A stretch of DNA of 64,000 nucleotides from Pseudomonas sp. GD03919 (lineage in GTDB: Bacteria > Pseudomonadota > Gammaproteobacteria > Pseudomonadales > Pseudomonadaceae). Where the stretch lies: positions 4,278,001-4,342,000 of the forward strand of contig NZ_CP104582.1 of assembly GCF_029814935.1 (NCBI RefSeq), read 5' to 3'. The translations under genes were made by a program, and so were the position numbers. Position 1 is the first letter of the stretch; every line of letters begins with the position of its first letter. The notes below the pieces were generated by a model. It was not told the DNA's origin. It made no database searches and worked only from the letters and a program-made list of their open reading frames with translations. Shown in pieces: positions 1-64,000 of this stretch.

Positions 1-98
1 TGCATACCGGCAGACATCGACGCCACGGCACCGGCACCCGGCGATAGGCTGATTACCCAGCAGGCGACGAAGAAAGCGAGCCAGGTTTCCAATGCCAT
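1..98 (-). CDS. LysE/RhtB family amino-acid exporter, N-terminal fragment cut by the window edge
   Basis: The minus strand from the ATG at 98 reads MALETWLAFFVACWVISLSPGAG, the usual start of LysE/RhtB exporters: a first hydrophobic helix followed by the conserved SPGP-like turn (here SPGA). These proteins sit in the inner membrane and export amino acids or related metabolites. Only the first 32 residues lie inside the window, so substrate and completeness cannot be judged. It is transcribed away from the mscS-like gene on the same strand. Confidence 0.75.
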   Translation of the reverse strand, partial: MALETWLAFFVACWVISLSPGAGAVASMSAGM

Positions 99-160
99 GA
101 TGCGTACCTCGGGTAGCTGAAATCAGGAAAAAGCGCTACAGCCTACTCCTGGCGCCATGC

Positions 161-700
161 TCAGCGCCAGCGGCGCACCGACTTCTGGAAGAACAGGCTG
201 TTGGGCACCTGCAGCACGGCGCCAACGGCCTCTTCACTGAGGTCCTGCAGGGTGGTGTAGAACAGGTTGATGGCGATGACCCGCCCTTTCACCCCGGGCT
301 TGTCGGCACTTTCGATCACCTCCACCGTGTCGCCGATGCGAAACGGCCCCATGGTGAAAATCAGCAACGCGCAGAACATATTCGACAGCACGCTCCAGAT
401 GGCGAAGAACGCCACCGCCGCCACGGCCGTGAAGCCGGTCAGCGCCGTCCACAGCACGGTCGCCGAGACGCCCAGGCGCTCGAGCACCATGAGCAGCGCG
501 CTGCCCATGATCAGCCAGCGCACCAGGCCGCGCAGCGGCTGCAACACTTCAGGTGGCAGCAGGCTGTAGCGGTCGCCAAGGCGGCTGATGGCACGGGTGA
601 GGATGCGCTGGGCAACCCATGCCAAAAAGATGATCAACAACACCTGGCCGGTGCGAATCAGCGGATCGCGCCAGGCCGTCAACAGTTCAAGCTGCTCCAT
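161..700 (-). CDS. small MscS-family mechanosensitive channel protein
   Basis: A 179-residue inner-membrane protein with two or three hydrophobic N-terminal segments followed by the MscS pore and beta-domain signature (FFAIWSVLSNMFCALLIFTMGPFRIGDTVEV at about residues 99-129, then GVKGRVIAINLFYTTLQD). It is short for the family: the C-terminal alpha-beta cage is missing, as in other mini-MscS proteins. The family opens under membrane tension to release small solutes. Its ATG at 700 overlaps the TGA of the upstream ABC-F gene as ATGA, so the two are probably co-translated. A GTG one codon earlier is possible. Confidence 0.8.
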   Translation of the reverse strand: MEQLELLTAWRDPLIRTGQVLLIIFLAWVAQRILTRAISRLGDRYSLLPPEVLQPLRGLVRWLIMGSALLMVLERLGVSATVLWTALTGFTAVAAVAFFAIWSVLSNMFCALLIFTMGPFRIGDTVEVIESADKPGVKGRVIAINLFYTTLQDLSEEAVGAVLQVPNSLFFQKSVRRWR

Positions 701-2613
701 CACTCGGCATCCTCCAGTTGCTGCTGCAACGCCTCCAGGGTTTCCAGTGCCAGCAGCCAGGTTTCTTCCAGTTCGGCCTCACGCGCCTTGAGCTGCGCCT
801 GCTCAGCCAGGCGCTGGCGCAGTTCGTCCTTGCGTGCGGCCTCGTAGAGACCGCTGTCGCCCAGCTGGGTTTCAACCACGGCGAGCTTTTCCTGCACCTT
901 GCCCAGCTCCTGCTCGAGCTTCTCGGCCTGCTTCTTGTGCGGCGCCAGTTGCTGACGCAGCGCAGCGGCGGCCTGGCGCTGGGCACGCTTGTCGGTCTTG
1001 TCCGCGGCACCTTCGGCCGCTGCGCTGGGCGGTGCCTGGCGCTGACGGTAATCGACCAGCCAACGCGCGTAGTCGTCCAGATCACCGTCGAACGGTACCA
1101 CCCGGCCATCGGCGACCAGCAGGAACTCGTCGGTGGTGCTCTTGAGCAAATGGCGGTCGTGCGAGACCACCACCACGGCGCCGGCGAACTCCTGCAGGGC
1201 CATGGTCAGTGCCAGGCGCATTTCCAGGTCGAGGTGGTTGGTCGGCTCATCGAGCAGCAGCAGGTTGGGCTTGCCCCAGGCGATCAGCGCCAGGGCCAGG
1301 CGTGCCTTCTCGCCACCGGAGAAGTTCACCACCGGCTCGTCGCAACGCGCGCCGCGGAAGTCGAAACCACCAAGGAAGTCGCGCAGGGTCTGCTCGCGCT
1401 CGGCCGGTGCCAGACGCTGCAGGTGCAGCAACGGGCTGGCCTGGTCATCCAGCGCATCGAGCTGGTGCTGGGCGAAATAGCCAATCACCAGGTTCTCGCC
1501 ACGGGTCAGGCTGCCGCTCAGCGGCTGCAGTTCGGCCGACAGGTTCTTGATCAGCGTCGATTTGCCCGCACCGTTGGGGCCGAGCAGGCCGATGCGCGCG
1601 CCGGGTACCAGGCTCAGCTTGACCTGCTGCAGCACGGTCTTGTCGCCATAGCCGAGGCGACCTTCGCTGAGGCTGAGCAGCGGCGTGGAGATCTTCTCGG
1701 CCTCGCGGAAGACGAAGTCGAAGGGCGAGTCGACATGCGCCGCGCTCAGCTCTTCCATGCGCTCCAGCGCCTTGATCCGGCTCTGCGCCTGGCGGGCCTT
1801 GGTCGCCTGGGCCTTGAAGCGAGCGATGTACTTTTCCATGTGCGCGCGCTGCGCCTGCTGCTTTTCGTATGCCTGTTGCTGCTGGGCCAGACGCTCGGCG
1901 CGGGTGCGCTCGAAAGCCGTGTAGCCACCGCGATACAAATTCAGCTTGCGCTGCTCGACATGGGCGACGTGGTCGACCACGGCATCGAGAAAGTCGCGGT
2001 CGTGGGAGATCAGCAGCAAGGTGCCGGGGTAGCTTTGCAGCCAACCTTCGAGCCAGAGAATCGCGTCCAGATCCAGGTGATTGGTCGGTTCGTCGAGCAG
2101 CAACAGGTCGGATGGACACATCAGCGCCTGGGCCAGGTTCAGGCGCATGCGCCAGCCACCGGAGAAGTCACCGACGCGGCGATCCATCTGCGCGTTGTCG
2201 AAGCCCAGGCCGGCCAGCAGCTTGCGCGCACGGGCATCGGCGGTATAGCCGTCGGCGCTGTCCAGCTCGCTGTGCAGGCGGGCGATGGCAGCGCCGTCAT
2301 GCGCCTGCTCGGCAGCGGCCAGTTCGGCCTGCACGCGGCGCAGGTGGTGGTCGCCATCGAGGACGTAATCCACCGCCAGGCGCTCGAGGTTATCGACCTC
2401 CTGGCGCATATGGGCGATGCGCCAGTCACCGGGCAGCAGGCAATCGCCGGCGTCCGGGGTCAGCTCGCCACGCAGCAGGGCGAACAAACTGGATTTACCG
2501 GCGCCGTTGGCACCGATCAGGCCGGCCTTGTGACCGGCGTGCAGGGTCAACTCGGCGCCTTCGAGAAGACGCTGCGGGCCACGCTGTAGAGTGAGGTTCT
2601 GGAGTCGGATCAT
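700..2613 (-). CDS. ABC-F family ATPase (YheS-like)
   Basis: A soluble ATPase of 637 residues with two ABC cassettes and no membrane domain. Walker A motifs are GANGAGKSS (about residue 35) and GPNGAGKST (about 345), signature motifs FSGGW and FSGGEKARL, and LLLDEPTNHLD occurs twice. A basic coiled linker lies between the cassettes and a Lys/Glu/Gln-rich coiled coil at the C terminus. ABC-F proteins bind the ribosomal E site and relieve stalled or non-productive states. The length and the ending place it nearest YheS. The start chosen is MIRLQNLTLQRG at 2613 rather than the longer reading from 2634, because ABC-F cassettes begin this way. Confidence 0.9.
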   Translation of the reverse strand: MIRLQNLTLQRGPQRLLEGAELTLHAGHKAGLIGANGAGKSSLFALLRGELTPDAGDCLLPGDWRIAHMRQEVDNLERLAVDYVLDGDHHLRRVQAELAAAEQAHDGAAIARLHSELDSADGYTADARARKLLAGLGFDNAQMDRRVGDFSGGWRMRLNLAQALMCPSDLLLLDEPTNHLDLDAILWLEGWLQSYPGTLLLISHDRDFLDAVVDHVAHVEQRKLNLYRGGYTAFERTRAERLAQQQQAYEKQQAQRAHMEKYIARFKAQATKARQAQSRIKALERMEELSAAHVDSPFDFVFREAEKISTPLLSLSEGRLGYGDKTVLQQVKLSLVPGARIGLLGPNGAGKSTLIKNLSAELQPLSGSLTRGENLVIGYFAQHQLDALDDQASPLLHLQRLAPAEREQTLRDFLGGFDFRGARCDEPVVNFSGGEKARLALALIAWGKPNLLLLDEPTNHLDLEMRLALTMALQEFAGAVVVVSHDRHLLKSTTDEFLLVADGRVVPFDGDLDDYARWLVDYRQRQAPPSAAAEGAADKTDKRAQRQAAAALRQQLAPHKKQAEKLEQELGKVQEKLAVVETQLGDSGLYEAARKDELRQRLAEQAQLKAREAELEETWLLALETLEALQQQLEDAE

Positions 2614-2651
2614 AATGGCGGCGGAGTCTACCAAATCGCCCCGGAGGCCGC

Positions 2652-3095
2652 GTGCAGGAACTGTGGAATTTCGCCCTTGAACTTTACGCCAAACCGGGCG
2701 TGGAGCAGGCCTGCCTGGAACTGCAGGAAGCCGGCAGTGACGTGTGCCTGCTGCTGGCAGGTGCCTGGCTGGAGCGACGTGGCGTGCGCTGCCTGGACGA
2801 GCGCCTGCATGCCCTGACGGCAGTGGCCAATCCGTGGCAACGTGAGGTGATTGCGCCCCTGCGCCGGACTCGTCGCGATTGGCGCACGGCAGCAGAAGAG
2901 GATGCCGAGCTGGCGGCCTTGCGCGAACAGATCAAGAAACTGGAATTGCAGGCCGAACGGGTATTGCTCGAACGGCTGCAGACGCTGGCCGAGAGCTGGC
3001 CTGGCGAAGCGGGTGAAGAGGATTGGCTGATTCGCCTGGCAAAAAATGACAGCGCCGCGCTGCAGGTACTGCGCGGCGCTGTCAGGCTGCCTTAG
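2652..3095 (+). CDS. TIGR02444 family protein
   Basis: A 147-residue soluble protein starting with GTG (read MQELWNFALELYAKPGVEQACL). The N-terminal half, with LWNFALxLYxxPGVExACLxLQ and LLLAGAWLERRGV, is typical of the uncharacterised gammaproteobacterial family TIGR02444. The rest is charged and helical. It is divergent from the ABC-F gene with about 38 bp between starts, and its stop overlaps the stop of algP on the opposite strand. Function is unknown. An association with the neighbouring ABC-F gene is suggested only by position. Confidence 0.8.
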   Translation: MQELWNFALELYAKPGVEQACLELQEAGSDVCLLLAGAWLERRGVRCLDERLHALTAVANPWQREVIAPLRRTRRDWRTAAEEDAELAALREQIKKLELQAERVLLERLQTLAESWPGEAGEEDWLIRLAKNDSAALQVLRGAVRLP

Positions 3096-3919
3096 GAAGC
3101 GTTCGGCGTATCGCTGCCGCTGCTCGCGGCAGGCGCAACCGGAGCTGCCGGCGCAGCAGCTGGCTTAGCGGCTGCCGGCTTGGCAGGGGTCTTCTTCGCG
3201 GGCGCCGGCTTCTTGGCAATGGCGGGCTTGGCAGGTGTCGCCTTGGTCGCCGGCTTGGCAGCGGGTTTGGCGGCTGTTTTGGTTGCAGCTGGCTTGGCAG
3301 CTACCTTGGGTGCGGCCGGTTTTACCGCAGGCTTGCTGGCTACCGAAGGTTTTACAGCCGCCTTATTGGCCGCGGCAGGCTTGGCAGCCGCTTTGCTGGT
3401 GGGCTTGGCGGCGACGGCTTTACTCGGAGTGTTCTGCGCCGGTGCCTTGGCAGCAACAGGCTTCTTCGCTGCAGACGGCTTGCTTGCAGGTTTGGCTGCC
3501 GGCGTTGCGGCCTTGGCTTCGCGCGTATCCAGCGCCTTACCGGCGGCTTCCTTCACTTTGCCTACACCCTGGGCCAGCTTCAGGCTTTCCTGAGCATCGC
3601 GCTTGAGCTGGGCGATGTAGGTGCGGGTTTCGCTCTGGCGATCCTTGAGGGCGTCGAGCAGCTCTTCCAGCTCGGCGACGGCATCCCTGGCCTTGGCTTG
3701 CGCCTTGGCCTTGCCTGCGGCGGCGGCGTCCTGCAGTTTGCTGCGGGCCTTGTGCAGTTTTTCCTGGGCCTTGCCGCGCTGCTTCTCCAGCTTGGCAAGC
3801 AGTTTCTCGGCATCGATCAGGGCTTGCGAGCAGGCATTTTCCAAGTGCTCGAGCAAGCTGGCAGACAGTTGATGCAGCAGGTGCAACGGGGTGCTGATGG
3901 GTTTCTTCTTGGCCGACAT
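3092..3919 (-). CDS. algP: AlgP (AlgR3), histone H1-like alginate regulatory protein
   Basis: 275 residues. The N-terminal third is a charged coiled coil (STPLHLLHQLSASLLEHLENAC... LEKQRGKAQEKLHKARSKLQ). From about residue 125 it becomes a low-complexity tail of repeated KPAA, AKPA and KKPA units, like the C terminus of eukaryotic histone H1. In P. aeruginosa this protein is reported to bind DNA and influence algD transcription. The start is the ATG at 3919 (MSAKKKP); the reading upstream of it has no family resemblance. The tail is coded by repetitive DNA (about 3,130-3,520), so copy number may vary between strains. The gene lies divergent from the FKBP gene, as in P. aeruginosa. Confidence 0.9.
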   Translation of the reverse strand: MSAKKKPISTPLHLLHQLSASLLEHLENACSQALIDAEKLLAKLEKQRGKAQEKLHKARSKLQDAAAAGKAKAQAKARDAVAELEELLDALKDRQSETRTYIAQLKRDAQESLKLAQGVGKVKEAAGKALDTREAKAATPAAKPASKPSAAKKPVAAKAPAQNTPSKAVAAKPTSKAAAKPAAANKAAVKPSVASKPAVKPAAPKVAAKPAATKTAAKPAAKPATKATPAKPAIAKKPAPAKKTPAKPAAAKPAAAPAAPVAPAASSGSDTPNAS

Positions 3920-4055
3920 GATACGCCTCCAGGCGGATATGAACGCGCCCATACTAGACGCAGGAGAGATGCCTCGCCATAGGCCTTTTGTTGAGCGGAA
4001 CACGGCTGGCGTTCGACTGGCATAATCGCCGGCACAGCCATTGGGAGACTTCGAC

Positions 4056-4703
4056 ATGAGCCGCGCCGTACTCGCCACCTTCGCCCTGTGCTGCAGCCTG
4101 GCCGTCCAGGCAGACCAGCATCAGCAGGACCTGGCTTACAGCCTCGGCGTGCGTCTCGGTGAGCGCCTGAGCGAGGAAGTGCCCGAGCTGCCGCTGGGCG
4201 ATCTGCTCGAAGGCCTGCGCCAGGCCTACGAGGGCAAGCCGTTGCGACTGAAAGCGGCACGCATCGAACAACTACTGGATGAGCACGAGGCGCGCCTCGA
4301 ATCCTCACCCCTGCGCCACGCCAAAGCCATCGAAGCCGAGCAGCGTTTTCTCGCCGAGCAAAGCCGCCGCGCCGATGTACGGACGCTGACCAACGGCGTG
4401 CTGGTAACCGAACTGAGTCCTGGCAACGGCCCGAAGCCGACGGCGCACAGCCGGGTACAGGTGAGTTATCGCGGTGAGCTGGCCGACGGCAGCGTCTTCG
4501 ACGAAAGCGCCACGCCACAATGGTTTCGTCTGGACAGCCTGATCGCTGGCTGGCGTAGCGCACTGCTGGAAATGCCTAAGGGCGCGCACTGGCGCCTGGT
4601 CATTCCGTCGGCACAGGCTTACGGGGAAGAAGGTGCGGGCGACCTGATACCGCCCTATGCGCCACTGGTGTTCGATCTACGCCTGCTCGACGTGGCCGAC
4701 TGA
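4056..4703 (+). CDS. FKBP-type peptidyl-prolyl cis-trans isomerase, exported
   Basis: 215 residues. The start is the ATG at 4056, preceded by GGGAGA; a TTG 15 bp upstream precedes that Shine-Dalgarno site and is rejected. MSRAVLATFALCCSLAVQA is a signal peptide with cleavage after AxA, so the protein is periplasmic. An N-terminal helical domain (residues about 20-110) resembles the FkpA/Mip dimerisation domain. The FKBP domain follows, with YRGELADGSVFDES, a WRSALLEMPKGAHWRLVIPSAQAYGEEG stretch and a PYAPLVFDLRLLDV ending. The role is folding of exported proteins at Xaa-Pro bonds. It is the positional equivalent of P. aeruginosa PA5254. Confidence 0.9.
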   Translation: MSRAVLATFALCCSLAVQADQHQQDLAYSLGVRLGERLSEEVPELPLGDLLEGLRQAYEGKPLRLKAARIEQLLDEHEARLESSPLRHAKAIEAEQRFLAEQSRRADVRTLTNGVLVTELSPGNGPKPTAHSRVQVSYRGELADGSVFDESATPQWFRLDSLIAGWRSALLEMPKGAHWRLVIPSAQAYGEEGAGDLIPPYAPLVFDLRLLDVAD

Positions 4704-4918
4704 AGGCCAGCCTGCCGGCCTGATGCCGATCCGATCAGGTTGCTGACGCGGCCTTGCGTAAGAGCCCCGCCCCGGGGCGAAGCTTTTCAAGTGCGTTCAA
4801 GTGCGCACCGTCCTGATTCGCGGCGAGGCGTCGCTCCTACAAATTTGATGCGGCGACGCTTGACTGACTGGCGTCAGCCTGACGGCCCGGAGTGCTCCGA
4901 ACCATTGCCAGCACGGGC

Positions 4919-5392
4919 TCAGAGCGCTTCGGCGGCCTGTTCCTGATGAGCGTTGTGCAGCACTTCGATCAGGCAGTCTTCCAATTCGAAGCGCTCGTGC
5001 AGCAACTGCCCCAGATGATTGAGCTCTGCCACCAGCGACGTGCTGTCGCGACAATCGCCATTGTCGCAGTGGTCATTGAACGCCAGCGCGACCGCCGTAA
5101 TGGCTTCGATACGCGGGTAGATCTGCTTGGCCAGCTCCAGACCACGCTGATCGTTGAAGGCCTTGGCCTCGTTGGTCAACTGCTCGTAGACCTCGAAGTG
5201 CCCCGCCGAGACGTAATCCACCAGCAGCTCGCAGAAGCCCTGCAGAGACTCGCTGTTGATGGCCGGCGCCTGCGGCGCCTTGGCCAGGGCCGAGTAGGCC
5301 AGCACCAGTTCGCGACGTTCACCCAGCCAACGGTCGATCAGTTGATGAACCCCACCCCAGCGTTCCTGTGCGTTGCGACAACTCTCAAGCAT
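4919..5392 (-). CDS. rsd: Rsd/AlgQ anti-sigma-70 factor
   Basis: 157 residues, all helical, beginning [37 protein letters not shown], the Rsd/AlgQ signature. The family binds region 4 of the housekeeping sigma factor RpoD and shifts RNA polymerase toward alternative sigma factors in stationary phase. In Pseudomonas the protein (AlgQ) also influences alginate and siderophore expression. It keeps its usual place between the FKBP gene and dsbB. Confidence 0.92.
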
Positions 5393-5699
5393 GATGAACC
5401 TCGCTTCCCTTATCGCTATGCCTGACTTACGCCCGTTCCCGAGACGTTATCGTGGCGTGCCAGCAAGTGCTCGTGCCATTCGGTCAGCGGCTGGCGACGT
5501 CATGGCGGGCTATCGACAGCTTTTTGTCGATCATTACCAGACCTTGAAAGAGCAACCGCAAAATGGCATTTTTCCGGCGCTGCGTGTGGGTCAGATTATG
5601 CTCGTGGGCACCCACCATCAAGGCATCGCCGCGAGAAAGTTTCATACGAGCGTTTAATCTCGAAGCCACGAATGGCGCGGCTTCGTACAATTCGTATTC
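5393..5699. other. intergenic stretch, no supported gene
   Basis: About 307 bp between rsd and dsbB, less GC-rich than its flanks. It should contain the rsd promoter. Short open frames on both strands (for example a 68-residue one on the minus strand ending near 5484) have neither family resemblance nor a clear ribosome-binding site and are not called. Confidence 0.5.
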
Positions 5700-6191
5700 T
5701 CAGTCGCGACGTAGCAACTGGAGCAGGCTGAAGGCGATCATGCCGATGAAGCCGAGCAGGCTCCACTCGGGGATGCTCATGCCGAACAGCGTCCACTTCA
5801 CCTCAGCACAATCGGCACTGCCCTGGAACACCAGGCGCACGATGTCCTGCATCGGCAGGGCCTGCATCATGAACTCCAGGCTCGGCAGGCAGGCTTCGAG
5901 CTGATCGGCCGGTACGCTCTGCAACCAGATCTGCCGACCGGCAGTGGCAGCGCCAGCAGCGGCGAACAACAGCGCCAGTACGGCGTAGATGCGCCGCCCG
6001 AGCGTGCCGGGGCCATGAACGGCAGCGACCAGGCAGACCACGCCGAACAGAATCACGCACATACGCTGCAGCACGCACATCGGGCAGGGCTCCAGCCCCA
6101 CGACATGTTCCAGGTACAGCGCAGCCATCATCAGCAGGACACAACCGATGAATGCGAGGAAAAACAGGGGACGCGGATTTGCCAGCTGCAT
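5700..6191 (-). CDS. dsbB: DsbB family disulfide-bond formation protein
   Basis: 163 residues with four hydrophobic segments. The first periplasmic loop holds the catalytic CPMC pair (about residues 37-40), next to LEPCPMCVLQR. A second cysteine pair expected in the next loop is visible as a Cys in QLEACLPSLEF and a later Cys in SADCAEVKW. DsbB reoxidises DsbA and passes electrons to ubiquinone in the inner membrane. The ATG at 6191 (MQLANPRPLFF) is chosen over the longer reading because it fits the family length. Confidence 0.92.
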   Translation of the reverse strand: MQLANPRPLFFLAFIGCVLLMMAALYLEHVVGLEPCPMCVLQRMCVILFGVVCLVAAVHGPGTLGRRIYAVLALLFAAAGAATAGRQIWLQSVPADQLEACLPSLEFMMQALPMQDIVRLVFQGSADCAEVKWTLFGMSIPEWSLLGFIGMIAFSLLQLLRRD

Positions 6192-6342
6192 GGTAGCTCC
6201 GGGTGGGAGAACGTGGGCGGTACGGTAGAGGAAAGCAAGGGCGCCTTTCAAGGCGCCCGGGGCATCATGACAGGCTGTTCATCATGCCCGAACGTCCCTC
6301 CGTCCGCACGGTGAACTCGTAGCACCAACCAGGTGCAGCCGT

Positions 6343-7590
6343 TCAGACACCGACGCCTCTGGGTTGCGGCAGAGAAGGCAAGCCCTGGTGCAGCAGGCCG
6401 AGGCTCTCCAGCAACAGTTGGTTGCTGCGCTCCAGCTCACCCAGTTGTGCCAGCAGGCGCGCCAGCTCGGCGCAGGTTTCCGGGTGACGCTCAAGCTTGA
6501 GGCTGCTTTCGAAGTAATCACGCGCCTTGCCCCACAGTTGATTCTGCAGAGACAGGCGACCCAGCGTCAGCAACAGCGCCGGATCCTGCGGGTGCTGTTT
6601 CAGCCAGTGTTCGGCCGTTTGCAGCTGACGCGCCGGATCTGCGCCCCGCAGCACGCCATAGAAGCGCGCCAGACGGCTGTCATAACCGCGCTTGAGCGCG
6701 CTGCGCAGCACCTCTTCGGCCTCTTGCTGGGCGCCCAGACGACGTAATTGCTCGACATAGGTGGCGATCAGCTCGGGCTCATGGCGCAGGCTGGCCGACA
6801 GATGGTTCCAGGCCTTGTGCAATGACGACAAGGCAGCTTCACCCTGCTCCAGCCCACCATCACCGACCTCGGCCAGGCGACCGCGCCAGGTCTCGCGCTC
6901 CAATTCGTCGAGTTCGGCCGCTGGCAGCGCCTTCTCCTTGCGCAATTCAGGCAGCAAGCCGAGCAGGGCCGACCAATCCTGGCGCTGTAGATACAGGCGC
7001 TGCAACTGTCGCAGCACCAGATGATGCCCCGGATGACGCTCACGCATCGCCTGCAGGGTTTGCAACGCTGCCTCGCTGTCACCACGGTTGCGTTGCAGTT
7101 CGGCATGAGTCAGGGCAATCGCCAGCTCGGCCTGCGGTTGCCTGTTCAACGCGCGTTCCAGCAAGGCATCGCTCTGTTCGTATTCGCCCAGTTTGTTGGC
7201 TGCCCGCGCTGCTCCAAGGTAGTACATCAGCGGCTGGCTATCGGCCTCGGCGGCACGGGTCAGTTGACGCTGCGCGCGCGCCCAGCGGCCTTCGGCGAGA
7301 TCCAGCATGCCCTGCTCGGAGGCCAGGCGCACACGGCGATTACGATGCAGGCGCGACCAGGGGTTGGCCAGCCGTGTCGAGCTGAGCAACAAACGCAGTG
7401 TCCACTTGATCAGGTAGTACAGCACCACCACGACCACCAGCAGGCCAAGGAATGCCCACAGGCCGGACTGGTAGCGAAAGCCCTGGTAGGCGAACAGCAC
7501 ATAACCGCGGTCGGCCTCGATGGCCAGACTGAGCAGATACAGCCCGGCGGCGATGGCCAGCAGTAACAGGAGCCAGAGCAGGCGTTTCAT
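6343..7590 (-). CDS. hemY: HemY, heme-biosynthesis-associated membrane protein
   Basis: 415 residues. Two N-terminal transmembrane segments (LLWLLLLLAIAAGLYLLSLAI and LWAFLGLLVVVVVLYYLIKW) are followed by a large periplasmic or peripheral region of TPR-like helical repeats with many Leu/Ala/Gln heptads. This is the proteobacterial HemY encoded after hemX, distinct from the oxidase of the same name. Its exact role in heme synthesis is not settled. The ATG at 7590 overlaps the hemX stop by 4 bp, so hemC-hemD-hemX-hemY form one leftward operon. Confidence 0.93.
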   Translation of the reverse strand: MKRLLWLLLLLAIAAGLYLLSLAIEADRGYVLFAYQGFRYQSGLWAFLGLLVVVVVLYYLIKWTLRLLLSSTRLANPWSRLHRNRRVRLASEQGMLDLAEGRWARAQRQLTRAAEADSQPLMYYLGAARAANKLGEYEQSDALLERALNRQPQAELAIALTHAELQRNRGDSEAALQTLQAMRERHPGHHLVLRQLQRLYLQRQDWSALLGLLPELRKEKALPAAELDELERETWRGRLAEVGDGGLEQGEAALSSLHKAWNHLSASLRHEPELIATYVEQLRRLGAQQEAEEVLRSALKRGYDSRLARFYGVLRGADPARQLQTAEHWLKQHPQDPALLLTLGRLSLQNQLWGKARDYFESSLKLERHPETCAELARLLAQLGELERSNQLLLESLGLLHQGLPSLPQPRGVGV

Positions 7591-8720
7591 TGCGCCTCCC
7601 CGGCCGCTGCGGCCCCCTGCCGGCGTTGCGCCTGTTTGCGTTGCAGATAGGCCTGCAACGCATCGAGCGACTCGCTCAGATCCGGCACCTTGACCTCGAC
7701 ACTGGCGTCGGCGAGCTCACTGAAGCGCTGGCGCAGCGCGCGACTGTCCGGGTTGTCCAGATTGAAGTGGGCATCGAGGATTTCCTCGGCCTGCCTGAGC
7801 GCCTGCTGGTAGACGCCGGTCTGGCCATGCAGCGCGGCCCACTGCGCCTGTTCCAGCGCCAGCGACAGGCTCAGGCGTACCTGCGACAGGCTCTGCCCGG
7901 ACAGCAGCGGACGTACGTTGCGATCAGCGTCGAACTCGATACGGAAGTAGTCGGAAAGCTTTTTCGCCCATTCGCTCCACCAGGCACTGCCATCGCCTTC
8001 GGCGGCCAGATCCGAGAGCACGTCGCCCTGCCCTTCGAAAGTCGGCGCCAGGGGATTGAGCGTAGCAGCCTGCTCACGCAGGGCGCCCAGTTGCAGGAAC
8101 AGGCCGACACGATCCGGGCGTTCGGTGGTGCGCAGCGCTTCCAGGCTGCGGCTGAGCTGCTCGCGGGCGGCGAAGGCGGCCGGGTCGTCCTGTTCGCGGA
8201 GGATGTCATCGGCAGCCGTCACCAGTGCTTCGGCGCTGGCCACATCCTGCAATGCCGACAGGCGCAGGGTTGCCAGGCGCAGCAGATGCTCGGCTTCATC
8301 CAGGCGCCAATCCTGGCGACTGCCATCGAGTACGCTTTCCAGGCGCTGGCTCAGGCGCTGCTGATCGTTCTGCAGATTGGCCAGCAGACGGCGGCGCTCG
8401 TCCAGCTCGGCGGCACTGGGCAGCGCGGAAAGGCGTGAATCCAAGCGCTGGGCCAATTCCTCGACCTTCCTGGCGCTGTCATTACGGGTGCGTTGCAGGT
8501 CTTCGGCCCGCTGCTGATACTGGCTATGCATCTGCTGCAGTTGCCAGAGACTCCAGCCGCCGGCACCGGCACCAGCCAGGCCAATCAGCAGGGCGAATGC
8601 GACAAGGCTGCTGCCGCCAGCACTGCGCGGTGTGCTCGCTGGCGCAGCAGCAGGCGTGGGTTTCACGGCGTCGCTGGCCGGTTGTTCTTCTGGCGTGTTC
8701 GGGGTGGATGCTTCGCTCAC
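7587..8720 (-). CDS. hemX: HemX, uroporphyrinogen-III C-methyltransferase-like membrane protein
   Basis: 377 residues: a Pro/Ala/Thr-rich cytoplasmic N terminus, one transmembrane helix at about 36-57 (LVAFALLIGLAGAGAGGWSLWQL), a coiled coil to about 140, then a compact domain with EAEHLLRLATLRLSALQDVASAEALV and a WWSEWAKKLSDYFRIE motif typical of HemX. Despite its annotation name it has no methyltransferase fold visible here. Third gene of the hem operon; 12 bp separate it from hemD. Confidence 0.93.
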   Translation of the reverse strand: MSEASTPNTPEEQPASDAVKPTPAAAPASTPRSAGGSSLVAFALLIGLAGAGAGGWSLWQLQQMHSQYQQRAEDLQRTRNDSARKVEELAQRLDSRLSALPSAAELDERRRLLANLQNDQQRLSQRLESVLDGSRQDWRLDEAEHLLRLATLRLSALQDVASAEALVTAADDILREQDDPAAFAAREQLSRSLEALRTTERPDRVGLFLQLGALREQAATLNPLAPTFEGQGDVLSDLAAEGDGSAWWSEWAKKLSDYFRIEFDADRNVRPLLSGQSLSQVRLSLSLALEQAQWAALHGQTGVYQQALRQAEEILDAHFNLDNPDSRALRQRFSELADASVEVKVPDLSESLDALQAYLQRKQAQRRQGAAAAGEAQ

Positions 8721-8732
8721 GTATCCGTCCTT

Positions 8733-9503
8733 TTAGAGGGCGGCAGCCGGAAACTGCTCCAGCGCTGCCTGCAAGGCCGCGGCACTGGCGCCGCGACAGT
8801 CCACAACGATCTGCGCACCCGCCGCGCGGGCCTGTTCGGCAACGCGCGGGCTGGGTACGAACAAGGGTAGCCGAGCCAAGGCCGACCAGTCATCGCCAGC
8901 GAGCTGCAACAGATGCTGGAAACCCTGTCCACTGCTGACAACCAGGCCGTTCAGGCGTTCCGCTCGCACCTGTCGGCTCAGTTCGCCCGGCGCATACTGC
9001 GGCAGCACACGGCGATACAGTGGCAGATAGTCGACGGTCACGCCCTGGCTGCGCAAGCGCTCGGCGAGCAACTCCCGGCCACCTTCGCCGCGCAGGATCA
9101 GCACGCGCGGCAGAGTTGCACCAGCAATCGCCCGGTGCAGCGCAGGTAGCGCGAGCAGCGCCTCGCTGTCATCGCCCGCGTCGGGAAAATACACGCGCAG
9201 CCCCTGCTCGGCGAGCACCGCAGCAGTGGCGGCACCGACACTGAACCAGGGCAGATCGGGCAATGGCGCGGCATGCCGAGCCAAGAGCTGCAGGCCAATG
9301 CGGGCGGCGGGCTTGCTCACCACGATCACCGCGCAGTAGCGCTGCAGATCGGCGAAGACGCCGCGCTGCTCGGGCGTTTCATCCAGCGCCTCGATGGCCA
9401 GCAGCGGCATGCAGTGACTGGCGATACCCTGCGCGGCCAGGGTCTGCGCCAGCGCCGCACAGTCCTCGGCAGGACGGGTCAGCAACAGGCGCCAGGCGCT
9501 CAA
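8733..9503 (-). CDS. hemD: uroporphyrinogen-III synthase
   Basis: 256 residues, two alpha/beta domains. It begins [27 protein letters not shown], the standard HemD start, and has [30 protein letters not shown] and [14 protein letters not shown] motifs. It cyclises hydroxymethylbilane to uroporphyrinogen III, the branch point to heme and siroheme or cobalamin. The start overlaps the hemC stop by 4 bp, coupling the two consecutive enzymes. Confidence 0.95.
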
Positions 9504-10438
9504 GGGTGTCCGGCCTCGCCGTAAACGGCCTTGAGAATGGCATCGGCACCTTGCGCCAGCAGCGCCTCGGCGACACGCACGCCCAGAGCTTCGGCGTCGC
9601 TGCTGGCGGCACGGGCTTCAGCACGCAGCAGCAGGCCGCCATCCGGTTGACCAACCAGACCACGCAGCCACAGCTGGTCGTCTTCGAGCAGGGCGTAGCA
9701 GGCAATGGGCACCTGGCAACCGCCATTGAGGTGCTTGTTCAGCGCACGCTCGGCAGAAACGCGCAGCGCGGTTTCACGGTGATGCAGCGGCGCCAGCAAG
9801 GCATGCACGTCAGCGTCGGCACTGCGGCATTCGATACCCACCGCCCCCTGGCCGCCGGCCGGCAGGCTGTCTTCGGCGCTGATCGAACTGCGGATACGGT
9901 CTTCAAAGCCAAGGCGGATCAGACCGGCAGCAGCGAGGATGATGGCGTCGTACTCGCCGGCATCGAGCTTGGCCAGACGGGTATTGACGTTGCCGCGCAG
10001 GAACTGGATTTTCAGATCAGGCCGGCGCGCCAGCAATTGCGCCTGACGCCGCAGGCTGGAGGTGCCGACCACACTGCCGGCCGGCAGTGCATCGAGGCTC
10101 TCGTAGGTAGTGGAAACGAAGGCGTCACGCGGATCTTCGCGCTCACAGATGCAGAAAAGACCCAGGCCTTCAGGGAAGTCCATCGGCACATCCTTCATCG
10201 AATGCACGGCGATGTCGGCCTCATTTTCCAGCAGGGCGGTCTCCAGCTCCTTGACGAACAGACCCTTGCCGCCGATTTTCGCCAGTGGCGCGTCGAGCAA
10301 CTTGTCGCCACGACTGACCATCGGCACCAGGCTGACCTTCAGGCCGGGATGCGCCTGCTCCAGACGGGCTTTGACATACTCGGCCTGCCACAGGGCCAGG
10401 GCGCTCTTACGGGTGGCAATGCGAATTTCGCGGGACAT
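9500..10438 (-). CDS. hemC: porphobilinogen deaminase (hydroxymethylbilane synthase)
   Basis: 312 residues. It joins four porphobilinogen units into hydroxymethylbilane. Seen in the sequence: the N-terminal [18 protein letters not shown], the substrate-binding HSMKDVP loop (about 79-85), [12 protein letters not shown], and the [12 protein letters not shown] loop whose Cys241 should carry the dipyrromethane cofactor. First gene of the hemCDXY operon. About 90 bp separate it from algR on the same strand, so readthrough from algZR is possible. Confidence 0.97.
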
Positions 10439-10533
10439 GGGGCAATTCCAGAAAACCGATTGCCGCGAATCATAACAGGCTCGCTCCGCGCCGGCAGACG
10501 GTGGCGGCCATAGGCCGCAGCCGACGCCCCCCT

Positions 10534-11280
10534 TTAGAGAGACTGCATCAGCTTGCGTACACCGGCGACATGACGGCGGCTGACCACCAGCGAGTCGCCA
10601 TCCAACCCCTTGAGGAACAGCTGGAAATGCCCAAGCGGCGTGCGCTGCAGGCGCTCGATACGCTCGCGCGCCACCAGCGCATTGCGGTGAATCCGTACGA
10701 AGCGATCACCGAATTCGTCTTCCAGCGCCTTGAGCGGTTCGTCCAGCAGAACTTCGCCGCCCTCATGACGCAGGGTCACGTATTTGTGATCAGCGATGAA
10801 ATAGACCACGTGCTCCAGTGGAATCAGCTCGATGCCCTTGCGGGTACGGGCACTGATATGGGTACGCGGGCCACCGCCAGTCTCGGCCGCAGGACGGGTC
10901 AGCGCCGCCAGTTGCACGCGATTGGGCCGCTCGGCCTTTTTCAGCGCTTCGCTCAGGCTCTCAGGCCGCACCGGTTTGACCAGATAGCCAACGGCACTGA
11001 CCTGGAAGGCTTCCAGGGCAAATTCATCGTGAGCCGTGCAAAAGATCACCGCTGGCGGCGCTTCGCGCTCGCACAATTTGGCAGCCACCTGCAGGCCGTC
11101 GAGGCCGGGCATGCGGATATCCAGCAGGACCACATCCGGCTTGAGGCTATCGATCAGGGTCAGGGCCTGCTCGCCATTGCTGGCGGCGGGCTCCAGGACC
11201 CGGTAACCCTCGAGCTCACCGACCATGCGGCTGAGGCGCTCGCGGGCAAGGGGTTCGTCATCGACGATCAGGACATTCAT
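10534..11280 (-). CDS. algR: AlgR, LytTR-type response regulator of alginate and type IV pili
   Basis: 248 residues: receiver domain with phospho-acceptor Asp54 ([10 protein letters not shown]), switch residues [13 protein letters not shown] and KPVR, then a LytTR DNA-binding domain from about 145 ([48 protein letters not shown]). The start at 11280 ([15 protein letters not shown]) matches the family; the longer reading adds 11 unrelated residues. AlgR controls algD, fimU and rhl genes in P. aeruginosa. Its ATG overlaps the algZ stop by 4 bp. Confidence 0.96.
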
Positions 11281-12356
11281 ATTGCTCTGGCTTCCTGCGT
11301 GAGTCTCGCACAAGGATAGCGTAGACAGCTGTAATGACGGCCGTCACGGCGCTCCACGCTGAGACTCGCGCGCGGCCCAAAAAGTGCCGCCAGACGCGCA
11401 TCGATATTACTCAGCGCTTGCTGCGTTCCCCGTGACGGATGCTGCTCGCCCCGCTCTTCATACGGATTGCTGACACACAAGCTGAACACACCATCCTGGT
11501 AATCCGCCTCGACCCGCACCAGGCCGCCTTCGATACGCGGCGCGATGCCATAGATCAGCGCATTCTCCAACAGAGGTTGCAGGGTCAGCTGGGGAATCGG
11601 CAGATCCTCCGGCACACCTTCGACCTCCCACTGCAACTGTAGTCGCTCGCCGAGCCGATAGTGCTCGATCGACAGATATCGTTTCGCCAGCTCCAGTTCC
11701 TCTTTCCACGACACCAGCGTGCCAGGCTTGGCCAGGCTGGCACGAAACAGATCGGACAGATCCAGCACCGCCTGCTCGGCCTTGGCCGGGTCGACCACCA
11801 CCAGGCTGGCGATACTGTTGAGGCTGTTGAACAGGAAGTGCGGGCGAATCCGCGCCTGCAACGACTCGATGCGCGCACGCAGCTCGGCCTGCTCCTGCCG
11901 ACGCCATTGGCTCTGCAGATAGAAATAGCGTAGCAGCAGTGCGGACATGATCAGGCTGATCAACGCATGACGCAGATAAAGATTCACTTCACCACTGCGC
12001 GGCAGCGGCCCGCCCAGCTCGTAATAGTCGGCCACGGCCGTACAACCCAGGGTCAGCAGCACCACCAGCGCGCCGCACAGCCCCCCGGCCAATGCGGGAC
12101 GCAGACGCGCCAGCAGCGGCCGCAAGCGGCAGAGCACGGCAGCCGACAGCAGCACGATCCACTGCACGAACAATGACGTCAGGGCCAGCCGCACCCAGTC
12201 GAAACCCGGCGTCATCGGTTCGGCGAGTACCAGTACCAGCACCAGCAATTCGGCCAGCAGCACCATGCTCAGCAGCGCTTCGGGCTGGCACAGCTCAGGG
12301 ACGAAGAAGTCGTCGACGGCGGCGGGTCTGTTCTTGGCAAGCGATTGAGTGTGCAT
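11277..12356 (-). CDS. algZ: AlgZ/FimS sensor histidine kinase
   Basis: 359 residues. The N-terminal half is membrane-embedded (four hydrophobic stretches between about residues 28 and 145). The His_kinase box RPHFLFNSLNSIASLVVVDPAKAEQAVLDLSDLFRASL (phospho-His about 173) and an ATPase-like C-terminal domain (LPIPQLTLQPLLENALIYGI, QALSNIDARLAALFG) follow, as in LytS/YehU-type kinases. It is the cognate partner of AlgR, translated just before it. Confidence 0.95.
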   Translation of the reverse strand: MHTQSLAKNRPAAVDDFFVPELCQPEALLSMVLLAELLVLVLVLAEPMTPGFDWVRLALTSLFVQWIVLLSAAVLCRLRPLLARLRPALAGGLCGALVVLLTLGCTAVADYYELGGPLPRSGEVNLYLRHALISLIMSALLLRYFYLQSQWRRQEQAELRARIESLQARIRPHFLFNSLNSIASLVVVDPAKAEQAVLDLSDLFRASLAKPGTLVSWKEELELAKRYLSIEHYRLGERLQLQWEVEGVPEDLPIPQLTLQPLLENALIYGIAPRIEGGLVRVEADYQDGVFSLCVSNPYEERGEQHPSRGTQQALSNIDARLAALFGPRASLSVERRDGRHYSCLRYPCARLTQEARAI

Positions 12357-12599
12357 CGGTGCAGTTTCCGTTTCGCCTTGCGAACCGGCAAGCCAGACGG
12401 CTCCAGCCGGACAAAATAAAGCACCGAAATGCCGCCTTCAGGGCAAAATTGTGAAGCAGCCGACAACGCCATCGAACGCCCAACGGCGAACGCGCCCCGG
12501 CGAAACGCCTGCCGACCCTGTTATTATCGACGCACTTTGTCCGCCATGCCGGCCGCCGACGCGGCCGCCCGATCCAGAGCCCGAACCAGAGCAAGTGCC

Positions 12600-13994
12600 A
12601 TGAGCAGCGAAAAAACCAACCAATCCTGGGGCGGCCGCTTCAGCGAGCCCGTCGACGCCTTCGTCGCCCGCTTCACCGCCTCGGTGGAATTCGACAAGCG
12701 CCTCTACCGCCACGACATCATGGGCTCCATGGCCCACGCCACCATGCTGGCCAAGGTCGGCGTGCTGAGCGATGCCGAGCGTGACGCCATCATCGACGGC
12801 CTGAAGCAGATCCAGAGCGAGATCGAGGCCGGCCAGTTCGACTGGCGCGTCGACCTGGAAGACGTGCACATGAACATCGAGGCGCGTCTGACCGACCGCA
12901 TCGGCGTCACCGGCAAGAAGCTGCACACCGGACGCAGCCGCAACGACCAGGTGGCCACCGACATCCGCTTGTGGCTGCGTGACGAGATCGACCTGATCCT
13001 CGCCGAAATCACCCGCCTGCAGCAGGGCCTGCTGGAGCAGGCCGAGCGCGAAGCCGAGACCATCATGCCCGGTTTCACTCACCTGCAGACCGCGCAGCCG
13101 GTGACCTTTGGCCATCACCTGCTGGCCTGGTTCGAGATGCTCTCACGCGACTACGAGCGCCTGGTCGACTGCCGCAAGCGCACCAATCGCATGCCGCTGG
13201 GCTCGGCGGCGCTGGCCGGCACCACCTACCCGATCCAGCGTGAAATCACCGCCGAGCTGCTGGGTTTCGACGCCGTGGGCGGCAACTCGCTCGATGGCGT
13301 GTCGGATCGCGATTTCGCCATCGAATTCTGCGCCGCTGCCTCGCTGGCGATGATGCACCTGTCGCGCTTCTCCGAAGAGCTGGTGCTGTGGACATCCGCC
13401 CAGTTCCAGTTCATCGACCTGCCGGATCGCTTCTGCACTGGCAGCTCGATCATGCCGCAAAAGAAGAACCCGGACGTGCCCGAGCTGGTGCGCGGCAAGA
13501 CCGGCCGCGTGTTCGGCGCCCTGACCGGCCTACTGACCCTGATGAAAGGCCAGCCGCTGGCCTACAACAAGGACAACCAGGAAGACAAGGAACCGCTGTT
13601 CGACGCCGCCGATACCCTGCGTGACAGCCTGCGTGCCTTTGCCGACATGGTGCCGGCGATCAAGCCCAAGCGCGAAATCATGCGCGAGGCGGCGCTGCGC
13701 GGTTTCTCCACCGCCACGGATCTGGCTGACTATCTGGTGCGCAAGGGCCTGCCCTTCCGCGACTGTCATGAAATCGTCGGCCACGCGGTGAAGTATGGCG
13801 TCGACAGCGGCAAGGATCTGGCCGAGATGAGCCTCGACGAGCTGCGCCAGTTCAGCGAGCAGATCGAACAGGACGTGTTCGCCGTGCTGACCCTGGAAGG
13901 CTCGGTGAACGCCCGCAACCATATCGGTGGCACCGCACCGGCTCAGGTGCGTGCGGCGGTAGCGCGCGGTCGGGAACTGCTGGCTAGCCGCTAA
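12600..13994 (+). CDS. argH: argininosuccinate lyase
   Basis: 464 residues, the usual family length. It splits argininosuccinate to arginine and fumarate, the last step of arginine synthesis. Diagnostic stretches are [20 protein letters not shown] at the start, [29 protein letters not shown]-like [18 protein letters not shown], and the catalytic loop [24 protein letters not shown] (Ser about 281). The ATG at 12600 is chosen; the open frame continues upstream without resemblance. It is divergent from algZ with a 243-bp promoter region between them. Confidence 0.97.
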
Positions 13995-14031
13995 GCGACG
14001 TCTCGGAGAAAACTGGGGAAAAGGAGTTCCC

Positions 14032-14274
14032 ATGGCAGAATTGTTGCTGCGCGGCTTGGCGCTAATCGCCAAGATCGCGTTTGAGATCATCATCGGCTAC
14101 GTCTTCTACACCACCGGCTGGCTGGCACTACGACTTTTGACTCTGGGCCACTACCCGAATCTGCCGCTGCGCGTGGCCGACCCGATGGGTTCGCGCAGCG
14201 CCTGGGTCGCCGCGTTCGGTTTTCTCTGCCTGGTTGGCCTGCCCCTGACGTGGCTGACCGTCACTTACAGCTGA
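14032..14274 (+). CDS. small hydrophobic membrane protein, unknown
   Basis: 80 residues with two hydrophobic segments (about 5-32 and 57-77) separated by a short polar loop (HYPNLPLRVADPMGSRSAW). AAGGAG lies just before the ATG. It lies 37 bp after argH and its stop is 20 bp before the next gene, so it is probably in the argH transcript. I do not recognise a family. Confidence 0.65.
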   Translation: MAELLLRGLALIAKIAFEIIIGYVFYTTGWLALRLLTLGHYPNLPLRVADPMGSRSAWVAAFGFLCLVGLPLTWLTVTYS

Positions 14275-14294
14275 ACACTGCCACGAGACATTCC

Positions 14295-14777
14295 ATGCCT
14301 ATAAATATCCGCCCCGCCACCCCTGACGACGCCGAGCTGATCCTGCGTTTCATCACCGAACTGGCCATCTACGAGAAGGCCGAGCACGAGGTGAAGACCG
14401 ACGCCGCCGGCATCCGTGACAGCCTGTTCGCCGAACGCGCCACGGCCCATGGCCTGATCTGCGAACACCAGGGCCGGCCCATCGGCTATGCCGTGTACTT
14501 CTTCAATTATTCCACCTGGCTGGGCAAGCACGGCCTGTACCTCGAAGACCTCTACGTCAGCCCCGAGGCTCGCGGACTGGGCGCCGGCAAGGCGCTGCTG
14601 CGCCACCTGGCACAACTGGCCGTGGCAAGAGGCTGCGGTCGCTTCGAGTGGTCGGTGCTGGACTGGAACACCCCGGCCATCGACTTCTACGAATCCTTCG
14701 GCGCCCGCCCGCAGAGCGAGTGGACCACCTACCGCCTGACGGGTCAGGCGCTGCTGGACTTCGCCGCAGGTTCGTAG
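14295..14777 (+). CDS. GNAT family N-acetyltransferase
   Basis: 160 residues. It starts MPINIRPATPDDAELILRFITELAIYEKAEHEV and has the acetyl-CoA loop YVSPEARGLGAGKALLRHLAQLAVARGCGRFEWSVLDWNTPAIDFYESFGA, matching the spermidine/spermine-acetyltransferase-like branch of GNAT proteins. The substrate cannot be told, though the family often acts on small amines. The ATG at 14295 is used because the motif begins there. The upstream extension overlaps the previous gene. Confidence 0.85.
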   Translation: MPINIRPATPDDAELILRFITELAIYEKAEHEVKTDAAGIRDSLFAERATAHGLICEHQGRPIGYAVYFFNYSTWLGKHGLYLEDLYVSPEARGLGAGKALLRHLAQLAVARGCGRFEWSVLDWNTPAIDFYESFGARPQSEWTTYRLTGQALLDFAAGS

Positions 14778-14959
14778 GGCAGCCGCCAATACAGAACTGG
14801 CGAGTTGCACCTGCCCCTCCCACCAGCACTGCATGGCGGCGTGACAGGCCGCACAGATGGCACTCTGGAACCCGTCACGCCGATGTTGCTACTCTGGCGC
14901 GGATCATGACGATCGCCCCGACCACTCGGCTCGGGCATAGCTCACTACAAGGAAATGAC

Positions 14960-15196
14960 ATGCGCTCCCTATTCTTCTTCGACACCATGCTCACCACCAC
15001 CATCATCACGGTGGTCTACTGGCTTGGCCTGCTCGGCGTACTCGTCAGCAGCATCGGCCTGATCTTCAATGGCTCTATCCTCGTGGGCCTCGCCACCCTG
15101 GTCGGCGGCGCCATCGCCGTGCGCATCTGGTGCGAATTGCTGGTCGTGATCTTCAAGATCCACGAGAATCTGCAGAAAATCGCCAACCGCGAGTGA
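14960..15196 (+). CDS. DUF4282 family small membrane protein
   Basis: 78 residues: MRSLFFFDTMLTTTIITVVYWLGLLGVLVSSIGLIF, then GGAIAVRIWCELLVVIFKIHENLQKI. The FFFD start, two transmembrane helices and the R(I/V)xCELxxVxFxIxENL ending are the DUF4282 signature. AAGGAA precedes the ATG. Role unknown. It is followed within 60 bp by a further small gene. Confidence 0.82.
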   Translation: MRSLFFFDTMLTTTIITVVYWLGLLGVLVSSIGLIFNGSILVGLATLVGGAIAVRIWCELLVVIFKIHENLQKIANRE

Positions 15197-15255
15197 CCTG
15201 GCGCCACGGTGCCCACATGCTCCGTGGCCAACCCCTCCCCAAACATGGTGCCCCC

Positions 15256-15531
15256 ATGAGCGAACACGACGACCACCCAGACGAAGACTTCGCCGAAGCC
15301 ACCTTGATCCAGGCCATCGAGAATCAGCTGGAAAGTGGTGAGCCGGCCGCCGCCACGGCGGTGTACAACAAGCTGACACTGGTCGGTTATGCGCGTGAGG
15401 AAATCCTCGAACTGATGGCCCTGGTGCTGGCCCACGAAGTCGACGCCATGCTGCGCGAGGATCGCCCCTTCGATGGTACCTGGTACGAGCAGGCGCTACG
15501 CGCCCTGCCGGAACTGCCGGCGGAAAGCTGA
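15256..15531 (+). CDS. small acidic hypothetical protein
   Basis: 91 residues, acidic and mostly helical (MSEHDDHPDEDFAEATLIQAIENQLESGEPAAATAVYNKLTLVGYAREEILELMALVLAHEVDAMLREDRPF). It resembles short Pseudomonas proteins of unknown function found near cyaA. Start chosen at the ATG at 15256, the first with no overlap with the preceding gene. I cannot assign a role. Confidence 0.65.
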   Translation: MSEHDDHPDEDFAEATLIQAIENQLESGEPAAATAVYNKLTLVGYAREEILELMALVLAHEVDAMLREDRPFDGTWYEQALRALPELPAES

Positions 15532-15619
15532 TTCTCACCCACCCGCAACGCGGCGATGGTCAGAGCCCGGCACATGGATCTACACTGCAGGAGCGCCACA
15601 ACAACAAGACGGAGTCACC

Positions 15620-15874
15620 ATGAAGGTATTCACCGCTGACCTGATCGACGAGCTGGAAATCCTCGCCCTGTATAACCTGGACAACCACCAGGAGGGGCTC
15701 AAGGTGCATAACAACGCTTCATTCAAAGCGCAGGGCGCCATCACCCGTCTTTATGAAAAAGGTCTGGTCAGCCAGGCCGATGGCGGCTATCTGACCAGTC
15801 TGGGCATCGATGCTGCCGAACATGCACAAGGCCTGCTGACCATCCTGTCGAACCGCCAGGCCACCTCCGCCTGA
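15620..15874 (+). CDS. TIGR02647 family protein
   Basis: 84 residues, beginning MKVFTADLIDELEILALYNLDNHQEGLKVHNNASFKAQGAITRLYEKGLVSQADGGYLTSLGIDAAEHAQGLLTILS. The LxELEILxLxNLxxxQEGLKVHxxA pattern and the winged-helix-like end are those of TIGR02647, a conserved Pseudomonas and Vibrio family of unknown function. GGAG lies 6 bp before the ATG. Confidence 0.78.
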   Translation: MKVFTADLIDELEILALYNLDNHQEGLKVHNNASFKAQGAITRLYEKGLVSQADGGYLTSLGIDAAEHAQGLLTILSNRQATSA

Positions 15875-16116
15875 TCCAAACCGCCGCCACTCTACCCGCG
15901 AATGGGATAGGCATAACGCCCCACCGCGAATCAGAGCGTCGCACAGCAGATGTGCCGCGCTCTGGGCGGTGCACCTGCGCAAGACTGCTCAGCCATGACT
16001 GTTCGGCATCGCCGGTCGCTCTTCAGCGAGCGACATAACGGGCGATATAACAATCAGGCACTGCACTGGCGAGCACGCCGCTGATAGGCTTGCCACACCC
16101 GCAGCAGAGTTCGAGC

Positions 16117-18975
16117 ATGACGCGCACGCAGGAAATACGCCCCGATATCGATGACGGCATCGACCGCAAGGTGCTGGCACAGCTGCGTGCGCGCTTTCTG
16201 CGGATCAACCAGGGTCGCCTGCAGCGCGCCATGGAGGCGTTGTCGACGCGCCAGCAACTGGTGCTCAAGCTGTTGCCGCTGCTGCTGCACGTCAATCATC
16301 CGCTGCTACCCGGCTACGTCTCGGCCAGCACACCGGCGGGCCTCAGTGGCTTCGAACCGGACGACGACAGCCTCGCCGAAGTCCAGCGCCTGACCCGCTC
16401 GTTCGTCTACAAGCCACGCCGTGGCCAGGGCGCCGCGCCCCTGCATGGGCTGTTCCTGATGGGCAGCCTGGGCACCGTGGCGCAGGCCGAACAGAGCGAT
16501 ATGGACCTGTGGTTGTGTCACTCGCCCAGCCTCAGCGCGCAGGAACTGCAGGACCTGCGCAAGAAGTGCGACCAACTGGAAAGCTGGGCCGCCACCCAGG
16601 GCGCCGAGGTGCACGTCTTTTTGGTCGACCCGCAGCGCTTCACCCAGGGCGCGCGCGAGGCGCAACTGACCTCCGACGATTGCGGCACCACCCAGCACTA
16701 TCTGCTGCTCGACGAGTTCTACCGCACCGCCATCTGGCTCGGCGGGCGCACGCCGATCTGGTGGCTGGTGCCGGTCTACGAGGAAAACCGCTACCACGAC
16801 TACTGCCGCATCCTGCTGAGCAAGCGCTTCGTGCGCGCCGAAGATGTTCTCGACCTTGGTCATCTGGCACGCATTCCACCGGAAGAGTTCATCGGCGCAG
16901 GTATGTGGCAGCTGTACAAGGGCATCGAGTCGCCCTACAAGTCGGTGCTCAAGCTGTTGCTCACCGAGGTCTACGCCAGCGAGCATCCCAAGGTCGAATG
17001 CCTGGCACTGCGCTTCAAGCGGGCAGTGTTCGAAGGCCGCCTGGACCTCGACGAGCTCGATCCCTATATCGTCGTCTACCGTCGCCTGGAGGAATATCTG
17101 AGCGCGCGTGGCGATCAGGAAAGGCTGGAGCTGATTCGCCGCTGCCTGTACCTGAAGGTCAACAAGAAGGTCAGTCGCCCGCCAACCCGTGGTCGCGCCA
17201 AGAGCTGGCAGCGCCTGCTACTGGAGCGCCTGACTGGCGAGTGGGGCTGGCATAACCGCCAGCTCAGCGTGCTCGACAGTCGCAGCCAGTGGAAGGTGCG
17301 CCAGGTTGGCGCCGAGCGCCGCGTGCTGGTCAACGAGCTGACCTACAGCTACCGCCTCCTCTCGCAGTTTGCCCGCAGCACCGAGGCCGGCAGTTCGCTC
17401 AACAACCGCGACCTCAACGTGCTGGGCAGGCGCCTGTATGCAGCCTTCGAGCGCAAGGCCGGCAAGGTCGAATTCATCAACCCCGGCATCGCCCCGGATC
17501 TGGCCGAAGACACCCTGACCCTGGTTCAGTACAGCAGCCCCGAAGCGCCGAACGAACGTCTCTGGGCGCTGTTCAACGGCAGCCTGGGCGCGCAGGAATG
17601 GGCCGACTTCGCGCCGCTGAAGCGCTCGCGCGAACTGATCGAACTGCTCGCTTGGTGCCATCGCAACGGCGTGATCGACAGCAGCACCCGTCTGTCGCTG
17701 CACCCCGGCGCCAGCGACCTAACCGAATACGAGCTGTCCAACCTGATCGGCAGCCTACAACAGAGCTTCCCGCTACCCCAGCAGCCCGTGGAAGAAGCCG
17801 CCCTGCTGCGCGCCAGCGCTCCCAGTCAGGTGTTGTTGCTGGTCAATGTCGGCGTCGACCCGCTCAAGCAGCACAGCCAGATGAACGTGCACATGACCAC
17901 CGACCGCACCGACGCGCTGGGCTATTCCGGGGTACGCGAGAACCTGGTGCTGACCCTCGACCAGGTGGTGCTCAACAGCTGGAACGAACTGCAGGTCAGC
18001 CGTTACGACGGTGCCGACGCCCTGCTCGACTGCCTGCGCGACCTGCTCAACAGCCTGCCGCCCGGCAGCGCGCTCCCCAGGGTGCAGGTACGCTGCTACT
18101 GCCGCAACCGCGCACAACCCATCGCCGAACGGGTCGAAGAACTGCTGCGCGACCTGCTCGACAGCTACGCCGAAGGGTACCCGTCACGCTACCTGGTGCA
18201 GGTGCGCCAGCATTATCACGTTCTGCAACTGGCCCCCGGCCAGGTCAGCCACACCACTCTGGGTGACGTGCCGGCCCTGCTCGACCATCTGGGCGCCGAA
18301 CAGGAGCACTACAGCCCGCTGCGCCTGGATCGCCATGCACTCGAGGGCGACGACCTGGCGCTGATCCTGCCCATGGGCCGCCCACAGTGCCTGCAGGTGT
18401 TCTACCGCGTCCACGAGAGCAGCGGTGAGGCCGAGCTGACCCTGCTCGACGAGCACAACGCCCTGTGGCGCAGACGCCTGCCATTTCGCGACGAGCAGAG
18501 CCTGCTGACACCGATCCATCGTTTCCTGCAGTCACTGCTGTATCGGCGTAATGCCATGCTGCCGCTCGAGGGCGCCGACAGCCAGCCCGCACTGGAAATC
18601 CTCTACTACCAGTTGCTGCCGACGGCACCATTGCGCGCCCAGCGCCTGGAGCGCAGACCCGCGCCCGAGTCGCAGGTCAGCCACCCGTTCTACGACGTGC
18701 AGGCCATCGTCGAGCCGGGCGACGGTCGCCAACGCCATGTCACGCTGTACTGCAACCACCGCGAGTTTTCCGAACTGGAATACGGTCGCGAATTGTATCG
18801 CGCCGTGGCAAAGCACATCATCGTTCAGCGTGCCGGTGGCGAACGCTACCCCTGCTACATCACCGACCTCGACCTGTCTGCCGTACTGGCCGGACAGCGG
18901 GCGCAGACCGTGCACTTCCTGCGCTACAAGAGCGAGCTGGAGAATGCTCTGAATGCGGCACTGCAGCAGGCCTGA
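16117..18975 (+). CDS. cyaA: class I adenylate cyclase
   Basis: 952 residues. The N-terminal catalytic domain has the nucleotidyltransferase signature GSLGTVAQAEQSDMDLWLC (about 129-147), then KCDQLESWAATQGAEVHVFLVDPQRF and LLLDEFYRTAIWLGGRTPIWWLVP, all typical of enterobacterial-type CyaA. The C-terminal half is the regulatory region. It makes cAMP, which acts through Vfr/CRP. Start at the ATG at 16117 (MTRTQEIRPDID). It is the positional equivalent of P. aeruginosa cyaA (PA5272). Confidence 0.96.
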   Translation: MTRTQEIRPDIDDGIDRKVLAQLRARFLRINQGRLQRAMEALSTRQQLVLKLLPLLLHVNHPLLPGYVSASTPAGLSGFEPDDDSLAEVQRLTRSFVYKPRRGQGAAPLHGLFLMGSLGTVAQAEQSDMDLWLCHSPSLSAQELQDLRKKCDQLESWAATQGAEVHVFLVDPQRFTQGAREAQLTSDDCGTTQHYLLLDEFYRTAIWLGGRTPIWWLVPVYEENRYHDYCRILLSKRFVRAEDVLDLGHLARIPPEEFIGAGMWQLYKGIESPYKSVLKLLLTEVYASEHPKVECLALRFKRAVFEGRLDLDELDPYIVVYRRLEEYLSARGDQERLELIRRCLYLKVNKKVSRPPTRGRAKSWQRLLLERLTGEWGWHNRQLSVLDSRSQWKVRQVGAERRVLVNELTYSYRLLSQFARSTEAGSSLNNRDLNVLGRRLYAAFERKAGKVEFINPGIAPDLAEDTLTLVQYSSPEAPNERLWALFNGSLGAQEWADFAPLKRSRELIELLAWCHRNGVIDSSTRLSLHPGASDLTEYELSNLIGSLQQSFPLPQQPVEEAALLRASAPSQVLLLVNVGVDPLKQHSQMNVHMTTDRTDALGYSGVRENLVLTLDQVVLNSWNELQVSRYDGADALLDCLRDLLNSLPPGSALPRVQVRCYCRNRAQPIAERVEELLRDLLDSYAEGYPSRYLVQVRQHYHVLQLAPGQVSHTTLGDVPALLDHLGAEQEHYSPLRLDRHALEGDDLALILPMGRPQCLQVFYRVHESSGEAELTLLDEHNALWRRRLPFRDEQSLLTPIHRFLQSLLYRRNAMLPLEGADSQPALEILYYQLLPTAPLRAQRLERRPAPESQVSHPFYDVQAIVEPGDGRQRHVTLYCNHREFSELEYGRELYRAVAKHIIVQRAGGERYPCYITDLDLSAVLAGQRAQTVHFLRYKSELENALNAALQQA

Positions 18976-19059
18976 CACAGCGCTATCGGCAATCCGCCGC
19001 CAGCAGTGAAGCCCTGAGGGTTGCACTCGCCCGGGACGAGGTTCCTGCGTAAAAACCGG

Positions 19060-19467
19060 TCACCGGTCGTACTCGCCCGCTGCTTCCGGCTGGTATTCGA
19101 CTTCCAGCAATGTCAGCTTGAGCTGCTTGCCACCCGGCGCCGGCCAGTCGATGTGTTGGCCGACGGACAGGCCGAGCAGGGCGCAACCGACTGGCGCAAG
19201 GATGCTGACCTTGCCTTCGCCACCGGCATCCTCCGGGTAGACCAGGGTCAGGTGGTAGTCCTTGCCGCTGCTCTCCTCACGGCAGTGCACGCGCGAGTTC
19301 ATGGTCACCACACCGGCCGGCACCTCGTCGTGCCCCACCACTTCGGCACGATCCAGCTCGGCCTGTAGCGCTTCTGCGCCAGGGCCAAACTCGTCCAGGC
19401 TGTCGAGCAGACGCTCCAGACGCTGCATATCGAGGCGGGTAATGGTGATGGTTGGTGTGCTGTTCAT
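19060..19467 (-). CDS. rnk: Rnk, regulator of nucleoside diphosphate kinase
   Basis: 135 residues: an N-terminal coiled part (TRLDMQRLERLLDSL) and a GreA/GreB-type C-terminal domain (VGHDEVPAGVVTMNSRVHCREESSGKDYHLTLVYPEDAG... SILAPVGCALLGLSVGQHIDWPAPGGKQLKLTLLEVEYQPEAAGEYDR). Rnk binds RNA polymerase in the Gre site but lacks the acidic coiled-coil tip that cleaves transcripts. In Pseudomonas it affects nucleotide pools and alginate. The gene is bounded upstream by a strong terminator at 19507-19530. Confidence 0.93.
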   Translation of the reverse strand: MNSTPTITITRLDMQRLERLLDSLDEFGPGAEALQAELDRAEVVGHDEVPAGVVTMNSRVHCREESSGKDYHLTLVYPEDAGGEGKVSILAPVGCALLGLSVGQHIDWPAPGGKQLKLTLLEVEYQPEAAGEYDR

Positions 19468-19506
19468 GATGTCGGGCGCTCTCCTCGCCTAAACCGTAAA
19501 AAAGCA

Positions 19507-19530
19507 AAACCCCGCCCGAAGGCGGGGTTT
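19507..19530 (-). terminator. Rho-independent terminator after the cyaY cluster
   Basis: A perfect 10-bp stem AAACCCCGCC/GGCGGGGTTT with a 4-base loop. Read on the minus strand the loop is TTCG and the stem is followed by TGCTTTTTT. It ends the leftward cyaY-DUF1289 transcript before rnk. Confidence 0.92.
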
Positions 19531-19585
19531 AGCTGAATGTTCTGCTGACCCTAACACAGCCGGATAAATAAACAAGACTGCCGGG

Positions 19586-19783
19586 TCAACGGCCCTGCCG
19601 GCGCTCGCGCAAGCGCTGCTCGGCGGCCTGGCAGATCACGCGCCGCCGCACGTTGTCGGCCGTGCCCCAGTCGAGAATTTCCTGCAGGGTACGGCCACAA
19701 CCGAGGCACTGCTCATGTTCATCCAGGCAGCACTGGCGCCGACAGGGTGACGCCAGCGGTGCTTCGCTCGGCTCAGAGCTCAT
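19586..19783 (-). CDS. DUF1289 family Cys-rich protein
   Basis: 65 residues, MSSEPSEAPLASPCRRQCCLDEHEQCLGCGRTLQEILDWG. The CxxxC...CxGCxRTxxEIxxW pattern is DUF1289, a putative Fe-S-binding or zinc-binding small protein. The start overlaps the 3' end of cyaY by about 11 bp, consistent with co-expression with the frataxin gene, whose product works in iron-sulfur assembly. Confidence 0.82.
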   Translation of the reverse strand: MSSEPSEAPLASPCRRQCCLDEHEQCLGCGRTLQEILDWGTADNVRRRVICQAAEQRLRERRQGR

Positions 19784-20105
19784 CGAACTCCAGCTCGGTG
19801 CCGCATTGCTCAAGGGTGATGCGCACCAGCATCTCGCCCAGTTGCTCGTCACTGGTATCGCAGATCCAGCGCCCTTCGGCCTCGTCGTAGTCGAAGTGAT
19901 AGCCACCGGAGCGGGCCGCCAGCCACAGCTGACGAATCGGCTCCTGACGGCTGAAGATCAGCTGGCTGCCATTGTCGAAGCGCACCGTCAGCACACCGGC
20001 GCTGTTCTCCAGATCGACGTCCAGGCCGCTGTCGTCGAAGATGTCCTCCACCGCCTGCTGGGTGGCATCGACCAGGTCGTGAAAGCGGGCTTCGCTCAGG
20101 CTCAT
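19773..20105 (-). CDS. cyaY: CyaY frataxin homologue
   Basis: 110 residues, MSLSEARFHDLVDATQQAVEDIFDDSGLDVDLENSAGVLTVRFDNGSQLIFSRQEPIRQLWLAARSGGYHFDYDEAEGRWICDTS. The acidic helix, the beta sheet and the W-Y-W aromatic pattern are the frataxin fold. It modulates iron delivery to the IscS-IscU complex. Usual length and usual neighbours. Confidence 0.95.
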   Translation of the reverse strand: MSLSEARFHDLVDATQQAVEDIFDDSGLDVDLENSAGVLTVRFDNGSQLIFSRQEPIRQLWLAARSGGYHFDYDEAEGRWICDTSDEQLGEMLVRITLEQCGTELEFDEL

Positions 20106-20174
20106 CGGGGTGTCCTCACTAGATGCAGCAACTGCAGAAAAATTAGCGGTAAGCGCCAGGCCAGAATAGCCGGC

Positions 20175-21212
20175 CTAGGCACAAAAGTGGCGACGGTACT
20201 CGCCCGGACTCGTTCCCGTCCAGCGACGAAATGCACGGGCCAACGAACCCGCTTCGCTGAAGCCGACCAGAAAGGCGATTTCCGCCAGCTCCAGCGCCGG
20301 GTCGCGCAAGTAGTGCAGCGCCAGCTGCTGGCGCGTTTCATCGACCAGCTGACTGAACGACAGGCCACCCTCGCGCAGACGCCGTTGCAAGGTCCGCGGG
20401 CTCAGCGCCAGGGCAGCAGCTATGGCCTCCAGGTCCGGCCCCTGCTCCGGCAACTGGCGCGCCAGCTCCAGGCGCGCGCGATCGAGTACGCCGTGCCCCT
20501 GGTTCAGTTCAGCCAGCAGCCGATCAGCGTAGGCATCGAGCATGCCGCGCACCTGCGCGTCGGCCTGGCTCAGCGGCGCTGCGAGCAGGCGCCTGGGAAA
20601 TACCAGGGCGTTGTCGGGCTGATCGAACTGCACCGGACAACGAAAGATACGCGCATGCTCCGAGGTATCGGCCGGTGCAGAATGCTGGAAACGCACCTCG
20701 GTCGGTGCGATGTCCAGGCCGCTGATCCAGCGCCCGAAACTGACCCAGCCGGCCAGGGTTTCCTCGCTCAGTTGCCGCTGCTGCTGTGCCAGTAGCGGCT
20801 GCCAGCGATGTGCGACCAGCGCTTCACCGTCCAAGCGGGCGGGCTCGTCGTCGAGCACCACCTGCCCCAGATTGCCGACCAGCGAGGCATAGCGCGCCTG
20901 GCGATGCAGCGCGTCGGCCAGGGTCGCGCAGCTCATGATCAGGTAACCGAGCACGCCGTAATAACCCGGCCGCACCGATTCCCCCAGATGCAGGCCCAGA
21001 TTCGGGTCACCGCTCAGGCGCACACCTTCGCCCAGCAGCGTCAGGTAGGCACTGGCCGCGATGCGCTGATCGCGCTGACCGAGCACTTCCGGGCCGAGCT
21101 GGGCATGGGCGAGCAGTGCCTCGGGTGCGATCCCCTGGCGCTGCAGGTATTCGACCAGCCCTTGCAGATAGGCCACGGAGACCGTGCCGGCCAGAATCGC
21201 AGGTTTGTCCAT
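20175..21212 (-). CDS. AraC family transcriptional regulator
   Basis: 345 residues. The long N-terminal part (VAYLQGLVEYLQRQGIAPEALLAHAQLGPEVLGQRDQRIAASAYLTLLGEGVRLSGDPNLGLHLGESVRPGYYGVLGYLIMSC) is the arabinose-binding-type domain of OruR/ArgR-like AraC regulators. The C terminus has two helix-turn-helices (ALALSPRTLQRRLREGGLSFSQLVDETRQQLALHYL and LAEIAFLVGFSEAGSLARAFRRWTGTSPGEYR). Its target is unknown. It is inserted between cyaY and lptM, divergent from lptM. Confidence 0.88.
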   Translation of the reverse strand: MDKPAILAGTVSVAYLQGLVEYLQRQGIAPEALLAHAQLGPEVLGQRDQRIAASAYLTLLGEGVRLSGDPNLGLHLGESVRPGYYGVLGYLIMSCATLADALHRQARYASLVGNLGQVVLDDEPARLDGEALVAHRWQPLLAQQQRQLSEETLAGWVSFGRWISGLDIAPTEVRFQHSAPADTSEHARIFRCPVQFDQPDNALVFPRRLLAAPLSQADAQVRGMLDAYADRLLAELNQGHGVLDRARLELARQLPEQGPDLEAIAAALALSPRTLQRRLREGGLSFSQLVDETRQQLALHYLRDPALELAEIAFLVGFSEAGSLARAFRRWTGTSPGEYRRHFCA

Positions 21213-21364
21213 CGAAGCTCCTCATGACGGCCCCCATGCTAACTCATGCCACGGCAGATGCAGATCGAGCCGGCGCCCCGCCAGGCGGGCGCCGGGCGCA
21301 TAGGCAAGGTGACGGGGGGTCGGTATACTCCGGCGCAATTCACGCTTATTTCAAGGACTGCCCC

Positions 21365-21490
21365 ATGAAGCGACTGACCCTCGCGCTCCTCGCCGCCGTT
21401 TGCCTGCTGGCCGGCTGCGGTCAGAAAGGCCCGCTGTACCTGCCGGGCGACGACAACGCCGGCAACAGCCGAGACCGTTTCGAACTCTGA
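21365..21490 (+). CDS. lptM: LptM (LppL) small lipoprotein
   Basis: 41 residues with a lipoprotein signal MKRLTLALLAAVCLLAGC, cleavage before Cys18, followed by GQKGPLYLPGDD. This is the YifL/LptM family, a tiny outer-membrane lipoprotein that helps LptD mature its disulfides. It sits 13 bp before lysA, the conserved order lppL-lysA-dapF of Pseudomonas. Confidence 0.9.
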   Translation: MKRLTLALLAAVCLLAGCGQKGPLYLPGDDNAGNSRDRFEL

Positions 21491-21503
21491 CAGGAGCTGC
21501 ACC

Positions 21504-22751
21504 ATGGAAGCCTTCAACTACCGCGACGGCGAGCTGTTCGCGGAAGGCGTCGCCTTGTCCGCGCTGGCCCAGCGCTTCGGCACGCCCACCTACGTTTATT
21601 CGCGCGCCCACATCGAAGGGCAGTACCGCGCCTATGCCGACGCCCTGGCGGGCATGCCGCACCTGGTCTGCTTCGCGGTGAAAGCCAACTCCAACATCGG
21701 CGTGCTCAACGTGCTGGCGCGCCTTGGCGCCGGCTTTGACATCGTCTCCAGCGGTGAGCTGGAGCGCGTGCTGGCCGCCGGTGGCGAACCGAGCCGCATC
21801 GTCTTCTCCGGTGTCGGCAAGAGCCGCGACGACATGCGCCGCGCGCTGGAAGTCGGCGTGCATTGCTTCAACGTCGAATCCAGTGTCGAGCTGGAGCGCC
21901 TGCAGAAGGTCGCCGCAGAACTGGGCGTCAAGGCGCCCGTCTCGCTGCGGGTCAACCCGGACGTGGACGCCGGCACCCACCCGTACATTTCCACCGGCCT
22001 CAAGGAAAACAAGTTCGGCATCGATATCGAGCAGGCCGAGGCGGTCTATGCCCGCGCTGCCGAGCTGCCGAACCTGGACGTGATTGGCGTCGACTGCCAT
22101 ATCGGCTCGCAGCTGACCACCCTCGAACCCTTCCTCGATGCGCTGGATCGCCTGCTGCTGCTGGTCGACAAGCTGGCCGCGCGCGGCATCACCATCAAGC
22201 ACCTGGATCTGGGCGGCGGCCTCGGCGTGCAATACCGCGACGAACAACCGCCGCTGGCCGGCGATTACATCGCCGCCGTGCGCAAGCGCCTGGCCGGCCG
22301 TGAGCTGTCGCTGGTATTCGAGCCGGGGCGCTTCATCGTCGCCAATGCCGGCGTGTTGCTGACCCAGGTCGAATACCTCAAGCACACCGAGCACAAGGAC
22401 TTCGCCATCGTCGATGCGGCGATGAACGACCTGATCCGTCCGGCCCTGTATCAGGCCTGGATGGACGTTTCGCCGGTGCAGCCGCGTGACGGCGAGGCGC
22501 GCCACTACGACCTGGTCGGGCCGATCTGCGAGACCGGTGATTTCCTGGCCAAGGATCGTCAGCTGGTGCTGGCCGAAGGCGACCTGCTGGCCGTGCGCTC
22601 GGCGGGTGCTTACGGCTTCGTCATGAGTTCCAACTACAACACCCGCGGCCGTGCCGCCGAGGTGCTGGTGGACGGCGAGCAGGCGTATGAAGTACGTCGT
22701 CGCGAGACGGTTCAAGAGCTCTACGCCGGCGAAAGCCTGCTGCCGGCCTGA
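21504..22751 (+). CDS. lysA: diaminopimelate decarboxylase
   Basis: 415 residues, a fold-III PLP enzyme. The PLP lysine is Lys60 in [14 protein letters not shown]; the glycine loop, [11 protein letters not shown], and the catalytic C-terminal [15 protein letters not shown] (Cys) and [12 protein letters not shown] are all present. It converts meso-diaminopimelate to lysine. AGGAGC lies 8 bp before the ATG. Confidence 0.97.
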
Positions 22752-22761
22752 GGGCGACGTC

Positions 22762-23592
22762 ATGCTATTGCGCTTTACCAAGATGCACGGCTTGGGCAAT
22801 GACTTCATGGTCCTCGACCTGATCAGTCAGCACGCCCACGTGCAACCCAAGCATGCCAAGCAGTGGGGCGACCGCCACACCGGCGTCGGCTTCGATCAGT
22901 TGCTGATCGTCGAGCCGCCGAGCCATCCGGACGTCGACTTCCGCTACCGCATCTTTAACGCCGACGGTTCGGAGGTGGAGCAATGTGGCAACGGCGCGCG
23001 CTGCTTCGCCCGCTTCGTACTGGACAAGCGCCTGACCACCAAGAAGGTGATTCGCGTCGAGACCAAGAGCGGCATCATCGAGCTGCGCGTGCAGAACGAC
23101 GGCCAGGTCTGCGTCAACATGGGCGCACCGCGCCTGCAGCCGGAACAGATCCCCTTCCAGGCCGAACAGGCGGCGCTCAGTTATCACGTCGAGGTCGACG
23201 GCCAAAGCGTCGAGCTGGCCGCACTGTCGATGGGCAACCCGCATGCGGTGCTGCGCGTCGACAGCGTCGATGACGCGCCCGTACACAGCCTCGGGCCGAA
23301 ACTGGAACACCACCCGCGCTTCCCGCAACGGGTCAACGTCGGCTTCCTCCAGGTGCTTGATCGCCAGCATGCGCGTCTGCGCGTATGGGAGCGTGGCGCC
23401 GGCGAAACCCAGGCTTGCGGCACCGGCGCCTGCGCCGCAGCGGTCGCGGCGATTCGCCAGGGCTGGATGGATTCGCCCGTGCAACTGGAGCTGCCGGGCG
23501 GCAAACTGTCCATCGAATGGGCAGGCGACGGTCAGCCGGTTATGATGACCGGCCCGGCTGCCCGCGTATACGAAGGACAGATTCGCCTATGA
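22762..23592 (+). CDS. dapF: diaminopimelate epimerase
   Basis: 276 residues. Both catalytic cysteines are visible in [13 protein letters not shown] and [18 protein letters not shown]. It begins [20 protein letters not shown], the family start. It epimerises LL- to meso-diaminopimelate, used for lysine (by LysA, 10 bp upstream) and for peptidoglycan. Its stop overlaps the start of the next gene by 4 bp. Confidence 0.97.
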
Positions 23593-24287
23593 CCGACCAG
23601 CAGGATTCGCCCAAACCGCTCGATTCGGAAACGGTCGCCGCCTATTTGCGCCTGCACCCGGAGTTCTTCATCGACCATGAAGAACTCATCCCCGAACTGC
23701 GCATTCCGCACCAGCCCGGCAACGCTGTGTCGCTGGTCGAGCGCCAGGTCAAGTTGCTGCGTGAGCGCAACATCGAGATGCGCCACCGCCTTGGCCAGTT
23801 GATGGACGTGGCGCGCGACAACGACCGCCTGTTCGACAAGACGCGTCGCCTGGTGCTCGACCTGCTCGATGCCGGCAGCCTTGAGGAAGTGGTCGGTGTG
23901 GTTGAAGACAGCCTGCGCCATGAATTCCAGGTGCCCTTCGTTGGCCTGATCCTGTTCAGCGACAACAAGCTGCCGGTCGGTCGCTCGGTCAGCTCGGCCG
24001 AGGCGCATCAACAGGTCGGCGGCCTGCTCAGCGGCGGCAAGACCATCTGCGGCGTATTGCGCCCGCACGAGCTGGAGTTTCTCTTCGGCAAGGAAGACGC
24101 GGCGCAAGTCGGCTCCGCCGCCGTGGTCAGCCTCAACCATCAGGGCCTGCATGGCATTCTCGCCATCGGCAGCGCCGACCCGCAGCACTACAAGAGTTCG
24201 CTCGGCACCTTGTTCCTCAGCTATATCGCCGAAGTACTGGCACGTGTCGTGCCCGGTTTCTCCACACCGCTGCGTTCGGTACGCTAG
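23589..24287 (+). CDS. DUF484 family protein
   Basis: 232 residues. It starts [88 protein letters not shown], the DUF484 signature, followed by a GAF-like domain. It is always coded between dapF and xerC in gammaproteobacteria. Function unknown. Translationally coupled to dapF by an ATGA overlap. Confidence 0.92.
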
Positions 24288-24296
24288 GTCGTGTAG

Positions 24297-24320
24297 GGTG
24301 GATGATGAAGCTCATCCACC
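24297..24320. repeat. REP-like palindrome between DUF484 gene and xerC
   Basis: Perfect 9-bp arms GGTGGATGA/TCATCCACC around a 6-bp loop, preceded by GTAG. A near copy with arms GGTGGATAA/TTATCCACC lies at 51445-51470, which makes it a repeat family rather than a private operator. Confidence 0.7.
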
Positions 24321-24344
24321 TTCGGCCCGCTCGGAACCCCGCAC

Positions 24345-25247
24345 GTGACACTTGAAGCCCACCTCGACGCGTACATCGAACACCTGCGCCGCGAGCGCCA
24401 GGTGTCGACGCATACCCTCGACGGCTATCGGCGTGATCTCGGCAAGGTGCGGGCATTCTGCGAAGCCGAAGGCCTGAGCGACTGGGCCGGGCTGGACACA
24501 CGCAACCTGCGCCGGCTGGTCGCCCGCCTGCATCAGCAGGGCCTGGCAAGCCGCAGCCTGGCGCGCCTGCTCTCGGCCACCCGCGGCCTCTATCAATATC
24601 TGTTGCGTGAAGGCCTGTGCCGTCACGATCCGGCGACCGGCCTGAGCCCGCCAAAACGCGAGCGCCGCCTTCCCCGCACCTTGGACGCCGACCGCAGCGC
24701 GCAACTGCTCGACGGCGCAGTCGAGGACGACTTCATCGCCCGCCGCGATCAGGCCATGCTCGAGCTGTTCTATTCCTCGGGCCTGCGCCTGTCCGAACTG
24801 GTCGGACTCGATCTCGACGGCCTGGACCTGCCCGCCGGTCTGGTACGCGTGCGCGGCAAAGGCAACAAGGTGCGCGAACTGCCGGTCGGCAGCATGGCGC
24901 GACAGGCACTGGAACACTGGCTGCCACTGCGCAAGCTGGCCAACCCCAACGATGGTGCCGTGTTCATCAGCCAGCAGGGCCGACGCCTGGGGCCACGCGC
25001 TGTGCAACTGCGCGTGCGCCAGGCCGGCGTGCGCGAACTGGGCCAGCACCTGCATCCACACATGCTGCGCCACAGCTTCGCCAGTCATATGCTGGAATCC
25101 TCACAGGATCTGCGCGCGGTACAGGAGCTGCTCGGTCATGCCGATATCGCCACCACGCAGATCTACACCCACCTGGACTTCCAACACCTGGCCAGTGTCT
25201 ACGACCAGACCCATCCACGTGCCAAGCGCAAAGGCGGCTCCGAATGA
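24345..25247 (+). CDS. xerC: XerC tyrosine recombinase
   Basis: 300 residues from a GTG start. Catalytic residues are visible in order: Arg in [14 protein letters not shown], Lys in [39 protein letters not shown] with the nucleophilic Tyr. XerC with XerD resolves chromosome dimers at dif. A REP-like hairpin sits just upstream. Its stop overlaps the following HAD gene by 4 bp. Confidence 0.95.
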
Positions 25248-25951
25248 GCATTAAACTGATCACCTTCGACCTCGACGACACCCTGTGGGACGTCACTCCG
25301 GTGATGCAGGATGCCGAAGCCGCCCTGCGCAATTGGCTGGCCTTGCATGCGCCGCGCCTGGGCGCGGTGCCGGTCGAACACCTGTGGGCGGTCCGCAGCC
25401 GTCTGCTCGACGCCGAGCCGATGCTCAAGCATCGCCTCAGCGAGCTGCGCCGGCGCATTCTGTTTCACGCCCTGGAAGACGCCGGCTACCCGCACAGCGA
25501 GGCGCAGACGCTGGCCGAAGCAGGATTCCAGGTCTTTCTCAGCGCCCGCCATCAGGTCGAACTGTTCACCGAGGTGCATCCGACGCTGGAGGCCTTGGCC
25601 GAGCGCTTCATGCTCGGGGTAATCACCAATGGCAATGCCGACGTGCGGCGCCTGGGTCTATCGGACTACTTCCAGTTCGCCCTGTGCGCCGAAGAACTGG
25701 GCATCGGCAAACCCGACCCGAAACCTTTCCGTGAAGCACTCAGCCGCGCAGGCGGCGTGGCGGCCGAGCGCGCCGTGCACATCGGCGATCATCCCAGTGA
25801 CGACATTGCCGGCGCCCAGGCAGCCGGGATGCGTGCGATCTGGTTCAACCCGCAAGGGCGGGCCTGGGAGGGTGAAACCACCCCGGATGCGCAGATCGCC
25901 AGCCTGGCCGAGCTACCGGCACTGCTGAGCAGCTGGATGCGTTACTTGTAG
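25244..25951 (+). CDS. HAD family hydrolase
   Basis: 235 residues. Motif I is FDLDDTLWD (nucleophile Asp9, acid Asp11), motif II VITNGN, motif III K in GKPDPKPF, motif [26 protein letters not shown] helical cap lies between residues about 20 and 95. It belongs to the YigB branch, which in E. coli dephosphorylates FMN; gene order xerC-yigB supports the same role. The stop codon lies inside the GTAG of a REP palindrome. Confidence 0.87.
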
Positions 25952-26011
25952 GAGCCCGCTTGCGGGCTATCAGGACGTCGGCAAGTGGATCGCCCGCAAG
26001 CGGGCTCCTAC
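25948..26011. repeat. pair of inverted REP palindromes
   Basis: Two copies facing each other: the 20-bp unit starting GTAGGAGCCCGC at 25948-25967 and its exact reverse complement at 25992-26011, each internally palindromic around the G/C core. Typical of Pseudomonas bicluster REP elements. The left copy contributes the stop codon of the HAD gene. Confidence 0.88.
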
Positions 26012-26086
26012 GAGATGCCGGCGCGGGCATACTGCGCCCCCCTTGATCTGCGCCGCCCTGGATTGCCGCCAGGGCTGGCGTACCAC

Positions 26087-26111
26087 AAAAAACCCGCCAC
26101 AGGGGCGGGCT
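26087..26111 (-). terminator. terminator of sutA
   Basis: On the minus strand GCCCGCC, a 5-base loop, GGCGGGT and then TTTTTT. It lies about 20 bp after the sutA stop. Confidence 0.88.
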
Positions 26112-26129
26112 CCTTGTAGCTAGCCGTCC

Positions 26130-26453
26130 TCAGATGGGGCGGCTGCCGTATTTGCTGTCGGGCTTCTTGGGCGGGTCGGCGACCACGTTGGGCTCCACCT
26201 CCTGCACCTTGCCACCACGGGCGAGGAACTCTTCCATGGCGCGGGCCAGGGCGTCGCGCTCCTTCTGCTTGGCTTCGATGCTCGGCAGCTCGTCGACCTC
26301 GACAGACTTGGCCTTGCTCTTCTTGCTGCTGGCTACGACCTCGCCGTCGCCTTCATCGTCGCCACTGTCGCCGTCATCGGCTGCAGCCAGTTCCTCACCG
26401 TCGTCCTCATCGGCCGCTTCCAGATCGTCTTGTTCCAGGTCTTCGTCGCTCAT
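26130..26453 (-). CDS. sutA: SutA, RNA polymerase-binding slow-growth regulator
   Basis: 107 residues. The first half is an acidic disordered run (MSDEDLEQDDLEAADEDDGEELAAADDGDSGDDEG). The second half, LPSIEAKQKERDALARAMEEFLARGGKVQEVEPNVVADPPKKPDSKYGSRPI, matches SutA, which binds RNA polymerase and raises transcription of ribosomal and other genes in slowly growing P. aeruginosa. Start at 26453; the ORF from 26465 adds four residues without support. Confidence 0.88.
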   Translation of the reverse strand: MSDEDLEQDDLEAADEDDGEELAAADDGDSGDDEGDGEVVASSKKSKAKSVEVDELPSIEAKQKERDALARAMEEFLARGGKVQEVEPNVVADPPKKPDSKYGSRPI

Positions 26454-26529
26454 GTTCAACCTCATGACTTGCGAAAAGCAGGTTAGTTATAGCCCAGTCG
26501 CGCAGTGAACACCGCACCACCGGAAAAAT

Positions 26530-26955
26530 TCAAATAGCCTCGCCCTGCAGGGTCGCCACCACTCGCCGAGCACCGCCATGATCGCGATGCTCGCCCAGGT
26601 AAATACCCTGCCAGGTGCCCAGCGCCAGCCGTCCCTGCTGTATCGGCAGCTGCAGCTGAACGCCCAGCAGACTGCCCTTGAAGTGCGCCGGCAAATCGTC
26701 CGGCCCTTCGTCATCGTGCTCGTAGCCCGACTCACCCTGCGGCACCAGACGGTTGAAGAAGCGCTCGAAATCCCGGCGCACTGCAGGGTCGGCGTTCTCG
26801 TTGACCGTCAGCGATGCCGAGGTGTGCTGCAGCCACAGGTGCAGCAGACCGACACGCACCTGCGCCAGTTCCGGCAATGCGCCCAGCACCTCTTCGGTCA
26901 CCAGATGAAAACCGCGCTCACGCGGACGCAGACTGATGATGCGTTGCTGCCACAT
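26530..26955 (-). CDS. yjbQ: YjbQ family protein (secondary thiamine-phosphate synthase fold)
   Basis: 141 residues, [72 protein letters not shown]... [30 protein letters not shown] and [15 protein letters not shown] are the UPF0047/YjbQ hallmarks. Weak thiamine-phosphate synthase activity is reported for the family; its physiological role is unclear. Confidence 0.9.
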
Positions 26956-27014
26956 GCCGCTCTCACTCTCGATGGCTCCAGCGCGCGCATTCTAGCGTGC
27001 TGCCAGAAAAAACA

Positions 27015-27036
27015 AAGGGCGCCTAAAGGCGCCCTT
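27015..27036 (-). terminator. terminator of the glnK-amt operon
   Basis: Perfect 9-bp stem AAGGGCGCC/GGCGCCCTT with a TAAA loop, followed on the minus strand by TTTGTTTTTTC, 18 bp beyond the amt stop. Confidence 0.92.
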
Positions 27037-27053
27037 GTCATTCCCGGCGAAAC

Positions 27054-28307
27054 TCACTTCTTGCCGGTGAACTCCGGGTAGGCTTCCATGCCGCATTCGG
27101 CGATGTCCACACCCTCGTATTCCTCTTCTTCGCTGACGCGCAGGCCGATCACCGCCTTGATGATGCTCCACACGATCAGGCTGGCGATGAACACCCAGGC
27201 GAAGATGCTGACGATACCCAGCAGCTGGGCCCCCAGGCTGGCGTCCGGGTTGGTCAGGCAGACAGCCAGCAGACCCCAGATACCTACGACGCCGTGCACC
27301 GAGATGGCACCGACCGGATCGTCGATCTTGATCTTGTCCAGGCCCAGGATAGAGAACACGACCAGTACGCCACCGACGCCACCGATCAGAGTCGCTTGCA
27401 GCGCACTCGGGGTCAGCGGCTCAGCGGTAATGGCAACCAGGCCAGCCAGAGCACCGTTCAGCGCCATGGTCAGGTCGGCCTTGCCGAAAAGGATGCGCGC
27501 CACGACCAGTGCAGCCAGCAAGCCACCGGCTGCGGCCATGTTGGTGTTGACGAACACCTGGGCCACGGCGTTGGCGTCTTCGATGGTGCTCATCTTCAGC
27601 TGCGAGCCACCGTTGAAGCCGAACCAGCCCATCCACAGGATGAAGGTACCCAGGGTCGCCATCGGCAGGTTGGCACCCGGAATGGCGTTGACCTGACCAT
27701 TGGCACCGTACTTGCCTTTACGCGCACCGAGCAGGATCACGCCAGCCAGCGCTGCGGTGGCACCTGCCATGTGGACGATGCCGGAACCGGCGAAATCGAG
27801 GAAGCCTGCTTCGTTGAGGAAGCCCGAACCCCATTTCCAGAAGCCCTGTACCGGGTAGATGAAACCGGTCATGACCACGGCGAAGGCCAGGAAGGCCCAC
27901 AGCTTCATGCGCTCGGCAACGGCACCGGAGACCACCGACATGCAGGTGGCAGCGAACACGATCTGGAAGAAGAAATCGGAGCGAGCCGCGTAGTATGGCG
28001 CATCGTCGCCACCAGCCAGCACGGCATCGACGGCGTTCTCGTCACCAATCAGGAAGCCCAGACTGGGGAAGATGCCGCCTTCCGGGCTGGAGTACATGAT
28101 GTGATAACCAATCACCAGATACATCACGCTCGCCAAGGCGTACAGAGCGATGTTCTTGGTCAGGATCTCGGTGGTGTTCTTGGCGCGCACCAGGCCGGAT
28201 TCGAGCATGGCGAAGCCAGCTGCCATCCACATCACCAAGGCCCCACAGATCAAAAAGTAGAAGGTATCGAAGCCGTACTGCAATGCAGTCAATGCTGTGT
28301 TATCCAT
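27054..28307 (-). CDS. amt: ammonium transporter (Amt family)
   Basis: 417 residues with about 11 transmembrane helices. It begins MDNTALTALQYGFDTFYFLICGALVMWMAAGFAMLESGLVRAKNTTEILTKNIALYALASVMYLVIGYHIMYS. The twin pore histidines are in GSGIVHMAGATAALAG and ISVHGVVGIWGLLAV. It has no cleavable signal peptide and is of the Amt sub-type seen in marine bacteria and some Pseudomonas, not the AmtB with an N-terminal signal that normally follows glnK in P. aeruginosa. Its position after glnK implies GlnK gating. Confidence 0.9.
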   Translation of the reverse strand: MDNTALTALQYGFDTFYFLICGALVMWMAAGFAMLESGLVRAKNTTEILTKNIALYALASVMYLVIGYHIMYSSPEGGIFPSLGFLIGDENAVDAVLAGGDDAPYYAARSDFFFQIVFAATCMSVVSGAVAERMKLWAFLAFAVVMTGFIYPVQGFWKWGSGFLNEAGFLDFAGSGIVHMAGATAALAGVILLGARKGKYGANGQVNAIPGANLPMATLGTFILWMGWFGFNGGSQLKMSTIEDANAVAQVFVNTNMAAAGGLLAALVVARILFGKADLTMALNGALAGLVAITAEPLTPSALQATLIGGVGGVLVVFSILGLDKIKIDDPVGAISVHGVVGIWGLLAVCLTNPDASLGAQLLGIVSIFAWVFIASLIVWSIIKAVIGLRVSEEEEYEGVDIAECGMEAYPEFTGKK

Positions 28308-28387
28308 TTTTCACCTCTTGCCGGCGCTTTCGTTGCGCGCTGTTCGGTTGAAACGTCCAGGTTGGCGCCGGACGCGTTCCGCATGCT

Positions 28388-28606
28388 TTACAGGTCGTTG
28401 CTACGCTCGTTCAGGACAGCTGGAACCCCGTAAACCGCTTGGCGGCCAGACGTTCCCATCACTAGGCAGAGCGCAAGACCTGAGAGGGTCTGGCACAGCA
28501 GAGCGGCGAGGGCATCGCCAGCTCCGGCATTCGCCTTCGAGTACGGCGCACGGGCAGAACTCGAGGGCAAAAGGGCTCCTAGCCCTGCGAAAGATCGCAG
28601 AGTCAT
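28388..28606 (-). pseudogene. possible remnant of the original amtB leader, between glnK and amt
   Basis: A 72-codon frame on the minus strand with a good Shine-Dalgarno (AGGAG) beginning MTLRSFAGLGALL. That is how the signal peptide of Pseudomonas AmtB starts (MTLRKxAGLGALLS, from memory of the family), but the sequence then loses all resemblance and no transmembrane domain follows. It starts exactly where amtB should start, 36 bp after glnK. Only 13 residues support the claim, so a small unrelated ORF remains possible. Confidence 0.4.
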
Positions 28607-28642
28607 GGGTTTACTCCTGGGGCGTGGGGTTCGGAGGCTTGC

Positions 28643-29038
<396 letters not shown>

Positions 29039-29064
29039 CTAAGCGCAGTGTCTGGCTTTTGTAA

Positions 29065-29081
29065 TGCACCGACCGCTCCAG
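29065..29081 (-). promoter_or_regulatory. candidate sigma-54 promoter of glnK
   Basis: On the minus strand CTGGAGCGGTCGGTGCA has the GG and GC pairs ten bases apart that RpoN needs (consensus TGGCAC-N5-TTGC). It lies about 84 bp upstream of the glnK start. Match is partial. Confidence 0.45.
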
Positions 29082-29272
29082 CCTGGCGTGATCGATACCC
29101 ACCAACCGCTCCCGACGAAACACTCCCCGCTTCGCCTGCCGCACCGGAACTGCATCGGTGCATGCGTTGCTGGGGTCTAAGCAGAAAGCTTGCCAGCTCA
29201 CGCAAAAGCGCCATCTATCAAGCCTTTACCTGTTTCGGGCGGCATTGTCCGGCCCTTCACACCGGACGCGCC

Positions 29273-29288
29273 GCACACATTTGGTGCA
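29273..29288. promoter_or_regulatory. candidate NtrC binding site
   Basis: GCACACATTTGGTGCA is close to the NtrC consensus GCACYA-N3-TGGTGC. It lies about 190 bp upstream of the candidate RpoN promoter, a normal enhancer distance. The rest of the 409-bp gap between glnK and ubiK (28982-29390) shows nothing else I can name. Confidence 0.45.
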
Positions 29289-29390
29289 TCGACATATCAC
29301 GCAATGCTCAAAAATCGTGCAGACCACGCCTGAACATCCCGCTGACAGCTGCGTGCTACACTGCCGACCGTTTGTTTACGGAACCTGATC

Positions 29391-29648
29391 ATGCTGCCGC
29401 CAAAAGCCCTGCTCGACACCCTCAGCACTCACGCCTCGCGCCTGTTCAGTGGCGACAGCCCGCTGCCGCGTGCCGAACTGGAGGTACAGTTCAAAGCGCT
29501 GTTGCAGAGCGGCTTCAGCAAGCTCGATCTGGTCAGCCGAGAGGAGTTCGACAGCCAGATGGTGGTGCTGGCCCGCACCCGTGCCCGCCTCGAGGCACTG
29601 GAGGCCAAAGTCGTCGAACTGGAAGCCAAGCTCACTGCCGCAGACTAA
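29391..29648 (+). CDS. ubiK: UbiK ubiquinone biosynthesis accessory factor
   Basis: 85 residues, MLPPKALLDTLSTHASRLFSGDSPLPRAELEVQFKALLQSGFSKLDLVSREEFDSQMVVLARTRARLEALEAKVVELEAKLTAAD. The FDxQxxVLxRTRxxLExLExKVxxLE coiled coil is the YqiC/UbiK (membrane fusogenic protein) signature. It helps the late hydroxylation complex of aerobic ubiquinone synthesis. Normal neighbour of comM in Pseudomonas. Confidence 0.93.
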   Translation: MLPPKALLDTLSTHASRLFSGDSPLPRAELEVQFKALLQSGFSKLDLVSREEFDSQMVVLARTRARLEALEAKVVELEAKLTAAD

Positions 29649-29657
29649 GGTTATGTT

Positions 29658-29708
29658 GTAGGAGCGGCTTCAGCCGCGAACAGGCTTCGCGGCTGAAGCC
29701 GCTCCTAC
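29658..29708. repeat. REP palindrome pair between ubiK and comM
   Basis: A 23-bp unit starting GTAGGAGCGGCTTCAGCC and its exact reverse complement, separated by 5 bp. It can also fold as one long hairpin after ubiK. Confidence 0.88.
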
Positions 29709-29741
29709 AGGCACTGCACCCCACCTGATCAAGGAGCGATC

Positions 29742-30728
29742 ATGTCCCTGGCCATCGTCCACAGCCGCGCCCAGGTCGGCGTCGAAGCCCCGGCCGTCAC
29801 CGTCGAAGCGCACCTGGCCAACGGCCTGCCATCCCTGACCCTGGTGGGCCTGCCGGAAACGGCGGTCAAGGAGAGCAAGGATCGTGTACGCAGTGCGATC
29901 CTCAATGCCGCGTTCGAATTTCCGAGCAAGCGCATCACCCTGAATCTGGCACCTGCCGATCTGCCGAAAGACGGCGGACGCTTCGATCTGGCCATCGCCC
30001 TGGGTATTCTCGCCGCCAGCGGCCAGGTGCCGGCGCAGTCACTGGATGAATACGAATGCCTGGGCGAATTGGCGCTGTCCGGCGCGGTACGCCCGGTACA
30101 GGGCGTATTACCGGCCGCCTTGGCAGCGCGCGAAGCCGGACGCACCCTGATGGTGCCGCACGCCAATGCCGAAGAAGCCAGCCTCGCTTCGGGGCTGAAG
30201 GTCATCGCCGTCGAGCATCTGTTGCAGATCGCCGCGCACCTCAACGGCAGCGCACCGCTCGACGCTTATCTCGCACAGGGGCTGCTCAGGCAGAGCCGCC
30301 CCTACCCGGATCTGGCCGAAGTCCAGGGCCAGTTGGCCGCCAAACACGCCTTGCTGGTGGCGGCTGCCGGCTCGCATAACCTGCTGCTCAGCGGCCCGCC
30401 CGGTACCGGCAAGACGCTGCTGGCCAGCCGCCTGCCAGGGCTGCTGCCGCCGTTGGACGAAAGCGAGGCGCTGCAGGTTGCGGCGATTCATTCGGTGGCC
30501 AGCCACGCGCCCCTGCAGCACTGGCCGCAACGCCCCTTTCGCACCCCGCACCATAGCGCCTCGGGGCCGGCACTGGTCGGCGGCGGCAGCCGCCCGCAAC
30601 CGGGTGAAATTACCCTGGCCCATATGGGCGTGCTGTTTCTCGACGAGTTGCCGGAATTCGACCGCAAGGTGCTGGAAGTGCTGCGCGAACCGCTGGAGAC
30701 TGGTAGGTGGTATTCTCACACTTCCTAA
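29742..30728 (+). pseudogene. comM: comM 5' part, interrupted by the integrated element
   Basis: Codes residues 1-318 and two bases of codon 319 of ComM (YifB), then ten foreign residues and a stop at 30728. The N-terminal Lon-like ChlI domain ([23 protein letters not shown]) and the AAA+ Walker A GPPGTGKT (218-225) and Walker B VLFLDE (297-302) are present. Arginine finger and C-terminal domain are left behind at 37327-37864. ComM is a hexameric branch-migration helicase that aids natural transformation and homologous integration. As it stands the protein is truncated 17 residues after Walker B and should be inactive. Confidence 0.95.
30689..30721. other. attL
   Basis: Chromosomal half ACCGCTG (30689-30695), core GA (30696-30697), then the 24-bp element arm 30698-30721 ending TATTCTCACAC. 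The arm is the inverted partner of the arm in attR (19 of 24 positions match). Confidence 0.85.
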
Positions 30729-30749
30729 GATCTCAGCAGGAAGCCCGGA

Positions 30750-32405
30750 ATGCCTACCGCATACGCCTACATACGCTACTCATCGAAAGCCCAGGGCGAA
30801 GCCGGTAGAGACTCGGTAGACCGTCAAATGGCTTCAATTCAGGCCATTACAAAGCAGCAAGGTATCGAGCTACGGACTGAAAACATTTTCAGTGATACCG
30901 GCATATCTGGCTTTGACGGCTCAAATAAAAACAAAGGAAAGCTCAAAGACCTTATCGACTTAATTATTAGTCAAAAAATCCAAGATGGTGATTTTGTCTT
31001 TGTTGAGTCAATTGACCGGCTATCACGCCAAAAAATGAGGTTATCCAAAGACCTTGTTTATACGATTTTAGACCGTGGTGTGACTCTTGTAACCACGATT
31101 GATGGTCAGATGTATAGCCGTGCCAAAGATGGTATGGAGCAAGACATTATGCTTTCTGTCATTGCTCAACGAGCACACGAAGAAAGCAAAACTAAATCTG
31201 TTCGTCGTAAATCTGCTTGGAATAGAGCTAAAACATTAGCAGATGAAGAAAAGACTATTTTTAATGGTCATAATCCACCATATGGGATTTCATTCAACAA
31301 AGAAGAAAACCGCTTTGAAATAGTAGAAGATGAGGCCCAAGAAATTAGAGACATATTTGAAAGCCTCAAATATGTTGGCGTTTCATTGACTATTAAAAAG
31401 ATAAATGAATATTCAAAGCGGAAATGGACTAACCGCAACATTAAACATCTTTTAGACACTAAATACGTTCTCGGCTCATATATGGCTCAAAGACGGAACG
31501 AAAATAAAAAGAAGGTATTTGAACGGTATATTGAAAATTATTATCCTCAAATCGTTTCATTTGAGCTATTCAATGAAGCAGTTGCTTCAATGAAAAATAG
31601 AGCACATCGTAAACATTATGGAAATCAAACCGTAGGTAGTTTGAATATTTTCAGACACTCAATTAAATGTAGCAATTGCAATGCTTCAATGCTATTTGAA
31701 AAGCAAACGAACCCCAAAGGCGTTGTTTATCCATACTTCCAATGTTTCACCAGAAAAGAATTAAAGAACGGCTGCAATCACCCGCGTTTTAGATTTGATT
31801 TGGCTTTTGGTGTGTTTTTAGAATTAGTTAAATTCGCAACCACAAGCAGCGAAACAATCAACCCTAATGAATGGAATAATGAAACGGCATCAGTCGGCTC
31901 ATTTCATAAAACCTTATTCAAACTTTTAACAAGCACAGAAAAAGACAAAAAACTCGAAAAGAAAATTTCACATGTGAAAAATCTGCTACTTGAACAAAAG
32001 AACTATCAAGACAATATCAATAAATCTTTTGAAGCATTCACAGATGGGATTATTCCAGCCGCTTTCATAAAGAAAGCTTGTGAAACAGAAATCAAGATTG
32101 AAGCATTAGAAAGAGAACTTGCGGAGCTTAATATTGAAAGCTCAACAAGGAATGTTTCTTTGATGGTTCATTCTTACAATGACATAATTGATTTATATAA
32201 GACAGAAGCCGGAAGGTTAAAAATCAATAGTTTCTTCACAAGCAACAATATTGCTTTCAGTTTTTCATTCGACCAGAAAGCCAGAGTGTTAAGATGCAAG
32301 ATTTACTATAAAGACATACATGTTGATGTTATCAATAAAAAGTTTCCACTCCATAATCCATTAAAAGAATTTGGCATTGACAATCTAAATCAATATTTCA
32401 ATTAG
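30750..32405 (+). CDS. large serine recombinase (integrase of the element)
   Basis: 551 residues. N-terminal resolvase domain: AYAYIRYSSKAQGEAGRDSVDRQ with catalytic Ser11 and Arg9, then VFVESIDRLSRQ and the long helix E. A Recombinase domain follows (GHNPPYGISFNKEENRFEIVEDEAQEIRDIFE). The zinc ribbon has cysteines CSNC at about 311-314 and a second pair Cys...GC about 25-40 residues later. A coiled coil covers about 405-455. AGGA precedes the ATG. It should cut both att sites at a 2-bp overlap. The first ~100 bp are clearly richer in GC than the rest. Only 52 bp separate the GA core from the ATG, so its promoter probably lies across the junction. Confidence 0.92.
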   Translation: MPTAYAYIRYSSKAQGEAGRDSVDRQMASIQAITKQQGIELRTENIFSDTGISGFDGSNKNKGKLKDLIDLIISQKIQDGDFVFVESIDRLSRQKMRLSKDLVYTILDRGVTLVTTIDGQMYSRAKDGMEQDIMLSVIAQRAHEESKTKSVRRKSAWNRAKTLADEEKTIFNGHNPPYGISFNKEENRFEIVEDEAQEIRDIFESLKYVGVSLTIKKINEYSKRKWTNRNIKHLLDTKYVLGSYMAQRRNENKKKVFERYIENYYPQIVSFELFNEAVASMKNRAHRKHYGNQTVGSLNIFRHSIKCSNCNASMLFEKQTNPKGVVYPYFQCFTRKELKNGCNHPRFRFDLAFGVFLELVKFATTSSETINPNEWNNETASVGSFHKTLFKLLTSTEKDKKLEKKISHVKNLLLEQKNYQDNINKSFEAFTDGIIPAAFIKKACETEIKIEALERELAELNIESSTRNVSLMVHSYNDIIDLYKTEAGRLKINSFFTSNNIAFSFSFDQKARVLRCKIYYKDIHVDVINKKFPLHNPLKEFGIDNLNQYFN

Positions 32406-32425
32406 CCACTTTGTTCAGTTATCCC

Positions 32426-32452
32426 AGGCCGCTATTCAGTGGCCTTTTTCTT
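32426..32452 (+). terminator. terminator of the recombinase gene
   Basis: Stem AGGCCGCT/AGTGGCCT (one G-T pair) with loop ATTC, then TTTTCTTTTCC. About 20 bp after the stop. Confidence 0.85.
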
Positions 32453-32454
32453 TT

Positions 32455-32546
32455 CCTATACATCCGCCCTATACATTATTTTCGCCCTATACATTGCGGC
32501 CCTATACATATGTGCCCTATACAATAAAAGCAGCCCGCCCTATACA
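32455..32546. repeat. array of six GCCCTATACA repeats upstream of mobC
   Basis: Direct repeats of GCCCTATACA(T) start at 32466, 32484, 32499, 32514 and 32537, with a partial copy (CCTATACAT) at 32455. Spacing is 15 to 23 bp and not regular. Degenerate copies in the other orientation (TGTATAGG, ATATAGGCG) lie at 32600-32626. This could be a relaxosome or MobC binding region, part of oriT, or a second replication control site. Confidence 0.8.
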
Positions 32547-32627
32547 ACTTGAAAACATTAAAATATATGGTAACTTGAAAATATAAGTAAGCAAAAGATA
32601 TAGGCGAGCAATGGGAATGTATAGGAT

Positions 32628-32642
32628 AAAAACTTCGTTTTT
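32628..32642. other. small hairpin in the candidate oriT region
   Basis: AAAAAC, loop TTC, GTTTTT. The same 14 bp recur inverted at about 36055-36068. The gap 32547-32747 between the repeats and mobC has no gene; since it precedes mobC and the relaxase, it is the most likely place for the origin of transfer. No nick site can be named. Confidence 0.45.
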
Positions 32643-32747
32643 CTCCTACCGTTCAAAAGTCTTCGACATTTTTCACTTACTTCCCTACTCGATTTTTCTG
32701 CACTGCGTTTGAAAAATAGGAGAGCAAATAATAATACAGGAGGCTAT

Positions 32748-33131
32748 ATGGCAAGAGAAAGAAAAGGTGAACAGTTCAATATAAGAATATCAAAAGAAGC
32801 AAAAGAGCATATAAAAAACAATGCTCAACTATTAGGTATCAGCCAAGCAAAGTATATCGAAAAACTGGCTATTGAAGGTTGCACAATCATTGAGGTAAGA
32901 AACGATAGATATATCGACTGGATTGAAAACAAGATGCAACCAACGATAAATAAACTCGGCAGCAACCTTAATCAAATTGCCGCAGCAGTAAATAGCGGAA
33001 ACTACAAAAAATTAGACCAGAACATCGGGACAATAAATGATGCTCGCAAAATGTTTGATTATCTCTACAAGAAATTTTCCGAATATGAAGAAAGGGTGGT
33101 GATTAAGAACAACAACAATGGGGATATATGA
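32748..33131 (+). CDS. MobC-like mobilization accessory protein
   Basis: 127 residues, MARERKGEQFNIRISKEAKEHIKNNAQLLGISQAKYIEKLAIEGCTIIEVRNDRYIDWIENKMQPTINKLGSNLNQIAAAVNSGNYKKLDQNIGTINDARKMFDYLYKKFSEYEE. The N terminus looks like a ribbon-helix-helix DNA-binding fold, and GSNLNQIAAAVNSG matches the conserved NLNQIAR motif of relaxosome MobC proteins. AGGAGG lies at the right distance from the ATG at 32748; an earlier TTG frame is ignored. It overlaps the relaxase by 4 bp. Confidence 0.85.
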   Translation: MARERKGEQFNIRISKEAKEHIKNNAQLLGISQAKYIEKLAIEGCTIIEVRNDRYIDWIENKMQPTINKLGSNLNQIAAAVNSGNYKKLDQNIGTINDARKMFDYLYKKFSEYEERVVIKNNNNGDI

Positions 33132-34789
33132 TAAGAGAAAAATTAAGCACGCAGAAAGATAAAGGAGAAACACAAAACACCCTTGGATATGCTTTGAAGA
33201 AGTCAGCACTTATAGATAGCAACAGACTTCAAACAGGAACAACGCAAGAGTTTATAGAGTTTCTAGCCAAAAAATTCGATAAGGCTTGCAAAGGCAAGCA
33301 GCACAATACCAGTTTTCACGAAATGGTATCTTTTGACCCTTCCGACAAAATCACCCCAGAACAAGCCCTTTCCATAGCCAAGGAATTGTATGAACACACT
33401 CACGGATTAAACCGTGAGCACGCTTTTGCTGTTCATACAGATAAAAAGCACATTCATGTTCATTTTGTCTGGGCACCCAGAGACTTCAACAACAAGATAT
33501 ATAATCAAGTTGATGATTTCCGTATCATAGAGCAAAAACTAACAGATTTAGAGCAGAAGCACGGACTAACACAGGTAACAAATAGAAAGTCTTTAAAGCC
33601 AGACCTTGAAACACAACCACCACAGAATAAGAAAGAACAGGCACTTGAAAAGCGTGGGTTAACATCAAAGAAAAAGCAGTTTAAAGACGAACTTAAAGAG
33701 TTAATCAATGACAGTATAAACACAACTGCCTTCTTCAATATTATGAGCTTGTCCGGCTATTCATTTATACAGAATGGGAAAACTGGTTATTCAGTAGAGA
33801 AAGAAGGTGAAACATTCAAAGCATCAGATTTGGGCATTCATTACACAGCACTTAAAAAGAATCTTGAAGAAATACACCAATTTGATGAGCTGCTTGAATA
33901 TTACAGCAAGAAGCCAAAAGAAAACCATATTGCTCTAATTCAAACGAATGAAGAAACTGACTTTATGAAAGGTAAGTGTAAAACAACCCTTCATAAAGAT
34001 TTTACCCAGCAAAGCAGCTCCAAATCGGTTGAGTATTACTATAAGAACTCAAATAACAAAAAGGCTTTTGAATATCACAAAGCCCCTTCTAAGGTTCAGT
34101 TTAATGACCTTTCCAGCAAATCAATAAAAGCCGGTTTACAGCGTCTTACTGCTGACATGAAGAAACCGGGGCCGTTGACTTGCAGCGGGCCAGACTGGGC
34201 GAAAAAGAAAATGTGGATGGAGTTTCACATGATGAATCTGGAAGCCAAAGGATTCACCTTGTCAGGCTATAAACCAACCCCGGCAGATACCAAGGAGCTT
34301 GAAATTAGAAAAGCTGAGTATGCTGAGAAGCTCAAAGAGTGGAAGAAGAACGACCAACAGAACCCACCAAAACAAGCCATAGAAGCACCTGAATCTAATC
34401 AGCCGCTACCTATGCACCAGGGCGAACCTAACCTGCTTAAAAACGATATAGAGCAGCCTATGGCATCAGGTTCTGACGAACCTGAAAAGAAGGTTGGACA
34501 GGATAGCCTTGATAACTTCAAGATTTTCGTAAATGAATTACTTGAAGAATATAGCGACTACGATGAAAAAGAAATGCTTGAAAACATTCGTGATATTTTA
34601 GAAGGCAAGGTAATTTATGATGCTGAAATTTTCGACAAGGTAATGGAGAGAGTAAAAGACTTAGATGATGAGACTAGAGAAGTCTTTTTAGAGCATATCA
34701 ACAAGTTGCTTGATGATGGTGATTCAGGTTCACCAATTGACGGAAAACTAAAGGCCGCGAGTAAGAAAAGGAACAGGTATAACATATAA
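33128..34789 (+). CDS. MOBP-type relaxase
   Basis: 553 residues. The relaxase domain occupies about 1-150: motif I NTLGYALKKSA with the likely catalytic Tyr21, SFHEMVSFDPSDKITPEQALSIAKELYEHTHGL, and the metal-binding histidines in AVHTDKKHIHVHFVW (His103, His108, His110). Compared with TraI of RP4 the order and spacing of these motifs agree, hence MOBP. The rest is charged, helical and ends in an acidic region; no helicase or primase motif is seen. It should nick one strand at oriT and stay covalently bound to the 5' end. A conjugative helper is needed, since no type IV secretion gene is present. Confidence 0.9.
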   Translation: MIREKLSTQKDKGETQNTLGYALKKSALIDSNRLQTGTTQEFIEFLAKKFDKACKGKQHNTSFHEMVSFDPSDKITPEQALSIAKELYEHTHGLNREHAFAVHTDKKHIHVHFVWAPRDFNNKIYNQVDDFRIIEQKLTDLEQKHGLTQVTNRKSLKPDLETQPPQNKKEQALEKRGLTSKKKQFKDELKELINDSINTTAFFNIMSLSGYSFIQNGKTGYSVEKEGETFKASDLGIHYTALKKNLEEIHQFDELLEYYSKKPKENHIALIQTNEETDFMKGKCKTTLHKDFTQQSSSKSVEYYYKNSNNKKAFEYHKAPSKVQFNDLSSKSIKAGLQRLTADMKKPGPLTCSGPDWAKKKMWMEFHMMNLEAKGFTLSGYKPTPADTKELEIRKAEYAEKLKEWKKNDQQNPPKQAIEAPESNQPLPMHQGEPNLLKNDIEQPMASGSDEPEKKVGQDSLDNFKIFVNELLEEYSDYDEKEMLENIRDILEGKVIYDAEIFDKVMERVKDLDDETREVFLEHINKLLDDGDSGSPIDGKLKAASKKRNRYNI

Positions 34790-34793
34790 ATAA

Positions 34794-34811
34794 AAAGCCC
34801 GTTAGGGCTTT
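34794..34811. terminator. bidirectional terminator between relaxase and rep
   Basis: Perfect stem AAAGCCC/GGGCTTT with loop GTTA, followed on the minus strand by TTATTTAT. The two genes converge here and the rep stop codon overlaps the hairpin. Confidence 0.85.
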
Positions 34812-35682
34812 AGAATGGTAATGCTTCATCACAGATAGATGATTCATCAGTATTGCTTTTAGGTTTCTCTGCAACCGTTGGTAAAAAACCTTCCCTTCTT
34901 TTTGGAAAAGACACTTTATAGCCCTCAATTTCTTTTTCAGGTTTAATCGTCTCAACTGCTTTAAGAAACTTAAGGTCTATCAATTCCTTGTGTGCTTTGT
35001 TTATCTTTTTTACAACGTCTTGCCTGCCAAAACTTTCAGCCTGCAATCTCTTCAATATCTCATTAATTTTAAATGTTGAGTTATTGAATTGGTTTGTTGT
35101 GTAGAACATAAAAAGTATTTTTGCGTAATCGCTCTTTATTTTCTTGTAGTCGCTCAAGCAAATGTTAAAGATTAGATTTGCATCATATTCATAAAACTGC
35201 TCAAAGAATTTACTAAAAGTAATTTTTATTTCTTCTCTGTTTTCTTTGTTTTCTTCCACATGTGTAAGTAAATGGCATTTATATGTTTTCGGGCCATAAC
35301 TAAACGCAAGGTAGAAATCAAGCATATTCTCTAATGACTTATGTATCTTCTCTATGTAAACTTTTTTGTTGCTTGGGTGCACTTTATGAAATTTCATAAA
35401 ATGATTTAAGTTAATCGTGAAAGTCAATCTATCACTTTTTAACTTCATTTTGAGCAGATAATAGAAAACATCAAAGTCGAAATTTACAGACAATGGATAG
35501 AAACGCATTTCCACATTCTGGAAACCATAGAACCTATCAATGATTATTTCTTTTCTTATTTTCTTTCCAGTAGTCACGGACTGGAATATTGGAAGGTGAA
35601 GAATTGATTTAGCGAAAGAAACAAAGTCGTCTTGTGCGTAGATTTCTTTTTCACTTTGTAAACTGTTAAATATGTATGTCAT
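34810..35682 (-). CDS. probable plasmid replication initiator (Rep, winged-helix type)
   Basis: 290 residues, basic. Two regions look like the paired winged helices of Rep_3/RepA initiators: LSVNFDFDVFYYLLKMKLKSDRLTFTINLNHFMKFH (about 63-98) and LSDYKKIKSDYAKILFMFYTTNQFNNSTFKINEILKRLQAESFGRQDVVKKINKAHKELIDLKFL (about 176-240), where S-DYAKILF-MFY parallels the KSxYAxRLYxLL motif. No relaxase or helicase motif is present. AAGGAG precedes the ATG. Five 22-23 bp iterons lie just upstream. The family call rests on these patterns and the iterons, not on a search. Confidence 0.65.
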   Translation of the reverse strand: MTYIFNSLQSEKEIYAQDDFVSFAKSILHLPIFQSVTTGKKIRKEIIIDRFYGFQNVEMRFYPLSVNFDFDVFYYLLKMKLKSDRLTFTINLNHFMKFHKVHPSNKKVYIEKIHKSLENMLDFYLAFSYGPKTYKCHLLTHVEENKENREEIKITFSKFFEQFYEYDANLIFNICLSDYKKIKSDYAKILFMFYTTNQFNNSTFKINEILKRLQAESFGRQDVVKKINKAHKELIDLKFLKAVETIKPEKEIEGYKVSFPKRREGFLPTVAEKPKSNTDESSICDEALPF

Positions 35683-35766
35683 ATTGCTCCTTATTTGATT
35701 ATATAGTTATATCAAACCATATAATTCCAATAAGTCAATAGAACACCCGTCCTAATATTATTATGT

Positions 35767-35878
35767 ATCATATAGCCGCCACCATATCATCATAGAGCCA
35801 TACATATATCCATCATAAGGCCACCCCCTTATGTATCATAGAGCCACCCCCATATACATCATAGAGCCACCCCCATAT
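35767..35878. repeat. iteron array, probable oriV
   Basis: Five direct repeats of ATCATAGAGCCACCCCCATAT start at 35767, 35789, 35812, 35835 and 35858, a 22-23 bp period (two helical turns). The fourth and fifth copies are identical over 21 bp; the first three differ at a few positions. They lie 85-200 bp upstream of rep, with a very AT-rich stretch (35683-35760) between, the usual layout of an iteron origin. Confidence 0.88.
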
Positions 35879-35880
35879 GC

Positions 35881-36196
35881 CCCTAAATTTTGGCTTAAAA
35901 TCAGCCTTAAATAACTGTCCTAAGTATCTTTTAAGTATTTATAAGAAGACTTGAAAACTTTTTCGAGTGCAGCAGAGCACGCCCTAACGGGCTAAAACCA
36001 CTGGAATAAGCGAACGAAGTTCGCAGATTTGAAGAGCGAAGCGAAGCAAATCATAAAACGAAGTTTTTCAGTGCGTTTTGCATAATGGTTATTAACACTT
36101 GATTATTGAAAATATATTTAAAAAGCTCCTCCGACTTTCTTGACATTATATATTTATATGGGAAAATATAAATAAGAGAATAAGAAAGAGGGATAT
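35881..36196. other. structured non-coding region between iterons and the 207-residue gene
   Basis: No gene. Three hairpins can be drawn: GCCC/GGGC around TAAC at 35981-35992 (13 bp identical, inverted, to the terminator at 34797), GCGAAC/GTTCGC at 36010-36024, and GATTTG/CAAATC at 36026-36052 enclosing GAAGCGAAGC. A TTGACA box followed by an AT-rich run at about 36139 may be the promoter of the next gene. Confidence 0.6.
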
Positions 36197-36820
36197 ATGA
36201 GTGGAGATAATAAGAAGTTTGATATTTATGTTGGTGAAATCAACGACCTTTTAGTTTCTTATGTCAATAAAGAAACTGCTTATGATGTTTGTAGCGTGTA
36301 TTTGATTGATGATTATGACGCTTATTTGTCAATCATCGAAAAAGTAAAAGAGATTGAAAGCAAATATTCATTTGCTAGAAAAGTCTCTTTTATTGAAGTT
36401 CCTAGTAAAACCTTCGCAAAGATAAACGCAACGAATTCCCCATCATTTAAACTTATTAAGTCAAAGAAGTGCTCTGCCCTTCTTCTTAATAGTTATGTGA
36501 GTGAAAACCCTAATCTTGCAGAAATTTTCACAATGGAAAATGTGAGTGCAGGGAAAATCAAATTATATGAGAAGATTTTTCAAGATTGTCTTTATCTCTC
36601 ATATAAAGATTATGCAACTAAAGAAACAGTAATAATCAAAAGAAATATTGGAATTGGAACTGTAATTTTCTCCAATAATCATTTTGCAACTGAAAAAAAA
36701 GCAACAATGATGAGAATTGATAGAAAAGAAAATCAGCCAAATGTCATCAAATACAGAGATTGGTATTTGTTAGAAATGGACAATGACATTCAACAATTAG
36801 TCAATATGGTTGAGTGCTGA
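36197..36820 (+). CDS. unknown protein of the element (207 residues)
   Basis: I do not recognise it. MSGDNKKFDIYVGEINDLLVSYVNKETAYDVCSVYLIDDYDAYLSIIEKVKEIESKYSFARKVSFIEVPSK is predicted mixed alpha/beta; there is no signal peptide, membrane segment, repeated motif or cysteine cluster. A purine-rich Shine-Dalgarno (AGAGGG) precedes the ATG. It is AT-rich like the rest of the element. A hairpin of 9-bp arms (ACGCTTGAA/TTCAAGCGT, 36837-36858) follows and separates it from the converging gene. It could be cargo, for example a defence or stress protein, but nothing seen proves this. Confidence 0.75.
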   Translation: MSGDNKKFDIYVGEINDLLVSYVNKETAYDVCSVYLIDDYDAYLSIIEKVKEIESKYSFARKVSFIEVPSKTFAKINATNSPSFKLIKSKKCSALLLNSYVSENPNLAEIFTMENVSAGKIKLYEKIFQDCLYLSYKDYATKETVIIKRNIGIGTVIFSNNHFATEKKATMMRIDRKENQPNVIKYRDWYLLEMDNDIQQLVNMVEC

Positions 36821-36836
36821 CGGCTGGTCATTTAGA

Positions 36837-36858
36837 ACGCTTGAACGAGTTCAAGCGT
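36837..36858. terminator. hairpin between converging unknown genes
   Basis: Perfect arms ACGCTTGAA/TTCAAGCGT with loop CGAG. No strong T run on either side, so termination is probable but not certain. Confidence 0.55.
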
Positions 36859-36872
36859 CCTAAAAGACCTTA

Positions 36873-37223
36873 CTATTTTATTCCAAGTATCGCCCGACCT
36901 TCGCTTATGGCATTGGAAAAAACTAACCAATGCTTTTCTCGAATAATTTCTCTTGGTAATACATAGCCTGCTATATTTTCTATCCTAAATAAAATATCAG
37001 ATGCATCAACAAAAGAGCCTCCTTTACAAAGAAATAAGAAGTATGAAACTGCTACAGACATTACCGCTTCATCTTCATTCATCTTGGCTGCCCAAGCAGT
37101 TTCAACTAATTTAGAGTATTCAATCGCACTAGGAAAAATATGGATGTCAATCTTGTATTCTTTTCTTAACTTCGACCCTATTTGTTCGATGTAAATATTT
37201 TTATTTTTACTAAATCCGAACAT
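36873..37223 (-). CDS. unknown protein at the right end of the element (116 residues)
   Basis: MFGFSKNKNIYIEQIGSKLRKEYKIDIHIFPSAIEYSKLVETAWAAKMNEDEAVMSVAVSYFLFLCKGGSFVDASDILFRIENIAGYVLPREIIREKHWLVFSNAISEGRAILGIK. Soluble, probably helical, with one moderately hydrophobic stretch (AVMSVAVSYFLFLC). GGAG lies six bases before the ATG at 37223; a start at 37235 is also possible. The open frame upstream runs through attR into comM and is not meaningful there. No family recognised. Confidence 0.65.
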   Translation of the reverse strand: MFGFSKNKNIYIEQIGSKLRKEYKIDIHIFPSAIEYSKLVETAWAAKMNEDEAVMSVAVSYFLFLCKGGSFVDASDILFRIENIAGYVLPREIIREKHWLVFSNAISEGRAILGIK

Positions 37224-37300
37224 CACGCACTCCATAATTACTGCGACGTAATGGCTCAATGATATATCGGTGGTAAGGGTAAAGACCACAGGTGATAAAT

Positions 37301-37333
37301 GTGTGAGATTCACCCCTACCATTCGAAAGCGGT
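37301..37333. other. attR
   Basis: Element arm 37301-37324 (starts GTGTGAGATT, contains CCCCTACC), core GA (37325-37326), chromosomal half AAGCGGT (37327-37333). Joined with attL, the chromosomal halves give ACCGCTGGAAAGCGGT, itself a 6-bp inverted repeat around the core. Confidence 0.85.
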
Positions 37334-37864
37334 CATATCGTGATTGCCCGGGCACGCGACAAGGTGCGTTTCCCGGCGCGTTTTCAGTTGGTGGCGGCGA
37401 TGAATCCCTGCCCGTGTGGCTACCTGGGTGACCCAAGCAACCGCTGTCGCTGCACGCCGGAGCAGATCCAGCGCTACCGCGCCAAGCTGTCGGGGCCACT
37501 GCTCGACCGCATCGACCTGCACCTTACGGTAGCCCGCGAAACAACGGCCCTCAATGCCGCACCGCAGGATGGCGAAAGCACCGCTCAGGCCGCCGCCAAG
37601 GTCGCGCAGGCCCGCGCCCGGCAACTGCAGCGCCAGGGCGTGGCCAACGCCTTTCTCGACTTGCCCGGTCTGCGCCAGCATTGCGCCCTGGGCGATGCAG
37701 ACCGGCAGTGGCTGGAGGGCGCCTGCGAACGCCTGGGTCTGTCCCTGCGCGCGGCCCATCGCGTGCTCAAGGTCGCGCGAACCCTGGCCGACCTGGCAGA
37801 GGAACAGCACATCAGCCGTGCCCACCTGGCCGAAGCGCTGCAGTATCGCCCCGCAGCAGGGTGA
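37327..37864 (+). pseudogene. comM: comM 3' part, separated from its start
   Basis: Codes the last base of codon 319 and residues 320-497 of ComM: [66 protein letters not shown], then the C-terminal helical lid ending EALQYRPAAG. The cysteine-rich NPCPCG...CRC loop and [10 protein letters not shown] sensor region are intact. It has no start of its own. The two parts together are 1,494 bp, a multiple of three, so excision through the GA core would restore the gene exactly. Confidence 0.95.
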
Positions 37865-37865
37865 C

Positions 37866-38588
37866 TCAACGGAAGCGCTCGACCTCCTGACGCAGTTGCG
37901 AAGCCAGATGATCCAGCTCGCGCGCAGTGTCGGCCAGGTTGGCCACCACTTGCCGCTGCTCACCATTGGCCTGGGCAATGCTCTGCAGGTTGGCGCTGAG
38001 CACGGTCGCGGTACTGCTCTGCTCGCTGGTGGCGGTGGTGATGGCGGCGAATTGCTCACCGGCGGCATCGCTCTGCTCGCTGATCTGCGCCAGCGCTGAC
38101 GCCACCTTGGCGTTGCGCTCCAGACCGTCCTGCATGAGCTGCCGGCCCTGCTCCATGGTGGCGATGGCGCTGCCGGTTTCACTCTGGATGCTGCCGATCA
38201 TCGCCGAGATCTCATTGGTTGCCTCACGGGTGCGTCCGGCCAGGTTGCGCACCTCGTTGGCGACCACGGCAATCACGGCCAGCAGCAAGGTGATGGCGCT
38301 GCCCATGGCCAACTGAGTACCGACACGCCAGGTCACCGCCTGGATTTCCTCGCGCGGCATGCTTGCCAGCACCGTCCAGGGGCCACCGGCGAACGGCATG
38401 GCGACGCTGTAGAACATCTGCCCGGCATCCGTCCAGAAGCCGCCCACACCGGGACGGGCAATCCGCTCACTCAGGGCTGCCGGCAGTGTCTCCAGAGCGC
38501 CCGTGCCAGCGGGCTTGACCAGCCACTTGCCGTGCTCGTCGAGCACCGCCAGTGAACCTGTGTTGCCAATGCGGAATGCGCTCAGCAC
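37866..38588 (-). pseudogene. decayed methyl-accepting chemotaxis protein
   Basis: A 240-codon frame made of two pieces of a chemoreceptor. It starts inside the periplasmic dCache-like domain (AFRIGNTGSLAVLDEHGKWLVKP... WTDAGQMFYSVAMPFAGGPWTVLASMPREEI), enters the second transmembrane helix (MGSAITLLLAVIAVV) and jumps directly to the late signalling domain (ANEVRNLAGRTREATNEISAMIGSIQSETGSAIATMEQG). The first transmembrane helix, HAMP and the first half of the methylation and hairpin region are missing. Its beginning overlaps the end of the LysR gene. Probably non-functional. Confidence 0.82.
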
Positions 38589-39502
38589 AAGCGCTCAACC
38601 TCGGGCAGCGCCAGCGCGGCGACCTCTGCCAGCAGGTAGTCACGCAAACGCCGCAGGCGTCCCTGCGCCCGATGCGCACGCGGCCATACCAGGTAATAGC
38701 TCTCGCCACTCAGTACGGCTGTTGGCCAGGGCAGTCCGAGCCGTCCGAGCGCCACATCCTCGGCCACCATCAACAGGTCGCCGATGGACACACCATAACC
38801 ACGCGCCGCTGCGACGATGCCCAGCTCGAGCATGTCGAACATCTGTCCGCTTTTCAGTGGCACCTGATCGCTGAGCCCGGTGGCCTGCAGCCAGCGCCGC
38901 CAGTCACGGCGATCCGGCGTCGGGTGCAGCTGTTGCGCCGCACGCAGGCGCTCGAGCGTCCAGGGTGCATCCGCGGCATCGGCGGCGCTGCACACCGGGA
39001 TCAACCACTCGGCAAACAGCTCGGTGCTTTCCCATTCATCGGGGAAATGGCCATCGGACAGCAGCACCGCACAATCGAAGGGCTCCTGCCGGAAATCCAC
39101 CTTGTCCACATCCATCCAGGTACTGGTCAGCTGCACCTCGGCATCGGCATGCACCTGCCGGTAGTGCGACAAACGCGCCAATAGCCAGCGCACGGTCAGC
39201 GTGGTCGGTGCCTTCAGGCGCAACACGCCGTCATCGGCCTGCAGCACCGAACAGGCCCGCGCCAGGCTGTCGAAGCCGTCACTCACGCCCGGCAACAGAG
39301 CACGCCCCTGCTCGCTCAACTGCAGGCTGCGCCCGCAACGCTCGAACAGACGACAGTCGAAGTATTCCTCCAGCGTGCGGATATGCCGGCTGACTGCACT
39401 CTGGGTAATGGCCAGCTCCTCGGCGGCACGGGTGAACGAGGCATGGCGCGCGGCGGCCTCGAAGGCGCGCAGCGCATAGAGCGGTGGCAGGCGGCGGTTC
39501 AT
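38582..39502 (-). CDS. LysR family regulator, GcvA-like
   Basis: 306 residues. The N-terminal helix-turn-helix LPPLYALRAFEAAARHASFTRAAEELAITQSAVSRHIRTLEEYFDCRLFERCGRSLQLSEQG is followed by a substrate-binding domain with TVRWLLARLSHYRQVHADAEVQLTS and GYGVSIGDLLMVAEDVALGRL, typical of GcvA/TrpI-type regulators. Divergent from the MATE gene with 139 bp between them, so that gene is a likely target. Positional equivalent of PA5293. Confidence 0.9.
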   Translation of the reverse strand: MNRRLPPLYALRAFEAAARHASFTRAAEELAITQSAVSRHIRTLEEYFDCRLFERCGRSLQLSEQGRALLPGVSDGFDSLARACSVLQADDGVLRLKAPTTLTVRWLLARLSHYRQVHADAEVQLTSTWMDVDKVDFRQEPFDCAVLLSDGHFPDEWESTELFAEWLIPVCSAADAADAPWTLERLRAAQQLHPTPDRRDWRRWLQATGLSDQVPLKSGQMFDMLELGIVAAARGYGVSIGDLLMVAEDVALGRLGLPWPTAVLSGESYYLVWPRAHRAQGRLRRLRDYLLAEVAALALPEVERLC

Positions 39503-39641
39503 GCCTTGCTTCCATGAGTTTTAATCATGCAATACATGGCTATTTTCCTTTTGTGGGCACTCGAAAAGAACCACAGAATAGCGGCGATTACCTATCCCCC
39601 GACAGCCTGGGGATGCTTACCCTGCCGAAGTTTTACTCATC

Positions 39642-41027
39642 ATGAAAAATTCTCTTGGCCATGAGCTGGCGGCATTGCTGCGCCTGGCCGGCCCGCTGAT
39701 CTCCGCGCAGTTGGCCCATGCGCTGATGATCTTCACCGACACGCTGATGATGGCCATGCTCGGCCCGCAGCAACTGGCCGGTGGCGCACTGGGCGCCACC
39801 TGCTATTTCATCTTCTCGATCTTCTGCACCGGGGTGATCGCCGCCGTTGGCAGCCTGGTCGCCATTCGCCATGGTGCGGGTGACCCCGACGGCGTCACCC
39901 GCCTGCTGCAGAGCGGCCTGTGGCTAGCCCTGCTGCTGGGTATCGGCAGCGCACTGTGCCTCAATTTCCTGGGGCCATTACTGCCTTATCTGGGTCAGCA
40001 TCCCGATGCGGCGAGTCAAGCCATGGCATTCCTCCATCCACTGTCGCTGGCGCTGCCTGGCTACCTGTGTTTCATGGCCTTGCGCGGCTTTACCAGTGCC
40101 ATCGGCCATCCGGGGCCGGTCATGGCCATCAGCATCGTCGGCACCCTCGCCAACTTCATCATCAACTATGCGCTGATCAAGGGCTGGTTCGGTCTACCCG
40201 ATCTGGGCCTGAGCGGCATCGGCATGACCACCGCGCTGGTCAGCACGGCCATGGCTCTGGCCCTGGCGCTGTACATCCTGATCGCCGCGCCTTACCGCCA
40301 GTACGGGCTGCGCCTTGGCCTGGGCCGCCCACAGCGCACGGTGATGCGTGCCCTGCTGCGCCTCGGCCTGCCCATCGGCGGCACCTACGCCGCCGAGCAG
40401 GGGCTGTTCACCTTCGCCACCCTGTGCATGGGCGCATTGGGCAGCGTGCAACTGGCGGCGCACCAGATCGCCATGCAGACGGTGGCGCTGGCGTTCATCG
40501 TGCCGCAGGGGCTGTCCTATGCCGTGACCTTCCGCGTCGGCCTGCACTACGGCGCCGAGCGCCTGCACCTGTCGCGCCTGGCCGGGCACCTGGGCATGGC
40601 AATGGGCGCTGCCCTGATGCTGCTGTTCGCCCTGCTGTTCTGGCTGCTGCCGGAGTGGATCATCGGCCTGTTCCTCGACCGCCACGATCCGGCCTTCGCC
40701 GATATCGTCACCCTGGCGGTCAGCCTGCTGGCAATCGCCGCCTGGTTCGAGCTGTTCGACGGCCTGCAGAGCATCGCCATGGGTGCAATTCGCGGACTCA
40801 ATGACGGGCGCACCACCCTGCTGATCGGCCTGACCGGTTACTGGTGCGCCGGCGCGCCGCTGGCCTGGCTGCTCGCCTTCCCGCTCGGCTGGGGGGCACA
40901 GGGTGTGTGGTGGGGGCTGGCGGCTGGGCTGGCGGTCACGGCCACCGGCCTGGTGCTCGGCTTCCAGTGGAAGATCGCGCGCCTGCAGCGGTCGAACAGG
41001 ATAGAGGGCGAGGTCTGCCTGTCGTAG
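39642..41027 (+). CDS. MATE family multidrug or toxin efflux transporter
   Basis: 461 residues with twelve hydrophobic segments in two halves. The start LRLAGPLISAQLAHALMIFTDTLMMAMLGPQQLAGGALGATCYF and the second-half repeat LRLGLPIGGTYAAEQGLFTFATLCMGALGSVQLAAHQIAMQTVALAFIVPQGLSYAVTFRVG are the NorM/MATE signatures. It should exchange Na+ or H+ for cationic drugs. The stop codon is part of the GTAG of a REP element. Positional equivalent of PA5294. Confidence 0.92.
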   Translation: MKNSLGHELAALLRLAGPLISAQLAHALMIFTDTLMMAMLGPQQLAGGALGATCYFIFSIFCTGVIAAVGSLVAIRHGAGDPDGVTRLLQSGLWLALLLGIGSALCLNFLGPLLPYLGQHPDAASQAMAFLHPLSLALPGYLCFMALRGFTSAIGHPGPVMAISIVGTLANFIINYALIKGWFGLPDLGLSGIGMTTALVSTAMALALALYILIAAPYRQYGLRLGLGRPQRTVMRALLRLGLPIGGTYAAEQGLFTFATLCMGALGSVQLAAHQIAMQTVALAFIVPQGLSYAVTFRVGLHYGAERLHLSRLAGHLGMAMGAALMLLFALLFWLLPEWIIGLFLDRHDPAFADIVTLAVSLLAIAAWFELFDGLQSIAMGAIRGLNDGRTTLLIGLTGYWCAGAPLAWLLAFPLGWGAQGVWWGLAAGLAVTATGLVLGFQWKIARLQRSNRIEGEVCLS

Positions 41028-41082
41028 CCCGGATGCAATCCGGGGAAGCCCGGCACACGGCCCCGGATTGCATCCGGGCTAC
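41024..41082. repeat. REP palindrome pair
   Basis: A 22-bp unit GTAGCCCGGATGCAATCC-GGGG and its reverse complement at 41061-41082. It separates the converging MATE and phosphodiesterase genes and can act as a terminator. Single copies of the same unit lie at 45788-45809, 48898-48919 (one change) and 57303-57324. Confidence 0.88.
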
Positions 41083-41085
41083 GGG

Positions 41086-42753
41086 TTACGATCCGCCGAG
41101 CTGCGGCTGGTGCTTGCCGAACACCAGAAAGCGCGCCAGCTCGGCCAGTGGCAAGGCTTTGCTGATCAGATAGCCCTGCACCTGATCGCAGCCGAACTGG
41201 CGCAGCATGTCCAGCTGCTCGATGTTTTCCACCCCTTCGGCCACCACCTCGAGATTGAGGTTGTGCGCCAGGTTGATCATCGCCCGCACCAGCTGGCGGT
41301 TTTCGGCGCGCTCGCCCATGCCGCCGACGAAACTCCTGTCGATCTTCAACAGGGTGATCGGCAGGTTGTCGAGATGGACGAAGGAGGAGAAACCGGTCCC
41401 GAAGTCATCCAGGGAAAAACGCACGCCAAGTCTTCCGAGCGCCAGCATGGTCTGTTGCACCTGCTCGCTGCGGCGCATCACTGCGGTTTCGGTCAATTCG
41501 AACTCCAGCCACTGCGCATCGACACCGCGCTCTTCGATCAGACGGCCGAGCGTCGGCAGCAACTGGCTGTCCTGGAACTGACGGAATGACAGGTTGATCG
41601 CCATGTGCAGCGCCGGCAGGCCACGCCCACGCAACCACTGCATGTCGCGCAGGGCGCGGGAGATGACCCAGTAACCGAGCGGCACGATCAGCCCGGTTTC
41701 CTCGGCCAGCGGCACGAACTCATTGGGCGAGAGCAGCCCGCGTTCACTGTGCTGCCAACGCACCAGAGCCTCCAGACCAACGATGCGCCCGCTCTGCAGG
41801 CACAGACGGGGCTGGTAGTGCAGCTCCAGCTCGTCACGGCGCAGCGCACGGCGCAGTTCGCTCTCCAGATCGGCCCGGCTACGTGCACTACGGTTGAGGC
41901 GCTCGTCATAGACGTGGAAAACGCAGCCCTGCTGACTCTTGGCGTGCTGCATGGCGATATGCGCGTGCCATAGTAGCGGGTCGGCACCCTCCCCGGCGCG
42001 GGCATGGGCCAGCCCCAGGCTGCAACCGATCAGCAGGCTCTCACCGTCGACCCAATAGGGCTCACCCAGCACTTCGGTGACGCGCTCGGCCAGACGCTCG
42101 ACGCGCTGCGGGTCGCGACGCACGTCCAGTAACAGCGCAAATTCGTCGCTGCCCAGGCGAGCCAGCTGGTCGCAGGGCTGCAGCAGGTTCTTCAGACGCG
42201 CCACCACTTGCAGGATCAGGCGGTCACCGCCCTGGTAACCCAGGGCATCATTGGCGTGACGGAAGTTATCTAGGTCGAGATGCCCCAGCACCAGGCCGTG
42301 GCCGCCGCATTCGGCCAGACGCGCAGCAAGCAGGGTCTGGAAACCCTGGCGGTTGGCGATACCGGTCAGCGGGTCCTGCTCGGCGAGACGCTGCAGGGTA
42401 TGTTTGAGATTGCCCTGCTCACGCGCGTAGCGCAGGCAGCGGCGCAATACATCGAGGTTGAGACTGCTGCGCACCAGCCAGTCACTGACGCCGCTCGGCT
42501 CCTCGACGGGCTCGTCTTCGAGCAGCAGCACCATCGGCAGCGGGCATTGGCCGGCCTCGGGCATTCGCTGCGGCGTGGCCAGCAGCAGACCACTGGCATG
42601 ATCATCGAACAGGTTGCTGGCCGCCTCCCAGGAAGGTGCGGTGATCAGCGGAAAGGGGCTGCCAAGGGCGCCCAGGTGTTCGCGCAACAATTCGGCCCAG
42701 CCAGGCGAATCTGCCAGCAGAACCAGGCGCATGGGTTCGACGAGCGTGGACAA
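41086..42753 (-). CDS. proE: c-di-GMP phosphodiesterase with degenerate GGDEF and active EAL domains
   Basis: 555 residues from a TTG that follows GGGGGAGG; ATG at 42732 is an alternative. Residues 1-115 look like a receiver fold lacking a clear phospho-Asp. The GGDEF domain reads LARLGSDEFALLL, so the active site is altered to GSDEF. The EAL domain has GLEALVRWQH, INLSFRQFQ, FELTETAVM, DDFGTGFSSF, LKIDRSFV and VVAEGVEN, the full catalytic set. It therefore should hydrolyse c-di-GMP. Its place before rep matches PA5295, which I recall as the phosphodiesterase ProE affecting exopolysaccharide. Confidence 0.9.
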   Translation of the reverse strand: MSTLVEPMRLVLLADSPGWAELLREHLGALGSPFPLITAPSWEAASNLFDDHASGLLLATPQRMPEAGQCPLPMVLLLEDEPVEEPSGVSDWLVRSSLNLDVLRRCLRYAREQGNLKHTLQRLAEQDPLTGIANRQGFQTLLAARLAECGGHGLVLGHLDLDNFRHANDALGYQGGDRLILQVVARLKNLLQPCDQLARLGSDEFALLLDVRRDPQRVERLAERVTEVLGEPYWVDGESLLIGCSLGLAHARAGEGADPLLWHAHIAMQHAKSQQGCVFHVYDERLNRSARSRADLESELRRALRRDELELHYQPRLCLQSGRIVGLEALVRWQHSERGLLSPNEFVPLAEETGLIVPLGYWVISRALRDMQWLRGRGLPALHMAINLSFRQFQDSQLLPTLGRLIEERGVDAQWLEFELTETAVMRRSEQVQQTMLALGRLGVRFSLDDFGTGFSSFVHLDNLPITLLKIDRSFVGGMGERAENRQLVRAMINLAHNLNLEVVAEGVENIEQLDMLRQFGCDQVQGYLISKALPLAELARFLVFGKHQPQLGGS

Positions 42754-43022
42754 ACAACCTCCCCCAATGATCAAGAATGATGGCGAATCGTGTCGCCTGA
42801 CCGCGTCTTAACCGACGTCTAATCAATCACATCCGGGTGAAAGTGAACCCACATCCTGAGATATAGCCAAAAAACCGGCAAGTGGAACCAGAGTACTGCA
42901 TCCGTTCCGATAACCCAGCGCGCTGCGCTTCAATTCCGTGCACCAGGCCACAGTTCCGGACGGTCGCGGCAGAAGCCGCCAGGCCTGTTAAAATGCGCGG
43001 CCATTTTTCTGTGATCGATCCC

Positions 43023-45032
43023 ATGTCCCGACTGAACCCCCGGCAACAAGAGGCCGTGAACTACGTCGGCGGCCCTCTTTTGGTGCTCGCCGGCGCAGGC
43101 TCCGGCAAGACCAGCGTGATCACGCGCAAGATCGCCCATCTGGTGCAGAACTGCGGCATCCGCGCTCAGCACATCGTCGCCATGACCTTCACCAACAAGG
43201 CCGCGCGCGAGATGAAGGAGCGCGTCGCCAGCCTGCTCAAGGGCAGCGAGGCGCGCGGCCTGACGGTGTCCACCTTCCACAACCTGGGCATGAACATCAT
43301 CCGCAAGGAATACGCGCGCCTGGGTTACAAGCCCGGCTTCTCGATCTTCGATGACGGCGACATCAAGGCGCTGCTCAGCGACATCATGCAGAAGGAGTAT
43401 GCCGGCGACGACGGTGCCGACGAGGTGAAAAACCTCATCGACAGCTGGAAGAACGACCTGATCCTGCCCGACGAGGCCCTGGCCAAGGCGCGCAATCCCA
43501 AGGAGCAGACCGCCGCCATCGTCTACCTGCACTACCAGCGCACGCTCAAGGCGTACAACGCAGTGGACTTCAACGACCTGATCCTGTTGCCGGTGAAGCT
43601 CTTTCAGGAGCACGCCGACATTCTGGAGAAATGGCAGAACCGCATCCGCTACCTGCTGGTGGACGAATACCAGGACACCAACGCCAGCCAGTACCTGCTG
43701 GTGAAGCTGCTGGTGGGCATGCGCAACCAGTTCACCGTGGTCGGCGACGATGACCAGTCGATCTACGCCTGGCGTGGCGCGCGCCCGGAAAACTTGATGC
43801 TGCTGAAGGAGGACTATCCGTCGCTGAAAGTGGTGATGCTGGAGCAGAACTACCGCTCCACCAGCCGCATCCTCAAATGCGCCAACGTGCTGATCGCCAA
43901 CAACCCACACGTGTTCGAGAAGCAGCTGTGGTCGGAAATGGGCCACGGCGATGAAATCCGGGTGATCCGCACCCGCAGCGAAGATGCCGAGTGCGAGCGG
44001 GTGGCGCTGGAGATTCTTACCGAGCACCTGCGCACGCAACGGCCTTACAGCGATTTCGCCATCCTCTATCGCGGCAACTACCAGGCCAAGCTGATGGAGC
44101 TGAAGCTGCAGCACCACCAGATTCCTTATCGCCTCTCAGGCGGCACCAGTTTCTTCGCCCGCCAGGAGGTGAAGGATCTGATGAGTTACTTCCGCCTGCT
44201 GGTCAACCCGGACGACGACAACGCCTTCCTGCGCGTGATCAACGTGCCACGTCGGGAGATCGGCTCCGCCACTCTGGAAAAGCTCGGTAACTACGCCAGC
44301 GAACGCAAGATCAGCATGTACGCCGCCGCCGACGAAATCGGCCTGGGCGCGCACCTCGACGCGCGCTTTACCGAACGCCTGGCACGCTTCAAGCGCTGGA
44401 TGGACGGCGTGCGCCAGCAATGTGCACAGAATGATCCGATTGCCGCCATCCGCAGCATGGTCATGGATATCGACTACGAGAACTGGCTGCGCCAGAACGC
44501 CTCCAGCGACAAGGTGGCCGACGCGCGCATGGGTAACGTCTGGTTCCTCGTCGACGCGCTGAAGAGCACCCTGGAGCGCGACGAAGACGGCGACATGACC
44601 ATCGAAGACGCCATCGGCAAGCTGGTGCTGCGCGACATGCTCGAACGCCAGCAGGAAGAGGAAGAAGGCGCCGAGGGCGTGCAGATGATGACCATGCACG
44701 CCTCCAAGGGACTGGAGTTTCCCTCGGTGTACATCATCGGCTTCGAGGAGGAGATCCTCCCGCACCGCTCCAGCATCGAGGCCGACACCATCGAGGAAGA
44801 GCGCCGCCTGGCCTATGTCGGCATCACCCGCGCCAAGCGTAATCTGGCGCTGACCTTCGCCGCCAAGCGCAAGCAGTACGGCGAGATCATCGACTGCTCG
44901 CCGAGCCGCTTCCTCGATGAGCTGCCGCCCGAAGACCTGGTCTGGGAAGGCCTGGAAGAGGCGCCGGTGGAGGTCAAGGCAGCGCGCGGCAACGATGCCC
45001 TGGCCAATATGCGGGCGATGCTCAAGCGCTGA
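43023..45032 (+). CDS. rep: Rep, ATP-dependent DNA helicase
   Basis: 669 residues, superfamily 1A. Q motif LNPRQQEAV, Walker A LAGAGSGKTSVI, motif Ia TFTNKAAREMKER, II VDEYQDTNASQY, III VVGDDDQSIYAWRGA, IV LEQNYRSTSRIL, V MTMHASKGLEFPSVYIIG, VI RRLAYVGITRAKRNL. It moves 3' to 5' and clears proteins ahead of replication forks. Start at the ATG at 43023 (MSRLNPRQQ); the frame extends upstream without similarity. Confidence 0.97.
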   Translation: MSRLNPRQQEAVNYVGGPLLVLAGAGSGKTSVITRKIAHLVQNCGIRAQHIVAMTFTNKAAREMKERVASLLKGSEARGLTVSTFHNLGMNIIRKEYARLGYKPGFSIFDDGDIKALLSDIMQKEYAGDDGADEVKNLIDSWKNDLILPDEALAKARNPKEQTAAIVYLHYQRTLKAYNAVDFNDLILLPVKLFQEHADILEKWQNRIRYLLVDEYQDTNASQYLLVKLLVGMRNQFTVVGDDDQSIYAWRGARPENLMLLKEDYPSLKVVMLEQNYRSTSRILKCANVLIANNPHVFEKQLWSEMGHGDEIRVIRTRSEDAECERVALEILTEHLRTQRPYSDFAILYRGNYQAKLMELKLQHHQIPYRLSGGTSFFARQEVKDLMSYFRLLVNPDDDNAFLRVINVPRREIGSATLEKLGNYASERKISMYAAADEIGLGAHLDARFTERLARFKRWMDGVRQQCAQNDPIAAIRSMVMDIDYENWLRQNASSDKVADARMGNVWFLVDALKSTLERDEDGDMTIEDAIGKLVLRDMLERQQEEEEGAEGVQMMTMHASKGLEFPSVYIIGFEEEILPHRSSIEADTIEEERRLAYVGITRAKRNLALTFAAKRKQYGEIIDCSPSRFLDELPPEDLVWEGLEEAPVEVKAARGNDALANMRAMLKR

Positions 45033-45130
45033 GGTCATGGCTAACTGGTGTATGGTCGGTTATTCGGTGGGCTGAAGCGGATCGCCGCACGGCCCACCCT
45101 ACAGACCTGAGGCCCGGGCATTTGCTGTCT

Positions 45131-45190
45131 GGTGGGCTAAAGCCCACCCTACACCTCTCGTGCAAAGCGTAGGGTGGGCTTCAGCCCACC
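45131..45190. repeat. inverted pair of GGTGGGCT-type REP palindromes
   Basis: GGTGGGCTAAAGCCCACC-CTAC at 45131-45152 faces GTAG-GGTGGGCTTCAGCCCACC at 45169-45190. A degenerate third unit precedes it at about 45066-45100, and a further copy lies at 51494-51515. Confidence 0.85.
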
Positions 45191-45260
45191 ACTTCAACTG
45201 GCACCCTCGCCATATTTGCCAGTCAGAAGAACACCACGTTCAGAAACAGGGGCTGAAACC

Positions 45261-45743
45261 ATGCGCACATTCACGCTCGACCTCGACGACCTGGTTCAGT
45301 TGATCAACGGCCGCGAACAGCAGGAACACTGGCTGGACCTGGAAAGCGGCAGCGTCCTGAGCCTGTTACCAGAGGATCAGCACAGCGAACAGCGTCAGCA
45401 GATCGAACTCGATCCCGACCGCTACAGCCAGGTACCCAACCTCGACACAGCGCAGCGCATTGCCATGCGCGAGTCGTTCCTGTTCACCCTCGATGACCTG
45501 CCTGCGCACCCACTGCTCAGCGCCGCGCTGACCGGGCGCAAACCGCTGCGCGCGTTCGACTACGAAATCGAGGCCTTTCCAGCGATTCGCCAGCAGTGGC
45601 AGTTCTACGAGATCAAGCAACTGCGCGAGTACGCCCTCAACTGGCTCTACGAACTGGGCATCGAGCCCGCGCCGGACAAGCTGCCGCTCGATACCCGCGG
45701 CATCCCCAGGGACATTCTGCGGCGGCTAAGCAAAAGCGTCTGA
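45261..45743 (+). CDS. UPF0158 family protein
   Basis: 160 residues, MRTFTLDLDDLVQLINGREQQEHWLDLESGSVLSLLPEDQ... DLPAHPLLSAALTGRKPLRAFDYEIEAFPAIRQQWQFYEIKQLREYALNWLYELGIEP. HWLDLESGxV and the FxxAL...F...LxxxPxxRxxWxxYxxxxxRxxAxxWL pattern identify UPF0158. Function unknown. Confidence 0.82.
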   Translation: MRTFTLDLDDLVQLINGREQQEHWLDLESGSVLSLLPEDQHSEQRQQIELDPDRYSQVPNLDTAQRIAMRESFLFTLDDLPAHPLLSAALTGRKPLRAFDYEIEAFPAIRQQWQFYEIKQLREYALNWLYELGIEPAPDKLPLDTRGIPRDILRRLSKSV

Positions 45744-45829
45744 GCGGGCACGCTCAATACCTGTCAGTGGAAATCATGCCGAGTGCCCCCCGGATTGCAT
45801 CCGGGCTACGGCGCCAACAACCTGTCTGA

Positions 45830-46507
<678 letters not shown>

Positions 46508-46550
46508 CACTGGACGCCCGAATAACCCATCAGGCGGGCAGCCAAAACGA

Positions 46551-46575
46551 AGAAACCGCCCAGAGGGCGGTTTCT
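46551..46575. terminator. bidirectional terminator between xpt and cycB
   Basis: GAAACCGCC-(CAGA)-GGCGGTTTC-type stem with a T-rich end on the plus strand and A-rich flank that serves the minus strand. The two genes converge here. Confidence 0.85.
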
Positions 46576-46593
46576 TCATGAAAGCGATATGCC

Positions 46594-47016
46594 TTACAGG
46601 CCAGACATCTTCTGAATCGCTTCGCGCAGTTCGTCATCCGTGCAGTCAGCACAGGTGCCTTTCGGCGGCATGGCGTTGATACCGGAGATGGCCTTGGCGA
46701 GGATGCCGTCGAGGCCGCCTTGCTCGTCAGCACGCTTTTTCCAGGCGGCGGTGTCGCCGATCTTCGGTGCATCGAGCACGCCAGTCGCATGGCAGGCGCT
46801 GCAGTACTTGGTCACGATGTCGTCAACGGTACGCGCACCGCCACCGGCAACAGCTGCAACTGCTCCGACGCCCTTGCATTCTTCGCCCATGATGCACACT
46901 TCACCTACCGGCTTGAGGCGTTCGGCAATGGCTTCATCGGTCGTGGCCTGAGCAGTCACTGCCCACAGGGCCAATACGGCAGCCGGTGCTGCCAGCATTT
47001 TCTTCATCAGATTCAC
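46594..47016 (-). CDS. cycB: cytochrome c5 (CycB), periplasmic
   Basis: 140 residues. A signal peptide (MNLMKKMLAAPAAVLALWAVTAQA) precedes a class I cytochrome: heme site CSACH (about 91-95), axial Met likely in NAMPPKG, and the extra CADC pair near the C terminus typical of c5. CIMGEEC is an additional pair. It carries electrons to terminal oxidases or dehydrogenases in the periplasm. Confidence 0.92.
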   Translation of the reverse strand: MNLMKKMLAAPAAVLALWAVTAQATTDEAIAERLKPVGEVCIMGEECKGVGAVAAVAGGGARTVDDIVTKYCSACHATGVLDAPKIGDTAAWKKRADEQGGLDGILAKAISGINAMPPKGTCADCTDDELREAIQKMSGL

Positions 47017-47128
47017 GGTACACCCTCTTCGTGGCTAGTCACGCCCGCGGCCACGGTTTCGCGAGCGGGCGACAGTATAACGGCAAGCACCCCCGGCCGA
47101 AACAACCCAATTGTCGCAGGGTTATCGA

Positions 47129-47677
47129 TCAGAAGTTCGCTGGCGTGGTGGCGCTGATCAGCCGTGCCGGCTCGTCGAACGGATTACGGAAGCGATGTGG
47201 CTTGCTGCTCTCGAAGTAATAGCTGTCACCCGGCTCAAGCACAAATACCTGATTACCGACGGTCAGCTCCAGCTTGCCTTCGACCAGCATGCCGGCTTCC
47301 TCGCCCTCATGGGCATACATCTCGTCACCGGTGTCGGTGCCGGCCGGGTAAGTCTCGTCGAGGAAGGAAATGGCGCGGCTCGGATGAGCCTTGCCGATCA
47401 GCTTCATGGTGATGGCGCCACTGCAGATATCGGTCAGCTCGGCGGCGCGATAGACCACCTGGGCCTGGTTTTCCTGTTCCATGTCGAGGGAGAAGAACTC
47501 CACCAGCGACATGGGAATACCGCTGAGCACCTTTTTCAGCGAGCTGATCGAGGGGCTCACGCTGTTCTTCTCGATCATGGAAATGGTGCTATTGGTGACA
47601 CCCGCGCGTTTGGCGAGTTCACGCTGGGAAAGACCTTTGAGCTTACGAATCGATTGCAGTCGAACGCCGACGTCCAA
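47129..47677 (-). CDS. pauR: PauR, repressor of polyamine catabolism
   Basis: 182 residues from a TTG start preceded by GAGGGGGA. The N-terminal Xre helix-turn-helix VGVRLQSIRKLKGLSQRELAKRAGVTNSTISMIEKNSVSPSISSLKKVLSGI joins a C-terminal cupin (GEEAGMLVEGKLELTVGNQVFVLEPGDSYYFESSKPHRFRNP). Same architecture and sequence as PauR (PuuR-like), which represses the gamma-glutamyl-polyamine genes until polyamines are present. A perfect palindrome just upstream is a likely autoregulatory site. The open frame extends far upstream into dadX but only this part is a protein. Confidence 0.92.
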   Translation of the reverse strand: MDVGVRLQSIRKLKGLSQRELAKRAGVTNSTISMIEKNSVSPSISSLKKVLSGIPMSLVEFFSLDMEQENQAQVVYRAAELTDICSGAITMKLIGKAHPSRAISFLDETYPAGTDTGDEMYAHEGEEAGMLVEGKLELTVGNQVFVLEPGDSYYFESSKPHRFRNPFDEPARLISATTPANF

Positions 47678-47699
47678 TGCTGGGGTCCCCCTCTGGGAG

Positions 47700-47723
47700 T
47701 GATACGAAAAAGTGTTCGTATCA
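47700..47723. promoter_or_regulatory. perfect palindrome upstream of pauR, likely operator
   Basis: TGATACGAA and TTCGTATCA, 9-bp arms with a 6-bp spacer, 22 bp before the pauR start codon and between pauR and the dadX stop. Confidence 0.7.
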
Positions 47724-47781
47724 TGGCATAGCGTTCGGAATTTACAACACTTGCGTTCATGCTCTTCTACAGCCGGTCGAA

Positions 47782-48855
47782 TCAGCCCCCGAGATAGAGT
47801 AGCGGTACCCGCCGCAGGTTGCAGAAGATCTGATAGGGGATGCTGCCCGCGGCCATGGCCACATCGCTGGCCAGCACCTGCTTGCCCCAGAGCTCGACAC
47901 GGCTGCCCAGCCCCGCCTGCGGCAGGTCGGTGAGATCGACGGTGAGCATGTCCATCGACACACGGCCGATCAGACGGGTCCGTTGGCCATCCACCATCAC
48001 CGGCGTGCCGGTCGGCGCATGCCGCGGATAACCATCGGCATACCCCATGGCGACCACACCAACGCGGGTCGGCCGTTCGGATACGAAACGCGCACCGTAA
48101 CCCACCGGCTCGCCGGCCGGCAGTTCGCGCACACTGATGATCTTCGACTCCAGGGTCATCACCGGCTTGAGCCGGGCAGCTTCGGCCTGGGCCTGTTCGA
48201 ACGGCGTGGCACCGTACAGCATGATTCCGGGGCGCACCCAGTCGCTGGGCACCTGCGGCCAGCCGAGTACGGCCGGTGAATTGCGCAGGCTGACCTCGGC
48301 GGCGAGCCCTTCGCGCGCCTGTTGGAACACGGCCAGTTGCTCGGCGGTACGCTCGCACGCAGGCTCATCGGCACGGGCGAAGTGGCTCATCAGCACGATC
48401 TTGCCAACCTTGCCGCTGGCCAGCAGCCGGCGGTAGGCAGCCTGGTAGTCAGCCGGATGCAGACCAACGCGGTGCATGCCACTGTCGAGCTTGAGCCAGA
48501 CGGTCAGCGGCTTGCTCAGTTGGGCCTGTTCGACGGCCTCGATTTGCCACTGCGCGTGAACCACGCACCACAGCTCATGCTGGTCGATCAGCGTCAGCTC
48601 ATCAGCCTCGAAGAAGCCTTCGAGCAGCAGAATCGGTGCCCTGATGCCAGATTCGCGCAACGCCAGCGCCTCTTCGATGCAGGCTACGGCGAAACCGTCG
48701 GCCTCGGCGTCGAGTGCCTGCGCGCAACGCACCGCGCCATGCCCATAGGCATCGGCCTTGACCACGGCCAGAGCACGGGCGCCGCTGAGTTCGCGGGCCA
48801 GACGGTAGTTGTGACGCAGGGCGTCGAGGTCGATCAGGGCACGGGCAGGACGCAT
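47782..48855 (-). CDS. dadX: catabolic alanine racemase
   Basis: 357 residues. PLP lysine Lys33 in [15 protein letters not shown], catalytic tyrosine in [30 protein letters not shown], and the dimer motif MLTVDLTD. It turns L-alanine to D-alanine for DadA. Same strand as ridA and dadA, about 220 bp after ridA. Confidence 0.95.
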
Positions 48856-48939
48856 GGTCGTTTATCTCTCAATCATTCGCTGAGGCGACGGTTTTTCGTA
48901 GCCCGGATGAAATCCGGGGTCATGCCGACAAGTCGCCAT

Positions 48940-48968
48940 TCAAAAAAAACCCGGCGGGGGAGCCGGGT
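48940..48968 (-). terminator. hairpin after ridA
   Basis: A-run AAAAAAACCCGGC...GCCGGGT; on the minus strand ACCCGGCTCC...GCCGGGT is followed by TTTTTTT. It should reduce readthrough from ridA into dadX. A single REP unit sits just beyond at 48898-48919. Confidence 0.75.
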
Positions 48969-49072
48969 GAAAAGCCAACACAAAAAAATTCCGGGAGGAT
49001 TTTTTGACGTCGCTTGCGACGGCCCGGAGGCTTGCCGCCATGGATGGCAGGCAACAAAAAGCTGTGGCCGCC

Positions 49073-49420
49073 TCAGACAGCAGCCACCACACACATTTCC
49101 ACCAGCACTTCGGGCTTGTACATCTTCGCCTCGACGCAGGCACGAGCAGGCGCATGGCCATCGGCCACCCAGGCGTCGTACTCGGCGTTGAGGCCGTCGT
49201 AGTCGGCCATGTCCTTGAGGAAGATGGTCAGCGAGAGGATCTTGCTCTTGTCGCTGCCACCCTCGGCCAGCATCTTGTCGATATTGGCCAGTGTCTGGCG
49301 GGTCTGCTCGCGGATATCACCGTCGAAGTCATCAGCCAACTGGCCGGCGAGGTAAATCGTGCCGTTGTGGATCACCACTTCGCTGTAGCGTTTGGCCACA
49401 TGCAGGCGCTGAATCGACAT
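49073..49420 (-). CDS. RidA family protein of the dad cluster
   Basis: 115 residues, MSIQRLHVAKRYSEVVIHNGTIYLAGQLADDFDGDIREQTRQTLANIDKMLAEGGSDKSKILSLTIFLKDMADYDGLNAEYDAWV... ARACVEAKMYKPEVLVEMCVVAAV. The substrate Arg (PARACVEA) and Glu (VEMCVVA) match the enamine/imine deaminase family. Coded directly after dadA, it probably hydrolyses the imine released by DadA. Confidence 0.92.
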   Translation of the reverse strand: MSIQRLHVAKRYSEVVIHNGTIYLAGQLADDFDGDIREQTRQTLANIDKMLAEGGSDKSKILSLTIFLKDMADYDGLNAEYDAWVADGHAPARACVEAKMYKPEVLVEMCVVAAV

Positions 49421-49459
49421 AAAGCTAAAGCTCCTTGAATTGCGAAAGCGCGAAGGCTA

Positions 49460-50758
49460 TCAGGTGCGCAGTGGCTGCGGTGCAGCTTGCACTTCGCGCG
49501 CCTTGCGCGAGTAACGCGAGATATCCAGGCCGTCGGCGCTGATCTGCGGACGCTTGTTGGCCATCAGGTCGGCGAGCAGGCGACCGGAACCGCAGGCCAT
49601 GGTCCAGCCCAGGGTACCGTGGCCAGTGTTGAGGAACAGGTTGCGGTAGGCGGTGGCACCGACAATCGGGGTGCCGTCGGGCGTAGCCGGACGCAGACCG
49701 GTCCAGAAGTCGGCGCGCTGCAGATCGCCGCCTTGCGGGTAGAGGTCGGCGGTAATCATCTCCAGGGTTTCGCGGCGACGCGGGTTGAGCGACAGGTCGA
49801 AACCGGCGATCTCGGCCATGCCGCCAACGCGGATACGAGCATCGAAGCGAGTGATGGCAACCTTGTAGGTCTCGTCGAGAATGGTCGAGGTCGGTGCCAT
49901 TTCCGGATTGGTGATCGGCACGGTCAGCGAGTAACCCTTGAGCGGATACACCGGCGCGCGGATGCCCAGCGGCTTGAGCAGTTGCGGGCTGTAGCTACCG
50001 AGGGCGAGCACGTAGCGGTCGGCAGTTTCCAGCTTGCCGTCGATCCACACGCCGTTGATGCGGTCGCCCACGGCGTCCAAACGCTGGATGGTCTGGCCGA
50101 AACGGAACTCGACGCCGAGCGCCTTGGCCATGTCCGCCAGCTTGGTGGTGAACATCTGGCAGTCGCCGGTCTGGTCATTGGGCAGGCGCAGGGCACCGGC
50201 CAGCTTGTGCTTGACGCCGGCCAGGGCTGGCTCGACGCGGGCGATGCCGTCGCGGTCGAGCAGCTCGAACGGCACACCGGAGGCTTCCAGCACGGCGATG
50301 TCCTTGGCGGCGGCATCGACCTGGGCCTGGGTGCGGAACAGCTGGGTGGTGCCGAGCTGGCGGCCTTCGTAGGCGATGCCGGTTTCCGCACGCAGCTCGT
50401 CGAGGCAGTCGCGGCTGTACTCGGACAGACGCACCATGCGCTCCTTGTTGATCGCATAGCGGCTGGCGGTGCAGTTGCGCAGCATCTGCGCCATCCACAG
50501 GTACTGGTCGACATCACCGGTGGCCTTGATCGCCAGCGGAGCGTGTTTCTGCAGCAGCCACTTGATGGCCTTCAGCGGCACGCCGGGGGCAGCCCAGGGC
50601 GAGGCGTAGCCGGGGGAAACCTGGCCAGCGTTGGCGAAGCTGGTTTCCAACGCCGGGCCATCCTGGCGGTCGACCACCAGCACCTCGAAGCCTTGACGGG
50701 CGAGGTAGTAAGCACTGGCGGTACCAATCACACCGCTGCCGAGAACCAGAACACGCAT
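49460..50758 (-). CDS. dadA: D-amino-acid dehydrogenase small subunit
   Basis: 432 residues. The dinucleotide fold [29 protein letters not shown] starts at the N terminus; [20 protein letters not shown] and [21 protein letters not shown] are typical DadA stretches. It oxidises D-alanine to pyruvate and ammonia on the inner membrane using FAD. Divergent from dadR, with the regulatory region between (50759-50914). Confidence 0.96.
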
Positions 50759-50914
50759 GTTTTTCTCCCCGCCGCGCCCAAGGCACGTACGTTACAGGCC
50801 ATTGTTGTCGATGGGCGCAGTATAGGAAGAGCCGTGCAGTGCTTTTCACCATATACACAGCTATATTTGGCGAGAATTCTTGGCAAAAAGCCGTTTTGCA
50901 GAGGCGGATTCCCC

Positions 50915-51403
50915 ATGAGAACCCAGCATCAAAGCCGTCGTGAACTGGACAAGATCGACCGCAACATCCTCCGCATCCTGCAGGAGGACGGGCGCATCAG
51001 CTTCACCGAACTGGGCGAGCGCGTGGGGTTGTCGACCACGCCCTGCACCGAGCGCGTACGCCGCCTGGAACGCGAAGGCATCATCATGGGCTACCACGCC
51101 CGCCTCAATCCGCAGCACCTCAAGGCCAACCTGCTGGTATTCGTAGAGATCAGCCTGGACTACAAGTCCGGCGACACCTTCGAGGAGTTTCGCCGCGCCG
51201 TGCTCAAGCTGCCGCATGTGCTGGAATGCCACCTGGTCTCCGGCGACTTCGACTACCTGGTAAAGGCACGCATCAACGAAATGGCCAGCTACCGCAAGCT
51301 GCTTGGCGACATCCTGCTCAAGCTGCCGCACGTGCGCGAGTCGAAGAGCTATATCGTCATGGAAGAGGTGAAGGAATCGCTGGCTCTGCCCGTGCCGGAA
51401 TGA
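50915..51403 (+). CDS. dadR: DadR/Lrp family regulator
   Basis: 162 residues: helix-turn-helix LDKIDRNILRILQEDGRISFTELGERVGLSTTPCTERVRRLEREGIIMGYHARLNP and a RAM domain (LVFVEISLDYKSGDTFEEFRRAVLKLPHVLECHLVSGDFDYLVKARI). It activates dadAX in response to alanine in P. aeruginosa. Confidence 0.95.
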   Translation: MRTQHQSRRELDKIDRNILRILQEDGRISFTELGERVGLSTTPCTERVRRLEREGIIMGYHARLNPQHLKANLLVFVEISLDYKSGDTFEEFRRAVLKLPHVLECHLVSGDFDYLVKARINEMASYRKLLGDILLKLPHVRESKSYIVMEEVKESLALPVPE

Positions 51404-51559
51404 GGTGGCTGCAAGCCGCAAGCCTCAAGTTGAAAAGCGCCATTGGTGGATAAGCTTCGCGTTATCCACCCTACTAGCTGGTGCAAAGATCCCGTAGGGT
51501 GGGCTTTAGCCCACCAACGGCGGTCAGCGTGAGCTAAAGTGGATCGCCGCCCGGCCACC

Positions 51560-51913
51560 CTACAAAAGCCGCTGCCGCGTGGTGGCGATCAGCCGGTGCA
51601 CCTGGCGCTCCACCGCCGGCTCGATCGGCTGCTCCGGCCCGCGACCATGCGGGCAAGGCAGACGTGGTGTCGTGCCGAACAGGCGACAGATCAGCGGGCG
51701 CTGGTCATACACCTCGCAGCCATTCGGTCCCAGATGCACACAGTTGTATTCGGTCAGCGCCGCATCGTGTTCGGCATCGCTTTTCACCGGCAGGCGCGCC
51801 AGCTCTTCGGATGAGGCGGTCACCGGCCCACAGCAGTCATGGCAGCCGGGTATGCAGTCGAAGCGCGGAATCTGCCGGCGCAGGTGATCGATCTTGCGGT
51901 CGGTACAACTCAT
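51560..51913 (-). CDS. YkgJ family cysteine-cluster protein
   Basis: 117 residues with nine or more cysteines: FDCIPGCHDCCGP, YNCVHLGPNGCEVYDQRPLICRLFGTTPRLPCPHG. The CxxxCxxCC...C...CxVYxxRPxxCRxF pattern is the YkgJ zinc/iron-cluster family. Substrate and role unknown; positional equivalent of PA5310-like genes beside the amine oxidase. A REP unit lies upstream of its terminal end at 51494-51515. Confidence 0.88.
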   Translation of the reverse strand: MSCTDRKIDHLRRQIPRFDCIPGCHDCCGPVTASSEELARLPVKSDAEHDAALTEYNCVHLGPNGCEVYDQRPLICRLFGTTPRLPCPHGRGPEQPIEPAVERQVHRLIATTRQRLL

Positions 51914-52138
51914 ACTCGGGCGCCTTGAAACAAAGGTGGCAGTTTACAGCGCCGCAGCAGACCAGGCGTAGCCGGATGCAATCCACGAACTGCTGCGCGA
52001 GCGTGATGCGCACGACCTTGACGATCCCGCGCCCACGGGCAGGAAATTCCGCTTTTTTCCGCAGGCCTCTTGGCGCCGGACAGATCACCCGCTTATGCTG
52101 CGTTGAATTTTCCACACAACAAAATCAGGATTTCGCAC

Positions 52139-53452
52139 ATGAACGCCCGCGTTCACCAGCCCATCCACAGCCCACAGCATGCCGCTTCCTATTACGCCGC
52201 CAGCGTCAATCGCCAGTTGGCCTACCCACCGCTGGACGGCGAACGGCAGGTGGATGTGTGCATCGTCGGTGGCGGTTTCAGCGGCCTGAACACGGCCATC
52301 GAGCTCGCCCAGAAAGGCCTGTCGGTGGCGCTGCTGGAGGCGCGCAAGATCGGCTGGGGCGCCAGCGGACGCAACGGCGGGCAACTGATTCGCGGCGTTG
52401 GCCATGATGTCGAGCAGTTCGAATCGGTGGTCGGCCAGGATGGCGTGCGCCAGTTCAAGCTGATGGGCCTGGAGGCGGTGGAGATCGTGCGCGATCGCGT
52501 TGCGCAGTTTCAGATCGATTGCGACCTGACCTGGGGCTACTGCGACCTGGCCAACAAACCGGCGCATATGGACGACTTCGCCGCCGACAAGGCCGAGCTG
52601 GAAAGCCTCGGCTACCGCCATGAACTGCGCCTGCTACCGAAGGAGCGCATCCATGAGGTGGTCGGCTCCGACAACTATCACGGCGCCATGATCGACATGG
52701 GCTCGGGCCACCTGCACCCGCTCAACCTGGCCCTTGGCGAAGCCGCTGCTGCCCAATCGCTCGGTGTGCAACTGTTCGAAGACTCGCCGGTGACACGCAT
52801 CGACTACGGCAACGAGGTGCGCGTGCACACGACCAACGGCCAGGTGCGCGCCCAATACCTGGTACTGGCCTGCAACGCCTACCTCAATGGCCTCAACCCG
52901 CAACTGGGCGGCAAGGTGCTACCGGCCGGCAGCTATATCATCGCCACCGAACAACTCTCCGAAGAGCAGGCGCGGCAACTGATCCCGCAGAACATGGCGC
53001 TGTGCGACCAGCGTGTGACCGTGGATTACTACCGCCTCTCTGCTGATCGCCGCCTGCTGTTCGGCGGTGCCTGCCACTATTCGGGGCGCGATCCGGCGGA
53101 TATCGCCGGCTACATGCGGCCGAAGATGCTCAAGGTGTTCCCGCAACTGGCCGATGTGCGCATCGACTATCAATGGGGCGGGATGATCGGCATCGGCGCC
53201 AACCGCCTGCCGCAGATCGGCCGCCTCAAGGATCAGCCCAACGTGTTCCACGCCCAGGCCTATGCCGGCCACGGCGTCAACGCAACGCACCTGGCTGGCA
53301 AACTGCTCGGCGAGGCCATCGCCGGTCAGGCAAGCCGTGGCTTCGACCTGTTCGACAAGGTGCCGCACATGACCTTCCCCGGCGGCAAGCACCTGCGCTC
53401 ACCGCTGCTGGCCCTGGGCATGCTCTGGCATCGACTGAAGGAAGTTCTCTGA
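52139..53452 (+). CDS. FAD-dependent amine oxidase (gamma-glutamylputrescine oxidase family)
   Basis: 437 residues. After about 30 residues comes VDVCIVGGGFSGLNTAIELAQKGLSVALLEARKIGWGASGRNGGQLIRGVGHD, the PuuB/DadA-type FAD site, and the C-terminal YQWGGMIGIGANRLPQIGRL... AYAGHGVNATHLAGKLLGEAI. Start at the ATG at 52139. In P. aeruginosa the gene at this position (PA5309) is one of the PauB oxidases, which oxidise gamma-glutamyl polyamines to the aldehyde used by PauC. The presence of pauR and pauC nearby supports that role. Confidence 0.88.
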   Translation: MNARVHQPIHSPQHAASYYAASVNRQLAYPPLDGERQVDVCIVGGGFSGLNTAIELAQKGLSVALLEARKIGWGASGRNGGQLIRGVGHDVEQFESVVGQDGVRQFKLMGLEAVEIVRDRVAQFQIDCDLTWGYCDLANKPAHMDDFAADKAELESLGYRHELRLLPKERIHEVVGSDNYHGAMIDMGSGHLHPLNLALGEAAAAQSLGVQLFEDSPVTRIDYGNEVRVHTTNGQVRAQYLVLACNAYLNGLNPQLGGKVLPAGSYIIATEQLSEEQARQLIPQNMALCDQRVTVDYYRLSADRRLLFGGACHYSGRDPADIAGYMRPKMLKVFPQLADVRIDYQWGGMIGIGANRLPQIGRLKDQPNVFHAQAYAGHGVNATHLAGKLLGEAIAGQASRGFDLFDKVPHMTFPGGKHLRSPLLALGMLWHRLKEVL

Positions 53453-53461
53453 CCAGAGGTC

Positions 53462-54619
53462 TCAAGAGCGAGCCGGGGCTGCCGTCTGCATCTCGCTGAA
53501 GGCCCCGCGCTGACTGGCCAACACAATGAACACCAGGGCACCGGTGGCCATCATCAGCGGCAGCGCATGGCCGCTCAGCCACTGACTGACGGCGCCCGTG
53601 GCCAGCGGCCCGATCAGGCAGCCCAAGCCCCACAGCTGGGCGACGTGAGCGTTGGCACGCACCAGTTCGTCATCCCGGTAGCGCTCGCCGATCATGATCA
53701 GCGACAAGGTGAACAGGCCACCGGCGCTGGCACCGAAGGCAACGAACACCGGCCAGATCAGCGGCGTGTGCAAGAGCAGCGGAATCGCCAGACTGGACAT
53801 CAACAGGGCCACGCCACAGCAACGAAACAAGGTCTGCCGCGACATACGGTCGGCCAGCCAGCCGATGGGCAGTTGCAGCGCGGCATCGCCGATCACCACC
53901 ACGCTGACCATGACCAGCGCCACCTCCTGGGTGAAGCCCTGGCGCAGACTGTAAATCGGCAGCAAGGTCAGCATCATGGCCTCGAAGGCGGCGAACAGCA
54001 TCACCGCCCAGGCGATGGCCGGCAGCTTGCGGCAGAACACCAGCAAACCGCGACCCGATGTGCTGTGCGCGTCTACCTGCGGTGCACCGCTGCGGCCCAG
54101 CAGCATCAGTGAACCGCCGATCAGCAGACCCACACCCGTCCAGAAACCTGCATCGGTGGCGGTGCCGAGCCCGGTGAGTAGCAGCGGCCCGCTGAGCTGG
54201 CTCAGCGCATAGCCGGTGCCATAGAGCGCCACCAGACGGCCGCGCCACTTTTCCACGGCGAGCTGGTTGATCCAGCTTTCGCCGAGCACGAACACCACGG
54301 TCAGCGCCACGCCGAGGAACAGCCGCAGCCCCACCCACACCGCATAGTTCTGCACCAGCGCCAGGCCGGCCACCGACAGCGCACCGAGCAACAAACACAG
54401 CTGCATCAGCACAGTGGTGCCGAAACGTGCCGCCAGGCGCCCGGCCAGCGAAGCTCCGAGCAACACACCAACCGCCGGAGTGGCCGCCATCACGCCAATG
54501 GCGAAGGAATCATAGCCCCAGCTTTCCAGGCGCAACGACACCAGCGGCATGGTCACGCCCAGCGCCAGGCCGATGCTGATGACCGCCGCACACACGGCGA
54601 AATAGGTACCCCAACGCAT
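53462..54619 (-). CDS. MFS transporter
   Basis: 385 residues with twelve hydrophobic segments, starting MRWGTYFAVCAAVISIGLALGVTMPLVSLRLESWGYDSFAIGVMAATPAVGVLLGASLAGRLAARFGTT. AAGGAA precedes this ATG; the frame upstream of it carries no similarity. The motif G-x-x-AGR-x-AARFG resembles the YcaD/YfkF-type MFS branch. Substrate unknown; its location suggests an amine or amino acid. Confidence 0.87.
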   Translation of the reverse strand: MRWGTYFAVCAAVISIGLALGVTMPLVSLRLESWGYDSFAIGVMAATPAVGVLLGASLAGRLAARFGTTVLMQLCLLLGALSVAGLALVQNYAVWVGLRLFLGVALTVVFVLGESWINQLAVEKWRGRLVALYGTGYALSQLSGPLLLTGLGTATDAGFWTGVGLLIGGSLMLLGRSGAPQVDAHSTSGRGLLVFCRKLPAIAWAVMLFAAFEAMMLTLLPIYSLRQGFTQEVALVMVSVVVIGDAALQLPIGWLADRMSRQTLFRCCGVALLMSSLAIPLLLHTPLIWPVFVAFGASAGGLFTLSLIMIGERYRDDELVRANAHVAQLWGLGCLIGPLATGAVSQWLSGHALPLMMATGALVFIVLASQRGAFSEMQTAAPARS

Positions 54620-54826
54620 TGGTGAATTCCTTGGCAGACGAGCCACTGCAAAGACAACGGCCGGGCTCCTCGGGAACCCGGCCGCAAGTGGAGTGTTTAA
54701 AACAGATATTCGCCTGGAAGCAACTCGATGAAGATCTCCTGGGCTAAGGCCAGAACCAACGACCAACGGGAGTAACAGCCGAAGGCTGGCCCGAAGGGTG
54801 AGCGCCAGCGAATCAGGCGCACCGGA

Positions 54827-54868
54827 GCTTTCAAGCGCAGCGTACTGCAGTACGTGAGCATTGAAAGC
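54827..54868. other. long interrupted hairpin with a 14-bp central palindrome
   Basis: Outer arms GCTTTCAA/TTGAAAGC enclose CGTACTGCAGTACG, which is its own reverse complement. It lies in the 298-bp gap 54620-54917 between pauC and the MFS gene. A second, ordinary hairpin (GGCCGGG/CCCGGCC) is at about 54659-54683. No gene is seen in this gap. Confidence 0.6.
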
Positions 54869-54917
54869 GAGGACGCAACGCCGTATGGCCGACGACCAGG
54901 AGATCGTCCCGGTACCG

Positions 54918-56411
54918 CTACAGCTTGATCCAGGTGGCCTTGATCTCGGTGTACTTGTCGAAGGCATGCAGCGATTTGTCGCGACCGTTGCCGGACTGCT
55001 TGAAGCCACCGAACGGTGCGGTCATGTCACCACCATCATACTGGTTGATCCACACGCTGCCGGCACGCACGGCGCGACCAACGCGATGGGCGCGGGACAG
55101 GTTGCTGGTCCAGATACCGGCCGCCAGGCCATAGATGGTGTCGTTGGCGATGGCCACGGCATCGGCCTCGTCATCGAAGCCGATCACCGACAGCACCGGG
55201 CCGAAGATCTCTTCCTTGGCGATGCGCATGGCGTTGTTCACACCGTCGAAGACGGTCGGCTCGACGTAAGTGCCACCGGTTTCTTCCAGCACGCGCTTGC
55301 CACCGGCCACCAGTTTGGCACCGTCTTCGTGACCAGCCTGGATATAGCTCAGCACGTTATTCATCTGCGTGGTATCGACCAGTGCACCGACGTTGGTCGC
55401 CGGGTCCAGAGGATGGCCGGGCTTCCAGGCCTTGATGGCCTCGACCACCATGGGTACGAATTTGTCCTTGATGGAGTTCTCCACCAGCAGGCGCGAACCG
55501 GCGGTGCACACTTCGCCTTGGTTGAAGGCGATGGCGCTGGCGGCGGCCTCGGCAGCGGCCTTGAGATCCGGTGCGTCGGCGAAGACGATGTTCGGGCTCT
55601 TGCCGCCGGCTTCCAGCCACACGCGCTTCATGTTCGACTCGCCGGCGTAGATCATCAGTTGCTTGGCGATCTTGGTCGAGCCGGTGAACACCAGGGTGTC
55701 GACGTCCATATGCAGGGCCAGGGCCTTGCCGACGGTGTGGCCGAAGCCCGGCAGCACGTTGAACACGCCCGCCGGAATACCGGCCTCGATGGCCAGCTGG
55801 GCAATGCGGATGCCGGTCAGCGGCGATTTCTCGGACGGCTTGAGGATCACCGAATTGCCGGTGGACAGCGCCGGGCCGAGCTTCCAGCAGGTCATCAGCA
55901 GCGGGAAGTTCCACGGCACGATGGCGGCGACCACGCCCACCGGCTCACGGGTCACCAGGCCCAACTCGTCGTGCGGAGTCGCGGCCACTTCGTCGTAGAT
56001 CTTGTCGATGGCCTCGCCGCTCCAGCGGATGGCACGGGAAGCCGCAGGTACGTCGATGTTCAGCGAATCGCTGATCGGCTTACCCATATCCAGGGTTTCC
56101 AGCAGGGCCAGTTCTTCGGCGTGGGCATCGATCAGGTCGGCAAAGCGGATCATGATCTGCTTGCGCTTGACCGGCGCCAGGCGCGACCACACGCCGGAAT
56201 TGAACGTGGCACGGGCATCCCTGACCGCCAGCTCGGCATCGGCCAGGTCGCAGCTGGCCACCTGACCAAGCACGCGGCCATCCACCGGACTGATGCACTC
56301 GAAGGTGGCACCCGACTCGGCTGCGCGATACTCACCGTGCACGAAGGCGCGGGTTTCAATGCTCAGGGTCTTGGCACGCTGTTCCCAGTCGGCACGGGTC
56401 AGATCGGTCAT
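54918..56411 (-). CDS. pauC: PauC/KauB aldehyde dehydrogenase
   Basis: 497 residues, the exact length of P. aeruginosa KauB/PauC (PA5312). NAD site VPWNFPLLMTCWKLGPAL, FTGSTKIAKQLM, catalytic Glu in LEAGGKSPNIVF and Cys in NQGEVCTAGSRLLV, and EEIFGPVLSVIGF. It oxidises gamma-glutamyl-aminobutyraldehyde and guanidinobutyraldehyde. Start at the ATG at 56411 (MTDLTRADWEQRA). A TTGACA-like box at about 56539 may be part of its promoter region. Confidence 0.93.
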   Translation of the reverse strand: MTDLTRADWEQRAKTLSIETRAFVHGEYRAAESGATFECISPVDGRVLGQVASCDLADAELAVRDARATFNSGVWSRLAPVKRKQIMIRFADLIDAHAEELALLETLDMGKPISDSLNIDVPAASRAIRWSGEAIDKIYDEVAATPHDELGLVTREPVGVVAAIVPWNFPLLMTCWKLGPALSTGNSVILKPSEKSPLTGIRIAQLAIEAGIPAGVFNVLPGFGHTVGKALALHMDVDTLVFTGSTKIAKQLMIYAGESNMKRVWLEAGGKSPNIVFADAPDLKAAAEAAASAIAFNQGEVCTAGSRLLVENSIKDKFVPMVVEAIKAWKPGHPLDPATNVGALVDTTQMNNVLSYIQAGHEDGAKLVAGGKRVLEETGGTYVEPTVFDGVNNAMRIAKEEIFGPVLSVIGFDDEADAVAIANDTIYGLAAGIWTSNLSRAHRVGRAVRAGSVWINQYDGGDMTAPFGGFKQSGNGRDKSLHAFDKYTEIKATWIKL

Positions 56412-56658
56412 TGCGGCATCCTCTTGTAGGGGCGTCAGGACGCCCAAGGGGGCGCACGCCGGGAAAATTTCGCGGGGCCAGCGTGCTGGCCGAATCCTGC
56501 ACGCCACACTAAACCAGCGGCACTGAAGTTTTCAATATTTTTGACAAAAACAAGCCAAATTCCCTTGCCATGTTCGTTTTTCCACACATAGACTGCTGAA
56601 CATTCACTCAGCCTCCGCTTAACCTTCAGGCTGCCCTTACTCACGTCGGAAGCGTCAG

Positions 56659-57018
56659 ATGAGCATCGAACAGATCGTCGATTTCGCCCAGGCAGGCACG
56701 GCCGCCGAACATTATCGCCCGATCCCGGAAAAGGTACTCAAGGGTGACCCGGCGCAAAGTGTGCGCAATCACTACAGCAGCCCCTGCGGCCAGTTCAGCA
56801 GCGGCACCTGGGAAGGCGCCGTAGGCCAGTGGACGGTGCACTACACCGAGCATGAATACTGCGAGATTCTCCAGGGTGTTTCCGTGCTGCGTGATGCCGA
56901 GGGCAACGCCAAGACCGTGCGCGCCGGCGACCGCTTCGTGATTCCTGCCGGCTTCTCCGGCACCTGGGAAGTGTTGGAGACCTGCCGCAAGGTGTATGTG
57001 ATCTTCGAGCCCAAGTGA
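56659..57018 (+). CDS. cupin-domain protein (DUF861-like)
   Basis: 119 residues, a single small cupin: FSSGTWEGAVGQWTVHYTEHEYCEILQGVSVLRDAEGNAKTVRAGDRFVIPAGFSGTWEVLETCRKVYVIFEP. The E-x-CEIL-G and GDRFVIPAGFSGTWEV motifs are typical of the ethanolamine-utilization/DUF861 cupins often coded near aldehyde dehydrogenases. Divergent from pauC. Role unknown. Confidence 0.85.
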   Translation: MSIEQIVDFAQAGTAAEHYRPIPEKVLKGDPAQSVRNHYSSPCGQFSSGTWEGAVGQWTVHYTEHEYCEILQGVSVLRDAEGNAKTVRAGDRFVIPAGFSGTWEVLETCRKVYVIFEPK

Positions 57019-57049
57019 GTTTCCTCATTCCTGTTGCTTGTCACCCTTT

Positions 57050-57073
57050 GGCCCGCCACGTGCGGGCCTTTTT
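57050..57073 (+). terminator. terminator of the cupin gene
   Basis: GGCCCGC, loop CACGT, GCGGGCC, then TTTTTC. Confidence 0.9.
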
Positions 57074-57184
57074 CTGCATGCGCCCATGCTCGGCGTCAAT
57101 GCCGCGCGCGCCCTTCAGTCGAATAATGAAATGCCGATAACGAAGGCCAGCGTCACCCGTCGTTTCCTGCCCGGAGTAACTCCC

Positions 57185-57274
57185 ATGTTCGACCGTAAAT
57201 TGCGCCAGCAATGCCAAGACCTGCACAGCCATGACGTCAGCCAGCAGCTCGACTCGCTGAGTCGCGGTCACTGA
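57185..57274 (+). CDS. possible 29-residue peptide or gene remnant
   Basis: MFDRKLRQQCQDLHSHDVSQQLDSLSRGH preceded by GGAG eight bases before the ATG. The start resembles the first residues of cytoplasmic PAS-type chemoreceptors, so it may be a fragment. The rest of the 492-bp gap 57019-57510 holds two terminators and one REP unit (57303-57324) and nothing else I recognise. Confidence 0.25.
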   Translation: MFDRKLRQQCQDLHSHDVSQQLDSLSRGH

Positions 57275-57434
57275 GGCCAACCACCCAAGATGAGGCCAGA
57301 GCGTAGCCCGGATGCAATCCGGGGATTTCGTGGCAGGAGATCCGTCGCGGCTACAGCCCCCACAGGCTGCAGCACGACCGGCAGCGCACCTGTGGGAGGC
57401 GCTTCAGCGGCGACTGGTCAGAATCCTCCACGCG

Positions 57435-57459
57435 AAAAAAGACCCGCACGCGGCGGGTC
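57435..57459 (-). terminator. terminator of the gabDT operon
   Basis: On the minus strand GACCCGC, a 5-base loop, GCGGGTC and TTTTTT, about 50 bp after the gabT stop. Confidence 0.9.
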
Positions 57460-57510
57460 TCGGGTGCGCCCGGCCTGGTGAGCCTCGGGCGCAGGTACGA
57501 CAGCAACGAC

Positions 57511-58791
57511 TCAGGCCAGCTCGTCGAAGCACTCGGCGACGATGGCGATGCCTTTTTCCAGTTGCGCGTCCGGAATGGTGACGGGCATCAGGAAGCGGAT
57601 GACGTTGTAGTAGGTGCCGCACGACAGCAGGATCAAGCCCTTCTCGCGCGCCTTGGCGACGATCTTGCCGACCAGTTCGGCAGCCGGCTTGCTGTGGTCA
57701 CCGCCCTCGAACAGCTCGATGGCGACCATCGAACCCAGGCCACGCACGTCACCGATCACCTTGTGCTTCTCGGCGATCTTGCTCAGGCCGGCCTTGAGCT
57801 TCTCGCCGACAGCGTTGGAGCGCGCCAGCAGGTTCTCTTCGTCGAACACCTTGAGTACGGCCAGGGCCGCAGCGCAGGCGATCGGGCTGCCGGCATAGGT
57901 GCCGCCCAGGCCACCGGGGGCGATCTTGTCCATGATCTCGGCCTTGCCGCATACGCCGGAGATCGGGAAGCCGCCGCCAACGGACTTGGCGAAGGTGGTC
58001 AGGTCCGGCACCACGCCCAGTTGTTCGGTGGCGAAGAAGGTGCCAGTACGGCCCGCGCCGGTCTGCACTTCGTCAGCGATCAGGAGGATGCCGTGCTGGT
58101 CGCACAGGGCGCGCAGGCGCTGCATGAAGGCCGGGGAGTTGACGTAGAAACCGCCCTCGCCCTGCACCGGTTCGATGATGATCGCGGCGATGTCCTGCGG
58201 CTGCGCGTCGTTCTTGAAGATGCGCTCGATGCTGGCGATGGACTCGTCCTCGCTCACGCCGTGCAGCGGGCACGGCGCCTGGGCGCGGTACACGCCAGCA
58301 GGCATCAGGCCCATGCCGGCGGAGTACGGCACCACCTTGCCGGTCAGCGACAGGGTCATCATGGTGCGGCCGTGGTAGGCGCCGGTGAAGGCGATCACGC
58401 CGGCGCGGCCGGTGGCGGCACGGGCGATCTTCACCGCGTTCTCCACGGCTTCGGAGCCGGAGGTGACCAGCAGGGTCTTCTTGGCGAAGTCACCCGGTAC
58501 GCGCTTGGCGATTTCTTCGCACAGCTCGATGTAGGGCTCGTAGGCCAGCACCTGGAAGCAGGTGTGCGACAGCTTGGTCAGTTGCTCCTGAACGGCCGCG
58601 ACCACCTTCGGGTGCAAGTGACCGGTGTTCAGTACGGCGATACCGCCGGCGAAGTCGATGTACTCGCGGCCTTCGACGTCCCACACGGTGGCGTTCTCGG
58701 CGCGCTCGGCGACGATCGGGTGGATCTGGCCGACACCGCGCGGTACGGCGGCCTGACGGCGTTGCAGCAGGGATTCGTTGGTCTTGCTCAT
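57511..58791 (-). CDS. gabT: 4-aminobutyrate aminotransferase
   Basis: 426 residues, class III aminotransferase. PLP lysine in PDLTTFAKSVGGGFPISGV, preceded by LIADEVQTGAGRTGTFFA; start MSKTNESLLQRRQAAVPRGVGQIHPIVAERAENATVWDVEGREYIDFAGGIAVLNTGH. It moves the amino group of GABA to 2-oxoglutarate, giving succinic semialdehyde for GabD. About 157 bp after gabD on the same strand. Confidence 0.96.
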   Translation of the reverse strand: MSKTNESLLQRRQAAVPRGVGQIHPIVAERAENATVWDVEGREYIDFAGGIAVLNTGHLHPKVVAAVQEQLTKLSHTCFQVLAYEPYIELCEEIAKRVPGDFAKKTLLVTSGSEAVENAVKIARAATGRAGVIAFTGAYHGRTMMTLSLTGKVVPYSAGMGLMPAGVYRAQAPCPLHGVSEDESIASIERIFKNDAQPQDIAAIIIEPVQGEGGFYVNSPAFMQRLRALCDQHGILLIADEVQTGAGRTGTFFATEQLGVVPDLTTFAKSVGGGFPISGVCGKAEIMDKIAPGGLGGTYAGSPIACAAALAVLKVFDEENLLARSNAVGEKLKAGLSKIAEKHKVIGDVRGLGSMVAIELFEGGDHSKPAAELVGKIVAKAREKGLILLSCGTYYNVIRFLMPVTIPDAQLEKGIAIVAECFDELA

Positions 58792-58948
58792 GGTGTCCTC
58801 ATGGTCATCCCCGGCGGGAGGTCGGCTCAGCATGCGATGATCGACTGAGCCGAGCCCGCGAGGGACTCAATAGGGTTACGACTTACAACCGGGGCGCCGC
58901 ACGCTCTTTCGCACCTTGCCCCGTCTTGGAAATCAGCGGATTTCCGAA

Positions 58949-60400
58949 TCAGATTCCACCGAGGCACATGTACTTGATCTCGAGGTAGTCCTCGATCCCG
59001 TACTTGGAGCCTTCACGGCCCAGGCCGGACGCCTTCACACCGCCGAACGGCGCGACTTCGTTGGAGATCAGGCCGGTGTTGATACCCACCATGCCGTACT
59101 CCAACGCCTCGGCCACGCGGAACACGCGGCCCAGGTCACGGGCATAGAAGTAGGAGGCCAGGCCGAACTCGGTATCGTTGGCCATGGCGATCACTTCGGC
59201 CTCGTCCTTGAAGCGGAACAGCGGCGCCAGCGGGCCGAAGGTTTCTTCCTTGGCCACGGCAGCGGTTTTCGGCACGTCCACCAGGATGGTCGGTTCGAAG
59301 AAGGTGCCACCGAGGGCATGCGGCTTGCCGCCCAGGGCCAGCTTGGCGCCTTTGCCTACGGCGTCCTCGATATGTTCCTGCACCTTGGCCACGGCCTTCT
59401 CGTCGATCAGCGGGCCGGTGGTGGTGCCGTCTTCCAGACCGTTACCGATCTTCAGCTTGCCCACGGCGGCAATCAGCTTCTCGGCGAAGGCATCGTAGAC
59501 ACCGTCCTGCACGTAGATGCGGTTGGCGCAGACGCAGGTCTGGCCGTTGTTGCGGTACTTGGAGATCAGCGCGCCTTCCACGGCGGCATCCAGGTCGGCG
59601 TCATCGAAGACGATGAACGGTGCGTTGCCGCCCAGCTCCAGCGACACCTTCTTGATGTCCTGGGCGCATTCGGCCATCAGCTGGCGGCCGATCTCGGTCG
59701 AGCCCGTGAAGGACAGCTTGCGCACGATCGGGTTGCTGGTCAGCTCGCCACCCACTTCGCCAGCACTGCCGGTGACCACGCTCAGCACGCCTTTCGGAAT
59801 GCCGGCGCGCTCGGCCAGCTCGACCAGGGCCAGGGCGGAGAACGGGGTTTGCGAAGCCGGCTTGATCACCATGGTGCAACCAGCGGCCAGTGCCGGGCCG
59901 GCCTTGCGGGTGATCATCGCGGCGGGGAAGTTCCAAGGCGTGATGGCGGCAGTCACACCAATCGGCTGCTTGATCACGATCAGGCGCTTGTCCGGCTGGT
60001 GACCCGGAATCACATCACCGTAGACGCGCTTGGCTTCCTCGGCGAACCACTCGATAAAGGAAGCGGCGTAAGCGATCTCGCCCTTGGCCTCGGCCAGCGG
60101 CTTGCCCTGCTCCAGAGTCATCAGGCGACCAAGATCATCCTGATTCTCCATCAGCAACTCGAACCAGCGGCGCAGCTTGTTGGCGCGCTCTTTGGCAGTC
60201 AGCGCACGCCAGGCCGGCAGCGCCTTCTCGGCGGCCTCGACGGCACGGCGGGTTTCCGCGCGGCCCATCTTCGGCACGTGACCGATGATCTCGCCAGTTG
60301 CCGGGTTATTCACGGCAATCGTCTGGCCGCTGTCGGCATCCAGCCACTGGCCATCAATATAGGCCTGTTGGCGGAACAGCTGAGCGTCTTTCAGTTGCAT
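58949..60400 (-). CDS. gabD: succinate-semialdehyde dehydrogenase (NADP+)
   Basis: 483 residues. PWNFPAAMITRKAGPALAAGC, FTGSTEIGRQLM, catalytic Glu in LELGGNAPFIVFDDAD and Cys in NNGQTCVCANRIYV are in place. It oxidises succinic semialdehyde to succinate. Start MQLKDAQLFRQQAYIDGQWLDADSG at 60400. In P. aeruginosa gabDT is elsewhere (PA0265-0266), so here the operon has been placed next to pauC and dadA, linking putrescine, GABA and alanine use. Confidence 0.95.
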   Translation of the reverse strand: MQLKDAQLFRQQAYIDGQWLDADSGQTIAVNNPATGEIIGHVPKMGRAETRRAVEAAEKALPAWRALTAKERANKLRRWFELLMENQDDLGRLMTLEQGKPLAEAKGEIAYAASFIEWFAEEAKRVYGDVIPGHQPDKRLIVIKQPIGVTAAITPWNFPAAMITRKAGPALAAGCTMVIKPASQTPFSALALVELAERAGIPKGVLSVVTGSAGEVGGELTSNPIVRKLSFTGSTEIGRQLMAECAQDIKKVSLELGGNAPFIVFDDADLDAAVEGALISKYRNNGQTCVCANRIYVQDGVYDAFAEKLIAAVGKLKIGNGLEDGTTTGPLIDEKAVAKVQEHIEDAVGKGAKLALGGKPHALGGTFFEPTILVDVPKTAAVAKEETFGPLAPLFRFKDEAEVIAMANDTEFGLASYFYARDLGRVFRVAEALEYGMVGINTGLISNEVAPFGGVKASGLGREGSKYGIEDYLEIKYMCLGGI

Positions 60401-60740
60401 GGCAGTCTCCTTGGATGACCGACGTCCAGGCGTCGGGAGTGGAGTCGTGGACACGAAGCACGCCGCGCGATAAGCACGGCCTGACCTGGTAAATAGTTAA
60501 GAACCGCTGAGCGGCGAAGGGTTCGGTATGAGCGAACACTGCGTTTGAAATCTCAAACGAATCCTAGGAGCGGCACGGGTAAAGGGCAATAGCCGGAAGC
60601 GCTAAATCGACGAAAGAATGATAAAAAACTTTCTGAGGGGGCTCTTGGCCAGGGCAAAAGTGTAAAGTTCGTTCGGAATAACGCACACTCATGCACGATG
60701 GACGCTAAGCGCCCAGATGCGTATCATTGCGCCCCGCAAC
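60401..60740. other. gabD upstream region with a palindrome
   Basis: About 340 bp before the tRNA region. It contains the perfect inverted repeat CGTTTGA-AATC-TCAAACG at 60542-60559, about 140 bp upstream of the gabD start, a candidate operator. The right-hand half becomes less GC-rich toward the tRNA. Confidence 0.55.
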
Positions 60741-60784
60741 GCACCAGTAGCTCAGCTGGATAGAGTACCGCCCTCCGAAGGCAG
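60741..60784 (+). pseudogene. 5' half of a tRNA-Arg gene
   Basis: The first 44 bases match the intact tRNA-Arg at 60844 at all but five or six positions, from the acceptor strand (GCACCAG) through the D arm to the anticodon loop CTCCGAA and most of the 3' anticodon strand. It then diverges: no variable loop, T arm or 3' acceptor strand follows. Confidence 0.82.
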
Positions 60785-60843
60785 TGATCATCGAGTTGAG
60801 AAGGGTGCAGGCTAGTGGTCAAATAGTTCGCCGCAACACATAC

Positions 60844-60920
60844 GCACCTGTAGCTCAGCTGGATAGAGTATTGCCCTCCGAAGGCAAGGGTCGTGGGTTC
60901 GAATCCCGCCAGGTGCGCCA
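60844..60920 (+). tRNA. tRNA-Arg (anticodon CCG)
   Basis: 77 bases. Acceptor GCACCTG pairs with CAGGTGC, D arm GCTCAGCTGGATAGAGT, anticodon stem TTGCC/GGCAA with loop CTCCGAA (anticodon CCG), T loop in GGGTTCGAATCCC, and encoded CCA after the discriminator G. Reads CGG codons. It borders an island whose integrase is 590 bp away. Confidence 0.93.
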
Positions 60921-61185
60921 TATCCTCTTGATTCAATGGCCTTTTTCTAAGGCTTCGCCGCTTCCGCTGCTGAATCGGCGCCCTCCAGCAAAATTCCCTT
61001 GATGCCAGCTCTCAGGCTGCGATGAGCACTGCACTCAGTGTCATCTAGCGGCGGCTTTTCACGCTGTGCCAATTCTGTGCCCAAAGCGTGCCGCACGGTG
61101 AGATGGCATGCCGGTTACTTCGCAGAGATTGAGTATTAGCCACAATCAGGCACAACTCCCAAACTATCTGAAAGCACCTAAGCAG

Positions 61186-61205
61186 AAGGGGCCTTTCGGC
61201 CCCTT
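61186..61205 (-). terminator. hairpin after the 94-residue island gene
   Basis: Perfect 8-bp stem AAGGGGCC/GGCCCCTT with a 4-base loop. No strong T run follows. The gap 60921-61212 has no gene. Confidence 0.65.
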
Positions 61206-61212
61206 CGTTACT

Positions 61213-61497
61213 TTAGTTGTTGAGCATGCTCTCCAGCTTTTCGATCAGGAAGTCCAGCGGGCTGCGCCCCTCCAACCGTTTCTCGAAGACCTCATTACGG
61301 TGATAGGCGACCCAGGTATCGAGAGCCTGACGGTTGTTCTTCTCGTAGCCGGAACCAAGGATGCAGACCAGCTCATTGCCGTTGGGGCTCTCGAGGTAGT
61401 GGCTCATGGCAGAGGCCAAATGCTTCAAGTACTGGTGTTCACGAGCTTCCATCGCCGGATGCAGGTGCGTGACGTTGCTGCGCTTGATCAGTCTCAT
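61213..61497 (-). CDS. hypothetical island protein (94 residues)
   Basis: MRLIKRSNVTHLHPAMEAREHQYLKHLASAMSHYLESPNGNELVCILGSGYEKNNRQALDTWVAYHRNEVFEKRLEGRSPLDFLIEKLESMLNN. Mostly helical, soluble. Eleven bp after the integrase stop on the same strand. No family recognised. Confidence 0.65.
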   Translation of the reverse strand: MRLIKRSNVTHLHPAMEAREHQYLKHLASAMSHYLESPNGNELVCILGSGYEKNNRQALDTWVAYHRNEVFEKRLEGRSPLDFLIEKLESMLNN

Positions 61498-61508
61498 GTA
61501 AGTACTCC

Positions 61509-62669
61509 TCAGGCCTTCAAATTGGCTTGGATCAGGTTGTCGAATGCGCTTCCGTCACGTCGGGTTAAGTTAGGTACGTAGCGCGAGTAGACGCGGAACA
61601 GCATCTCGGTAGTTGTGTGGCCCATCTGCCGGGCGATCCATTCCGGGTTTTCGCCTGCAGCCAGCCAAAGGGTCGCAGCCGTATGGCGGGTCTGGTAAGG
61701 GCGTCGCTGGCGCAGTCCCAGATGACGCAGCAGCGGAAACCAAACCCTGTTGTTGATGTTGCGGTACGAAAAAGGCGTACCTTCCCGAGAACAGAAGACA
61801 AACTGACCACTGCCCGTCTTCTTCTGCTGATCGAGCAGGGCCTTGTACACCGGACCAGACATGTCGATTTCACGTTGCGAGCCATCATTCTTCGTGTAGT
61901 CGAGCCGGCCACCAACCCAAGTTTCGCGGATAAGGATTTGCCGCCTCTGAAAGTCGACGAATTTCCACTGCAGGCCGTCAACTTCTCCCGTGCGCATCCC
62001 GGTGAAGAAGCGCACCGTGTAGTAGTTGCGGAAGTCCTCGCGCACGGCACCGAGAATCTGCAGCACTTCATCCAGAGTGAACGGCTCCACATCGGTCTTG
62101 GGAACCTTCAGCGATTTGATGTTGAGGTACGGTGAAGTAAACTCGAACCGGTCAGCCGCCTCACTAAGGATCATGCGCAATGGCGTCATGATGTGGTTGA
62201 TTCGCGTCGCTGACAGAGCCTGCCCCTTCAGCCCGGGAACTTTGCCGAGTGCCGAGCGGAAGGACAGGATTTCTGCCTTGGTGATGGCGCTGACTTCTTG
62301 TCTGCCGAATGTTGGTAGCAGGTATTTATCAAGGGTCTGACGTACCGTCGTCGTATGTGTGTCGCGCCACTCCACACGCTTTTCGTCGAACCAGCGTTCG
62401 GCGAAGTCCCTAAACGGTGGAGTCTTCAGTATCGCGCAGCCAGCCTGCAGTCTTGCGAACTCCTGAACCTTGCTGCTTTGCGGAAAGTAAGTGGCATAGT
62501 CGAAGCTTCCCAGCGTGATTTCTGCCTCAATGCGCTCAAGGATTTTCTCCAGCTTTTTTCGGTTAGCTGGCGTATCAGGCAGCGTGGTCTGCTCACGGCA
62601 GCGCTTGTCCAGATAAGTGAAGTCGAAGAACAACTTTTCGTTGTCGGCACGGGCACGAATCTTACCCAT
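61509..62669 (-). CDS. tyrosine integrase of the tRNA-Arg island
   Basis: 386 residues. N-terminal Arm-DNA-binding domain of the DUF3596 type (DNEKLFFDFTYLDKRCREQTTLPDTPANRKKLEKIL), core-binding domain (FRDFAERWFDEKRVEWRDTHTTTVRQTLDKYLLPTFG), and catalytic domain with Arg in FFTGMRTGEVDGLQW, TRHTAATLWLAAGENPEWIARQMGHTTTEMLFRVYSRY giving HxxR-type, His and nucleophilic Tyr. It overlaps the start region of the excisionase-like gene by 8 bp. Confidence 0.93.
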   Translation of the reverse strand: MGKIRARADNEKLFFDFTYLDKRCREQTTLPDTPANRKKLEKILERIEAEITLGSFDYATYFPQSSKVQEFARLQAGCAILKTPPFRDFAERWFDEKRVEWRDTHTTTVRQTLDKYLLPTFGRQEVSAITKAEILSFRSALGKVPGLKGQALSATRINHIMTPLRMILSEAADRFEFTSPYLNIKSLKVPKTDVEPFTLDEVLQILGAVREDFRNYYTVRFFTGMRTGEVDGLQWKFVDFQRRQILIRETWVGGRLDYTKNDGSQREIDMSGPVYKALLDQQKKTGSGQFVFCSREGTPFSYRNINNRVWFPLLRHLGLRQRRPYQTRHTAATLWLAAGENPEWIARQMGHTTTEMLFRVYSRYVPNLTRRDGSAFDNLIQANLKA

Positions 62670-62895
62670 GGCAAATGCCTCCGCCGGCCATAGGTATCAA
62701 ACTGGAAGTGCGAGAATGCTTCTGCATGTCCTTTTCGATGGCCTCCCAAATGAACAGGATCTTTCGACCACCAAACGGGCGGAAGTAATGGATGCCTTCG
62801 AGCAGTACCGAGTCCTTCAGGCGGTTACGGATGGTGCGCACGTCGTACTTCATACGCGTGGCCAGCTCCTCGGTGGTCAGATAGGTGTGAGACAT
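62662..62895 (-). CDS. excisionase/AlpA-like small DNA-binding protein
   Basis: 77 residues, MSHTYLTTEELATRMKYDVRTIRNRLKDSVLLEGIHYFRPFGGRKILFIWEAIEKDMQKHSRTSS. A MerR-type winged helix as in phage excisionases: LTTEELAxRxxxDxRTIRNRxK then HYxRPxGxRKILFxW. It precedes and overlaps the integrase gene, so the two are co-expressed; it probably sets the direction of recombination. Confidence 0.82.
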   Translation of the reverse strand: MSHTYLTTEELATRMKYDVRTIRNRLKDSVLLEGIHYFRPFGGRKILFIWEAIEKDMQKHSRTSSLIPMAGGGICHG

Positions 62896-62958
62896 AGCAA
62901 TGCCCTCTCTGCTAAATTGAACGACAGCGGATTCTTATGAGCTCTTGAGGCCTCATAA

Positions 62959-62975
62959 TGATCTCCTGCAGATCA
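62959..62975. promoter_or_regulatory. palindromic operator, copy 1
   Basis: TGATCT, spacer CCTGC, AGATCA, between the divergent xis-int and regulator genes. Shares the TGATCTC core with copy 2. Confidence 0.65.
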
Positions 62976-63006
62976 ATATAACGCTCATTTTGGGCATTGC
63001 AAGCAC

Positions 63007-63031
63007 AAAATGATCTCTAGGAGATCATTTT
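63007..63031. promoter_or_regulatory. palindromic operator, copy 2
   Basis: Perfect 11-bp arms AAAATGATCTC/GAGATCATTTT with spacer TAG, ending 12 bp before the regulator's start codon. Confidence 0.72.
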
Positions 63032-63042
63032 TGGAGATTGAG

Positions 63043-63255
63043 ATGGTCAAGTGCCATTTATCTCGCCTACTCGGTGAGCGGAAATTGAAGATCAGTGACG
63101 TGGTTAGGGACACGGGGATCAACCGCGGAACCCTCACGCGGCTCTATCACGAGACCGCGCAACGGGTGGAGCTCAAGGACTTGGAGACGATCTGCCAGTA
63201 CCTGAACTGCCAGGTAGGGGATTTGCTGGAACTGCAGGATGATCCGGAGGGCTGA
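63043..63255 (+). CDS. small Xre-type regulator
   Basis: 70 residues, MVKCHLSRLLGERKLKISDVVRDTGINRGTLTRLYHETAQRVELKDLETICQYLNCQVGDLLELQDDPEG, a Cro/CI-like helix-turn-helix of the YozG family. Divergent from xis-int, with two palindromes between, so it likely represses both directions. The ATG at 63043 is chosen over 63010 because the latter lies inside the operator. Confidence 0.87.
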   Translation: MVKCHLSRLLGERKLKISDVVRDTGINRGTLTRLYHETAQRVELKDLETICQYLNCQVGDLLELQDDPEG

Positions 63256-63272
63256 ATGCCCTCCGGACTTTG

Positions 63273-63998
63273 TCAACCACGGAAATGCCAGTCGATGGAG
63301 GCCATCAGCATCAAGTAGCGCAAGGCGGCGCCGGAGTGATGGTTCTGCCTTGCCTCACCCTTCAGCTCAAGCTTCGCCCTTATACCCAAATGTAGATTCG
63401 CTACATCGTTACTCTCCGGCGCGTGCTGACTGAACGACCGGCGAGTGCTCCCGAGTTGCTGACGCCAGTAGGACTTGGTCGTCTTCGGCTTGTTAGCGTC
63501 GTAGACGATCAGCTCGATAGATCGAGCCGGAATACCTATAGCACTCAGCAGCCACAGATAGTCCTGTGCATGGTCCTCGTCACGGTTACGCTGGAATCGC
63601 AGCGTGGTTTCAGTCATCCAACAGCGCTCAACAAAATCATCAATCACGCGCTGGGCGCGTTCGCTGTCGGGGCCTTCGAGCAGGTCGTAGAGGCGCTGCG
63701 CATACTCGGCCACAGCCTCACGCCCACCATGCTTTGGAGGCGAGGGCAACAGCGACAGATACGACGAACCTTCTGCATACAGAGCAGGTTGCAGCCTGTG
63801 TTTAGAGCTTGCGCTGCTTGCTCCCGGTCGCTGTTGCATATCGCGGATACAGCGTGCCCGCTCAAGCATCATTTCACGCGCCTCGGCAGAAAACTCGACC
63901 CAGTCGAGATTGACCGCTCGACCTGTCTGCTCGGCATATGAGGCATACGCCAGCATCGACTCGATAGCCAGAATTCGCCCAATCGCCCAGTTCTGCTC
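63273..63998 (-). CDS. hypothetical island protein, 5' end beyond the window
   Basis: At least 241 residues; the frame stays open to the window edge and the extra residues (EQNWAIGRILAIES before MLAYASYAEQTGRAVN) look like real protein. The visible part is polar and helical with FVERCWMTETTLRFQRNRDEDHAQDYLWLLSAIGIPARSIELIVYDANKPKTTKSYWRQQLG. No family recognised; probably cargo or replication control of the island. Confidence 0.65.
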   Translation of the reverse strand, partial: EQNWAIGRILAIESMLAYASYAEQTGRAVNLDWVEFSAEAREMMLERARCIRDMQQRPGASSASSKHRLQPALYAEGSSYLSLLPSPPKHGGREAVAEYAQRLYDLLEGPDSERAQRVIDDFVERCWMTETTLRFQRNRDEDHAQDYLWLLSAIGIPARSIELIVYDANKPKTTKSYWRQQLGSTRRSFSQHAPESNDVANLHLGIRAKLELKGEARQNHHSGAALRYLMLMASIDWHFRG

Positions 63999-64000
63999 CA

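Follow-up and report, generated by a model that had tools for sequence, protein, structure and literature searches.

The comM gene of Pseudomonas sp. GD03919 is interrupted by AT-rich DNA carrying genes for integration, mobilization and replication, and the question raised by this locus is what kind of entity combines them and how it persists. The initial annotation of the window (the whole 64,000-nucleotide stretch of DNA analysed here) read it as a self-integrating mobilizable plasmid, able to live freely in other hosts and left stranded in this Pseudomonas, in a combination to which no name could be given. We consider it very probable (roughly 0.86) that it is instead an integrative and mobilizable element (IME), kept and moved by the steps set out below. 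Its features are collected in Table 1.

Table 1. Features of the comM locus and of the element inserted in it (positions in the window)
Feature	Position	Strand	Basis or remark
comM (yifB) 5' part	29742..30697	+	codons 1-318 and two bases of codon 319, up to the GA core; TIGR00368, 425.7 bits
attL core dinucleotide GA	30696..30697	.	comparison with empty sites L053, L024
Element, 6,629 bp with one GA	30698..37326	.	GC profile, empty-site comparison, joined ends
Large serine recombinase (integrase), 551 aa	30750..32405	+	PF00239, 5.7e-17; PF07508, 7.1e-08; relatives at the same site
Five CCTATACA-type direct repeats beside candidate oriT	32464..32546	.	
Candidate oriT	32600..32715	.	hairpin TAGGATAAAAACTTCGTTTTTCTCCTA at 32622-32648; conserved in related loci
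NikA/MobC-like accessory protein	32709..33131	+	PF21983, 8.3e-11; internal ATG at 32748 is a likely start
Relaxase, 553 aa, motif HTDKKHIHVH	33128..34789	+	PF03432, 1.3e-19
Predicted Rep_3-type replication initiator, 290 aa	34810..35682	-	
Iteron array, 23 bp x 5.2, candidate origin	35762..35880	.	22-bp arrays before related rep in L006, L074, L075, L076
orf5, 207 aa	36197..36820	+	cargo; 94% identical to an ORF of L076 (element at another site); no Pfam match
orf6, about 120 aa	36873..37235	-	predicted start
attR core dinucleotide GA	37325..37326	.	comparison with empty sites L053, L024
comM 3' part	37327..37864	+	TIGR00368, 200.3 bits

The borders were placed by comparison with empty sites, which are provided by the intact comM of a same-species genome (L053, 497 aa) and of the close relative G012 (L024). 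Both read CCGCTG-GA-AAGCGGTCAT, while the element begins as CCGCTG-GA-GACTGGTAGGTGG and ends as CCCCTACCATTC-GA-AAGCGGTCAT. GA, the first two bases of codon 319, is all that attL, attR and the empty site have in common, and this fixes the element at the limits given in Table 1; a left boundary at GGT (30702) had been our first reading and was dropped after the comparison. The unit annotated initially, 30696..37326, equals the element plus both copies of the GA core, and its AT-richness and its position inside comM were likewise borne out: GC is 0.29-0.45 over 30.75-37.2 kb against about 0.65-0.66 in the surroundings, and TIGR00368 matches both halves of a gene that is intact in L053 and L024. 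At the level of sequence, then, the occupied and empty sites show a site-specific insertion with a GA core and the disruption of comM. The source genome is a single contig of 4.66 Mb in which the integrase is present once.

Joining the ends of the element gives an attP, GTGTGAGATTCACCCCTACCATTC-GA-GACTGGTAGGTGGTATTCTCACAC, that is a near-palindrome of 24+GA+24 with arms identical at 19 of 24 positions, a value that 20,000 draws made at random from the element's bases never reached. A near-palindromic attP is the form expected for a large serine integrase, and the 2-bp common core together with the palindromic attP fits this class of recombinase. Pfam confirmed the large serine recombinase of the initial annotation, with the full set of resolvase, recombinase and zinc ribbon domains; PF00239 and PF07508 score above their cut-offs, and the zinc ribbon, PF13408, reaches 22.7 bits, under its cut-off of 25.3.

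A search for comM loci by recombinase, as the initial annotation had proposed, found relatives at the same position. The scan of 84,980 species genomes with the integrase returned seven loci, one 97% identical (P. toyotomiensis) and six at 64-65%, and the integrase follows the same comM codon in 7/7; the 3' half of comM lies within the fetched DNA in five of them, and the contigs of L002 and L003 end before it. The site extends to more distant integrases, one at 44% identity (G052) with both comM halves present and another at 40% (G211, L055:8762-11108) inserted at the same codon in the opposite orientation, its integrase adjoining the 3' half. Ten further loci with integrases of 32-41% identity (L056-L065) have no comM in the 10.8-19 kb fetched, so comM targeting belongs to part of the integrase family.

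An IME should possess its own integration module and bounding att sites, as this element does, and a relaxase without mating-pore genes, which is what we found among the six main ORFs scanned (PF03432 present, no match to conjugation-channel families). Of the MobC and MOBP relaxase pair annotated initially, the NikA/MobC-like protein and the relaxase stand by Pfam, and the MOBP class found little backing: the relaxase scores 33.9 bits against NCBIfam TraI/MobP, whose cut-off is 250, with the three-His motif present. The CCTATACA array, a second array besides the iterons, adjoins the candidate oriT rather than rep, and its repeats are possible MobC binding sites.

The candidate oriT block is 93-96% conserved in L003, L006, L007 and L074 and 65-67% in L056, L079 and L077 (L010, L011, L013 and L054 are overlapping copies of candidate-oriT loci). 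It has no match in L005, L008, L076 and L078, all of which have mobC and relaxase genes. These four carry more distant relaxases, yet L056, L079 and L077, with equally distant relaxases, have the block. Block-bearing loci may also carry quite different integrases, a serine integrase of only 27% identity in L074 and a tyrosine integrase in L077. L005 and L008, whose integrases are 92-99% identical to those of block-bearing loci, carry a relaxase of another type (about 40%) and no block, so that here too the block follows the relaxase, not the integrase. The candidate oriT block thus appears to track relaxase type rather than integrase type. Beyond the iterons, window positions 35990-36070 are strongly conserved in L006, L074, L075 and L076 and carry a AAAACGAAGTTTTT palindrome, the core of which recurs in the candidate oriT hairpin.

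The replication module is less easily classified. Repeat arrays lie upstream of rep in 5/5 loci examined, the window included, and both iterons beside the rep gene and two winged-helix domains, features of Rep_3 (RepE/pi) initiators, are present. The window's own Rep has no Pfam match; PF01051 recovers 9/20 members of the Rep alignment at E<=1 (best 1.7e-5), the window's protein not among them, and the alignment leaves out one of the 20 Rep matches, the partial protein P0019. Searching the Rep sequence against PDB sequences found no relative, and one emerged by fold comparison only, from a structure model of middling confidence (pLDDT 64). The iteron origin of the initial annotation therefore holds as an array upstream of rep, and its initiator, lacking a Pfam match of its own, is predicted to be of Rep_3 type from its relatives and its fold.

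Of the remaining genes, orf5 has homologues in one cluster only, and a 728-bp stretch containing it is 96% identical between the window and L076; the longer orf6 frame that was scanned gave no family match. Rfam found nothing in the element, PADLOC nothing for three proteins, and the six main ORFs contain no transposase families. A promoter scan returned 12 sites against a shuffle mean of 21.6, fewer than in shuffles, and was for that reason not used.

The sequence shows that the serine integrase recombined attP with the attB at codon 319 of comM, by which comM was broken and each end of the element came to carry a GA. Excision would yield a 6.6-kb circle that Rep could maintain temporarily at the iteron array, and MobC and the relaxase would nick this circle at oriT. 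It would then leave through the conjugation channel of a helper element, invoked here because no such channel is recognised in the element itself, and re-integrate at comM in the recipient.

A decayed, immobile remnant would agree with the fact that a free form is not known and that no excision factor (RDF) is recognised in the element. We give this little credence, since the frames of integrase, relaxase and Rep are open over their full length, the att sites are clean on both sides, a 97% identical integrase occupies the same site in P. toyotomiensis, and the orf5 stretch is 96% identical to that of an element at another site.

Slightly less probable still is a true plasmid, free in other hosts and stranded in Pseudomonas, where its origin fails. 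This is the initial annotation's scenario, to which the Rep_3-type initiator with iterons and a base composition far more AT-rich than the host lend some plausibility; against it, five related elements are AT-rich as well (33-41% GC). The proposed search for free-living relatives found none close: neither DNA nor the window's Rep matched any of 72,556 plasmids, and all integrase and relaxase matches were below 60% identity, those listed (20/23 and 2/2 records) below 35%, in collections that, like sets of one genome per species, under-sample small plasmids. The distant Rep relative P0020 matches plasmid RepB-type initiators, at 23-25% in the 10 listed records out of 326 (E<=0.1). The family is found in Pseudomonas genomes instead, the integrase in 14/398 (E<=1e-60) and Rep in 8/398 (E<=1e-10), the window's own included in each count and with G073 and G201, the genomes of L007 and L006, not independent of those loci. 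In a class-wide sample of 274 genomes, none of the 273 others matched the integrase (E<=1e-80) or Rep (E<=1e-8). A set of 5.8 billion proteins held 200 integrase relatives at E<=1e-50 among 7,995 candidates scored, and in the 120 of these that were listed, the organism-named relatives are all Pseudomonas except one from Vreelandella aquamarina (41%). It is the want of close plasmid relatives, together with a family seen in these samples only in Pseudomonas, that disfavours the stranded plasmid. Phage records held distant integrases only (all 53 below 60%), and IMG/VR searches with integrase and Rep gave 7 and 14 stretches fitting a pattern, of which tblastn confirmed 0. The 4.8-kb contig L075, which has a related rep, was examined for circularity and not taken as a plasmid: there is no overlap between its ends, and the sequence they match recurs in other loci.

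Least probable of all is an older rep-mob insertion that a separate integrase element came to carry: the mob-rep core does occur with other integrases (serine in L074 and L076, tyrosine in L077 and L078 with distant Rep), but L006 has its genes in the same order, int-mobC-relaxase-rep, at the same comM site, one att pair encloses all genes, and module exchange fits the pattern better than nesting. The initial annotation is supported in describing one self-integrating unit that targets comM and includes genes for mobilization and replication, and rep and mob are not a separate earlier insertion at this locus.

The IME reading leads to the question of how such elements are assembled. At the DNA level, L006 and L007 agree at 87% in the integrase and at 84% in the oriT-mobC-relaxase region; in the rep gene they do not match, and past it there is a single matching patch of 58 bp. 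L006 has a Rep_3-type gene. The protein encoded by L005, L007 and L008 is 526-528 aa long and matches PF05840 (phage GPA, 3.4e-32 to 3.8e-33); its class rests, for L007, on this Pfam family since a strict H-U-H pattern was not found there. The integrases of L003-L008 are nonetheless 92-99% identical. In L074 and L076 the mob-rep core is joined to other serine integrases that are only distantly related, and it lies near a peptidase gene (PF01432 in L074, similar by eye in L076). The L006/L007 mismatch over rep, the other integrases of L074 and L076 and the orf5 stretch common to L076 indicate that modules move independently; by this comparison the element is a mosaic whose integration, mobilization, replication and cargo modules can be exchanged. 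Neither mobC nor the relaxase nor rep finds a match in L004. A 548-aa protein (L004:12093-13739, L075:887-2533), conserved in related elements and without a Pfam match, is possibly an unrecognised mobilization or replication protein, and a 612-aa protein of L057 resembles it by eye.

The target gene proved to be broken widely. A 497-aa comM query matches 394/398 Pseudomonas genomes at E<=1e-20, and the 66 genomes whose best match was weaker than 1e-230 were picked by eye and re-searched, which makes the insertion counts lower bounds. At least 43 of the 394 have one or more comM insertions larger than 0.9 kb whose two flanks lie on the same contig; of the 46 gaps, one (G183, codons 442-496) is a repeated 3' fragment and not a clear insertion. 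An insertion or contig break separates comM pieces in 56/66, the rest being frameshift-like or single pieces. The breaks cluster at codons about 70-87 (8 genomes), 208-216 (12, of which G085 is assigned only through the mean position of a wide gap), 280-284 (20), 300-304 (6, G049 and G101 loosely placed), 317-321 (5) and 343-358 (4); outside these, single genomes have their break at about 120 and at 250-262, and four genomes are unplaced. Codons 317-321 are the site of the window's element, and 5/5 genomes there have a member of its integrase family at the break. For G240, whose only comM piece stops at codon 318, the 398-genome search gave no integrase match. In L003, L005 and L007, comM is also broken at a second place.

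Insertion sizes vary by cluster, from about 4-11 kb near codon 215 to 15-44 kb near 281. A second type of serine recombinase (27-29% identical) lies in comM at codon about 215 (L005:2775-4000, L080:985-2151), and L080 also has a phage-GPA-type replication gene (PF05840). Five ORFs of L081, a locus from the 26.5-kb comM insertion of G024, gave no transposase match, and we therefore do not claim the insertions at codons 281-284 as Tn7-like.

Repeated breakage of comM at multiple sites points to a possibly genus-wide conflict in Pseudomonas between mobile DNA and transformation, of the kind described in Acinetobacter (PMC11472951). A broader model, which we offer tentatively and with the odds somewhat against it as a whole, would join an undescribed Pseudomonas family of small IMEs with plug-in integration, mobilization and replication modules, in which the replication mode itself (iteron-type Rep_3 or phage-GPA-type, a rolling-circle class) is exchanged between elements with integrases more than 90% identical, to several unrelated element classes that converge on comM at distinct codons because loss of ComM lowers their removal by the host through transformation. 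Searches of the open-access PMC literature turned up no account of this family, of the exchange of its replication module or of comM breakage across the genus. Related integrase and mob genes with different replication genes at one site amount to a natural experiment on why IMEs carry replication genes, and the integrase, whose att sites are short and defined, could serve in engineering Pseudomonas genomes.

Among the systems with which the element can be compared, AbaR islands move by DDE transposition, and SGI1 has a tyrosine integrase and is much larger. The combination that the initial annotation could not name is of a kind already known, the IME; IMEs with Rep_3 initiators and IMEs whose serine integrases disrupt dispensable genes have both been reviewed (PMC5704250). 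The streptococcal serine-integrase IMEs treated there share with the window's element a serine integrase, a specific site and the disruption of a dispensable gene, and can hold relaxase and replication genes; they differ in hosts and targets, and the part of the review drawn on here lists Rep_3 for SGI1 and BcenGI2, not for them. These two mobilizable islands are alike in encoding a Rep_3 initiator (PMC5704250), whereas SGI1 integrates at the 3' end of trmE (PMC8409611). The same part of this 2017 review describes the replication of excised IMEs as never studied (PMC5704250), and that of SGI1 has been studied since (PMC7433901). Mobile elements disrupt comM in 22% of the Acinetobacter strains of one study, and the Tn7-like AbaR islands have this disruption in common with the element described here (PMC11472951). 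Unlike them, the Pseudomonas element, in whose six main ORFs neither a transposase nor the DDE transposase set was recognised, carries a serine integrase and is bounded by a 2-bp core.
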